A DNA stretch of 41,178 nucleotides from Myxococcota bacterium (lineage in GTDB: Bacteria; Myxococcota_A; UBA9042; DTJE01): NCBI GenBank assembly GCA_017994695.1, contig JAGOKF010000029.1, forward strand, positions 1 through 41,178. Reading direction: 5' to 3'. The notes under the pieces were generated by a model. The model ran no database searches, was not told the origin of the DNA, and saw nothing but the letters and a program-made list of their open reading frames with translations. Shown one piece after another: positions 1 to 41,178 of the stretch. How positions within the stretch are numbered: position 1 is the first letter of the stretch; every line of letters begins with the position of its first letter. The position numbers and the translations under genes were made by a program.

Positions 1-44
1 CGGAGCCCAGCTCAGGCCCGCAGGGACTGCCCCCAGGAGGCCGC

Positions 45-137
45 ATGAACGTCGGCGTCGACTCCCCCCTTGACCGGCGGGCGTCGTCAGGTACAAACTT
101 GTGTCCAGGGAACCGGGTGCGGTACACAAGGAGATGA
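45..137 (+). CDS. possible 30-residue leader peptide coupled to the ATPase gene
   Basis: A short open frame of 30 codons starts with ATG at 45 behind a strong Shine-Dalgarno sequence (AGGAGG at 35-40). Its stop TGA at 135-137 overlaps the ATG at 134 in an ATGA arrangement. That ATG is the most reasonable start of the cation ATPase, so translation of the two could be coupled. The peptide is basic at its end and resembles nothing I recognise. A TTGACC promoter-like sequence lies inside it, so the unit could also be transcribed without it. It may equally be a chance frame. Coding status is inference from the ribosome binding site and the overlap only. Confidence 0.3.
   Translation: MNVGVDSPLDRRASSGTNLCPGNRVRYTRR
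70..99 (+). promoter_or_regulatory. candidate sigma70-type promoter for the cation ATPase
   Basis: TTGACC at 70-75 is followed 16 bases later by TACAAA (92-97) or 18 bases later by CAAACT (94-99). A transcript from here would begin near 104, after the GTG at 101 and before the ATG at 134. The -10 match is modest. Confidence 0.35.
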
Positions 138-2857
138 TCTCTTCGGGCCCGGAGCCTCGCGTGGCATGGCACGCCCTCGAGCGGGAGGAGGTCCTGGCCC
201 GACTCGAGGCCACGACGAACGGCCTCGACCCCCGGGAGGTGCAGGCAAGACTGGCCCTGCACGGCGAGAACGCGCTGCCGACCCGGAAGCCGCCGACGCT
301 CTGGGGCATCTTCCTGCACCAGTTCAAGAGCCCGCTGATCTACATCCTGCTGGCGGCGGCCGCTGTCTCCCTGGCCCTTTCGGAATTCACCGACGCGGCG
401 TTCATCTTCGTCGTGCTGCTGATCAACGCCGTCCTGGGCACCATCCAGGAATGGAACGCCGAACGCAGCGCGGCGGCCCTCCAGGCCATGATCCAGGTCG
501 TGGCCCGGGTGCGGCGGGGGGGGCAGGACAGCGTCGTGCCGGCCCGGCAGCTCGTCCAGGGCGACCTGGTGGTGCTCGAGTCCGGCGACCGCGTTCCGGC
601 GGACCTGAGACTCCTGGAGGTCAACAACCTGACCATCGACGAGTCCTTCCTGACGGGAGAGAACATCGCGCCGACCAAGCACATCGATGTGCTCCCCGAA
701 GAGAGTCCGGTCGGTGACCGGGGGAACATGGCCTTCGCGGGATCGATGGTGATGAGCGGGCGCGGCGTGGGGGTCGTGGTCGCCACGGGCACGGCCACCC
801 AGGTGGGGCAGATCGCATCGACGGTGGCCTTCGCGACCCCGGCCAAGCCGCCCCTTCTGCAACGCATGGAGAAATTCGCCCACCAGATCAGCCTGTTCGT
901 CGGCGGGGCCGTCCTGCTGCTCTCGATGGTCGGCCTGCTGCGGGGGATGGCCCCGATCGAGGTCTTCTTCCTGGCGGTGGCCCTGGCGGTTTCGGCCATC
1001 CCCGAGGGCCTCCCGGTGGCCATCACGGTGGCCCTGTCCATCGCCGTGCGACGAATGGCCCACCGCAACGTCATCGTCCGGAAGATGCCGGCGGTCGAGG
1101 GTCTCGGGAGCTGCACGTGCATCGCCAGCGACAAGACCGGCACCCTGACCGTGAACCGGCAGACCGTGAAGGCCGTCTCGCTGTTCGGCATCGGCCGTCT
1201 TCCGGTCCAGGGCGAGGGACTGGACCCCGCCGGCGCGATCGGCACGGAAGGGGTCCCTCTGCCCGATGCACACCGGGGACTCCTCCGGGAGTTCGCGACC
1301 GCCGGGGCGCTGTGCAACGAGGGACACTGGTCCCTCGGCGAGGACGGTCGATGGCAGTCCCGGGGCGATGCGATGGATGTCGCCCTGCTGGTCCTCGCGG
1401 CCAAGGCAGGCGTCGATCCCGCGGAACTGCGGGCCGGAATCGAGAAGGTGGGCGAGATCCCGTACGAGTCCGAGCGGAAATACGCCGCGAGTTTCCACCG
1501 CGACTCCGGCCGGATCCGGGTCTTCGTCAAGGGTGCCCTGGAAACCGTCCTGGGCTTCTGCGACCGGGTGCGCACCCCCGAGGGGGACATCCCGCTGGAC
1601 AGGGACGCCGTGGAGCAGGAAGCCCTGGCCCTGGCCGCCGAGGGATACCGCGTGCTCGCGGTGGCGTCGGGAGAGGCCCCGGACGTGCCCTCCTCGCCGG
1701 CCCGGGAAGGCGATCTGCCCCGGATGGCCCTGCTGGGACTCGCGGGATTCCTGGATCCGATCCGCCCGGAGGCCAGGACGGCGGTCGCCCGGTGCCAGGG
1801 AGCGGGGATCCGGGTGGTCATGGTCACGGGGGACCATCCCTCCACTGCGTTCGCCATCGCCAGGGACCTGAACATCGCCCAGGACCCGTCGGAGGTCATG
1901 ACAGGGACGGAACTGGCGGGCATGAAGGGCGGGGGCGACTCGTTGGTCCGGGCCGTGGCTCGGACACGGGTCTTTGCAAGGGTCTCGCCGATCCAGAAAC
2001 TCGAGATCGTCGAGGCCCTCATCGCCGAAGGGCACTTCGTCGCGGTGACCGGAGACGGCGTGAACGACGCCCCCGCCCTGAAGAAGGCCAACGTGGGCAT
2101 TGCCATGGGATCGGGGACCGACGTGGCCAAGGACACGGCGTCCCTGGTCATCACGGACGACAACTTCGCGTCGATCGAGGCCGGCGTCGAGGAGGGGCGG
2201 TTCGCCTACGACAATGTCCGCAAGGTGACCTACCTGCTGATTTCGTGCGGCCTGGCCGAGGTGCTGCTGTTCTTCGCTTCGATCCTCGGGGGGCTGCCGA
2301 TCCCACTGACCGCGGTGCAGCTGCTCTGGCTCAACCTGGTGACCAACGGCATCCAGGACGTGGCGCTGGCCTTCGAAGGGGGCGAGCCGGGAGCCATGCG
2401 GCGCCCGCCGCGGAAACCGGGCGAAGGGATGTTCGACCGGCAGATGATCCTGCAGACGCTGGTCTCCGGTCTCGCGATGGCGGTTCTGTGTCTTGGGGCC
2501 TGGTACTGGCTCCTCGGTACCGGGCTGCCGGAGGCCGAGGCGCGAAACCTGCTGCTCCTGCTGTTCGTGTTCTGCCAGAACGTCCACGTCTTCAACTGCC
2601 GTTCCGAAACCACCTCGGCATTCCGGGTTCCCATCCGCCGCAACCATCTCCTCTTCTTTGGCGTGATCGCCGCCCAGGGGATCCACCTGCTGGCCATGAG
2701 CCTGCCCTCGATGCAGAGGGTCCTGGGAACCACGGCGGTCCGCCTGGACCAGTGGTTTGCGATGCTGGCGCTGGCCTTGGGAATGCTGGTGGTGATGGAG
2801 GCGTTCAAGGCCCTGCGGCGGGATCGGAACCGCGGCGTCCAGGGCAAGCCTGCGTGA
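134..2857 (+). CDS. P2-type cation-transporting ATPase (calcium-type)
   Basis: ATP-driven cation pump of the inner membrane, 907 residues from ATG 134. The P-type signature is complete: an actuator TGE motif near residue 174 (TGEN), the M4 ion-binding PEGLP near 290, the phosphorylated aspartate in DKTGTLT near 333, and the hinge GDGVNDAP near 640. There is a pair of membrane helices before the actuator, two around PEGLP and a hydrophobic C-terminal bundle. PEGLP plus an N-terminal cation-ATPase domain places it in the P2 group with bacterial Ca2+ pumps. The M6 segment reads NLVTNGIQD, where classical Ca2+ pumps have an aspartate after the threonine, so the transported ion is uncertain (Ca2+, or Na+/other). 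A GTG at 101 would add 11 residues, but it has no ribosome binding site and lies upstream of the predicted transcript start. The gene stands alone, with a tRNA on the other strand downstream. Confidence 0.93.
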   Translation: MISSGPEPRVAWHALEREEVLARLEATTNGLDPREVQARLALHGENALPTRKPPTLWGIFLHQFKSPLIYILLAAAAVSLALSEFTDAAFIFVVLLINAVLGTIQEWNAERSAAALQAMIQVVARVRRGGQDSVVPARQLVQGDLVVLESGDRVPADLRLLEVNNLTIDESFLTGENIAPTKHIDVLPEESPVGDRGNMAFAGSMVMSGRGVGVVVATGTATQVGQIASTVAFATPAKPPLLQRMEKFAHQISLFVGGAVLLLSMVGLLRGMAPIEVFFLAVALAVSAIPEGLPVAITVALSIAVRRMAHRNVIVRKMPAVEGLGSCTCIASDKTGTLTVNRQTVKAVSLFGIGRLPVQGEGLDPAGAIGTEGVPLPDAHRGLLREFATAGALCNEGHWSLGEDGRWQSRGDAMDVALLVLAAKAGVDPAELRAGIEKVGEIPYESERKYAASFHRDSGRIRVFVKGALETVLGFCDRVRTPEGDIPLDRDAVEQEALALAAEGYRVLAVASGEAPDVPSSPAREGDLPRMALLGLAGFLDPIRPEARTAVARCQGAGIRVVMVTGDHPSTAFAIARDLNIAQDPSEVMTGTELAGMKGGGDSLVRAVARTRVFARVSPIQKLEIVEALIAEGHFVAVTGDGVNDAPALKKANVGIAMGSGTDVAKDTASLVITDDNFASIEAGVEEGRFAYDNVRKVTYLLISCGLAEVLLFFASILGGLPIPLTAVQLLWLNLVTNGIQDVALAFEGGEPGAMRRPPRKPGEGMFDRQMILQTLVSGLAMAVLCLGAWYWLLGTGLPEAEARNLLLLLFVFCQNVHVFNCRSETTSAFRVPIRRNHLLFFGVIAAQGIHLLAMSLPSMQRVLGTTAVRLDQWFAMLALALGMLVVMEAFKALRRDRNRGVQGKPA

Positions 2858-2952
2858 CCGGAGGGGGTCGAGGGGATCCGTTTCTGGAACATCGGAGACG
2901 GAACGACCCCTGTCCTGGAGGCAGGGGGAACGTGATCAACGGGGCTTTCTGC

Positions 2953-3027
<75 letters not shown>

Positions 3028-3052
3028 CGGGTTTTCAACAGAACCGGAGCGG

Positions 3053-3080
3053 ATTCTAGCCGGCGACCTCTCCGTGTCAA
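3053..3080 (-). promoter_or_regulatory. strong sigma70-type promoter of tRNA-Gly
   Basis: On the minus strand TTGACA (3080-3075) is separated by 16 bases from TAGAAT (3058-3053). Transcription would start near 3046, about 19 bases before the mature tRNA end. It is one of the best promoter matches in the window and shows the -10 type (TAGA-T) used here. Confidence 0.75.
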
Positions 3081-3137
3081 GGGGAAAATGCAGGGGCGCC
3101 TTGCCAGCGGCGCCGATTTCCGGTAAGTTCCGCGGCG

Positions 3138-4532
3138 ATGACGGACCCGACGACACCCGATTCCCCCGTTCCCACCTTCGAGCCGCTGGGCCTGGATCCC
3201 GCGGTCCTCCAGGGGGTCCGGGACGCGGGCTACACCCATCCCCTGCCGGTCCAGGCCGAGTCCTTTCCCGCTGCCAGGGCGGGACGACACGTGGTGGTGC
3301 AGTCCCGCACCGGCAGCGGCAAGACGGCGGCCTTCGTGCTGCCGCTGCTGCACCGGATCGACTTCTCCTGCCGGAAGCCCCAGGTGCTGGTCCTGGCCCC
3401 GACCCGGGAACTGGCCCTCCAGGTCCACGAGGAGTTCCAGCGCCTGGGAAGGCACTGCGGGCTGCTGTCGGTCTGCATCTACGGCGGGACCCGCTACCAG
3501 GAGCAACTGGATGCCCTGAAGACCGGGGTCCAGGTCGTGGTGGGCACCCCCGGACGGGTGCTGGACCACCAGCGGCGAGGCACCTTCCACACCTCCGACA
3601 TCGGGGCGCTGGTGCTGGACGAGGCCGACGAGATGCTGTCGGCTGGCTTCTACGAGGACATCCGGAAGGTGCTGGCGGCCCTGCCAAGGCTCCGGCAGGT
3701 GCTGCTGTTCAGCGCCACGCTGCCGGAGCACCTGATGCAGTTGATCGGCCGATTCATGCCCGGTGCGGTGCGGCTGGACCTCTCCCAGGACCGGGTGGAC
3801 GTGGACCGCATCGAGAACGTCGGCTACGCGGTGGACCCGACGGGGAGCAAGCTCCGGACCCTCCTGGCGGTCCTGGAGGCCGAGGATCCCCGGGCGGCCA
3901 TCGTGTTCTGCAACACCCGGGCGGAAACGGAGCGCGTGACGGCCTACCTGCGCCGCCGGGGATTCGACGCCGCGCTGCTGAACAGCGACCTCAGCCAGAC
4001 CGACCGGGAGCGGGTGATGGCCCGGATGAAGTCGGGACAGCAGCGCCTGCTGGTGGCGACCGACATCGCGGCCCGGGGCATCGACATCTCGTTCCTGCCC
4101 TGCGTGATCCACTTCGACCTGCCCCAGGACGTGCAGCAGTACATCCACCGGACCGGTCGGACGGGGCGGGTGGACCGCATGGGGCGCGCGATCTCCCTGC
4201 TGACCATCACCGACACCCAGTCCTTGCGGCGACTGGAGTGGACCTACGGGATTCGCCTGAAGATGCTGGAGACCCCCAGCCGGGAGGAGACGCTGAAGAT
4301 GCTGGCGGAACGCCGTGTCCGGGAATTGAAGGAGATGATCGAGGCCGGCCGGGTCATCCCCGAGGAGTTCCTGGCGATCGCCCGGGAGATCCTGGAGGAT
4401 CCCGATGCCCCGCGACTGGTCGCGTCCCTGGTGGATGCCTGGCTGACGCCGGCCTCGGAGGAGCCCCGCCGCCAGGAGCCCCCCGAGCCGCCCCGGCGCG
4501 ATCCCTCCCCGAAGCCCCGGCACCGCCGCTGA
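3138..4532 (+). CDS. DEAD-box ATP-dependent RNA helicase
   Basis: RNA-unwinding ATPase of superfamily 2, 464 residues, acting in RNA folding, ribosome assembly or mRNA turnover. All helicase motifs are present in order: Q motif (GYTHPLPVQ, 31-39), motif I SRTGSGKT (56-63), Ia PTREL (88-92), Ib TPGR (137-140), motif II DEAD (161-164), motif III SAT (192-194), then in the second RecA domain FCNTRAE (257-263), ATDIAARGID (307-316) and motif VI HRTGRTGR (337-344). The C-terminal 90 residues are charged, then proline- and arginine-rich, probably a short RNA-binding tail; the DbpA-type RNA-binding domain is not seen. The start at 3138 lacks a clear Shine-Dalgarno sequence. The gene follows a divergent tRNA-Gly and is followed by a REP-like hairpin. 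Confidence 0.95.
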   Translation: MTDPTTPDSPVPTFEPLGLDPAVLQGVRDAGYTHPLPVQAESFPAARAGRHVVVQSRTGSGKTAAFVLPLLHRIDFSCRKPQVLVLAPTRELALQVHEEFQRLGRHCGLLSVCIYGGTRYQEQLDALKTGVQVVVGTPGRVLDHQRRGTFHTSDIGALVLDEADEMLSAGFYEDIRKVLAALPRLRQVLLFSATLPEHLMQLIGRFMPGAVRLDLSQDRVDVDRIENVGYAVDPTGSKLRTLLAVLEAEDPRAAIVFCNTRAETERVTAYLRRRGFDAALLNSDLSQTDRERVMARMKSGQQRLLVATDIAARGIDISFLPCVIHFDLPQDVQQYIHRTGRTGRVDRMGRAISLLTITDTQSLRRLEWTYGIRLKMLETPSREETLKMLAERRVRELKEMIEAGRVIPEEFLAIAREILEDPDAPRLVASLVDAWLTPASEEPRRQEPPEPPRRDPSPKPRHRR

Positions 4533-4535
4533 TTG

Positions 4536-4612
4536 GGGGACAGTCACCTTGTTACCCATCCTTACCCATTGAAAGCAAAGCGGTTTTCGCGGAATGAAAG
4601 ATGACTGTCCCC
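4536..4612. repeat. REP-like palindromic element
   Basis: GGGGACAGTCA at 4536-4546 is matched by its exact reverse complement TGACTGTCCCC at 4602-4612, an 11-bp inverted repeat around a 55-base centre. Two direct copies of TTACCCAT (4552-4559 and 4562-4569) lie inside, spaced 10 bases. It fills the gap between the helicase and nnr. The GGGGACAGTCA end is of the kind I associate with dispersed REP/RAYT-type elements, but no second copy is visible in this window. A transcribed copy would form a long hairpin, followed only by a short T-rich stretch. Confidence 0.6.
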
Positions 4613-4662
4613 TTTTCAGGGTGCGGCGACCGGAATAGACTCCGGGGCTCGGGAGGGCCTCC

Positions 4663-6207
4663 ATGCGACTGCTCGACGCCCGAACCACCCGGGAACTGGA
4701 CCGGGAAGCCATCCAGGACCGGGGCATCCCGGGAACGGAACTGATGGAACGGGCGGGAACGGCGGTGGCCGAGGCGGTCCGGGAGGTCGCCCGGCCGGGA
4801 CGTCCGGTCCTGATCCTCTGCGGCCCGGGCAACAACGGCGGGGACGGCCTGGTGGCGGCGCGCCTGCTGTCTGCCTGGGGCGTCCCGGTCCGGGTGGCCC
4901 TGATCGCCCGGAGGAAGGACCTCCAGGGGGATGCCCGGATCCAGATGGAGTCCCTGGAAGGAACTTCCGTCAATGTGCTGGAATGCCCCGACGGTGTGCC
5001 CGAGTCCTTCTGGGACCGGGAGGCCGGAGCGGTGGTCGATGCCCTCTTCGGCACCGGGCTGAGCCGCCCCCTGCAGGGCCCTTTCCAGGACGCGGTGGAG
5101 CGGTCCTCGGCCCTCCCCTGCCCCCGGATCGCGGTGGATATCCCGTCGGGCGTGGACTCGGACCACGGACGGGTCCCCGGGCCGGCCTTCCAGGCGGACG
5201 TCACGGTCACCTTCGAGACCTGCAAGGTGGGGCACTTCGCCTGGCCCGGCCGCTCCCGGTGCGGCACCGTGCGGGTCGCTCCCATCGGGATCCCGGCCGA
5301 CCTGGTGGCCCGGGCTCCGGGGGTGCTGCTGGTGGGCCCCTCGGAGGCTGCCCAGGCCTTCCCCCCCAGGGATCCCGGGGCCTTCAAGAACCGCTTCGGC
5401 CACCTGCTGGTCCTGGGGGGCCTCCGGGGCAAGGTGGGGGCGGTGCTTCTGGCCGGCCGGGCCGCCCTCCGGGCCGGCGCGGGACTGGTCACGCTGGCCG
5501 TGGAGACCCGGGCCGCGGACGTCCTGGAAGGCAGGGTCCCGGACCTGATGGTCGAGGTCGCGATGAAGACGTCGGGCGACTGGATCGAGCCGGCGGTGGC
5601 CGATTTCCAGGGTCTCCTTCGCTCGTTCGGCGCCGCCGTGGCGGGACCCGGCCTGGGCACCCGACCGGGGACGGCCTCCCTCCTCCGGGAATGCCTGTCT
5701 TCCCCGGTGCCCCTGGTGCTGGACGCGGACGCGCTGAACGTGCTGGCCGCCGACCCGGACCTCCGACCGGCAGATCGCTGCGTTGCGACTCCCCACCCCG
5801 GAGAGGCCGGCCGCCTGCTCGGCGTCCCCACCGCCACGGTCCAGGAGGACCGCATGGAGGCCGCGGACGCCCTCACCCGTCGCCTGGGTTGCGTCGTGGT
5901 CCTGAAGGGGGCATCCTCGGTCGTCGCCGCTCCCGACGGTCGCCGGGCCATCGTCCCCACGGGGGGACCGGGACTGGCGGTCGCCGGGACCGGCGACGTC
6001 CTATCGGGAATCCTCGGGGCCCTGCTGGCCCGGGGCATGGACCCCTTCGAGGCGGCCTGCGCCGGATCCTTCCTCCACGGCCGGGCCGGGGACCTGGCCA
6101 CCGGGGACCTGACCGAGTGGGGAGTCCTGGCATCGGACGTGGTGGACCGGATCCCGGCCGCCATCGCCTCGGCCCGCCGGGAGGCTTCGAGGGAGCAGGA
6201 GCCATGA
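4663..6207 (+). CDS. nnr: bifunctional NAD(P)H-hydrate epimerase / ADP-dependent NAD(P)H-hydrate dehydratase
   Basis: Repairs hydrated, damaged NADH and NADPH. The N-terminal YjeF domain interconverts the two epimers and the C-terminal ribokinase-like domain dehydrates the S form using ADP. The 514-residue length is normal for the fused enzyme. The epimerase half shows GPGNNGGDG (54-62), DALFGTGLSR and the DIPSGVDSD loop. The kinase-like half begins near 245 with FKNRFGHLLVLGG, continues with LDADALN and TPHPGEAGRL, and ends with the catalytic GTGD (D about 445) in AGTGDVLSG. The start ATG at 4663 follows GGGAGG. The last bases overlap the next start (ATGA), so it is co-translated with the prenyltransferase gene. 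Confidence 0.95.
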   Translation: MRLLDARTTRELDREAIQDRGIPGTELMERAGTAVAEAVREVARPGRPVLILCGPGNNGGDGLVAARLLSAWGVPVRVALIARRKDLQGDARIQMESLEGTSVNVLECPDGVPESFWDREAGAVVDALFGTGLSRPLQGPFQDAVERSSALPCPRIAVDIPSGVDSDHGRVPGPAFQADVTVTFETCKVGHFAWPGRSRCGTVRVAPIGIPADLVARAPGVLLVGPSEAAQAFPPRDPGAFKNRFGHLLVLGGLRGKVGAVLLAGRAALRAGAGLVTLAVETRAADVLEGRVPDLMVEVAMKTSGDWIEPAVADFQGLLRSFGAAVAGPGLGTRPGTASLLRECLSSPVPLVLDADALNVLAADPDLRPADRCVATPHPGEAGRLLGVPTATVQEDRMEAADALTRRLGCVVVLKGASSVVAAPDGRRAIVPTGGPGLAVAGTGDVLSGILGALLARGMDPFEAACAGSFLHGRAGDLATGDLTEWGVLASDVVDRIPAAIASARREASREQEP

Positions 6208-7100
6208 CGCGGCCCCGGGCACTGCTGGAGACGATGCGCCCGGCCCAGTGGGTCAAGAACGTCTTCGTGGCGGCCCCGGCCGTCTTCGCCAGGTCCCACA
6301 GCCTGGGGCACCCGGAGGTCTTCGCCCGGGCCCTGCTGGCCACCGCCGTCTTCATCCTGCTGTCCGGCGCCGTCTACGTGATGAACGACGTGCTGGATGT
6401 CGAAAAGGACCGCCGCCATCCCGTCAAGCGCCATCGGCCCATCGCCTCGGGACGACTCCCGGTGGACCAGGCCGTCGCCGGCGGGCTGATCTGCCTGGCC
6501 GCCTCCTGGGCCGCCGGCTACGCCCTGGGCCCGGGATTCCTGCTGACCTCCCTGGCCTACCTGGTGCTGAACGTCGCCTACAGCATGTCCCTGAAGCACG
6601 TCGCCTACCTCGACGTCCTCTCCATCGCCCTGGGCTTCCTGCTCCGGGTGCTGGCCGGGTCCTTCGCCATCGGACTGGCCTTCCACGAGGTCTCGGTCTT
6701 CCTGCTCCTGTGCACGTTCCTGGTGGCCCTCTACCTGGCCCTGGGCAAGCGTCGCCACGAACTCGTCTCCCTGGGAAACGGGGTGGACGAGTCCTCCCGG
6801 CCCGCCCTCCGGCAGTATCGCCTGCACCACCTGGATCTCGCCCTCTCGGTGCTGGCAGGGGTCACCCTGGCGGTCTATGGCCTCTACACCGTGGCGCCCC
6901 AGACCCGGGAGTACTTCGGCCATGCCCGCCTGGCCTGGACGATCCCCTTCGTCGCCTTCGGGCTCCTGCGCTTCCTGGTGCTGCTGAAGCGGTCGGGAGA
7001 GTCGCGCAGCCCGACCGACGTGATGATCCGGGATCCCTGGTTCCTGGTGAATGGAATCGGGTACGGCGTGACGGCCGCACTCGTGATCTACCTCGCCTGA
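6204..7100 (+). CDS. UbiA-family prenyltransferase (decaprenyl-phosphate phosphoribosyltransferase-like)
   Basis: Polytopic membrane enzyme of 298 residues. The UbiA signature NDVLDVEKDRRHP lies near residues 60-72, followed by KRHRPIASG. The opening MRPAQWVKN and the KRHRP-IASG motif are typical of the branch that transfers phosphoribosyl to a polyprenyl phosphate, known from arabinan precursor synthesis and found more widely in bacteria. A second conserved region around 180-200 reads LALGKRRHEL. About eight or nine membrane helices are evident. The start is fixed by the ATGA overlap with nnr and a purine-rich site (GGGAGCAGGA). What the lipid-linked pentose is used for here is not shown: no epimerase or arabinosyltransferase gene is adjacent. 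Confidence 0.85.
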   Translation: MTRPRALLETMRPAQWVKNVFVAAPAVFARSHSLGHPEVFARALLATAVFILLSGAVYVMNDVLDVEKDRRHPVKRHRPIASGRLPVDQAVAGGLICLAASWAAGYALGPGFLLTSLAYLVLNVAYSMSLKHVAYLDVLSIALGFLLRVLAGSFAIGLAFHEVSVFLLLCTFLVALYLALGKRRHELVSLGNGVDESSRPALRQYRLHHLDLALSVLAGVTLAVYGLYTVAPQTREYFGHARLAWTIPFVAFGLLRFLVLLKRSGESRSPTDVMIRDPWFLVNGIGYGVTAALVIYLA

Positions 7101-7116
7101 AAGGGGTGGGAAGGCC

Positions 7117-7554
7117 ATGCGCCGTTGTCGCACGCCTCGAGTCTTCCGGATTCCCCGGGAAATCCTGCTGGTCCTGGCGACCGTCGGAACCGCCTGCGCC
7201 TCGGCCCCGAAGACCCAGGCCGACCGGGTCCGGGAAATGCTGGAAGCACTGGCTGAGTCCCACCAGAGGGACCCGGTCTTCGTGGTCCGGTGGAATCCCG
7301 TGCCCTGCGAGTGCCCCGAGTGGGAGGTTCGGCTGGAGGGGTCGTGGCATCGCGCCTTCCTGGAGCCTTCCGGCGACCCGGTGGACGCCCTCCGGAAGGA
7401 ACTCCAGGACCCCGAAGGAAATCCACTGCCCAGGACCGCCCGTGTCCTCGGAAAACTGTCCACGGGCACCCGGGTGTCCCCGAACCGCACCCAGTGCCTG
7501 GTGCTGAAGGTCTTCGCGTCCTGCCAGGAGGCGGAATGCGAACCCGCGCCATGA
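7117..7554 (+). CDS. small exported protein of unknown function
   Basis: A 145-residue protein I do not recognise. The first 27 residues are a basic then hydrophobic signal sequence (REILLVLATVGTACAS). The cysteine of GTAC could be a lipid-attachment site, although the position three residues before it is glycine instead of the usual leucine. The mature part is about 115 residues with four cysteines (two in PCECPEW), so disulfide bonds in the periplasm are plausible. It sits 16 bases after the prenyltransferase gene with a GGGTGGGA-type binding site and 37 bases before the cyclodeaminase gene, so it is probably in the same operon. No enzymatic motif is visible. Confidence 0.65.
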   Translation: MRRCRTPRVFRIPREILLVLATVGTACASAPKTQADRVREMLEALAESHQRDPVFVVRWNPVPCECPEWEVRLEGSWHRAFLEPSGDPVDALRKELQDPEGNPLPRTARVLGKLSTGTRVSPNRTQCLVLKVFASCQEAECEPAP

Positions 7555-7591
7555 GGAAGCGGCCCCGCCGGAAGGCCGCCGGGAGGACATC

Positions 7592-9256
7592 ATGGACCGA
7601 CTGATCGAGTGCGTTCCGAACTTCAGCGAGGGCCGGGACCGGGGCATCATCGACGCCATCACCGCCGCGATGGAACGCGCGGGGGCCAAGGTGCTGGACG
7701 TCGAGATGGGGGCCGCGGCGAACCGCACCGTGGTGACGCTCGCCGGGACCCCGGAAACGGTCGTCGAGGCGGCGTTCGAGGGGATCCGGACGGCCGCCGA
7801 GCGGATCGACATGTCCCGCCATCACGGAGAGCACCCCCGACTGGGAGCCACCGACGTCTGTCCGCTGGTGCCGCTGCGGGGGGTCACCCTGGAGGAGTGC
7901 GCGGCCCTCGCCCGGTCCCTCGGGGAGCGGGTGGGCCGGGAACTGGGCATCCCGGTCTTCCTCTACGAGGCCGCCGCCAGCCGCCCGGAACGGGCCAGCC
8001 TGGCGGCCATCCGCCAGGGGGAGTACGAGGGTCTGGAGGCCCGGCTGAAGGACCCCGACTGGCAGCCCGACTTCGGCCCGGCCCGCTTCCTGCCCCGGAC
8101 CGGCGCCGTGGTGATCGGGGCCCGGCCGATCCTGATCGCGTACAACGTCAACCTGAACACCCGGGACCGGACCCTCGCCAGCCGCATCGCCGTCCGCATC
8201 CGGGAGGCCGGCGGCATCGCCCGGGGAACGGACGGGGAGCGCCTGCTGGACCCCGAGGGGCGTCCCGTGAAGGTGCCGGGGACCCTCCGGGCGGTCCGGG
8301 CCGTCGGGTGGGTGATCGACGAGTACGGCATCGCCCAGGTCAGCGTGAACCTGCTGGACCACCGGGTCACCCCCCTCCACGAGGTCTACGAGGAGGTCCG
8401 TCGCCAGGCCGCCGCCCTGGGAGTGATGGTGACCGGCAGCGAGGTGGTGGGACTGCTGCCGCTGGAGGCGCTGCTCGAGGCCGGGAGGCACTTCCTGGAA
8501 CAGCAGGGCGCATGCCCGGAGGCGCCGGAACCGGAACTGGTCCACATCGCGGTCCGGTCCCTGGGACTCCACGACGCCCGGCCCTTCGATCCCCAGCGCA
8601 AGGTGATCGAGTACCGGGTCCGGGAGGGGGACCAGCGGCTCACGGACCTCCCGGTGACGGAGTTCGTGCACCGGGTCTCTGGGGATGCTCCCACCCCGGG
8701 AGGAGGATCGGTCGCGGCCCTCTCCGGCGCCCTCGGGTCGGCCCTGGTGGCGATGGTCGGAAACCTGACCTGGCGCAGGCCCGAACGCAAGGAGGATCGG
8801 GCTGCCCTGGGCGGGCTCGCCCGGGAGGCCCAGGACCTGAAGGAACGGCTGCTTCGGGGCGTCCACGACGACAGCGCGGCCTTCGACGCCATCCTGGCGG
8901 CCCGGCGGCTCCCCCAGGGCACCGACGCCGAGAAGGCCGCCCGAGCCGAGGCGATCCGCCGGGCCGAGCAGCGGGCGGTCGAGGTCCCCTGGGAAACCCT
9001 CCAGGCCGCGGCCCGGGTGGCGGAACTGGCCGCCCAGGCCGTCGCCGTGGGCTACGAGCAGTGCCGGTCCGACGCGGGAGCCGCGGCGGCGATGGCCGTC
9101 GCGGCGGCCGAGGGGGCGGCCCTGAACGTCCGGATCAACCTGGTGGGCCGGACCGACCCCGAGGCCGAGTCCCTCCGCGGCCAGGCGACGGAAGCCCTGG
9201 CCAGGGCCAGGGAGGCCGGACGCTCGGCCCTGTCGGCCCTGGACGCGACCCTCTGA
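7592..9256 (+). CDS. ftcD: bifunctional glutamate formimidoyltransferase / formimidotetrahydrofolate cyclodeaminase
   Basis: Links histidine breakdown to one-carbon metabolism. The first half moves the formimino group from N-formimino-glutamate to tetrahydrofolate, the second releases ammonia to give 5,10-methenyl-tetrahydrofolate. The 554-residue length matches the fused enzyme. The N-terminal domain opens with LIECVPNFSEGRD and contains SRHHGEHPRLGATDVCP (around 72-88); its C-terminal subdomain contains VSVNLLDH. The cyclodeaminase domain begins near 350 with LPVTEFVHRVSGDAPTPGGGS and continues in a helical bundle. The start ATG follows GGGAGGACATC. It closes the same-strand run that begins with nnr. 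No hut genes are present in the window. It converges on the DUF2169 gene with 18 bases between the stops. Confidence 0.95.
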   Translation: MDRLIECVPNFSEGRDRGIIDAITAAMERAGAKVLDVEMGAAANRTVVTLAGTPETVVEAAFEGIRTAAERIDMSRHHGEHPRLGATDVCPLVPLRGVTLEECAALARSLGERVGRELGIPVFLYEAAASRPERASLAAIRQGEYEGLEARLKDPDWQPDFGPARFLPRTGAVVIGARPILIAYNVNLNTRDRTLASRIAVRIREAGGIARGTDGERLLDPEGRPVKVPGTLRAVRAVGWVIDEYGIAQVSVNLLDHRVTPLHEVYEEVRRQAAALGVMVTGSEVVGLLPLEALLEAGRHFLEQQGACPEAPEPELVHIAVRSLGLHDARPFDPQRKVIEYRVREGDQRLTDLPVTEFVHRVSGDAPTPGGGSVAALSGALGSALVAMVGNLTWRRPERKEDRAALGGLAREAQDLKERLLRGVHDDSAAFDAILAARRLPQGTDAEKAARAEAIRRAEQRAVEVPWETLQAAARVAELAAQAVAVGYEQCRSDAGAAAAMAVAAAEGAALNVRINLVGRTDPEAESLRGQATEALARAREAGRSALSALDATL

Positions 9257-9274
9257 TTTCCTTGCAGTCCGTGG

Positions 9275-10483
9275 TCACAACGCGCGGGTCCGGCCGTCCT
9301 CCTCCCGGAGGGCCTCGCCGTTCCCGTCGGTTCCCCTTCCGCCCTCGGTGGTCACGGACCAGGGCCGGGCCAGGAACGCCTCCCCTGCCTCGGGGGACTC
9401 CAGGACCAGCCTTCCCCGGAAGGTCAGTTCCAGGCGCGAGGATTCCGCGTCGAAGATCAGCGTGTCCAGCGCCACCGGGACCTCCCGGGCCTCGGTTCCC
9501 TCGCCGATCACGACCCGAGGCCGGACCCCGGGCAGATTGAAGGACAGGTACCCGCCGGGGGTCAGGTTCCGGAGCAGGAACACCTCGTCCCCCTCCAGGC
9601 GCGGGAAGACCAGGCCGGGAGCGCCGCACTGGAAGAACTCCGGGGCCAGCAGCGGCGGTTCGTAGGTCCGCAGCATCTCGATCGCCTGGGCATCCGCCTG
9701 GGGGTCCAGGGCATCGGCCTGGGCCCGCACCAGGTCCCGCACCCTCGGCGCGTCCCAGGGCGGCACCCCGGCATAGGCCGCCCGGGGATACCACGCCCGG
9801 CCATAGGGGCTCAGGATCGCCGCCCAGGGAACCGTGTCAGGCGCCCCCATGTCCTGGACCAGCGTCCCAGGCGTCAGCAGCCGCTCCGGGTCCTCGATCT
9901 GCGGCAGCGGCAGCCCGTCCAGGCCCTCGGGGGAGTTCTGGACACAGTAGCCCCGCCCGAAGGGATTCGTCGGGCAGGGGATGTCCATCACGGTGTCCGT
10001 GCCCGGCACGCGGAACCGCGCGGTGCCTCCGTAGGCCATCGTCGGGGTCACCGGGACCTTGCGCACGGGATCGGGGTCCGTGAAGCGCGGCAGGTCCTCC
10101 ACCGGCTTCTTCAGCGACGGGTTGGCGGGACCCCGGTACACCGCCTGCCGGGGCCCGAAGATTCGCAGCACCCTGCGGTGGCGCCCGATGCCCACCTCGA
10201 CGTCGAAGGACGGCACGGCCTTCCCCTCGGGAGCATGGGCGGTGGCCAGCACCACCACGTCCGCCCGGTCCTTCCGGAAGACCAGGTCCGACTCGGCCCG
10301 CAGGGGGACCACGGCAGGGTCCTCGCCTTCCCAGGGGACGTCCGCCTCCCGGATCGCCGCCGGTTCCGCATCGGGCCGGGGAATGCGGTCCTCGCCGACC
10401 CGGAACGCGGCCTTCGCGATCACCACCCCGAGGGGAGCCCCATCCAGGTCCACCGCACAGAACCGGAAGGTCGTCCAGTCCAC
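9275..10483 (-). CDS. DUF2169-domain protein, contractile-injection accessory
   Basis: A 402-residue cytoplasmic protein of the DUF2169 family, which in other bacteria is found beside type VI secretion spike, PAAR and effector genes and is thought to help load effectors. The diagnostic features are the opening FRFCAVDLDGAPLGVVIAKAAF, the DVVVLATAHAP segment near residue 75, the NPFGRGYC motif near 172, and the GAPDTVPWAAILSPYGRAWYPR region near 215. The start follows an AGGAATC-type site. It lies 31 bases downstream of the spike gene on the same strand, so the two probably form one transcript from the promoter at 11343-11372. No sheath, tube, ClpV or membrane-complex gene is in view. Function in this organism is inferred from family context. 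Confidence 0.85.
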   Translation of the reverse strand: MDWTTFRFCAVDLDGAPLGVVIAKAAFRVGEDRIPRPDAEPAAIREADVPWEGEDPAVVPLRAESDLVFRKDRADVVVLATAHAPEGKAVPSFDVEVGIGRHRRVLRIFGPRQAVYRGPANPSLKKPVEDLPRFTDPDPVRKVPVTPTMAYGGTARFRVPGTDTVMDIPCPTNPFGRGYCVQNSPEGLDGLPLPQIEDPERLLTPGTLVQDMGAPDTVPWAAILSPYGRAWYPRAAYAGVPPWDAPRVRDLVRAQADALDPQADAQAIEMLRTYEPPLLAPEFFQCGAPGLVFPRLEGDEVFLLRNLTPGGYLSFNLPGVRPRVVIGEGTEAREVPVALDTLIFDAESSRLELTFRGRLVLESPEAGEAFLARPWSVTTEGGRGTDGNGEALREEDGRTRAL

Positions 10484-10514
10484 CGATTCCTCCGTTCCCG
10501 ACCTCCCGCGACCG

Positions 10515-11309
10515 TCAGTTGATGTTCACCACCGACCCCTTGATCGTCATCGACGACGACGACTTGATGTCCGCGGTGGCCGACGACTCCACCTTCATCG
10601 CGCTCCCGGACTTGATGGTGGTGGTGCTGGAGGACTGGGTGACCAGCGTCTTGCAGTCGATCTTCACCTCGCCGTTGGGGGCGGAAATCAGCACGTTCCC
10701 CTTGGCGCTCTTCACCTCGATCCGCTGGTTCGTCGAGTCGATCAGGACGTAGTTCTCCTGCTTCCGGTCGTAGATCTCGATCTTCTCGGCTCCGCTGGAA
10801 TGGTCCAGCACGATGAAGTGCCCGTCCCGGGACTTGTGCCCCTTGGCCGCGTTGCCCTTCCCGATCTTGGTCTGCAGCACGATGCGTTCCTTGCCCTCCT
10901 CGTCCACGAACTGGATCACGTGCCCGGACCGGCTGAAGAACGTGCGGAAGTTGTTCTTGCCGCCCTGGCTCTTGTTGTCGTGGATGGCCTTGTCCACGGG
11001 GCTCCAGAGGGACCCCAGGACGAAGGGGCGCCGCAGGTCGCCGTGCTCGAAGGCGACCAGCACCTCGTCGTCCACCTCGGGAAGGCAGAAGAAGCCCCGG
11101 TCCGGCCCGGCCATCGGCGTCGCGATGCGGCACCAGGACGACAGGAAATCCTCCTTGTCCGGGGCGTTGGTGTAGGACCCCTTCTCCCGGACCCAGGGGA
11201 ACTTCACCTTGACCCGGTAGAGTCCCTCCGGGTCCTTGTTGTCCACGACGATGCCGATGACGACCCCGTAGATCCGGTTGACCGGAGGTGCGGAGGAGAC
11301 CGGGTCCAT
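10515..11309 (-). CDS. gp5/VgrG-type spike protein (phage baseplate V-like)
   Basis: A 264-residue trimeric-spike candidate. The N-terminal 110 residues form the OB-fold of phage gp5 and VgrG: IYGVVIGIVVDNKDPEGLYRVKVKFPW, then SSWCRIATPMAG, GFFCLPEVDDEVLVAFEHGD and RPFVLGSLW. The rest is a repetitive, serine- and threonine-rich beta-helix needle ending in SVVNIN. The gp27-like hub domain that occupies the first half of ordinary VgrG proteins is absent, so it is the minimal spike form seen in phage tails and in some extracellular injection systems. It is the first gene of a two-gene unit with the DUF2169 gene. No toxin domain is fused to its end. Confidence 0.87.
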   Translation of the reverse strand: MDPVSSAPPVNRIYGVVIGIVVDNKDPEGLYRVKVKFPWVREKGSYTNAPDKEDFLSSWCRIATPMAGPDRGFFCLPEVDDEVLVAFEHGDLRRPFVLGSLWSPVDKAIHDNKSQGGKNNFRTFFSRSGHVIQFVDEEGKERIVLQTKIGKGNAAKGHKSRDGHFIVLDHSSGAEKIEIYDRKQENYVLIDSTNQRIEVKSAKGNVLISAPNGEVKIDCKTLVTQSSSTTTIKSGSAMKVESSATADIKSSSSMTIKGSVVNIN

Positions 11310-11342
11310 GAACGACCTCCTGCATGGCCAGCGACAAGCGGC

Positions 11343-11372
11343 ATGATAGCGTCAGATGGGGACTCTTGTCCA
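11343..11372 (-). promoter_or_regulatory. promoter of the spike-DUF2169 unit
   Basis: Minus strand TGGACA (11372-11367), 18 bases, TATCAT (11348-11343). Both hexamers match the sigma70 consensus at five of six positions. The transcript would start near 11336 and reach the spike gene start at 11309. Confidence 0.6.
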
Positions 11373-11437
11373 TTGCCCCTCCTGTTCCCACCGCCCCTTC
11401 CGCGCTAGAGTCCGGCGGTGCCTGAAGGAGGAAGGCG

Positions 11438-13702
11438 ATGACGCGACCGGACCGCAACGCCCTGGGATGGGCCCTCGTCTGGCTGGGACTGGCCTGCACG
11501 GCGGGATGCGCCGCGCAGACGAAGGACCTCGTCTGCGAGCCCGACGCCTCCGTCCCCTGCACCGGCCCCGACGGGTGCGCGGGCCTGCAGCGCTGCCGGC
11601 ACGACGGACAGGGCTTCTACGGCGAATGCCAGTGCGGCGGCGGGGACGTCGTGCAGATCTGCTCCCCGGGGGAATGGACCCCCTGCCGGGGGGACGACCA
11701 GTGCCCCGCCCGGCAGCGGTGCAACGACCTCGGGACCGGCTTCGGCCCGTGCGTCTGCCTGTCGGACCTCGACGACGGACCCGCGGACGCGGCGGAACCC
11801 GACGTGCAGGAACCGCCGGACGTCCCGCCGGAAACCGTCGAGGATGCCCCCCCGATCGAGGATGCCGGGCCCGACCTGCCACCGCCCCGCCAGGAACCCC
11901 GGGCGCGGATCCTCTACGACCACCGGTCCACCCCCATCGAGGGCTTCTTCCCGTGGGATCTCCACCTGGACCCCGACGGGGCGATCCGGGTGGACGAGGC
12001 CGACCGGTCCAACGCGAACCTCCCCCTGATGGCCGAGGGCCCCTACCCGCCCCGGCTGGCGGTCGTCCACGGCTTCGCGACCTACGCCCCCATCGCCTTC
12101 CAGGCCAGCGTGCCCCTGGATCCCTCCTCCCTCCCGGGGTCCCTCGAGGACTCGGTCGCCCCGGACGCCTCGGTGCGCCTCTATGCCCTGGACGATGCCG
12201 GGCGCCCCGCGACCCGGGTGCCATTCCTGTCCGCCTGGCTTCCCTACCCCGACGACGAGGCCTGGGTGGTGCGCCTGCTGCCGGCCCGTCCGCTTCCGGG
12301 GAAGCGCTACCTGGTCGCGGTCACCGGGGCCCTGAAGGCCGCCGACGGCACGCCCCTGGAGCCCGCCAACGGCTTCCTGCACGTCCTGGGCACGGAGCCC
12401 ATCCCCGCCGACACCCCCCCTTCCCGCCGGACCCTCATCGAGGAGGAACGCGCCCGGATCCTGCCGGCGCTCCAGGCCCTGCCGGACCGGGAATCCGTCG
12501 TCGCCGCCGCCACCTTCACCACCGCCCATGCCTTCCGGGACGGGGAGGAACTCCGGGAACTGTTCGCCCGGTTCCTCCGGGACACCGATCGACCCCCGGT
12601 CACCTGGGACGTGGACCTGGACGACGACGGACAGCCGGACCTCATCCGGGACGGCCGCCTGGACGACTGCCCGATGCCCGCGGACCGGATGCCCCTGGCC
12701 CTGAAGGGGATCTTCCACCCCTGGAACCTCACCGGGGAGGACGGGATCTGGCACCGTCGTCCAGACGGGACCTTCGAGGAATTCCCCCCGGACCGGGTGG
12801 ACTTCCGGCTGATGGTCCCGGCCGGTTCGGGCCCCTTCCCGGTGGTGATGGTCCAGCACGGCATCGCCTCGAGCCAGCGGGCGATGTGCATCATCGCCCG
12901 GGAACTGGTCGAGCAGGGGATCGCGGTCCTGCGCTTCGACTGGCCCCGGCACGGGAGCCGGGGAAAGGGGACCGAGCCTCTTTCCTGGGGCTACGCCTTC
13001 CTGCCCGTGGACGACCCCCTGAAGATCCGGGAGAACTTCCGCCAGGCGGCCCTGGACGTGGCCTCGGCGACCCTGCTGCTGGACGGCCTCGCGGGGGACC
13101 CGGCCCTCTTTCCCCCCGAGGGCCCCGGCCTGGACGTCCGGGAAGTCGGGTACGTGGGGCACAGCCTCGGCAGCATCATCGGCCTTCTGGCCCTGCCCTT
13201 CGTGCCCCGGATCTCCGCGTTCGTGTGCAACGTCGGGGGCATCGGCCTCTTCCACCTGGTGGATCTCTACGTCCAGCGGGCCTTCGGCGACGTCTTCCTG
13301 GCCCACGGCTACCTGAACAGCGCCGAGCACGGGATCTGGGCCGGAGACGCCATCGCCTACGCCGATGCTCTCTGGGACGGCTACTTCCGGCCCGAGGGGA
13401 ACCGGGTGCGGATGCTGGTCCAGGAGGTGATCGACGACGACACCGTGTCCAACGCCTCCACCGAGACGCTGGCCCGGGCGATGGACCTGACCCTGGTGGG
13501 CCCCGAGTACCGGCCCATCCCCGGCATCCTCCCGAGCGCCGGGGAGCCCCCCGAGTCGGGCATCTGCCAGTTCGAACCGGCGGTCCACGGCGACTTCCTG
13601 AACACCAACGGCGCCGACGGCCACCGGATGCGGGACCAGGCCATCCACTGGATGGCCACCTTCTTCCACCAGGGCCGCGCCGAGATCCGGATCCCTGAGT
13701 AG
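11438..13702 (+). CDS. large lipase/esterase-like lipoprotein with cysteine-rich N-terminus
   Basis: A 754-residue exported protein. The signal peptide ends in a lipobox (CTAGC, lipidated cysteine about residue 25). Residues 30-110 hold two cysteine-rich repeats of the C-DxxVPCTGPDGCAGLQRC type, followed by an acidic, proline-rich linker to about 165. The rest resembles secreted bacterial lipases of the virulence-factor-lipase type: an N-terminal sandwich-like region starting ILYDHRSTPIEGFFPWDLHLD, then an alpha/beta-hydrolase core with VVMVQHGIASSQ (oxyanion region, about 470) and the nucleophile elbow GHSLG (serine about 576). An EF-hand-like DVDLDDDGQPD lies near 390. The start follows GGAGGAAGGCG. 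The substrate is unknown; surface location is inferred from the lipobox. Confidence 0.85.
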   Translation: MTRPDRNALGWALVWLGLACTAGCAAQTKDLVCEPDASVPCTGPDGCAGLQRCRHDGQGFYGECQCGGGDVVQICSPGEWTPCRGDDQCPARQRCNDLGTGFGPCVCLSDLDDGPADAAEPDVQEPPDVPPETVEDAPPIEDAGPDLPPPRQEPRARILYDHRSTPIEGFFPWDLHLDPDGAIRVDEADRSNANLPLMAEGPYPPRLAVVHGFATYAPIAFQASVPLDPSSLPGSLEDSVAPDASVRLYALDDAGRPATRVPFLSAWLPYPDDEAWVVRLLPARPLPGKRYLVAVTGALKAADGTPLEPANGFLHVLGTEPIPADTPPSRRTLIEEERARILPALQALPDRESVVAAATFTTAHAFRDGEELRELFARFLRDTDRPPVTWDVDLDDDGQPDLIRDGRLDDCPMPADRMPLALKGIFHPWNLTGEDGIWHRRPDGTFEEFPPDRVDFRLMVPAGSGPFPVVMVQHGIASSQRAMCIIARELVEQGIAVLRFDWPRHGSRGKGTEPLSWGYAFLPVDDPLKIRENFRQAALDVASATLLLDGLAGDPALFPPEGPGLDVREVGYVGHSLGSIIGLLALPFVPRISAFVCNVGGIGLFHLVDLYVQRAFGDVFLAHGYLNSAEHGIWAGDAIAYADALWDGYFRPEGNRVRMLVQEVIDDDTVSNASTETLARAMDLTLVGPEYRPIPGILPSAGEPPESGICQFEPAVHGDFLNTNGADGHRMRDQAIHWMATFFHQGRAEIRIPE

Positions 13703-13734
13703 CCCTTTCCGGCGCCGTTTTTGCGGAAAATCCG

Positions 13735-13764
13735 TTGACATCCCGGAATCACGGGTCCTAGACT
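13735..13764 (+). promoter_or_regulatory. promoter of the succinate dehydrogenase operon
   Basis: TTGACA (13735-13740), an 18-base spacer, then TAGACT (13759-13764); transcription would start near 13771, about 64 bases before sdhC. A CCCG/CGGG inverted repeat lies in the spacer and could be a regulator site. Confidence 0.65.
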
Positions 13765-13834
13765 GCCTTCCATCCCGTCGGGCGGTCCCTGTTGTTCCCG
13801 CTGGCGGGGCCTTCTCCTGAACGAGGGATCGATC

Positions 13835-14503
13835 ATGTCGGCACTGGGTTCCTGGTGGTCCTCGAGTCCGGGAAAGAAGATGGTGATGGCCATCACGGGC
13901 CTGATCCTCTTCGCCTACGTGTTCGTCCACATGCTGGGCAACCTGCAGATCTTCGCCCCGAACGGCCGGGAGATGATCAACCAGTACGGGGCCTTCCTGC
14001 ACTCGGACCGCGCCGCCCCGCTGCTCTGGGGGACGCGGCTGGTGCTGCTGGCCTGCGTGGTCCTGCACCTCTGGTCGGCCCTGGTGCTGACCGTCCGTTC
14101 CTTCAAGGCCCGCCCCAAGGGATACCGGGTCCGGCGCTACCGGGAGGCCACCTACGAGGCCCGGACGATGATCTGGACCGGGCCGATCATCGCCGCCTTC
14201 GTGGTCTTCCACCTGCTGCACCTGACCGTGGGCAACACCGGACTGCCGTTCGTCCACCTGGACGCCCATGCCAACGTGGTGAACGGCTTCCGGGTCCCCT
14301 GGGTGGCGGTGACCTACATGGTCGCCGTGGTGATGCTGCTGCTGCACTTCCGCCACGGCCTCTGGTCCTGGTTCCAGACCGTGGGCTGGTCCCATCCGGC
14401 CCATGACGGCCTGCGTCGGACCCTGGCGAACCTGCTGACCGCCATCGTCGTCCTGGGCGACCTCTCCATCCCCATCTCGGTCCTGGCCGGGTGGGTCCGA
14501 TAG
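13835..14503 (+). CDS. sdhC: succinate dehydrogenase / fumarate reductase cytochrome b subunit
   Basis: Membrane anchor of complex II, 222 residues with five hydrophobic segments. It belongs to the single-anchor, di-haem cytochrome b558 type (Wolinella, Bacteroides and deltaproteobacterial enzymes), not to the SdhC plus SdhD pair. Candidate haem ligands are histidines in YVFVHMLGN (near 30), VVLHLWSA (near 74), [10 protein letters not shown] (near 129) and LLLHFRHG (near 170). It is the first gene of the operon; its stop lies 14 bases before the flavoprotein start, with the next ribosome binding site in between. Confidence 0.93.
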
Positions 14504-14517
14504 TGCAGGAGGCGAAC

Positions 14518-16431
14518 ATGAAACTGGACCCGCGCATCCCCTCCGGTCCCATCGAGAGCAAGTGGACCCGCCGCCGGAACGAGGCGGCCCTGGTCAGCCC
14601 CGCCAACAAGAAGAAATCGACGATCCTGGTGGTGGGCACCGGTCTCGCCGGGGCCTCGGCCGCCTCGACGCTGGGAGACCTGGGCTACCAGGTGAAGGTC
14701 TTCACCTACCACGACAGCGCCCGACGAGCCCATTCCATCGCCGCCCAGGGGGGCATCAACGCCGCCAAGAACTACCAGTACGATGGCGACGGCATCTACC
14801 GCCTGTTCTACGAAACCCTGAAGGGCGGGGACTTCCGGGCCCGGGAGGCGAACGTCTATCGCCTCGCCGAGGTCAGCGGCGCCATCATCGACCAGTGCGT
14901 GGCCCAGGGGGTCCCCTTCGCGCGGGAGTACGGCGGCTACCTGGCCAACCGGTCCTTCGGCGGCGCCCAGGTCTCCCGGACCTTCTACGCCCGGGGCCAG
15001 ACGGGCCAGCAACTGCTCCTTGGGGCCTACAGCGCCCTGGCCCGGACCGTGGGGGCCGGGGCGGTCCAGTTGTTCACCCGGAAGGAGATGGTGGACCTGG
15101 TGGTGGTGGACGGCCGCGCCCGGGGCATCATCACCCGGGACCTGGTGACCGGGGAGTTCGAGGCCCACGCGGGGGAGGCCGTGCTGCTGTGCACCGGCGG
15201 CTACAGCAACCTCTACTACCTGTCCACCAACGCGAAGAACTGCAATGTCAGCGCCGCCTACCGGGCCTATCGCCGGGGGGCCGCCTTCGCGAACCCCTGC
15301 TACACCCAGATCCACCCGACCTGCATCCCGGTGGCCGGGGACTACCAGTCGAAACTGACCCTGATGTCCGAGTCCCTGCGCAACGACGGGCGGATCTGGG
15401 TGCCGAAGAAGGCCGGCGACCAGCGGGAACCGGACCAGATCCCCGAGGAGGAGCGGGACTACTACCTGGAGCGGATGTACCCCTCCTATGGCAACCTCGC
15501 CCCCCGGGACATCAGCAGCCGCGCCGCGAAGCGCATGTGCGACGAGGGACGGGGCGTGGGACCCGGCGGGCGGGGCGTGTACCTGGACTTCCGGGACAGC
15601 CTCAAGCGCCTGGGCCGGGCGGTGATCGAGGAGCGCTACGGCAACCTCTTCGAGATGTACGAGCGGATCACCGGGGAGGACCCCTACGGGCGGCCCATGC
15701 GGATCTACCCGGCGCTCCACTACACGATGGGCGGGCTCTGGGTCGATTACGACCTGATGAGCAACCTCCCGGGCCTCTTCGTGCTGGGCGAGGCCAACTT
15801 CAGCGATCACGGGGCGAACCGCCTCGGGGCCTCGGCGCTGATGCAGGGCCTGGCGGACGGCTACTTCGTGATCCCGGTGACCGTCGGGGACTACCTGGCC
15901 AACAGCCGCCTCCCGAAGGTCGCCCCGGATCGCCCGGAGTTCCAGGAGGCCAAGGAGGGGTCCCGGGACCTGTTCCGGCGCCTGCTGGCGGTCCGGGGGA
16001 GCCGCAGCGTGGACTCCCTGCACCGGGAACTGGGCCTCACGATGTGGGAGCACGTGGGCATGGCCCGAACCCGGGAGTCCCTGACCACGGCCATCCAGAA
16101 GATCCGCCGGATCCGGGAGGCCTTCTGGAACGACGTGCGGGTTCCCGGCGACGCGGCGGACCTGAACCAGGAACTGGAGAAGGCGGCCCGGGTGGCGGAC
16201 TACATGGAGTTCGCGGAACTGCTGGCCCGGGACGCCCTGGAGCGGGAGGAATCCTGCGGCGGGCATTTCCGGGAGGAGTTCCAGACCGAGGACGGCGAGG
16301 CGAAGCGGGACGACGAGCGCTTCTGCCACGTGGCCGCCTGGGAGTACGCCGGGCCGGGGAAGGACCCGGTGCGCCACGTCGAGCCGCTGTCCTTCGAGGT
16401 CGTCCACCTCGCCCAGAGGAGCTACAAATGA
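14518..16431 (+). CDS. sdhA: succinate dehydrogenase / fumarate reductase flavoprotein subunit
   Basis: Catalytic subunit of complex II, oxidising succinate to fumarate, 637 residues. The FAD-binding Rossmann motif is [10 protein letters not shown] (40-49). The histidine that carries covalent FAD is in [14 protein letters not shown] (H73). The active-site region [13 protein letters not shown] lies near 401, and the second FAD-contact segment [21 protein letters not shown] near 423. The C-terminal helical domain is intact. The start at ATG 14518 follows AGGAGGCGAAC; an in-frame upstream ATG at 14491 lies inside sdhC. The last codon overlaps sdhB (ATGA). Its sequence style is that of the Bacteroides/deltaproteobacterial clade. 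Confidence 0.96.
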
Positions 16432-17207
16432 ACCTGACTCTTCACATCTGGCGGCAGAAGTCCAAGGGGGACGAGGGGCGCTTCCAGCGCTACGAGCTGA
16501 AGGGCATCTCCGAGCACATGTCCTTCCTGGAGATGCTGGACGTCCTGAACGAGGAACTCATCGGGAAGGGGGAGGAGCCGGTCCACTTCGAGCACGACTG
16601 CCGGGAGGGCATCTGCGGGTGCTGCGGGGCGGTCGTGAACGGCACGCCCCACGGCCCGCGGCCGGGCACCACGCTGTGCCAGTTGCACATGCGCTTCTTC
16701 CGGGACGGCGACCAGATCGTGATCGAGCCCTTCCGGTCGGCGGCCTTCCCGGTCCTGAAGGACCTCGTCGTGGACCGGTCGGCCCTGGACCGGATCATCC
16801 AGGCCGGAGGCTTCATCACGGTCCGCACCGGCAACGCACCCGACGCCAGCGCCATCCCCGTCCCGAAGCCGGCGGCCGAACTGGCGATGGACGCCGCCGA
16901 GTGCATCGGCTGCGGGGCCTGCGTGGCCGCCTGTCCCAACGGTTCCGCGTCGCTGTTCGTGTCGGCGAAACTGTCCCACCTGGGCCTGCTGCCCCAGGGG
17001 CAGCCCGAGCGGCTCCAGCGGGCCCTGTCGATGATCCGGGCCAGCGAGGCCGAGGGATTCGGCCACTGCACCAACTACGGCGAGTGCGAGGCGGTCTGTC
17101 CGAAGCGCATCAGCATCCGGCACATCGCCCGGGCGAACCGGGACTTCCACAAGGCCTCCTTCGCCCTCTGGTCCGGGTCCGGCGGGAAGGCCGCCACGTC
17201 CTCCTGA
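16428..17207 (+). CDS. sdhB: succinate dehydrogenase / fumarate reductase iron-sulfur subunit
   Basis: Electron-transfer subunit of complex II, 259 residues. All three cluster sites are visible: the [2Fe-2S] ferredoxin site CREGICGCC with a partner cysteine in TTLC (residues 56-84), the [4Fe-4S] site [13 protein letters not shown] (about 159-171), and the [3Fe-4S] site with [15 protein letters not shown] (about 213-227). A glycine-cysteine-cysteine replaces the more usual glycine-serine-cysteine in the first site. The start overlaps the sdhA stop, so the two are translationally coupled. It is the last gene of the operon; 81 bases separate it from ppa. Confidence 0.95.
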
Positions 17208-17232
17208 TTGGCCGCAGGCCGCCAGGATCCCC

Positions 17233-17261
17233 TTGACGAGCGCCTCCCCTGGCATCATCCT
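17233..17261 (+). promoter_or_regulatory. candidate promoter of ppa
   Basis: TTGACG (17233-17238), 17 bases, CATCCT (17256-17261). The -35 is good, the -10 matches at three positions only. A start near 17268 would give a leader of about 20 bases. Confidence 0.35.
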
Positions 17262-17288
17262 TGCGGCGCATCTCGCGGGAGTTCCCCC

Positions 17289-17849
17289 ATGCATCCGTGG
17301 CACGACGTTTCCATCGGCGACGAGGCGCCTTCGGAGTTCCAGGCCGTCATCGAAATCCCCAAGGGCAGCAAGGTCAAGTACGAACTGGACAAGGAAAGCG
17401 GGATCATCCGGGTGGACCGGGTGCTCTACTCCTCGGTGATCTACCCCGCGAACTACGGCTTCATCCCCCAGACGATCGGCGACGACCACGACCCCCTGGA
17501 CGTGCTGGTGCTGATGCAGGAGCAGGTGGTGCCCCTGTCGATCCTCCGGGTCCGCCCGATCGGCATGATGACGATGCTGGACCAGGGCGAGAACGACGAA
17601 AAGATCATCGGCGTCCACATGGACGACCCCGAGTACAAGCACTTCACCCACATCCAGGAACTCCCGCCCCACCGGCTGGACGAACTGCGGCGCTTCTTCG
17701 AGGACTACAAGAAACTGGAGAACAAGGAGGTCCTGGTGCAGGACTTCCTGGGGCCGGAGGAGGCCATCGAGGCCGTCCGCCACTGCATGAAACTGTACAC
17801 GAAACTCTTTTCCGCCCTGACGTCGGGACGATCCGGGGGCCGTCACTGA
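17289..17849 (+). CDS. ppa: inorganic pyrophosphatase (family I)
   Basis: Hydrolyses pyrophosphate to phosphate in the cytoplasm, pulling biosynthetic reactions forward. The 186-residue length fits the family I bacterial enzyme. Conserved elements are [17 protein letters not shown] near the N-terminus, [11 protein letters not shown] near residue 50, the metal-binding signature [11 protein letters not shown] near 61-71, and the later aspartate segment near [11 protein letters not shown]. The start ATG at 17289 is chosen because the family begins just before the acidic segment ahead of EIPKGS; the longer frame from 17208 has no ribosome binding site. It converges on gtrA with 28 bases between the stops. 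Confidence 0.95.
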
Positions 17850-17877
17850 AGGCCGGGCCGTCGCGCCGGATATTCCG

Positions 17878-18435
17878 TCAGGATCGGCGCCGGAAGGTCC
17901 ACCAGTTGTTGATCACGAAGTTGATGGTCATGCCGGCCAGGATGCCGACCATCGGCGCGAAGGCGTGGTAGATCCGGAAGTCCCCCTCGATGACCCGGTT
18001 GAAGAAGGCGTTTCCCCGGACCAGCGCCGAGACCCCCGAGGAGGTCACCAGCTGCACCCCGGCCGCCAGCGACGACACCAGGTAGAACTTCACCAGCCGC
18101 CGGAAGAAGCGCCCCCGGTCGTCCCCGGCGACCCGATCCCCCCAGGTCCAGAAGTTGTTCAGCAGGAAGTTGGTCAGGATCGACACCACGATCCCCAGGC
18201 CGTAGGCCACGATGTCCCGCAGGCCCATCGCGGTCATCGCCGGGATCCCGAAGGCCTCCGCCAGGCGATCCCGCGCACCGGACAGCATCGCCGGTGAAAG
18301 CAGGCGGGTCGTGGCCCAGACGACCCCCAGGTTCACCGGAACCCCCGAGGCCCCGACGACCAGGAACTTGATCACCCGCCGCTGTTCGGGGGACAGGACC
18401 CTTCGCAAGAACCGGCGGACCCCGATCAACTCCAC
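17878..18435 (-). CDS. GtrA-family membrane protein
   Basis: A 185-residue protein with four membrane helices of the GtrA family, small proteins thought to help move or flip polyprenyl-linked sugars for surface polysaccharide modification. The first helix follows RRVIKFLVVGASGVPVNLGVVW and the family's aromatic signature NFLLNNFWTWGD appears near 90, with the mirrored INNWWTFRR at the very C-terminus. The GTG start at 18435 is preceded by GGAAGGAGGGGATC. It lies 37 bases after the metallo-beta-lactamase gene and is probably transcribed with it. No glycosyltransferase partner gene is adjacent, so the sugar is unknown. Confidence 0.88.
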   Translation of the reverse strand: MELIGVRRFLRRVLSPEQRRVIKFLVVGASGVPVNLGVVWATTRLLSPAMLSGARDRLAEAFGIPAMTAMGLRDIVAYGLGIVVSILTNFLLNNFWTWGDRVAGDDRGRFFRRLVKFYLVSSLAAGVQLVTSSGVSALVRGNAFFNRVIEGDFRIYHAFAPMVGILAGMTINFVINNWWTFRRRS

Positions 18436-18472
18436 GATCCCCTCCTTCCCGGCCTCCCGGCGGCCCGAGGGC

Positions 18473-19366
18473 CTACAGGCGATCCTCCGGCAGCGGCTCG
18501 ATGATCCGGGTCCTGGGCAGCCACTCCGGAGGCAGCACCCTCGGCAGCCGTTCCCGGACCTCCTCCACGGAATGCACCTGGCTCAGGTGGTACAGCACCA
18601 GCGCCCGGGCCTCGACTCCCCGGATCACCCCGGCCAGCTGGCTGCTGTGGAGGTGCTGTCCCAGCGCCGCCGCCTGGATGCCCCGCTCCTCGTCCTCGCC
18701 CCAGAAGGTCGCCTCCAGCACAAGCACCCGGGCACGCACGGTCCCGGGATCCCGGGACAGGTCCACTTCCGCCGACGTGTCGCCTGTCACCGCCACCAGG
18801 GGGACCTCGACGGTGTCCATCAGCACGTCTTCCTCGCCTGCGGCCCGGAGCCTCGCGATCTCGGCCCCCGGCAGGTCCCGGAAGGCCTCCCGCAGGCGCC
18901 GGGTCCGGCGGACCACCAGCCACCCCGTCGCCGGCTGGCGATGGGCCACCGGGAAGGATCGCAGCCACAGTCCCTGGCCCAGGGGCACCTCCCCTCCGAT
19001 CTCCACGGCGATCGTCTGCCGCTCGTAGGGCCGGGACTGGAGCCTCCCCAGGTCCGTGACCAATGCCTCGACGCCCTCCTCCATTCCCCTCGGCACCACC
19101 AGCGTGGGGGCGGCCATGCCGTAGAGCCTGCGGACCGACAGGTACTTCAACAGGCCCGCCAGGTGGTCCCCGTGGCCGTGGGTCAGCGCCACGGTGCGAC
19201 AGCGCAGCGCAGCGGGCGTGCAGATGCCCAGGTCCACGCAGAGGGACCATTCGGGAAACGCCAGCGTCGTGGCGATCCCCCCGAGCGATCGGGCCTCGAT
19301 GCGGATTCCCTCGACGTCCAGCGCGATGCCCTCCCGCGAGGTCGCGGAAGTATAATGGCCGGCCAT
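18473..19366 (-). CDS. RNase Z-like metallo-beta-lactamase-fold hydrolase
   Basis: A 297-residue protein with the metal-binding motif HGHGDHLAG (residues 64-72), a further histidine in FPVAHRQP near 138, the aspartate in VTGDTSAEVD near 195, and YHLSQVHS near 262 that supplies the last histidine. The order matches RNase Z-type hydrolases, but the flexible exosite arm of true tRNase Z is not obvious, so the substrate may differ. The ATG at 19366 overlaps the start of queG on the other strand and has no ribosome binding site. A promoter-like pair at 19349-19377 would start RNA near 19342, inside this frame. GGGAGG followed after 8 bases by an in-frame CTG at 19321 then gives an alternative start with 15 fewer residues, closer to where the domain begins. 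Confidence 0.85.
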   Translation of the reverse strand: MAGHYTSATSREGIALDVEGIRIEARSLGGIATTLAFPEWSLCVDLGICTPAALRCRTVALTHGHGDHLAGLLKYLSVRRLYGMAAPTLVVPRGMEEGVEALVTDLGRLQSRPYERQTIAVEIGGEVPLGQGLWLRSFPVAHRQPATGWLVVRRTRRLREAFRDLPGAEIARLRAAGEEDVLMDTVEVPLVAVTGDTSAEVDLSRDPGTVRARVLVLEATFWGEDEERGIQAAALGQHLHSSQLAGVIRGVEARALVLYHLSQVHSVEEVRERLPRVLPPEWLPRTRIIEPLPEDRL

Positions 19367-19377
19367 GAGAACGGCAA
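19349..19377 (-). promoter_or_regulatory. candidate minus-strand promoter within the queG/hydrolase divergent start region
   Basis: Minus strand TTGCCG (19377-19372), 17 bases, TATACT (19354-19349). On the plus strand the same bases include TATAAT at 19351-19356, nine bases before the queG ATG. A 12-base perfect palindrome ATGGCCGGCCAT (19355-19366) holds both ATG codons. Confidence 0.4.
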
Positions 19378-20297
19378 TCGCGGCCTCCCGGATCCGGTCC
19401 CTCGCGGAAGCGGCCGGACTGGACGACGTGGCCTCGGTCGCGGCGACCCCCGTGCCGGCGGACCCGGATCAACTCTCCCGGCTGCTTTCCTGCTATCCCC
19501 CCGAACTCTCCTACATCCATCGCCGCGTGGCCGACCGCCTGGATCCCGCCCGCCTGCTGCCGGGAATCCGGACGGTGATCGTGGCCTGCCGGTCCTACGG
19601 AAGCCCCCATCCGGGCATCGAGGCCCTCCCGCCGGGGGCCGGTTTCGTGTCCCGCTTCGCCTGGTGCCCCGACTACCACGGACCGATGCAGGAATCGATG
19701 AACGCCCTGGCCGAAGCCGTCGCCGCCGAGACGGGCTGCGCCAGCCGGGGCTACTCCGACACCGGCCCCATCCTGGAGAAGGCCTGGGCCGCCCGGGCGG
19801 GACTGGGTTTCGTGGGCCGCAACGGCCTCCTGGTCCATCCCCGCCTGGGGTCCTTCGTCTTCCTGGGGGTCGTGCTGACCGCCGCCGAGGTCCTCCCCGA
19901 CGAAGGCCCCCGCCCTCCCCTTCCGGGATGCGGGTTCTGCTACGCCTGCCTCCAGGCCTGCCCCACGGGGGCGCTGCGGACGCCGGGCCGGGTGGATGTC
20001 CGCCGGTGCCTGGCCCACCTCACCGTGACCTTCCGGGACCCCGTCCCCCACGGGATCCCCCTGGCAGGCCACCTCTACGGCTGCGACCGCTGCCAGGACG
20101 TCTGCCCCTACGTCCGGAAGGCCTTCCTCCCAGACCATCCCTGCTTCCGGCCCCTGCCGGGACTCCCCTTCCTGGACATCCGGGAGGTCCTCCGGTGGGA
20201 CGAGTCGGACTTCCAGGCCCGGCTCGGCGACACCCCCGTCCGGCGCCGGGGACTCGCGGCATTTCGCCAGACGGCCGAACGGCTGCTGGAAGGTTGA
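19365..20297 (+). CDS. queG: epoxyqueuosine reductase
   Basis: Last step of queuosine synthesis: cobalamin- and iron-sulfur-dependent reduction of epoxyqueuosine to queuosine in tRNA. It has 310 residues, slightly short for the family. The DUF1730-type N-terminal region covers about 1-150, with PEGxSF-type surroundings less clear. The two [4Fe-4S] clusters are obvious: CGFCYACLQACPTGAL (about 188-203) and GCDRCQDVCPYV (about 237-249). The C-terminal HEAT-like extension of some members is absent. The start at 19365 has no Shine-Dalgarno sequence, but TATAAT lies nine bases upstream, so a leaderless transcript is possible. No other queuosine gene is nearby. Confidence 0.92.
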   Translation: MRTAIAASRIRSLAEAAGLDDVASVAATPVPADPDQLSRLLSCYPPELSYIHRRVADRLDPARLLPGIRTVIVACRSYGSPHPGIEALPPGAGFVSRFAWCPDYHGPMQESMNALAEAVAAETGCASRGYSDTGPILEKAWAARAGLGFVGRNGLLVHPRLGSFVFLGVVLTAAEVLPDEGPRPPLPGCGFCYACLQACPTGALRTPGRVDVRRCLAHLTVTFRDPVPHGIPLAGHLYGCDRCQDVCPYVRKAFLPDHPCFRPLPGLPFLDIREVLRWDESDFQARLGDTPVRRRGLAAFRQTAERLLEG

Positions 20298-20314
20298 GAC
20301 CGGGAATGGGAATT

Positions 20315-20617
20315 TCAGTCCAGGCCGGACCCGCCAGGGACCACGCAGAGCCCCTCCTGGCAGACCTGGTTGCCCTGGGGACAGGGGGACTCGTCCGAGC
20401 ACCGGGGAACGCACCGGAGGTCCAGGCAGCCCAGTTCCGGGGCCACGCAGTCCTGGTCCCGGCGGCACTCCACGCTGGACAGGGCGACGCACCGGCCGGT
20501 CGAGACCTGGCAGAGGTCCGTCCCGTCGCAGTCGTAGTCGTCCTTGCAGGACCAGGATTCCGAACCGCAGCACAGCCCCCCCAGCACCAGCCAGAGCGGC
20601 AGCCATGACCTGCACAC
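20315..20617 (-). CDS. small cysteine-rich exported protein
   Basis: A 100-residue protein starting at a GTG behind GGAGG with 7-base spacing. Residues 1-20 are a signal sequence (RSWLPLWLVLGGLCCGS) with a double cysteine at its end, possibly lipidated although the box is irregular. The mature part has about a dozen cysteines in the pattern C-xx-DYDCDGTDLC-x6-C, repeated as C-RRDQDCV and then ending CVPRC and C-QEGLC. This is the low-complexity disulfide-rich motif of many myxobacterial lipoproteins and of longer proteins further right in this window. It converges on queG with 17 bases between the stops. It lies just downstream of the terminator-like hairpin at 20666-20691. Function unknown. 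Confidence 0.7.
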   Translation of the reverse strand: MCRSWLPLWLVLGGLCCGSESWSCKDDYDCDGTDLCQVSTGRCVALSSVECRRDQDCVAPELGCLDLRCVPRCSDESPCPQGNQVCQEGLCVVPGGSGLD

Positions 20618-20665
20618 GGGAAGACCTCCGGGAACCAGCTTTTCGCTGAACGTGACCGCTGGATA

Positions 20666-20691
20666 CCAAAACGGCGAGCCGAGGCTCGCCG
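20666..20691 (-). terminator. Rho-independent terminator-like hairpin
   Basis: On the minus strand a 9-bp stem (20672-20680 with 20683-20691) closes in a two-base turn, or a 7-bp stem with a four-base loop, and is followed by GTTTTGG. The T-run is only four long. Read on the plus strand no T-run follows, so it acts on minus-strand transcripts. It would end the candidate RNA that starts near 21854. Confidence 0.6.
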
Positions 20692-21854
20692 CATGGTTGG
20701 ACCTGGAAACAGGGGGGACGACCGAGTGCCTCCCCAGAGCCTGTCGGTGATATCGGGTTCGCCTCGCGCGTCGCCGCGTCCGGCGCAACTCTCCTGTGGT
20801 TGGCTGTGCCCTCGAAGACTTCCCGGCGGGCTATCGCCCTACTGGTTCGGCGACCCCACCTCGTGGTTCCTCCACCGCGTGGTATTCGCCCGCCGGGTGC
20901 CGGAAGCGCGAACTTCCAGGCATGCCTTCCTCGGCCTTCCGCTCCACTCCAGAGTCATCCCCGCATCCCCAGGGTGCCGTCCTCCGGCACCACCGGCTCT
21001 CACGAGGTTTCCGCCCCCTCGGCGCAACCCAAAAGCGACGAGCCACCAACCCCGGAGCATCCAACTCCGGGTCACGTTGCGTCCCTGCCGTTCCCGCCGG
21101 CTCCGACGCCTTCCTCCCGTCGCCATCTCCCCGGTGTGTTTCAACCGGGCGCGCCCTCGGGGTTCCTCTCTCTCAGAGCCTTCCCGAACAGCGGTCGCCG
21201 GGCCTCTCGACCCGCGCATCCCTTCCTGCGACTTGGGCCAGCGCGATCGGCATCGGGACCCGGAGGTCCCGCGGCGTCCTCCCGGGAATCGGCCCGTCCG
21301 CCTTTCGGCATCCGGACCGTGCATGCCGCCGCGCACGAGGCGCCGCGTCACGACGTTCCCAGGGGGCTGCAAATCCGATCACGCCCCTCGGAATGGGGTT
21401 CCGAGGTGCCCTCGCTTCAAGGGCTTGATCCCGCTGCCGGTGGGAAGTTCGCCGCCATGTCTCCATGGCCCCCGGCGAACTTCCTGCTCTCCCAGGCGTT
21501 CACTCCTCCCTGGGGCATTCCCCTCCCCGGCCTTGGCCTTTCCGGGTGCCGCCACCGCCCTTCGCCTCTCGGCGCGGGCCCTTGCGGCCCCCCCGGGATC
21601 CTCGCCCCGAACACCCCCGCTTTCGCCGGGATGCCGCGGCTCCCCCGCATCGGCCTCCTCTCCGGTACTTCAGAGACGTGCCCTTCCGGGTTCGTTCCCC
21701 TGTACTACAGAGTTTCAAAGAACCGGGAAATCGGCTGGCCTCTTTCGAGGCTGCCGGCCCCTCCGAGGTTTCCCTCCTCGTCCCGCGGGTTCCCCGGTTG
21801 CCCGGGTCCCCCGGCGGGTGTCGGAGCGGCCGTCCGACCCCATTTCCAAGTCCA
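20666..21854 (-). ncRNA. candidate large structured RNA, about 1.19 kb
   Basis: No convincing protein gene lies here on either strand. Read on the minus strand the sequence is purine-rich and full of perfect stems with stable loops. Examples in window coordinates: 21793-21806, 5-bp stem with GCAA; 21732-21756, 5-bp plus 4-bp stems with GAAA; 21563-21574, GAGA; 21447-21480, a 34-base hairpin with 7-bp and 6-bp stems and GAGA; 21386-21406, 8-bp stem; 21294-21315, GAAA; 21254-21271, 7-bp stem with UCCG; 21199-21214, GAGA; 21130-21149, 6-bp; 21051-21071, 7-bp; 20973-20991, 7-bp. A promoter-like sequence precedes it and a terminator-like hairpin ends it. I do not recognise the class: I saw no group II intron domain V and no rRNA, RNase P or tmRNA core. 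Its role is unknown. Confidence 0.55.
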
Positions 21855-21857
21855 GTT

Positions 21858-24800
21858 TCAAGTCTGACACGGGCCGAAACGAGAGTCAATCCCCCCCGGA
21901 TCGACCTTTTGGAATCGCCTGTCATGTCGGGCAGTTGCCAGGACACGGGAATTCCGGCCGGTTTCCTCGACAGGTTTTCGACAGGCGGGAGGGACGCGGC
22001 CTGGAAGGCCGGGAGGCCGCGGACAGTCCGCGGACAGGCATTCCGCATGGGTCGAACGCTTCCGACAGCGTGCATTCCGGCATACGCGCTGCATTTCCCG
22101 CCGATCAGGGTGCCGGAGAGGATCGCCGGGGGACCGGAACGAGGGGGTCAGGGGGCCAGGAAGGTGTTGTAGACGCTGGTTTCGCAGGCATGGCGGTAGT
22201 CGTCGGTGGACATCCCCCCGTAGATCCACCGGGTGACCGATCGGCCGTCCTCCTTCGAGGTGCGGCATCCGCCGATCGACCCCTCCCGGCGGCAGGGGCA
22301 GGTGGTGCTCCAGGTGCCCTTGGAGGTCTTCTCGCAGCCCTCCCGGTCCCGGATCTCCTCCTCCCCGACGAAGCAGACCCCGTTGGCGTTCAGGGTCTTG
22401 CACCACAGGTCCCAGCAGGACCCGTCGGGGAGGTGGCACGACGCCGTGACCTCGGGGCTCGCGGGTCCGCAGCGGCTCGGGTCCAGGGCGGGTTTCGACG
22501 AGCAGGCGACGCCTGCCAGCAGGGCCAGGATCGGGAGGAATCGGGGCACTGGGGCCTCCAGTCCATCCGGAAGGTCGGCGCAAGCATAGACGGCCTGCCC
22601 CGCCGGTTCCAGGAGGGAACGGGGGGCCGTTCGCGTCGGCCAGGGTTCTTTCCAGGCGTTCCAGGCGAGACCGGAACTCCTGGTTCTCCCGCGTCAGTTC
22701 CGTCACCCGCTGCCGCAACTCCTCGACCTGTCGGTTCAGTCCCTGGATCGCCGCGAAGGCGACCCCGTCGGAGTCGATCGTCGCGATGTGCCGGTCCGAG
22801 TCCCCCAGCCCGAAGCAGGCATGGAAGTCCTGGGCCATCGGTCCCATGTGCCGGGCGCCGCTCGGTTCCTCGCGATACCGCCACGTGGTGACCGGCATCG
22901 CGGCCAGGCAGTCCAGCACTGCCTCCGGGTCCACCGGCTCGAAGTCCGTCTTGGCCTCCCGGTCGGACAGCGAGGTCCATGTGCCGGAGCCCGACGCGAG
23001 GTAGGCTCCGGTGGAAAGGCTGGAATTCGTGTAGAGATGGACGCCCCCCGATGCCCGGGCGACGAACCGATCCTGGGTGTCGCAGGCCACGTCGGCATCC
23101 GTGGAATCCCCCCAGACGAAGCACCCCGGCTGGTTGGCCTTGGCCCGCCTCCCGGCTGCCAGGGAATAGTCCCCCTGGGCCCGGCTGCCCCAACCACCCA
23201 CAACGCTCGAATATTCGCCTCCGGCAACGTTTTCCCTTCCCCCGAGCACGGAGGCAAAACCACCGCTTGCGGTATTCGCACCTCCTCCTCCAACGGTCGC
23301 GTAAAAGTTGGTCGCCATGTTCAACCAGCCACCGCAAATTGCCGAGTTGGGCTGGGTGGCCATGTTCCCGAGGCCTCCGCCCACCGTCGAGTATTCGCCC
23401 CTCGCAATGTTGGACTGTCCGCCCGCAACGGTTGCCCCCCAGGAGCTCCCAAGCGAACGGTTCGAATCGCCTGCCTGGTTTGCTATTCCCCCGGCAACGG
23501 TTCCAAACATGTCATTCACGCGATTCGGCATCTCTTCTCCAAAGCGTCTCCCCCCACCGCCCCCGATGGTTGCACCGACGGCTCCGGCACGGACCTCGTT
23601 CAGTCGGTATCCGGCGAGATGAATGGGCGCAGTCCAATAATCCATATGGGTGCTGCGCTGCGTGGTCTCGGGCTCCAGGCGAAGGGCGCGTTGGCCGTTC
23701 GTCCGCAATTCAAGCGCCTGGAAATCCGAGGTTCCCAGATACTGGGAGCCCGGGGTCGTCCCGGCGTTCCCGCCCAGGCTCCACAGGTCGGAATGCTGGT
23801 GATCCCCCGTGGCCAGGCTGCCCGGCCCCGTCCCGATTCGCGATTCGGCCAACAGGTCCTCGTAGGCCGAGTAGCGGTCCGTCGAAAGCGTGCCGCTCCC
23901 GACGATCGACGCATCCAGCGCGGGCAGGTCGCCGGAAACGAGTCGCCGGAACACCGGAAGTCCCCCGGCCCCGTCCGGGGCCGCGAGGACCGTATTCATC
24001 TGCTGGGGAAGCCACGTCACCCGGATCGTTCCGCTCCCGGTAACCGGGGAGCCGCCCACCGAGAAGGTTTCAGGCATGGACAGGCCGACGCTGGTCACCG
24101 TGCCCCCCGAGTCGCGGTCCTCCGACGAGATGATCACGCGGTGTCCAGCCGCATCGAAGCCCACGGTGGTGGCGCCCGCCCCCACGAACTGCAGGCCGAT
24201 GGCCCCGTTGGTCACCATGAAATGTTCGGTGCCGCCATGGTCCCGGACCGACAGGAATCCGGTTTCCCCGGCGATGTCGGCGTTCGTGACCGACCCGTCC
24301 GCGATGGCCAGAGAGGTCACGGCCTGGGGTGCGATCCGGAGGTCCCCCGACGCTCCCTGGACATCCCCGGCGAAGATCGTGGCGGTCGTCAGGTCGTCTG
24401 CGGCGTCCTGGTCCCATCCGGACAGCGCCGCTTCCAGTTCGGACACCGTGTCGTAGCACACCCCCCGGGCCCAGTCCTCGCTGGCCGGCTGCAGCCCCGC
24501 CACGTCCCCGATCCAGTGCCCGTGCACCGCGTCCGCCTTCCCAGCCAGCAGCGCATCGACCTGGGACGCCGTGTGGTACGCCCCCAGCATCCCGTCCACC
24601 TCTCCCTTGCCATAGTACCGGTCGTCATGGGCATGGACCGAAGGGGCATAGCGCGGGTCCAGAACCACGTGCAGTTCCCCGGGATCGTCGTAGCACCACC
24701 CACGGATCGCCGCCTCGTCCACCGAGAACACCCCGGCCTCCAGGCGCAGGCCGTTCCCGGCCCCGTAGGTCGTGTCCGTGTCCTGATCCGCCCCGCAGCC

Positions 24801-25610
24801 CCACCCCAGAAGGGGATCCCACTTCAGCACCTGCCCGACTTCACACCCAAAATCCCCCAGATCCTCGGCCCCCAGCGTCCCGTCCACGACCATCCGCCCC
24901 GTCACGCTGTCCCCCTGACCCTCGTTCACGTAGCGGGCATCGTGATCGTGTCCCTCCGGCGCATAGACCCCTCCATGGTCGTGGCCCGCCGGAGCCTTGC
25001 CGTCCAGCGCAGGCTGCAGCCCCGCCACGTCCCCGATCCCGTGCCCGTGCACCGCGTCCGCCTTCCCGGCCAGTCCCTGGGTCAGCGCCGCGGCCATCTC
25101 GGCCTCCAGGACGACGGAACCCGGCAACTGCGACTCCGCCACCGTTCCGGCCATCGTCGACAAGGCATGCCGGTGATCGGCGGCCGCGAAGGCCTGGGGC
25201 CCCTGCCCCTGAAGCGTTTCCGCATCCTGGGCCATGAAGGCGAAGGGAACCGATGCCACCCGCATCCGCGGAGTCATTTCCTCGTCGTCCGCCACCTGGA
25301 CCCCGATCCAGAGATTCCCGCTGGCGACGTGGGCCACGTCGACCGGATTCCCCGGGTCCAGGCCCAGGATCATGTGGAAACGCCCCCCATCCACGTAGAC
25401 CTGCTGGACCTCGGTCCACAGCACGTGGACCGGATCCCTCGAGGCCGGATCGTCATACAGCGTCACCCGCACCTCGGCCACGCCCGTGTAGTCGCCCTGG
25501 GAAGTGCCGAGCCGGCCGCTGAAATTCAGCAGCCACGGCACGGACCAGGCCTGGGCAGGCCAGCCAACCCATGCGACCGTCCACACCAGAAGTCTCATGA
25601 TTCCCTTCAT
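21858..25610 (-). CDS. tail-fibre-like surface protein with YadA-head repeats and peptidase S74 domain; 3' end uncertain
   Basis: The start ATG at 25610 follows GGGAGGTCGTC and opens a signal peptide (MRLLVWTVAWVGWPAQA). A domain of about 130 residues resembles the N-terminal beta region of similar exported fibre proteins (WLLNFSGRL, YVDGGRFHMILG). Then comes a long collagen-like or fibre region with HDH and GHGIGDVAGLQPA repeats. Residues about 690-830 are YadA-type head repeats (GGxxNxAxGxxSxVxGG). Residues about 880-980 are a peptidase S74 self-cleaving chaperone (SDREAKTDF, MGPMAQDFHACFG, IATIDSDGVAFAAIQGL), followed by a coiled coil (VEELRQRVTELTRENQEFRSRL). Recognisable protein stops near 22610 at a run of six C on this strand, but no stop codon follows in any frame nearby. 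The open frame continues to 21858 as arginine- and proline-rich sequence across the small lipoprotein gene. A frameshift or sequence error is likely. Confidence 0.75.
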   Translation of the reverse strand: MKGIMRLLVWTVAWVGWPAQAWSVPWLLNFSGRLGTSQGDYTGVAEVRVTLYDDPASRDPVHVLWTEVQQVYVDGGRFHMILGLDPGNPVDVAHVASGNLWIGVQVADDEEMTPRMRVASVPFAFMAQDAETLQGQGPQAFAAADHRHALSTMAGTVAESQLPGSVVLEAEMAAALTQGLAGKADAVHGHGIGDVAGLQPALDGKAPAGHDHGGVYAPEGHDHDARYVNEGQGDSVTGRMVVDGTLGAEDLGDFGCEVGQVLKWDPLLGWGCGADQDTDTTYGAGNGLRLEAGVFSVDEAAIRGWCYDDPGELHVVLDPRYAPSVHAHDDRYYGKGEVDGMLGAYHTASQVDALLAGKADAVHGHWIGDVAGLQPASEDWARGVCYDTVSELEAALSGWDQDAADDLTTATIFAGDVQGASGDLRIAPQAVTSLAIADGSVTNADIAGETGFLSVRDHGGTEHFMVTNGAIGLQFVGAGATTVGFDAAGHRVIISSEDRDSGGTVTSVGLSMPETFSVGGSPVTGSGTIRVTWLPQQMNTVLAAPDGAGGLPVFRRLVSGDLPALDASIVGSGTLSTDRYSAYEDLLAESRIGTGPGSLATGDHQHSDLWSLGGNAGTTPGSQYLGTSDFQALELRTNGQRALRLEPETTQRSTHMDYWTAPIHLAGYRLNEVRAGAVGATIGGGGGRRFGEEMPNRVNDMFGTVAGGIANQAGDSNRSLGSSWGATVAGGQSNIARGEYSTVGGGLGNMATQPNSAICGGWLNMATNFYATVGGGGANTASGGFASVLGGRENVAGGEYSSVVGGWGSRAQGDYSLAAGRRAKANQPGCFVWGDSTDADVACDTQDRFVARASGGVHLYTNSSLSTGAYLASGSGTWTSLSDREAKTDFEPVDPEAVLDCLAAMPVTTWRYREEPSGARHMGPMAQDFHACFGLGDSDRHIATIDSDGVAFAAIQGLNRQVEELRQRVTELTRENQEFRSRLERLERTLADANGPPFPPGTGGAGRLCLRRPSGWTGGPSAPIPPDPGPAGRRRLLVETRPGPEPLRTREPRGHGVVPPPRRVLLGPVVQDPERQRGLLRRGGGDPGPGGLREDLQGHLEHHLPLPPGGVDRRMPHLEGGRPIGHPVDLRGDVHRRLPPCLRNQRLQHLPGPLTPSFRSPGDPLRHPDRREMQRVCRNARCRKRSTHAECLSADCPRPPGLPGRVPPACRKPVEETGRNSRVLATARHDRRFQKVDPGGIDSRFGPCQT
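21861..21889 (-). promoter_or_regulatory. candidate promoter of the structured RNA
   Basis: Minus strand TTGACT (21889-21884), exactly 17 bases, CAGACT (21866-21861). The -35 matches at five of six positions. The -10 differs by one base from TAGACT, the -10 of the sdh promoter in this window. Transcription would begin near 21854, just before the first hairpin. Confidence 0.5.
21967..22037. repeat. two pairs of 11-base-phased direct repeats upstream of the structured RNA
   Basis: TCGACAGG occurs at 21967-21974 and 21978-21985; CCGCGGACAG occurs at 22017-22026 and 22028-22037. Each pair is spaced 11 bases, one helical turn, as in tandem regulator sites. The stretch 21890-22147 otherwise holds no gene I can support, though the tail-fibre reading frame passes through it. 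Confidence 0.4.
22148..22549 (-). CDS. small cysteine-rich lipoprotein
   Basis: A 133-residue exported protein from a GTG start behind GGAGG with 6-base spacing. The signal peptide PRFLPILALLAGVACSS ends in a probable lipobox (cysteine 16). The mature domain has about ten cysteines, including DGSCWDLWCK, CPCRREGSIGGC and a final C in ACETSVYNTF. Aromatic and polar residues between the cysteines suggest a folded disulfide domain, not a spacer. I recognise no family. The tail-fibre gene's reading frame continues across this gene in another frame, which complicates both calls. The clear ribosome site, signal peptide and cysteine pattern favour this frame as the translated one here. Confidence 0.7.
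   Translation of the reverse strand: MPRFLPILALLAGVACSSKPALDPSRCGPASPEVTASCHLPDGSCWDLWCKTLNANGVCFVGEEEIRDREGCEKTSKGTWSTTCPCRREGSIGGCRTSKEDGRSVTRWIYGGMSTDDYRHACETSVYNTFLAP
24487..24548. repeat. direct repeat inside the fibre gene, copy 1
   Basis: These 62 bases match 25012-25073 with two mismatches and encode the same 20-residue fibre segment (GKADAVHGHxIGDVAGLQPA). It is a recent internal duplication or a conversion tract. Confidence 0.8.
25012..25073. repeat. direct repeat inside the fibre gene, copy 2
   Basis: Partner of 24487-24548, 525 bases away, 60 of 62 bases identical and in the same reading frame. Recombination between the copies would delete or add 175 residues in frame. Confidence 0.8.
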
Positions 25611-25623
25611 GACGACCTCCCGT

Positions 25624-27255
25624 TCACGGTTCGAATCCCGCATCCAGCGTGTAGTGCGCCGAAGAAGCGCGCATTCCCTCGACAACAGGCTGCACCACGC
25701 AGGCCCCCAGGAAATCCCGGCCGCTCATGCCCACTCGTCCGGCGGGAGTCATCTCGGCCTGCCACAGGCCCGGGAGGAAGAGACATGCGCCATCCACGCA
25801 GCCGCCGATGCACTCCTGGACGACGAACCGGTACCGGCACTCTCCCGTGGCCTCGTCGCACAGTCCTTCCACCTGCCAGTCCCTCAGGCTGGTCGCGTTC
25901 TCGCACCAGTCCCCGGGCGGTTCATTGCAGACCACCGGAAGACCGGCGCAGACGCCCCGGTGGCAGGCCTCGCCGAACGTGCAGGCGTTGCCGTCTTCGC
26001 ACGCCTCCCCATCGGCATAGGAGTAGATGCAGCGTCCGGCAACACAGGTCCCCTCGGGAGCCAGGCAGGGCCAGGGCGGTTCGCATCGCACCTTCGTGCA
26101 GGCGTCCTCGTCCAGGCATGTCCCGTCCACGCAGCCTCGATCGCAGGGGATCTCCTTCCGTTCATAGACGCAGGTCCCGTGGATGCAGGTCCCCGGAAAG
26201 GAATGGGTCACCATCGCGCTCCCGTCCGCGAGGCACTCGGGGGCGGGTGGGGTTTCGCAGGCCACGGGTCGGCCCCGGCACACACCATCGCTGCAGGCGT
26301 CCTGGTCGGTGCAGGGGTTCCGATCATCGCAGGGAGCCCGGTTGGCTTCGTGGATGCAGCCGGTGCCCTCCTCGCAGCGGTCGTCCGTGCAGGGGTTTCC
26401 GTCATTGCAGTCCAGGGCCGTACCCCGGCACTTGCCCTCCTCGCAGTGGTCCCGGATCGTGCACCCGTCCCGGTCGTCGCAGAGGCCGGACCGTGGACTG
26501 TGAAGGCAACCCTTCGACCGGTCGCAGAAATCCTCGGTACAGGGATTGTCGTCGTCGCAAGCCACGGGGTCGCCCTGGCAGACGCCCTCCACGCAGCGGT
26601 CCCCTTCCGTGCAGGCCGATCCGTCACTGCAGAGTCCCACGGACAGGGCTTCGTGGATGCACCCGATGAATGCCTCGCACCGGTCCTCGGTGCACGGGTT
26701 CCGGTCGTCACAGTCGTCCACCGTGCCCGTGCAGACCCCCTTCCAGCAGCGGTCCATCCAGGTGCACGGGTCCTGGTCATCGCATTGCTCCCCGTCCTCG
26801 GCCAGATCCACGACGCACCTTCCCTCGACGCACCGGACCAGCCGGCAGGGCCCCGGATCCTGCCGTCCTTCCTGGCAATGCTCGTCCAGGACGCACTCCG
26901 CTTCCCCCGAATCCGGCGCCGGATCCCCTGGGCCCATATCCCCGGAATCGGAGCCGTTCACGTCCTCGTCCCCGGTTTCCGCCGGAAGATCGCCCCCCGG
27001 ATCCGAGAGGTCCTCCAATCCGGTGTCGCCGCTTTCGGGCTGCGGATCGCCGCCCGCATCGCGTTCCGGAAACCCGTCGTCCTGCCCGTTCCCGGCATCG
27101 CCGGCGAGGTCGGACGGCACGTCCATTCCGGGTTCGATGGGGATCATGTCCGGAACCCCGGCATTCCCTCCACGACCGCAGCCCGGAACCATCACCACGA
27201 CCCATCCGATCAGGGCAAGGGATCGCAGGACGGGTCCGTCCAAGACGTTCATCAT
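25624..27255 (-). CDS. large cysteine-rich lipoprotein with CDD-NPCT repeats
   Basis: A 543-residue surface lipoprotein. ATG 27255 follows GGGAGG; an adjacent ATG at 27252 is equally possible. The signal peptide ends in the lipobox VPGC (cysteine about 26). An acidic stretch rich in aspartate, glycine and proline runs to about 110. The core is a tandem array of about eight repeats with the pattern CDDxNPCTxDxCxxxxGCxHxxxxxxC, each about 40 residues and densely disulfide-bonded, as in many myxobacterial outer-surface proteins. The C-terminal 60 residues lack the repeat. The stop lies 13 bases before the fibre gene start, so the two form an operon. Probable role: a stalk or adhesive surface display; this is inference. 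Confidence 0.85.
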   Translation of the reverse strand: MMNVLDGPVLRSLALIGWVVVMVPGCGRGGNAGVPDMIPIEPGMDVPSDLAGDAGNGQDDGFPERDAGGDPQPESGDTGLEDLSDPGGDLPAETGDEDVNGSDSGDMGPGDPAPDSGEAECVLDEHCQEGRQDPGPCRLVRCVEGRCVVDLAEDGEQCDDQDPCTWMDRCWKGVCTGTVDDCDDRNPCTEDRCEAFIGCIHEALSVGLCSDGSACTEGDRCVEGVCQGDPVACDDDNPCTEDFCDRSKGCLHSPRSGLCDDRDGCTIRDHCEEGKCRGTALDCNDGNPCTDDRCEEGTGCIHEANRAPCDDRNPCTDQDACSDGVCRGRPVACETPPAPECLADGSAMVTHSFPGTCIHGTCVYERKEIPCDRGCVDGTCLDEDACTKVRCEPPWPCLAPEGTCVAGRCIYSYADGEACEDGNACTFGEACHRGVCAGLPVVCNEPPGDWCENATSLRDWQVEGLCDEATGECRYRFVVQECIGGCVDGACLFLPGLWQAEMTPAGRVGMSGRDFLGACVVQPVVEGMRASSAHYTLDAGFEP

Positions 27256-27299
27256 CCCACCTCCCTGTTTCCCCCCTTCGTCTGCGGAATGATGAGGCA

Positions 27300-27329
27300 A
27301 TTGTGTCGCAATTCCGGGATTCCATGCAA
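27300..27329 (-). promoter_or_regulatory. weak candidate promoter of the cysteine-rich lipoprotein-fibre operon
   Basis: Minus strand TTGCAT (27329-27324), 18 bases, CACAAT (27305-27300). AATTG and CAATT form an inverted repeat over the -10. The region is unusually AT-rich for this genome. The rest of the gap up to 27504 shows nothing clear. Confidence 0.3.
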
Positions 27330-27504
27330 CCCCATCGACGCGACCGACGGGTGTTTCCCGATCGCGGCAAGCCCAAGGTCCGGGCGCAGGGGAACGCCCC
27401 GCGGAGCGTCGCATGGGGAAGCCCAGGGCTTCACCCCGCTTCGGATGTCGGTTTGCCGGCGAATCCGGACCGGGTGCATGGGGCAGTCCGGGGACCGGCC
27501 CCGG

Positions 27505-29169
27505 TCAGCGGCAGGTGGCGCGGTCCACGCAGACCCAGCAGCCGTCCTTCACCACCGCCACGGCCCCCTCCCCGCAGTCCGGCCGGACCATCTTGCACTG
27601 GGCGACCGGCTCGGTGGGACAGCCGTGGGGGACGCAGGCGGGGATGCAGTTGTCGCAGAGAGGACAGGAGGAGGTCCCGCAGGGGGAGCACCACTGGTCC
27701 GCCGGGCAGCCGGCATCCCGGGCGCACCCGGGCTCGCCCCAGGGCCGGCAGGTGGCGGGGTTCACGCAGGCGAAGCAGGAATTCTGCCAGGCCAGGATCT
27801 CCCACTCGTTGCAGGTCGGGGGGACCATCTCGCACAGGGGAACGGTCCCGTCGTCGCAGCGGGTGTCGCGGTCGGGGCAGTCGGGGGAGCAGGTGGTCCT
27901 GTCTTCGCCCTGGGCGGGCTCGCAGAGACGGTTCCCGCAGGGGTCGCCGCAACGCGGCTCGCAGGACCCATTCTCGCAGTCCCAGTGGCCCAGGCACCGG
28001 ATGGGCCAGGTCTGGCCCAGGCAGTCCCGATCCGCGGTGCAGGTCCCGAACCGGGGCCCGCACAGGCAGGCGCCGTCCTGCCGGGATCCGCACCGTCCCT
28101 GGCTGCCGTCGGGCAGGTCGCAGTCCCACGGCAGGCAGAAGGGCCCGGCCTGCAGGGAACACAGGTCCACCCGGCAGTCCCTTGGACAGGTCCCGGAGTC
28201 CTCCCCGAGATCCCCGTCGCAGCGATCGTCGCCGCAGGACTCGAAGTCGCAGACTTCCTGGCAGGCTCCGGCATCGGAACAGGCCCAGTGTCCCATGCAG
28301 TCCACCAGCCAGGGGCGCCCAAGACAGTCCCTGGGCACCGTGCATTCCCCCGCGGGACAGACCCCTTCCGATCGGACCCCCACCCCGGCCGCGGCGGCCT
28401 GGCACCGATTGGGGTAGTCGTTCCCGTCGCACCCGCAGACCGGCTGGTAGATCCGGGGGCACAGGGTCGGCCGGACCTGGCAGGTTCCCGCGCCGCCGCA
28501 GTCTCCCGGCTCCAGCGCGCACCAGGAGTCCCCGGGGCAGTCCCCGTTGCCCCGGCAGGGGACCTGGGGAGGGCAGTCCGACGGGCAGGCCAGGGGGCTT
28601 TCCCCCGCATCGGGATCGCAGGCCTGGTCGCCGCAGGGACGGCCGCAGACCTCCCCGCAGGTGCCGTCCAGGCAGTCCCAGTGCCCCTCGCATGGCTGGA
28701 ACCACTGGCGGTTGATGCAATCCCGATCGGAGGTGCACTGGGGCGGAGGCTGGTCCCCGACGCAGCGGCAGGCGCCCCCCACGGTCCCCTGGCAGGTCCC
28801 GGTCCCGCCGCCCGGTGTCGCGCAGGCCGCCGGACGGCACTGGGGGTTGGTCGCCGGTCCGCACGGATCCTCCGGGGGCACATCGATTTCGACCAGGGGG
28901 TCCTCCGCCGTGTCCCCGGGGGATGGCGCATCGAGTCCTCCCGGGTCCTGCTGGACATCGGAATGGTCCGCCCCGGACCCCGGATCCGCCGGGACGTCCC
29001 GTCCGGGGTCCGTCCCGAGGTCGGACGGGAGGACGTCTGTCGCCGGGAGATCCCGCCCCGGGTCGGTCCCTCCCGGATCCTGGCCGCCCACGTCGGGAAA
29101 CGGCGCGATGCTCGTCGGGCATCCCCATGCCCATGCCACGATCACGGACAGAGCCACCATGCGTCTCAT
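27505..29169 (-). CDS. cysteine-rich lipoprotein with Kazal-like segment
   Basis: A 554-residue surface lipoprotein. ATG 29169 follows GGAGGAGGCATCG. The signal peptide ends AWAWGC with a lipidated cysteine near 17. Residues 20-100 are acidic and rich in D, P and G. The remainder carries three long repeats with the core CTxDRDCxxxxWxxxCxGHWxCxxGxC followed by a CGDxxCDxxxGE segment and a CPxDC. Between repeats one and two, CPRIYQPVCGCDGNDYPNRC (about 243-262) has the spacing of a Kazal-type protease-inhibitor domain. The last 100 residues have cysteine-rich knots without the repeat. A TAGAAT -10 lies at 29223-29218 with a poor -35. Role unknown; an outer-membrane, substrate- or prey-contacting protein is a guess. 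Confidence 0.85.
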   Translation of the reverse strand: MRRMVALSVIVAWAWGCPTSIAPFPDVGGQDPGGTDPGRDLPATDVLPSDLGTDPGRDVPADPGSGADHSDVQQDPGGLDAPSPGDTAEDPLVEIDVPPEDPCGPATNPQCRPAACATPGGGTGTCQGTVGGACRCVGDQPPPQCTSDRDCINRQWFQPCEGHWDCLDGTCGEVCGRPCGDQACDPDAGESPLACPSDCPPQVPCRGNGDCPGDSWCALEPGDCGGAGTCQVRPTLCPRIYQPVCGCDGNDYPNRCQAAAAGVGVRSEGVCPAGECTVPRDCLGRPWLVDCMGHWACSDAGACQEVCDFESCGDDRCDGDLGEDSGTCPRDCRVDLCSLQAGPFCLPWDCDLPDGSQGRCGSRQDGACLCGPRFGTCTADRDCLGQTWPIRCLGHWDCENGSCEPRCGDPCGNRLCEPAQGEDRTTCSPDCPDRDTRCDDGTVPLCEMVPPTCNEWEILAWQNSCFACVNPATCRPWGEPGCARDAGCPADQWCSPCGTSSCPLCDNCIPACVPHGCPTEPVAQCKMVRPDCGEGAVAVVKDGCWVCVDRATCR

Positions 29170-29415
29170 CGATGCCTCCTCCTGGAAACGGGGACCTGCT
29201 CCTTTCGCGTCGGCAGAATTCTAGAGGAAATCGGGCGGGGATTCCCAAAGAGGCGCGAACCGTCCCGGCGAAGCCCTCGCCCGCCCGGCAGATGCCGGGT
29301 CCACCCGGATTCCGGGGGCAGCCGGCCATTGATCCGGCAAGGGCCGGTGGAGTACCGTGCGCCCGATGGCGCCGCTTCGCGAAAACCGCGCCTGCCCAAG
29401 ACCCGGGAAATCGAA

Positions 29416-30951
29416 ATGACACGGGACCTTTCCTCGATCGCTTCCTGGCTTCTGGCCGCCGCCTGTGCCGGCTGCGTTGCAACGGGATCGCCCCGGGACG
29501 GCGCCGGGTCGGCCCCGGATGCGGGTCTTGCGGAGGTCCGGCCGTCCGGCGAACTGCCGGTCGCTTTCGACGCGGCGCCCGAAGGGCCGGACCTGGTTGC
29601 CGGGGACGTCGGGGACATCGACCCGGATCGCGACGCAGGCGATGAACGGGCCGACGACCCCCGGAAGCCGGAAGACTCGACGGCTGTTCCCGACCCCGCC
29701 AATGAGGACGCGGGGGCCGGGTCGGACGACGGGGACGAGGACCCCGGGGATCTCCCGCCGGACGGGCCTCCGCCCTGGACCGGGGATGCCGTGGAGCACC
29801 CCTTCGAGGCGACGGGGTTCTTCCGGGTGGACCTCCAGCCGGATCGCTGGTGGCTGGTGACGCCCGACGGGAAGCCCTTCTACTCCGTGGGCGTCAACCA
29901 CGTGCAGCCGAGCGGCGAGCGGGACCGGGTCACCGGGAGAAGCCCCTACGGCGAAGCCGTCGCCGCCCGGTACCCCGACCGGGAGGCCTGGGCCGAGGCG
30001 ACGGCGGAACGGTTGCGTTCCTGGGGGTTCAACACGATCGGCGCCTGGTCGGACGTGGGGCTGTTCCGGGAACGCATGCCGTACACCGTCATCCTGTACC
30101 TGAGCGGCGCGGACTGGCTGACGGGCGAGGTGCCGGACTACTTCGCCCCGGAGTTCGAGGATCGCTGCGCCGCCATCGCCGCCCGGGAGGTGGCGCCGCG
30201 CCGGGAGGACCCCGGCCTGCTGGGGTGGTTCCTGGACAACGAGATGCACTGGGGTCCCGACTGGCGGACTTCCCGGACGCTGCTGGAGGACTACCTGTCC
30301 CTGCCCGAGGGATCGCCGGGTCGGGCCGTCGCCGAGCGCCATGCCGGGGACCCGTCGGGATTCCTGCTGGAGGCCGCATCGCGGTTCTTCGAGGTCGCAA
30401 CGAGGGCCGTGCGGGCCGCGGACCCGAACCACCTGGTGCTGGGCAGCCGCTTCGTGTCGGTGATGACCCCGCCGGAGGTCGTGGCGGCGGCGGGACCCTT
30501 CGTGGACGTCGTGAGCGTCAACTACTACGCCTACGTCGAGGGGCTGACCGAAGCGGTCCAGGAAGCCTTCGCCCCCCTGGTCCCCGTGGAGGGGTGGCTC
30601 CGGGCGTTTGCCGACCTGTCGGGTCGGCCGGTGCTGATCACCGAGTTCTCGTTCCGGGCGGCCGACTCGGGGCTGCCGAACTCCTGGCCTCCCGTGTACC
30701 CCGTCCTGGACACCCAGGCCGATCGGGCCAACGCCTTCGAGGACTACGCGACCCGGAGCCAGCAGTCCCCCTGGATCGTCGGCCACCACTGGTTCCAGTA
30801 TTTCGACGAGCCGCCGAACGGCCGGTTCGACGGGGAGGACAGCAACTTCGGCCTGGTGGACAACGACGACCGGCCCTGGGAGGAACTGACCGCCCGGATG
30901 GCCCGGGTGCACGAGGCGGCGCCAGGCGGCGATGCGGCTGCGGGGCACTGA
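29416..30951 (+). CDS. agarase-like glycoside hydrolase, exported
   Basis: A 511-residue exported enzyme. The signal sequence SIASWLLAAACAGC ends in a probable lipidated cysteine. An acidic linker runs to about residue 120. The catalytic domain is a TIM-barrel glycoside hydrolase of the kind found in bacterial beta-agarases and related clan GH-A enzymes. It opens with FFRVDLQPDRWWLVTPDGKPFYSVGVNHV, has the acid/base motif in GWFLDNEMHWG (E about 276) and the nucleophile in ITEFSF (E about 410). A tryptophan and aromatic substrate cleft follows (GHHWFQYFDEP). Family membership cannot be fixed by eye. The start is the first ATG before the signal peptide; the ribosome site is weak. It is divergent from the Kazal-like lipoprotein gene and shares its acidic linker style. 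Confidence 0.8.
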   Translation: MTRDLSSIASWLLAAACAGCVATGSPRDGAGSAPDAGLAEVRPSGELPVAFDAAPEGPDLVAGDVGDIDPDRDAGDERADDPRKPEDSTAVPDPANEDAGAGSDDGDEDPGDLPPDGPPPWTGDAVEHPFEATGFFRVDLQPDRWWLVTPDGKPFYSVGVNHVQPSGERDRVTGRSPYGEAVAARYPDREAWAEATAERLRSWGFNTIGAWSDVGLFRERMPYTVILYLSGADWLTGEVPDYFAPEFEDRCAAIAAREVAPRREDPGLLGWFLDNEMHWGPDWRTSRTLLEDYLSLPEGSPGRAVAERHAGDPSGFLLEAASRFFEVATRAVRAADPNHLVLGSRFVSVMTPPEVVAAAGPFVDVVSVNYYAYVEGLTEAVQEAFAPLVPVEGWLRAFADLSGRPVLITEFSFRAADSGLPNSWPPVYPVLDTQADRANAFEDYATRSQQSPWIVGHHWFQYFDEPPNGRFDGEDSNFGLVDNDDRPWEELTARMARVHEAAPGGDAAAGH

Positions 30952-30969
30952 GGCCGCGGGCCGCCGGGT

Positions 30970-31200
30970 TCGCGACAACTGCCTCGACGCCATTCGCGAC
31001 ACCCGGTGGGACGTCCGCCAGCGTGTCCGATCATCGTCGGCCAGCGCATCGCCGCGAACCATGACGTGTCCGCATGCATAGGGGTCAGCAGCAGACCTCT
31101 GCAGCCCGGCGCGCGGGGGTCGTCCGCAAGGCAATCCATCCGGGCGGCGATGCGCACCTGGATTTTCCGGGGCAGGCGGTCGAACGCCCGATCGCCTGGT
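30970..31200 (-). pseudogene. RelE/ParE-family toxin remnant
   Basis: Minus strand frame from about 31200 reads DRAFDRLPRKIQVRIAARMD then CLADDPRAPGCRGL, the alpha-helical first half of a RelE/ParE toxin. After an indel near 31080 the next part, DDDRTRWR-SHRV, is in another frame and resembles the toxin's C-terminal strand. No ribosome site or antitoxin partner is visible. Gap 30952-31335 holds nothing else I can support. Confidence 0.5.
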
Positions 31201-31335
31201 CGAACGCCGGGCCCGTCCGGACATGCTGCTTCGCAGGGGTTGCCCGCTCCTTCAGGCATGCCTGGTACCGACGCATGGGCGATGCGTGGGCCTGGCCTGT
31301 TTCCTTCGCGTGGGCGGCAGTGTGGTCGGGGCCCG

Positions 31336-34200
31336 TCAACGAACGGATCCGCCCTGATCGCTTCGTGTCCGGCGCGGGCGGGTCGCCTTGCCGGGCCTGG
31401 CCGCGGGCGCCAGGTCCAGGCCGCCGGTGTAGTATTCGTACAGGCGAAACAGGAAGGCGACCCGGTCCATCTCGGCGTCGAACCGGGGCCTGGGCCATCC
31501 CTCGGGCAGGGTCGCGAGGTAGGCGTCGTCCACGGCCCGGTCCAGGGCGCGATGGGCCTCGACGAGTTCCGGGGGCATGGACCGCGGGTCGTAGAGGTCC
31601 GCGAGGCTCGAAGTCGGGTACTTCGCCCGGGCGTCGAGCACGCCCTGGGCCGCTGCCTCGACCTGGGCCCGCACCTTCTCGGGCGGGTTCAAGGGCCAGG
31701 GGAAGTTGTTGTAGACGATGGAGACGGAGTACTGATAGCGGCTCTCCAGCCGACCGCAGGTGTAGGATGTCCAGGCCATGTGCATCGCAGAATGAAGGAC
31801 GCCAAAGTGCCAGAGCGTCGCGTCTGGGATCAGCCGAAGCGTAACGCCACATAGCGAGTCTGGCCCAATGTACCCAATCGGTATATATTTTCGTTTCTCA
31901 GATGAAACCACTGGGAAAACCAGCGAGTTACCTTTCGGGGTGATCTCGACGTGAAAGCGAGTTGGAGTTTCCGAAAGCCTTCGAGTTGAAGGAGACTTGC
32001 TCTGCATTCTAAAACGCCTGACAGCCTCAACCCGCTCCAGAACCGCGGACATTCGCCGGAGTTCATTTGGAGGGCAGTCTCCAAGCCAAAGGCAGTAACT
32101 TTCAGTACCGTAAAGAAACTCATCGTTCCCAATCCAGCGGCGGAAATACCGCGCGGAGCGAGGCTCCTTTTCCAGAAAACGCTCCCGCTCCTCGGCGGTG
32201 AAGAGGTAGTTACCACCTTCAAGTGGGTTATTGCCGCTGAACATTTGAGGCACACGGCACAACGGCTGCCGCCTGCGGGTGAGAAGAAGGTCGTCCGCAT
32301 CGACCAGGTACGGATTGATGTTCGCGACCACCTTGGCCTGCGGCTCCCCCTTGGGGTCCGGGTATTCGAAGATCGTCTTGCGGGGCCAGTCCCCGAGCCC
32401 GAAGCCGATGATCACGCAGTGGACCGCGGCCTTCCCCCGGGCCTCGTTCGACCACACGAACGTCCGGTGGGCGAAGCGGATCTTGAAGCCCAGGGGCAGC
32501 AACGCGCGCCAGAGCACCCCGACCTGCTCGCCCATCGTGATCGAGTTCGTCGAGACGAAGGCCACGCCCACGTGGGCCCCCCGCGGACGCCCGGCCTCCT
32601 GGGGCAGGGGCGAGGGCTCCGCGAGAAAGCGCGCCGCCTTGACGTACCAGCAGCAGACGTAGTCCAGCAGGCCACCACCCTCGATGCCCTGAAGCGCCAC
32701 CGCAACGTCCGAACGCTGCGCCTCGGAGAGGAACTTCGCCCCCACGAACGGCGGATTCCCGATGATGTAGGAAACGCGCTCCGGGGTCACCACGTCGCTC
32801 CAGTCCATGCGCAGCGCGTTCCCGAGGACGATGTTCGCGGACTTCCGCAGGGGGATGCGCGCGAAGTAGATGCCGAACTCCTCCGATGCCCGCAGGTTCA
32901 CCTGGTGGTCCACGAGCCACATCGCGACCTCGGCGATGCGGGCCGGGAACTCCTCGATCTCGATCCCGTGGAACTGGTCCACGTCCACCTGGATCACGCC
33001 GTGGAGGTCGATGTCCCGGTGGCCCTCCTGCCTGCGGACCTCCTGGCTGGCCCGCAGCACCTCCATCTCCAGAAGGCGCAGTTCGCGGTAGGCCACGACC
33101 AGGAAGTTCCCGCAGCCGCAGGCCGGGTCCAGGACGTGAATGCGGCGCAGTTTCTTGTGGAACTCCAGCAGGGCGGAGCGGTTCCCCCGGATGCGCTCGA
33201 ACTCGGCCCGCAGGTCGTCCAGGAACAGCGGGCGGATCGTCTTCAGGATGTTCGCTTCGCTGGTGTAGTGCTCGCCCAGGGCCCGGCGGGCCTCCCTGTC
33301 CTTGATGCTCTGGAACATGGCGCCGAAGATGGCGGGGCTCACCTTGCCCCAGTCCAGGGCGCAGGACTCGATCAGCAGGTCCCGGGAGGCCGCGTCGAAG
33401 GACGGGATGGGCAGGACCTCCTCGAAGAGTTTCCCGTTCACGTAGGGAAACGCGGCCAGTTGCTCGTCCAGGTTCTTGAACCTCTGGGACTCGGGCGTGT
33501 TCAGGACCTGGAACAACTCGGCCAGGCGCGGACCCAGGTCGCTGCCGTCCTCGGCGGTCCGCGTCTCGAGCCACTCCCGGAACGACTGGGCCGGGAAGAT
33601 CCCGGTGTCGTCGGCGAAATTGCAGAACAGCAGGCGCACCAGCAGGACCTCGAGGGGATGGCCGTCGTAGCCGGCCTGCTTCAGCCGGTCGTGCAGCCGG
33701 CCCATGACCTCGGCGGCCTGGACGTTGACCGGGTCCTGCTCCCGGATCTTCTGCGGCGTGTAGCCGGCGATGAAGCCGAAGCGCTTCACGTTCTGGGACA
33801 GTTCCCCCAAGGGGAACTCGACGTGCGTCCCCTCGTCGAGGTCGTAGAGGCGGAAGCGGGCGAAGTCGGAAACCAGCACGTACTTCGGGAGTTCCCGCTC
33901 CTTCAGGCCGTCGAAGTAGCCGACGGCCTGCACGTAGGCCGCGTCGAGGTCCTTGCCCCGCGACTTGTGCTCGATCAGCAGCAGGCCGGGCCAGAAGCAG
34001 TCGATCCTGCCCTGCTTCTCTTCGAGCAACCTGACCCGTGCCTCGAAGCTCGCCACCCGGCGCCGGTCCACGCCGAAGACCTGGAAGAACTCGTTCCAGA
34101 AGGTCTTGGCCTCGGCATCCTCCGAGGCCTCGCCCGCCCAGCGGGACTGGAACTCGACCGCGCGGGCCTGGATCTCGTTCCACGACAGATTCGCAGCCAT
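31336..34200 (-). CDS. MmeI-type (type IIL) restriction endonuclease and adenine methyltransferase
   Basis: A single-chain restriction-modification enzyme of 954 residues that methylates one strand of its asymmetric site and, in characterised relatives, cuts about 20 bases away. The N-terminal nuclease has D67, nine residues, then E77-x-K79 (CFWPGLLLIEHKS), identical in spacing to MmeI. The helical linker contains GEHYTSEANILK near 290. The methyltransferase carries motif I DPACGCGNFL (about 357) and motif IV NPPF (about 482). Target recognition follows from about 647 to 803, then a C-terminal helical domain. The start ATG 34200 follows GAGAGGCGAGG; the longer frame lacks a site. The recognition segment is markedly AT-richer than the rest, suggesting domain exchange. 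It lies 11 bases after the Mrr-type gene. Confidence 0.92.
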   Translation of the reverse strand: MAANLSWNEIQARAVEFQSRWAGEASEDAEAKTFWNEFFQVFGVDRRRVASFEARVRLLEEKQGRIDCFWPGLLLIEHKSRGKDLDAAYVQAVGYFDGLKERELPKYVLVSDFARFRLYDLDEGTHVEFPLGELSQNVKRFGFIAGYTPQKIREQDPVNVQAAEVMGRLHDRLKQAGYDGHPLEVLLVRLLFCNFADDTGIFPAQSFREWLETRTAEDGSDLGPRLAELFQVLNTPESQRFKNLDEQLAAFPYVNGKLFEEVLPIPSFDAASRDLLIESCALDWGKVSPAIFGAMFQSIKDREARRALGEHYTSEANILKTIRPLFLDDLRAEFERIRGNRSALLEFHKKLRRIHVLDPACGCGNFLVVAYRELRLLEMEVLRASQEVRRQEGHRDIDLHGVIQVDVDQFHGIEIEEFPARIAEVAMWLVDHQVNLRASEEFGIYFARIPLRKSANIVLGNALRMDWSDVVTPERVSYIIGNPPFVGAKFLSEAQRSDVAVALQGIEGGGLLDYVCCWYVKAARFLAEPSPLPQEAGRPRGAHVGVAFVSTNSITMGEQVGVLWRALLPLGFKIRFAHRTFVWSNEARGKAAVHCVIIGFGLGDWPRKTIFEYPDPKGEPQAKVVANINPYLVDADDLLLTRRRQPLCRVPQMFSGNNPLEGGNYLFTAEERERFLEKEPRSARYFRRWIGNDEFLYGTESYCLWLGDCPPNELRRMSAVLERVEAVRRFRMQSKSPSTRRLSETPTRFHVEITPKGNSLVFPVVSSEKRKYIPIGYIGPDSLCGVTLRLIPDATLWHFGVLHSAMHMAWTSYTCGRLESRYQYSVSIVYNNFPWPLNPPEKVRAQVEAAAQGVLDARAKYPTSSLADLYDPRSMPPELVEAHRALDRAVDDAYLATLPEGWPRPRFDAEMDRVAFLFRLYEYYTGGLDLAPAARPGKATRPRRTRSDQGGSVR

Positions 34201-34211
34201 CCTCGCCTCTC

Positions 34212-35105
34212 TTATGCCATCGGCGCCAGGAACCAGATCGGCTGGAGCGGCAGCCGCGACCGGGCCGTGTCCGACAGGCGGCCGTAGTGCTGGATCCACA
34301 GATCGACCAGGCGCTCCAGGTCGATCAGGGTGACCTTGCGCTTCTCCTGCGTGCGGGCCTCGTCCTCGGCATCCTTCGTGAACTCGCCCGTCGTCACGAA
34401 GATCCCCACGTCGTCATCCCCGAGCAGGGCCATGAACGACCGCAGGCCATCCACGTTGACCTTCTGCTGGACCCGCTTGACCTGGACCTTGATTCGCGGG
34501 GGGCGCGTACCGAGCGGATCACCCCAGGCGAGGATGTCGATGCCGCCGTCCTTCCCGGGCGGCGACACCCAGGCGACGTGGTAACCCATCGCCCGCAGCA
34601 GATCGGCGACGAGGTCCTGGAAGTCGTAGGGGGGCATGCCCCGCAGGTATTCCTGGATCTCGCGCCAGGCCTGTTCCTCGGCCTGCTCGAACGTGACCGT
34701 AGCCGCTCTCGCACTGGTCGGGTCGGCAGCCTCGTCCTTTCCCTCCGGCTCGCCGGCAGGCTGGGCCGCCTTCCACTGGTGGTACAACTGGACCGCCTTC
34801 TTGTAGAAGGCCTCCGGGTCGGGCAGGTCCTGGTAGGCCTTCCGGCCGGCGTCCGTGACGATCCAGAGGCCCTTGCGCTTCTCGAGCCACCCGGCCTTGA
34901 CGGTGTCCACCGTGGCGAACCGCAGGATCTTCTCGAAGCGCTGGCCCCCCGAGGGGTACTCGCCCGCTTCGTACTCGGTCAGATGGACGCGGTTGCGCAC
35001 GGCAGCGACCGCGTCGCCGGCCTGCATGCCATCGGGGTGGTCCATCAGGATCGCGAACAGGTGGCGCATGAACTCGCCGGTCCTGCGACGCGTGATTTCG
35101 GGCAT
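34212..35105 (-). CDS. Mrr-type restriction endonuclease
   Basis: A 297-residue PD-(D/E)xK nuclease of the Mrr family, which typically cuts modified (methylated) DNA. An N-terminal winged-helix DNA-binding domain (1-100) is followed by a variable linker and the Mrr_cat domain (about 150-290). The catalytic core is visible as GGIDILAW (D about 191) and VQVKR (Q about 206, K about 208). The residue before the second lysine is glutamine, as in Mrr itself. The start ATG 35105 follows GGGAGGAACC. It is the first gene of a two-gene unit with the type IIL enzyme. A methyl-directed nuclease next to a methyltransferase implies its specificity excludes the partner's mark. It follows tRNA-Ala. Confidence 0.9.
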   Translation of the reverse strand: MPEITRRRTGEFMRHLFAILMDHPDGMQAGDAVAAVRNRVHLTEYEAGEYPSGGQRFEKILRFATVDTVKAGWLEKRKGLWIVTDAGRKAYQDLPDPEAFYKKAVQLYHQWKAAQPAGEPEGKDEAADPTSARAATVTFEQAEEQAWREIQEYLRGMPPYDFQDLVADLLRAMGYHVAWVSPPGKDGGIDILAWGDPLGTRPPRIKVQVKRVQQKVNVDGLRSFMALLGDDDVGIFVTTGEFTKDAEDEARTQEKRKVTLIDLERLVDLWIQHYGRLSDTARSRLPLQPIWFLAPMA

Positions 35106-35234
35106 GGTTCCTCCCCTCGGAATTTCGGTGGAGTGTAGCACGCGCTGACGGGCCGGAACGAGCGTTCGTTTGGATGTCGGTGGATACGACCCGATTAGTG
35201 GTTTCGATGCGGAGCGGTTACCAACACTCCCGGG

Positions 35235-35307
<73 letters not shown>

Positions 35308-35337
35308 GGGAAGGGCTGAGCCCGAAATGCGGAGGCG

Positions 35338-35366
35338 TTTCTAGCCCCGTCCGCAGGCCTTGTCAA
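35338..35366 (-). promoter_or_regulatory. strong promoter of tRNA-Ala
   Basis: Minus strand TTGACA (35366-35361), 17 bases, TAGAAA (35343-35338). Start expected near 35331, about 24 bases before the tRNA. Confidence 0.75.
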
Positions 35367-35433
35367 GCACCTTTTCGACCCTGCGGGCCAGGGACCGGGG
35401 GGACGGGAGGAACCGCAGGCGCCCGGACCTGCC

Positions 35434-35462
35434 TTGACCGGAAGGGAAGGCCGTGCTACCAC
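35434..35462 (+). promoter_or_regulatory. promoter of hemB
   Basis: TTGACC (35434-35439), 17 bases, TACCAC (35457-35462); the -10 is weak. RNA would start near 35469, giving a leader of about 20 bases with GGGAGGGG before the ATG. Confidence 0.45.
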
Positions 35463-35489
35463 GTCCAGGGCCCGAATGGGAGGGGCATC

Positions 35490-36470
35490 ATGGGCTTTCC
35501 GGAACGACGGATGCGAAGGCTGCGAAAGACGGACACGCTGCGAAGAATGGTCCGGGAAACCCGGCTCGCCCCCGAGGACTTCATCTACCCGCTCTTCGTG
35601 GCCCCGGGCCAGAAGGTCCGGGAACCGATCCCGTCCATGCCGGGCCAGTTCCGGCTGTCGGTGGACGAGACGGTGAAGACCTGCCGGGAGGTCGTCCGGC
35701 TGGGCATCCCGGCCGTCATCCTGTTCGGCATCCCGGAAAAGAAGGACCCCCTGGGCACCCAGGCCTACAGCGACCAGGCCCCCGTCCAGCGCGCCATCCG
35801 GGCGCTGAAGAAGGAGTTCGGGGAGGACCTCTGCGTGATCACCGACGTCTGCCTCTGCGAGTACACGGACCACGGGCACTGCGGCCTGGTGGAAAAGGGG
35901 CAGGTGCTGAACGACCCGACCTTGGAACTGCTGGCCAAGGAGGCCCTGTCCCACGCGAAGGCCGGGGCGGACATGGTGGCGCCGTCGGACATGATGGACG
36001 GCCGCATCGGCTTTTTGCGGGAGGAACTGGACGAGGCGGGCTTCGAGGACCTGCCGATCATGGCCTACTCGGCCAAGCACGCCTCGGCCTTCTACGGCCC
36101 CTTCCGGGATGCGGCGGACTCGGCCCCGAAGTTCGGGGACCGCCGGTCCTACCAGATGGACCCGGCCAACGGCCGGGAGGCCCTGATGGAGATGCTGCTG
36201 GACGAGGAGGAGGGCGCGGATATCCTGATGGTGAAACCCGCGGGTCCGTGCCTGGACCTGATCCGGGTGGCCCGGGACGAGTTCGAGATCCCCCTGGCCG
36301 CTTACCAGGTCAGCGGGGAGTTCGCGATGCTGAAGGCCGCCGCCGAGCGCGGCTGGCTGGACCACGACCGGGCGATGATGGAGTCGCTGATCGCCATCCG
36401 GAGGGCCGGGGCGGACCTGATCCTGACCTATTTCGCGCTGGAAGCCGCCCGGCTGCTCACCGGGAAGTGA
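35490..36470 (+). CDS. hemB: delta-aminolevulinic acid dehydratase (porphobilinogen synthase)
   Basis: Condenses two 5-aminolevulinate molecules to porphobilinogen for haem and other tetrapyrroles. It has 326 residues. The zinc site is the cysteine-rich type: [12 protein letters not shown] (C121, C123, C131). The two active-site lysines are in [15 protein letters not shown] (K about 196) and [12 protein letters not shown] (K249, Schiff base). [14 protein letters not shown] and [10 protein letters not shown] are also conserved. An ATG at 35490 with GGGAGGGG in front fixes the start. Next on the same strand is the RNase J gene 67 bases on. Other haem genes are not in the window. Confidence 0.97.
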
Positions 36471-36537
36471 CGGGCACAGCCCTCGCCGGGACGACCCGGC
36501 CGGGGCCACCCGCGGAAAGACCCTCGACGAGGCCCCG

Positions 36538-38217
36538 ATGACCTCCGCAAAGACGCTCCCCCGCGACGAGAAACGCGATCCGGTGCTGCGCTTCCTGCCC
36601 CTGGGAGGGCTCGGGGAGATCGGCATGAACCTGGCCCTGCTGGGCCTGGGCGACGACTGGGTGATCCTGGACGCCGGGGTGCAGTTCGCCGATGCCGGCT
36701 TCGTGGGTGCCAGCAAGATCCTGCCGGACCTGGACCTGCTGTCGGAATACCGGGGACGCGTCCAGGCGATCCTGCTGACCCACGGCCACGAGGACCACCT
36801 GGGCGCCGTGGGCTTCGTCGCGGAGGTCTGCCCGGCGCCAATCTATGCCCCGCCCTTCGCCTGCGAACTGATCCGCCTGAAGCGCGAGGAGTACGGCGAG
36901 GATCACCCCCTGGACCTGCGCCCGGTGGCCCCGGGACACGACCTCCAGATCGGGCCCTTCCGCTTCGAGTACGTCCAGGTCACCCACTCGATCCCCGACG
37001 CCTACGCCCTGGCGATCCACACCCCCGTGGGGCTCGTGGTCCACTCGGGGGACTTCAAGATCGACCCGAACCCCCTGGACGGCCGCCCGTTCGACCGGGA
37101 ACGGCTGAAGGAACTGGGGGACCAGGGGGTCCGCCTGCTCTTTTCGGACAGCACGAATGCCGAGGTGCCCGGGCACACCCGCAGCGAGGAGGCGGTGGCC
37201 CTGGAACTGGAACGGCAGTTCCAGGAGGCGCCGGGGCGGGTGATCGTGGCGATGTTCGCCAGCAACGTGCTGCGGCTCCGAGCCCTGGCGGACGCCGCCC
37301 GGCGCACGGGAAGGCGGCTCTGCCTGGTCGGCCGCAGCCTGACCGTGTACCAGACCGCCGCGGAACGGGCCTTCCGGATGCCGCCGATCCCGGACCTGGT
37401 GGCGTCGTCGGCCCTGCACCGGATCCCCGGACGGGAGGTCGTGGTGGTCTGCACCGGAAGCCAGGCGGAGCCCCGGTCGGCCCTCTACAGGGCGAGCCAG
37501 ATGGACCACCCGGACCTCCGGATCCAGGAGGGGGACACGGTGCTGATGTCCTGCCGGATGATCCCGGGAAACGAGAAGGCCATCCACCGGATGCTGAACG
37601 CCCTGGCCCGCCTGGGAGCCCGGGTCGTCCACGAGAAGATGGCGCCGATCCACGCGTCGGGACACGCCTGCCGGGAGGAACTCCGGGAGATGATCCGCCT
37701 GGTCCGGCCGAGGTCCTTCGTGCCGGTCCACGGGGAGTACTCGTTCCTGCGGGCCCACGCGGAACTGGCCCTGGAGGAGGGGGTCCCGGAGGTCCACCTG
37801 GCGGAAAACGGGCAGATGGTGGAGGTGACGGCCTCCGAGACGAGGCTGCTGCCCCACCTGCCGCTGACGCCCCACTTCCTGGACGAGCCACTGGTGGGCA
37901 CCGCGACGGAACTGGCCCTGGACGAGCGGCGGCGCATCGGGCAGGCCGGGGTCGTGGCGGCGCTGCTCCGGGCGCGCCGGGGAAAGAAGAACTGGCGGGC
38001 CACCGTGGAGGTCCGGGGGGTGGGCCTGCCCAAGGTGCCGGAAGGGCTGCTGGACGAGGCGGCCCAGCACGCCGCGGAACAGGTGGCGGCCCTGGACCGG
38101 GACGGAGGGGCCGCCCTGCTGGAGGAGGTGCTGGTGGCGTCCCTCCGGTCCTTCATCCGCCGGCGGCTGGAACGCAAGCCGGCCATCCTTCCGTTCGTGC
38201 AGATCGAGGAGCCCTGA
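36538..38217 (+). CDS. rnj: ribonuclease J
   Basis: Metallo-beta-lactamase/beta-CASP ribonuclease with 5'-to-3' exonuclease and endonuclease activity in mRNA decay and RNA maturation. It has 559 residues, normal for the family. It opens with FLPLGGLGEIGMN. The dimetal motif is THGHEDHLGA (H82, H84, D86, H87), followed by HSIPDAYALAI with the third histidine, HSGDFKID with the bridging aspartate, the beta-CASP motif SDSTNAE, and later MAPIHASGHA and PVHGEY. The C-terminal domain of about 110 residues is intact. It is followed after only 3 bases by rimI, so the two are co-transcribed. It begins after a GAGGCCCCG site. Confidence 0.96.
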   Translation: MTSAKTLPRDEKRDPVLRFLPLGGLGEIGMNLALLGLGDDWVILDAGVQFADAGFVGASKILPDLDLLSEYRGRVQAILLTHGHEDHLGAVGFVAEVCPAPIYAPPFACELIRLKREEYGEDHPLDLRPVAPGHDLQIGPFRFEYVQVTHSIPDAYALAIHTPVGLVVHSGDFKIDPNPLDGRPFDRERLKELGDQGVRLLFSDSTNAEVPGHTRSEEAVALELERQFQEAPGRVIVAMFASNVLRLRALADAARRTGRRLCLVGRSLTVYQTAAERAFRMPPIPDLVASSALHRIPGREVVVVCTGSQAEPRSALYRASQMDHPDLRIQEGDTVLMSCRMIPGNEKAIHRMLNALARLGARVVHEKMAPIHASGHACREELREMIRLVRPRSFVPVHGEYSFLRAHAELALEEGVPEVHLAENGQMVEVTASETRLLPHLPLTPHFLDEPLVGTATELALDERRRIGQAGVVAALLRARRGKKNWRATVEVRGVGLPKVPEGLLDEAAQHAAEQVAALDRDGGAALLEEVLVASLRSFIRRRLERKPAILPFVQIEEP

Positions 38218-38220
38218 TCG

Positions 38221-38697
38221 ATGACCCCGGAAACGGACACGGCGTCCCGCTGGACCTTCGGCCCCATGCGCCGGAAGGACATCCCGGAGGTGATGGTGGT
38301 CGAGCGCCTGTGCTTCCACGACCCCTGGGACAAGAGCGCCTTCGAGCGGGAGACCATCAACACCTTCAGCCGGTCGGTTCTGGCCCGGGACCCGTCCGGG
38401 CGCCTGCTGGGATACGCGATGTGGTGGGTCGCGGGGCCGGAGTTCCACCTGCTGAACCTGGCCGTGCACCCGGCGGCCCGTCGCCAGGGGCTCGGGTGGG
38501 AACTGCTGCAGCGGGTGGTGGGCGACGCCCGGAAGGAACAGGCGGAGTTCGTGGCCCTGGAGGTCCGGACCAGCAACCTGGCCGCGAAGACCCTGTACCA
38601 GCGGGCGGGCTTCCACACGGTGGGCACCCGCCGCCGCTACTACCGCGACGGAGAGGACGCGGAGGTGATGCTGCTCCGCCTGGATCCCACCCGGTAG
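38221..38697 (+). CDS. rimI: ribosomal-protein-S18-alanine N-acetyltransferase
   Basis: GNAT-fold acetyltransferase of 158 residues that acetylates the N-terminal alanine of ribosomal protein S18 (some relatives act elsewhere). It begins TFGPMRRKDIPEVMVVERLCF, has the acetyl-CoA signature NLAVHPAARRQGLGWELL near 79-96, then LEVRTSNLAAKTLYQRAGF, and the tyrosine YYRDGEDAEVMLL at the C-terminus. Start codon 3 bases after the rnj stop. The last 58 bases overlap the convergent membrane-protein gene, so each gene's end is the other's antisense. Confidence 0.9.
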   Translation: MTPETDTASRWTFGPMRRKDIPEVMVVERLCFHDPWDKSAFERETINTFSRSVLARDPSGRLLGYAMWWVAGPEFHLLNLAVHPAARRQGLGWELLQRVVGDARKEQAEFVALEVRTSNLAAKTLYQRAGFHTVGTRRRYYRDGEDAEVMLLRLDPTR

Positions 38698-40817
38698 AGC
38701 CCCAGGCGCATCCCGTCGGATTGCCCCACGCACCACGGAAAGTCCAGGTCCTGGTCGGGCCGGACCTTGCGATCCAGTTCGACCCGGCGGACGGGGACGT
38801 CCCGCTCGAACACCGGCTGCAGGTCAAAGTCCTCCATCACCCGGGCGCAGGCGGGGTGCATCCCGGACCGGCCACACTCCCGCAGCCAGCAGCGGGTCGA
38901 AAGGACGAAGAAGACCGGTCGCCCCGCGGGGTCCAGCGCCGGCAGGCGGTCGGCGTTGATCACCAGGTCCTCGCGGAACGGCGGGCGAAACCAGTAGTCC
39001 GGGTGGAACAGGTGCAGGCGCTCGACCGGCTGGTCCTCGGGTCCCCGGCGGACCAGCACGACCGGTTCCCCGGGCAGCGTCCGGGCGACCTCCCGCCAGA
39101 GGTCCTCCTCGTCGTCGGCGTTGGTGCGCTCCCGGATGACGGCGGTGGAGAACACCGTGGAAAGCGCCAGGGCCCCCGCCGCGGCCAGGCCCAGGGCACG
39201 GCGGGTCCGGGTCCTGGGAACGGGGCCGAACAGGGACGCCAGGGACGCCGAGGCCGAAAGGGCCAGGAAGACCAGGGGAGGTGCCTGGACCCGGGGAAGG
39301 GACACGTGGGGCAGGTCCACCAGGGAGATGGCGAGGCCCGTCAGCGCCGCCAGCAGAAGCCCCAGGGCAAGGCGGCGATTCCCCGGGACCAGGGGTCCGA
39401 CGAAGGCCAGGACCGTGACTCCGACCGGGAACCAGGAAGGCCGGAAGGCCAGGTTCCTGCGCAGGAAATCCGGGGCCAGGACCGCCAGGGCGGCCGGGTC
39501 TTTCAGGACCGGGAGGTTGCCCAGGGAGACCTCCGACCCGACCGCCAGTTGCAGGTGCCAGACCCGGAAGGCCAGCAGGGGAACCGAAACGGCGACCAGG
39601 AGCCGGGCGACCCGGGACCCGGCGCCGGGAGCGACGGCTTCCCCGACCGGCCCGGGATCCGGCGGTGGCAGGAAGACCAGCAGCATCGGGACCAGGGCCA
39701 GGAACTCCGGGCGGGAGAAGGCCGCCAGCATCAGTCCCGTGAAGGCGAAGAGGGCATCCGAGGCCGCCCGATCCCGGCGGTAGCGCTGCCAGGAGGCCAG
39801 GCCCAGCAGGCACCAGAGCGTCGCGGGGACCAGCAGGCTCTCGGTGGTGGAATCCCGGGCGAAGACCGGGGTGAGGGCCAGCAGCGCCGCGGCCGCCCGG
39901 ACGGCGACGGTGCCGGCGCCGGACAGGGCCAGCAGACCGGCCCCCGCCAGGGGAATGAGGGACCCCAGCACGGCATTGCTGCCCGACAGGACCCGGTGGG
40001 AGGGCCCGGTGAACCAGAACAGCAGGTGATCGAAGACCAGGCCCGCGGGTCCGTGTTTCGGGATTTCCTGGAGCGAATCGGCCGCCTGGACCAGCCAGTA
40101 TCCCATGTAGTACATGACCGGGCGGTGGGGCAGAATCCAGCGGACCGCCAGGCCGATGGCCAGCACCGCCAGGACCCAGCCAGGGGACAGGCGTCGGACC
40201 TCCCCCCACAGGCGGATCAGCAGGAAGGGCAGGCCCCCGAGGAACAGGGCCACCAGCAGGGCCCCGATGCCCACCATGACCCGGTCGATCCAGTCCCCCT
40301 TCCGGGGACCCGGTGCCGGCGCCGGCTCCTGGCCGGCCAGGGCACCTGCGGGATCGATCCCCCCCGGGTCGTTCCGGGCGACCGTGTCGCGGACCTCCTC
40401 GATCAGGGGAAGGACCGGGGCGGCCGGCCGGCCTCCCTCCGTGGGACCCAGGTAGCGCAACCCGAAGGACGGGGTCCTGGCCAGGAAGTCCCCGCCCCGG
40501 TCCAGCCGATGCAACTGGACCTCGACGAGGTTCTTCCCTTCGGGCTGCCGGGGATCCAGCGTGAAGACCAGTCGGAATCCCCAGGGCTCCTGGAAGGCCC
40601 CCACCAGCGGCAGGGTCCAGCGATCCCGGGGCGACCCGTTCTGCTCCCGGATCAGCGGCACCAGGGCCGCGGGGAGTTGCGAATCCGCCGCCCCCTGCGC
40701 CTGCACGTCATGGGGAAGAATCGCGAGCCCCAGCCACCACAGGCCAAGAATCCAGAGCCCTCTGCGAGGGATGAACGTCCCGGCTCCTTCCGGGCCCAGG
40801 TCCCTGGCCAAGGCCAT
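38640..40817 (-). CDS. large polytopic membrane protein, possible glycosyltransferase of the PMT-like type
   Basis: A 725-residue membrane protein. A signal-like first helix (LWILGLWWLGLAILP) is followed by a periplasmic region of about 140 residues that has an acidic/polar sandwich character, then roughly eleven hydrophobic helices between about 190 and 540, and a soluble C-terminal domain of about 150 residues. The layout and the loop HRPVMYYMGYW recall lipid-linked-sugar transferases of the PMT/GT-39 or GT-83 superfamily, but the diagnostic acidic DD or DE motif of the first loop is not clear, so function is open. Start ATG 40817 is chosen because the promoter at 40844-40873 lies over the alternative GTG at 40877. 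Its stop overlaps rimI. Confidence 0.75.
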   Translation of the reverse strand: MALARDLGPEGAGTFIPRRGLWILGLWWLGLAILPHDVQAQGAADSQLPAALVPLIREQNGSPRDRWTLPLVGAFQEPWGFRLVFTLDPRQPEGKNLVEVQLHRLDRGGDFLARTPSFGLRYLGPTEGGRPAAPVLPLIEEVRDTVARNDPGGIDPAGALAGQEPAPAPGPRKGDWIDRVMVGIGALLVALFLGGLPFLLIRLWGEVRRLSPGWVLAVLAIGLAVRWILPHRPVMYYMGYWLVQAADSLQEIPKHGPAGLVFDHLLFWFTGPSHRVLSGSNAVLGSLIPLAGAGLLALSGAGTVAVRAAAALLALTPVFARDSTTESLLVPATLWCLLGLASWQRYRRDRAASDALFAFTGLMLAAFSRPEFLALVPMLLVFLPPPDPGPVGEAVAPGAGSRVARLLVAVSVPLLAFRVWHLQLAVGSEVSLGNLPVLKDPAALAVLAPDFLRRNLAFRPSWFPVGVTVLAFVGPLVPGNRRLALGLLLAALTGLAISLVDLPHVSLPRVQAPPLVFLALSASASLASLFGPVPRTRTRRALGLAAAGALALSTVFSTAVIRERTNADDEEDLWREVARTLPGEPVVLVRRGPEDQPVERLHLFHPDYWFRPPFREDLVINADRLPALDPAGRPVFFVLSTRCWLRECGRSGMHPACARVMEDFDLQPVFERDVPVRRVELDRKVRPDQDLDFPWCVGQSDGMRLGLYRVGSRRSSITSASSPSR

Positions 40818-40843
40818 TCCCGCAACCCCGTGGACCTTGTCCC

Positions 40844-40873
40844 CTCCTACCCGCTTCCCGCGACACGTGTCAA
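40844..40873 (-). promoter_or_regulatory. candidate promoter of the membrane-protein gene
   Basis: Minus strand TTGACA (40873-40868, perfect), 18 bases, TAGGAG (40849-40844). RNA would start near 40837, 20 bases before the ATG at 40817. Confidence 0.5.
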
Positions 40874-40924
40874 CCACCCTCCACGGAGCGGATCCAAGCG
40901 ACCATCACCGCTGGATGCCCGGGG

Positions 40925-41011
40925 CTATCGGCAGCAGCGGAAGCCGATGTCGTCGATGTGGAAGTCCCAGGGGATCGCGTCCCGGGAGGAGGTCCGCGCC
41001 AGGTCCAAACC
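40925..41011 (-). pseudogene. C-terminal fragment of a formylglycine-generating-enzyme-like (SUMF1) protein
   Basis: Minus strand reads ARTSSRDAIPWDFHIDDIGF followed by RCCR and a stop at 40927-40925. The DDIGFRCCR ending is typical of the FGE-sulfatase/SUMF1 domain in GC-rich bacteria. Upstream sequence becomes IS-like within about 30 codons, so the gene's body is missing from this side. Confidence 0.55.
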
Positions 41012-41178
41012 GGGTAGATCCGTTACAGGTCAGCCCGGGCAGATGGGTGACACTTTGAGGCATCGGATGGAGCGAGGAGCCCGGCGATGCCATGGAGGTA
41101 TCGAAGCATCATGGACGCACGGATGGAGTTCGTGACTCTGGTGAGGGAGGGCGGGCGCAGCGTTGCGGAGGCCGCCCG
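41012..41178 (+). mobile_element. left end of an IS481-like insertion element, partial
   Basis: GGGTAGATCCGTTACA (41012-41027) and GGGCAGATGGGTGACA (41037-41052) are direct repeats matching at 12 of 16 positions, as in transposase-binding ends. A transposase-like start follows at 41111. The exact boundary and target duplication cannot be seen because the element runs out of the window. Confidence 0.5.
41111..41178 (+). CDS. transposase N-terminus, IS481-type, cut by the window end
   Basis: Only 22 codons are present: MDARMEFVTLVREGGRSVAE and two more residues. This is the opening of a helix-turn-helix as found at the start of IS481-family integrase-like transposases, where it is followed by a helix-turn-helix and a DDE domain. 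GGAGG lies 14 bases upstream, which is far. The DDE domain is not visible, so the family call rests on this short segment and on the repeat ends. Confidence 0.55.
   Translation, partial: MDARMEFVTLVREGGRSVAEAA

Follow-up and report, generated by a model that had tools for sequence, protein, structure and literature searches.

The window, by which we mean the whole 41,178 nt stretch of DNA analysed here (contig JAGOKF010000029.1 of a Myxococcota bacterium), carries at 20666–21855 on the minus strand a region of about 1.19 kb that is almost certainly a free-standing RNA gene, its structured, non-coding product being predicted from sequence (Table 1). On the same strand, beginning about 50 bases past the terminator of the RNA, is the gene (20315–20617) for a small, Cys-rich protein that contains a DUF7107 domain. 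Upstream, the gene at 25624–27414 (minus strand) specifies a larger protein in which slime-mould (Dicty_CTDC) repeats accompany a weaker match to DUF7107. A large protein, encoded at 22390–25685 (minus strand) immediately upstream of the RNA, combines a phage-tail-like repeat with an endosialidase chaperone (Peptidase_S74) at its C terminus, and by these predicted domains is of the self-processing surface or tail fibre type. There are two tRNA genes 13–18 kb from the RNA (2956–3027 and 35235–35307, both minus strand).

The original prediction, made from the letters of the window without database searches, described this stretch as gene-free, and comparison with relatives agrees. No open frame is conserved across the relatives of the RNA, in which stops are present. 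Most short indels among them have lengths not divisible by three, and a comparison of the two closest copies reveals no codon phase in the substitutions (20/20/28), so that the region does not behave as a protein-coding gene. The long plus-strand ORFs over the RNA are not conserved, and are a by-product of the high GC content. For the minus strand the folding energy is −658 kcal/mol, compared to −582 ± 9 in dinucleotide shuffles (z = −8.2), while the plus strand of the same region gives z = −4.0.

Table 1. Predicted features of the RNA gene and its flanks (positions in the window)
Feature	Position	Strand	Details and basis
Structured non-coding RNA, about 1.19 kb	20666..21855	-	Homologues; covariation over 303 pairs; folding z -8.2; no coding signal
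Sigma70-type promoter	21861..21889	-	-35 TTGACT, 21889-21884; 17-base spacer; -10 CAGACT, 21866-21861
Terminal helix, 5' strand	21827..21854	-	Pairs with 20698-20724; blocks of 17 and 9 pairs
Arm 0, small hairpin	21774..21826	-	GNRA cap GCAA; GNRA in 9/13
Arm 1	21505..21768	-	Root CCUC-GGA-GGGGC / GCCCC-AGG-GAGG; GNRA hairpin 21751-21738, 13/13
BoxA-like element GTTCTTTGAAAC	21712..21723	-	Putative NusB/S10 antitermination signal; pattern and likeness to boxA
Arm 2, middle of variable length	21168..21496	-	GNRA hairpin 21212-21201, 13/13
Arm 3, most widely conserved core	21014..21162	-	Covariation in 18 and 84 sequences
Arm 4	20729..21007	-	Inner domain 20789-20954 (model R3); GNRA hairpin 20779-20766, 13/13
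3x3 purine loop, arm 1 root	21764-21762 x 21511-21509	-	13-copy alignment
Other 3x3 purine loops, first four	21493/21174, 21418/21227, 21158/21020, 21104/21086	-	
Other 3x3 purine loops, last four	21003/20735, 20950/20795, 20932/20813, 20878/20862	-	
Terminal helix, 3' strand	20698..20724	-	Covariation, 13 copies
Intrinsic terminator	20668..20691	-	CGGCGAGC-CTCG-GCTCGCCG-TTTT; sequence

Transcription signals

The promoter-like pair at one end of the region and the terminator-like hairpin at the other, both noted in the original prediction, keep their positions in relatives. Among the 11 copies for which upstream DNA was available (the window included), a −35 motif TTG(A/C)C and a −10 motif (T/C)ANNNT, spaced by 16–17 bases, occur in the same place in 10, and the start of the RNA is predicted near 21853–21856. 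At the other end the terminator stem differs between relatives, with the T-run at the same point. The ends first given for the transcript also agree with the helix formed between its 5' and 3' ends, described below.

Within the RNA is a boxA-like element resembling the sites at which the NusB/S10 complex acts. The pattern searched for ([GT][CT]TCTTT[GAC]A), a short motif whose exact match is missing from most of the distant loci, was found upstream of the core at 34 of 78 loci, compared to one of 78 downstream and none of 78 upstream on the antisense strand, thus placing a boxA-type sequence near the 5' end, as in a Nus-dependent antiterminated transcript. For comparison, the genome to which the window belongs carries the boxA GCTCCTTGAAAACT in its 16S leader, and the boxA of a Legionella CRISPR leader is GTTCTTTAAAA (PMC7862264). 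In the 16S leader (L167:1580–2100, minus strand), a row of several promoter-like TTGACA sites accompanies the GCTCCTTGAAAACT boxA. The antitermination complex of rRNA operons requires boxA, which is also sufficient for it (PMC10250234), and we infer an rRNA-type antitermination role for the element of the RNA gene. The concrete prediction that follows is of rRNA-like, high-level transcription.

Architecture and covariation

The 5' end of the RNA pairs with its 3' end, closing a hub that gives rise to four large arms, and two-sided changes are found in 12 pairs of this terminal helix across 13 copies; the pairing ties the two proposed ends into one molecule. Comparison of homologues supports a gene that stands on its own and specifies a non-coding RNA whose ends pair and whose predicted fold is modular, with four arms. 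An alignment of 13 near-full-length copies (the window included, 57–94% identity to it), made without reference to structure, was used to evaluate the whole molecule, with slid partners and shuffling as controls. Over 303 pairs, 90.4% of cells can pair, compared to 40–47% with slid partners; two-sided changes occur at 151 of the 303 pairs, and there are 415 two-sided cells against 134 ± 10 after shuffling. The alignment of the 13 copies has an energy of −538 on the RNA strand, compared to −473 for the opposite strand and to about −184 once its columns are shuffled. No candidate pseudoknot was recovered from the unpaired columns of this alignment, a search of low power.

The core (arm 3) was available from more sequences. 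In a structure-free alignment of 18, 92.7% of cells pair (38–42% when slid), 30 of the 42 pairs show two-sided changes, and two-sided cells number 139 compared to 44 in shuffled controls. With 84 sequences the values are 91.9%, 40 of 42 pairs, and 941 cells against 278, figures that lean towards the model because this alignment was fitted to it. A large structured RNA on the minus strand, with many stems, had been proposed from the sequence of the window, with paired changes in homologues as its test; such changes were found, and codon-like variation was not. The proposed density of GNRA-capped stems was also upheld. Counting stems of at least 4 bp, there are nine on the minus strand and two on the plus strand, compared to a mean of 1.5 (maximum 6) in 300 shuffles and a mean of 0.85 (maximum 4) in 126 stretches elsewhere in the window. 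The consensus fold does not hold all nine, and three of its hairpin loops are GNRA in 13/13 copies. Beyond what was first noted, the present analysis adds the spread of the RNA across the phylum, a four-arm architecture in which modules recur, the covariation seen at the 3x3 purine loops, and the boxA-like element.

A recurrent module consists of a helix, a purine-rich 3x3 internal loop and a second helix, and nine such loops are present. Over the nine loops and 13 copies, G.G or A.A occupies the two outer opposed positions in 111/117 and 114/117 cells. At the loop within the core hairpin (21104/21086), where 82 sequences could be compared, the same holds for 161 of 164 cells (49 A.A and 112 G.G); by our own arithmetic, independent columns would give about 55–60% homopurine. 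Because G.G swaps for A.A while A.G is avoided, these data suggest a symmetric base-pair geometry at the outer loop positions, and a covarying G.G/A.A 3x3 loop would usefully extend the known set of RNA 3D modules.

The arms themselves are related to each other, as indicated by a covariance model of the arm 4 inner domain (R3; 20789–20954, built from the 13 close copies only) that also matches the core, both in the window (20997–21178, E 0.002) and at locus L115 (E 1e-5). A second core in tandem is seen at three loci (L125:2318–2768, L142:5799–6206 and L152:6032–6483), and the arms appear to duplicate within RNA loci.

Distribution and genomic context

BLAST searches gave matches in 17 of 53 related genomes. 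Two of the weakest (L048 and L049) looked like chance when the sequences were read, and their genomes have no match to R1, the first covariance model of the core (R1 and its retrained version, R2, were both built from 21013–21164). At the level of the class, R1 found the core in 21 of 52 genomes; among 379 Myxococcota genomes it found the core in 65, and R2 did so in 71, with 1–6 matches per genome. The true prevalence may be higher than this, as the search filters were strict; roughly 80% of the sampled genomes of the phylum have no match, and the RNA is therefore not essential to the phylum. Matches of R3 (E < 2e-6) were found in 25 distant loci, each 3' of the core and on the same strand, so the order and orientation of the domains are conserved through the phylum.

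Phyla beyond the Myxococcota were covered by a single strict pattern for the 5' block, which matched 16 contigs among 84,980 named species genomes. Their titles are Myxococcota, Myxococcales or Deltaproteobacteria, except for one titled Oligoflexales, which corresponds to a genome from the same family as the window. Phage and plasmid records gave no match to the RNA, and viral contigs none to the 5'-block pattern. Six matches of a core pattern to viral contigs were rejected, since R1 scored them at E 0.26 or worse.

Some genomes carry more than one copy. Two copies in genome G011 each match their own counterpart in G012 (88% and 93%), while copies within one genome are only 66–67% alike, indicating old, stably inherited paralogues. 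The paralogous copies in the family occupy two conserved gene settings; one is seen in the flanks of L033, L035 and L040, and the other is marked by an epoxyqueuosine-reductase-like 4Fe-4S protein in the downstream flank of the window, L032, L034 and L037.

The genes flanking the RNA are ordinary chromosomal ones (transporter, peptidase, oxidoreductases, response regulator and others) in random orientation, with a median gap between them of 1.5 kb. No integrase, phage island or reverse transcriptase was detected among the sampled neighbours. An all-against-all comparison of the genes neighbouring the RNA revealed no widespread partner protein, only small protein clusters that are mostly shared among close relatives.

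Relation to known RNAs and possible function

Searches with the 4227 models of Rfam 15, at the gathering cut-off and at a permissive one, returned only tRNAs in the window and in 20 homologous loci. Weak matches to SorY and to group II introns were far below cut-off and were rejected. The class left unnamed in the original prediction is thus still without a named family, and no description of the RNA was found in the open-access literature, a coverage that excludes subscription papers and most preprints. As no known RNA family contains it, the predicted RNA is considered categorically new, i.e. previously undescribed and unrelated to named families. On a stricter reading it could be a new, unrelated member of the loose 'large ornate RNA' kind, a label that describes appearance and not kinship.

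To our knowledge, only a handful of bacterial RNAs are this large and complex, apart from rRNA and group II introns. The functions of giant bacterial RNAs are a long-standing open question. The RNA described here joins this very small group with relatives in about a fifth of the sampled phylum. Among such RNAs, OLE is a large chromosomal non-coding RNA with an elaborate covarying structure and unresolved biochemistry (PMC9723947, PMC12286853). Size, chromosomal location, the absence of coding capacity and elaborate covariation are all shared with the present RNA, and the OLE model gave no match in the window at E up to 5. However, OLE is about 600 nt, belongs to Gram-positive bacteria and has known partner proteins (OapA, OapB and OapC), while the myxococcotal RNA is about 1.2 kb and has no linked partner. 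ROOL and GOLLD are likewise large, ornate RNAs of unknown function, and both assemble into RNA-only cages (PMC12286853). They are similar to the present RNA, known here from its sequence, in size, ornateness and orphan status, but are found in phages and prophages near tRNA islands, whereas this RNA has ordinary chromosomal flanks. Neither the sampled neighbours, the phage records nor the tRNA genes of the window point to such a location, and the ROOL and GOLLD models have no match in the window or in 20 homologous loci. At its predicted length the RNA is larger than both OLE and ROOL, and its gene is a stable chromosomal one and not phage cargo.

Transcription units for rRNA, with their leader boxA and leader-trailer helix (PMC10250234), provide a different comparison. 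Like them, the predicted RNA would be a long, untranslated, structured transcript with a boxA-like element and paired ends; however, it has no rRNA match in Rfam and would be a single molecule, and its boxA-like element is internal and follows the 5' strand of the closing helix, whereas rRNA leaders have the opposite order.

From these features a working model can be drawn. RNA polymerase would start near 21855 at the sigma70-type promoter and stop at the terminator near 20668, and the RNA would stay untranslated, its paired ends closing the four-arm hub. The boxA-like element, about 130 bases in, may recruit NusB/S10 as in rRNA operons and so let an untranslated transcript escape Rho. Least certain is the last step, in which the finished RNA might act in trans, either as an architectural particle, whether single or oligomeric, or by scaffolding an RNA-protein complex, with the GNRA loops and the repeated homopurine loops as contact surfaces. 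We consider it somewhat probable that the RNA is of a new class and acts in trans as a particle or scaffold in the manner of OLE, ROOL and GOLLD, although unrelated to them, a role argued from analogy, size and modular architecture only. More tentatively, and with rather less than even expectation, the Myxococcota may share across the phylum a family of modular RNAs of at least 1.1 kb, with duplicable arms that covarying homopurine 3x3 loops join, and with rRNA-style antitermination, that form a chromosomally encoded RNA particle. If true, this would amount to an undescribed kind of RNA machine, with a house-keeping or lineage-specific role. With dozens of relatives already aligned, two domains represented by covariance models and well-defined ends, structure work and genetics can begin directly.

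Four other explanations were weighed against a trans-acting particle or scaffold. The RNA could be one half of an RNA-protein machine, in which the 3x3 purine loops are repeated copies of one site bound by a host protein whose gene lies elsewhere. The presence of nine nearly equivalent loops in a single RNA, their strict G.G/A.A code and the capacity of the modules to duplicate in tandem would all fit, but no gene is found repeatedly next to the RNA across distant loci and a purely structural motif would show the same loop code, so we regard this as unlikely, though the strongest of the four. A ribozyme or intron-like catalytic RNA, such as a degenerate group II intron, is improbable. The RNA is similar to large ribozymes in size, GNRA caps and long-range pairing, and to group II introns in its long-range domain architecture around a hub, and the model group-II-D1D4-6 has a weak match at 20699–20822 (13.5 bits, E 0.49). 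This best score is far below the 49-bit cut-off, however, and none of the 20 homologous loci shows a group II match; nor does the RNA have a domain V or catalytic match. It is not inserted in a host gene but sits between genes in the examined loci with a promoter and terminator of its own, and the sampled neighbours lack a reverse transcriptase.

That the RNA is a cis-acting leader, either a riboswitch or an attenuator, controlling the next gene is very improbable, even though the Cys-rich protein gene in the window follows on the same strand. An intrinsic terminator closes the RNA, and over 69 loci the downstream genes, which differ between distant loci, are on the same strand in 31 cases and on the opposite strand in 38, so that no consistent co-oriented gene is found. 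Finally, an artefact of GC-rich sequence or an unrecognised protein gene, as might be suggested by a 732-aa ORF crossing the RNA, has next to no likelihood given the stops in relatives, the non-triplet indels and the lack of codon phase, and is refuted by paired changes far above the slid and shuffled controls. This spurious ORF (20693–22891, plus strand) is antisense to the RNA, and automatic annotation could call it a gene and so hide the RNA.
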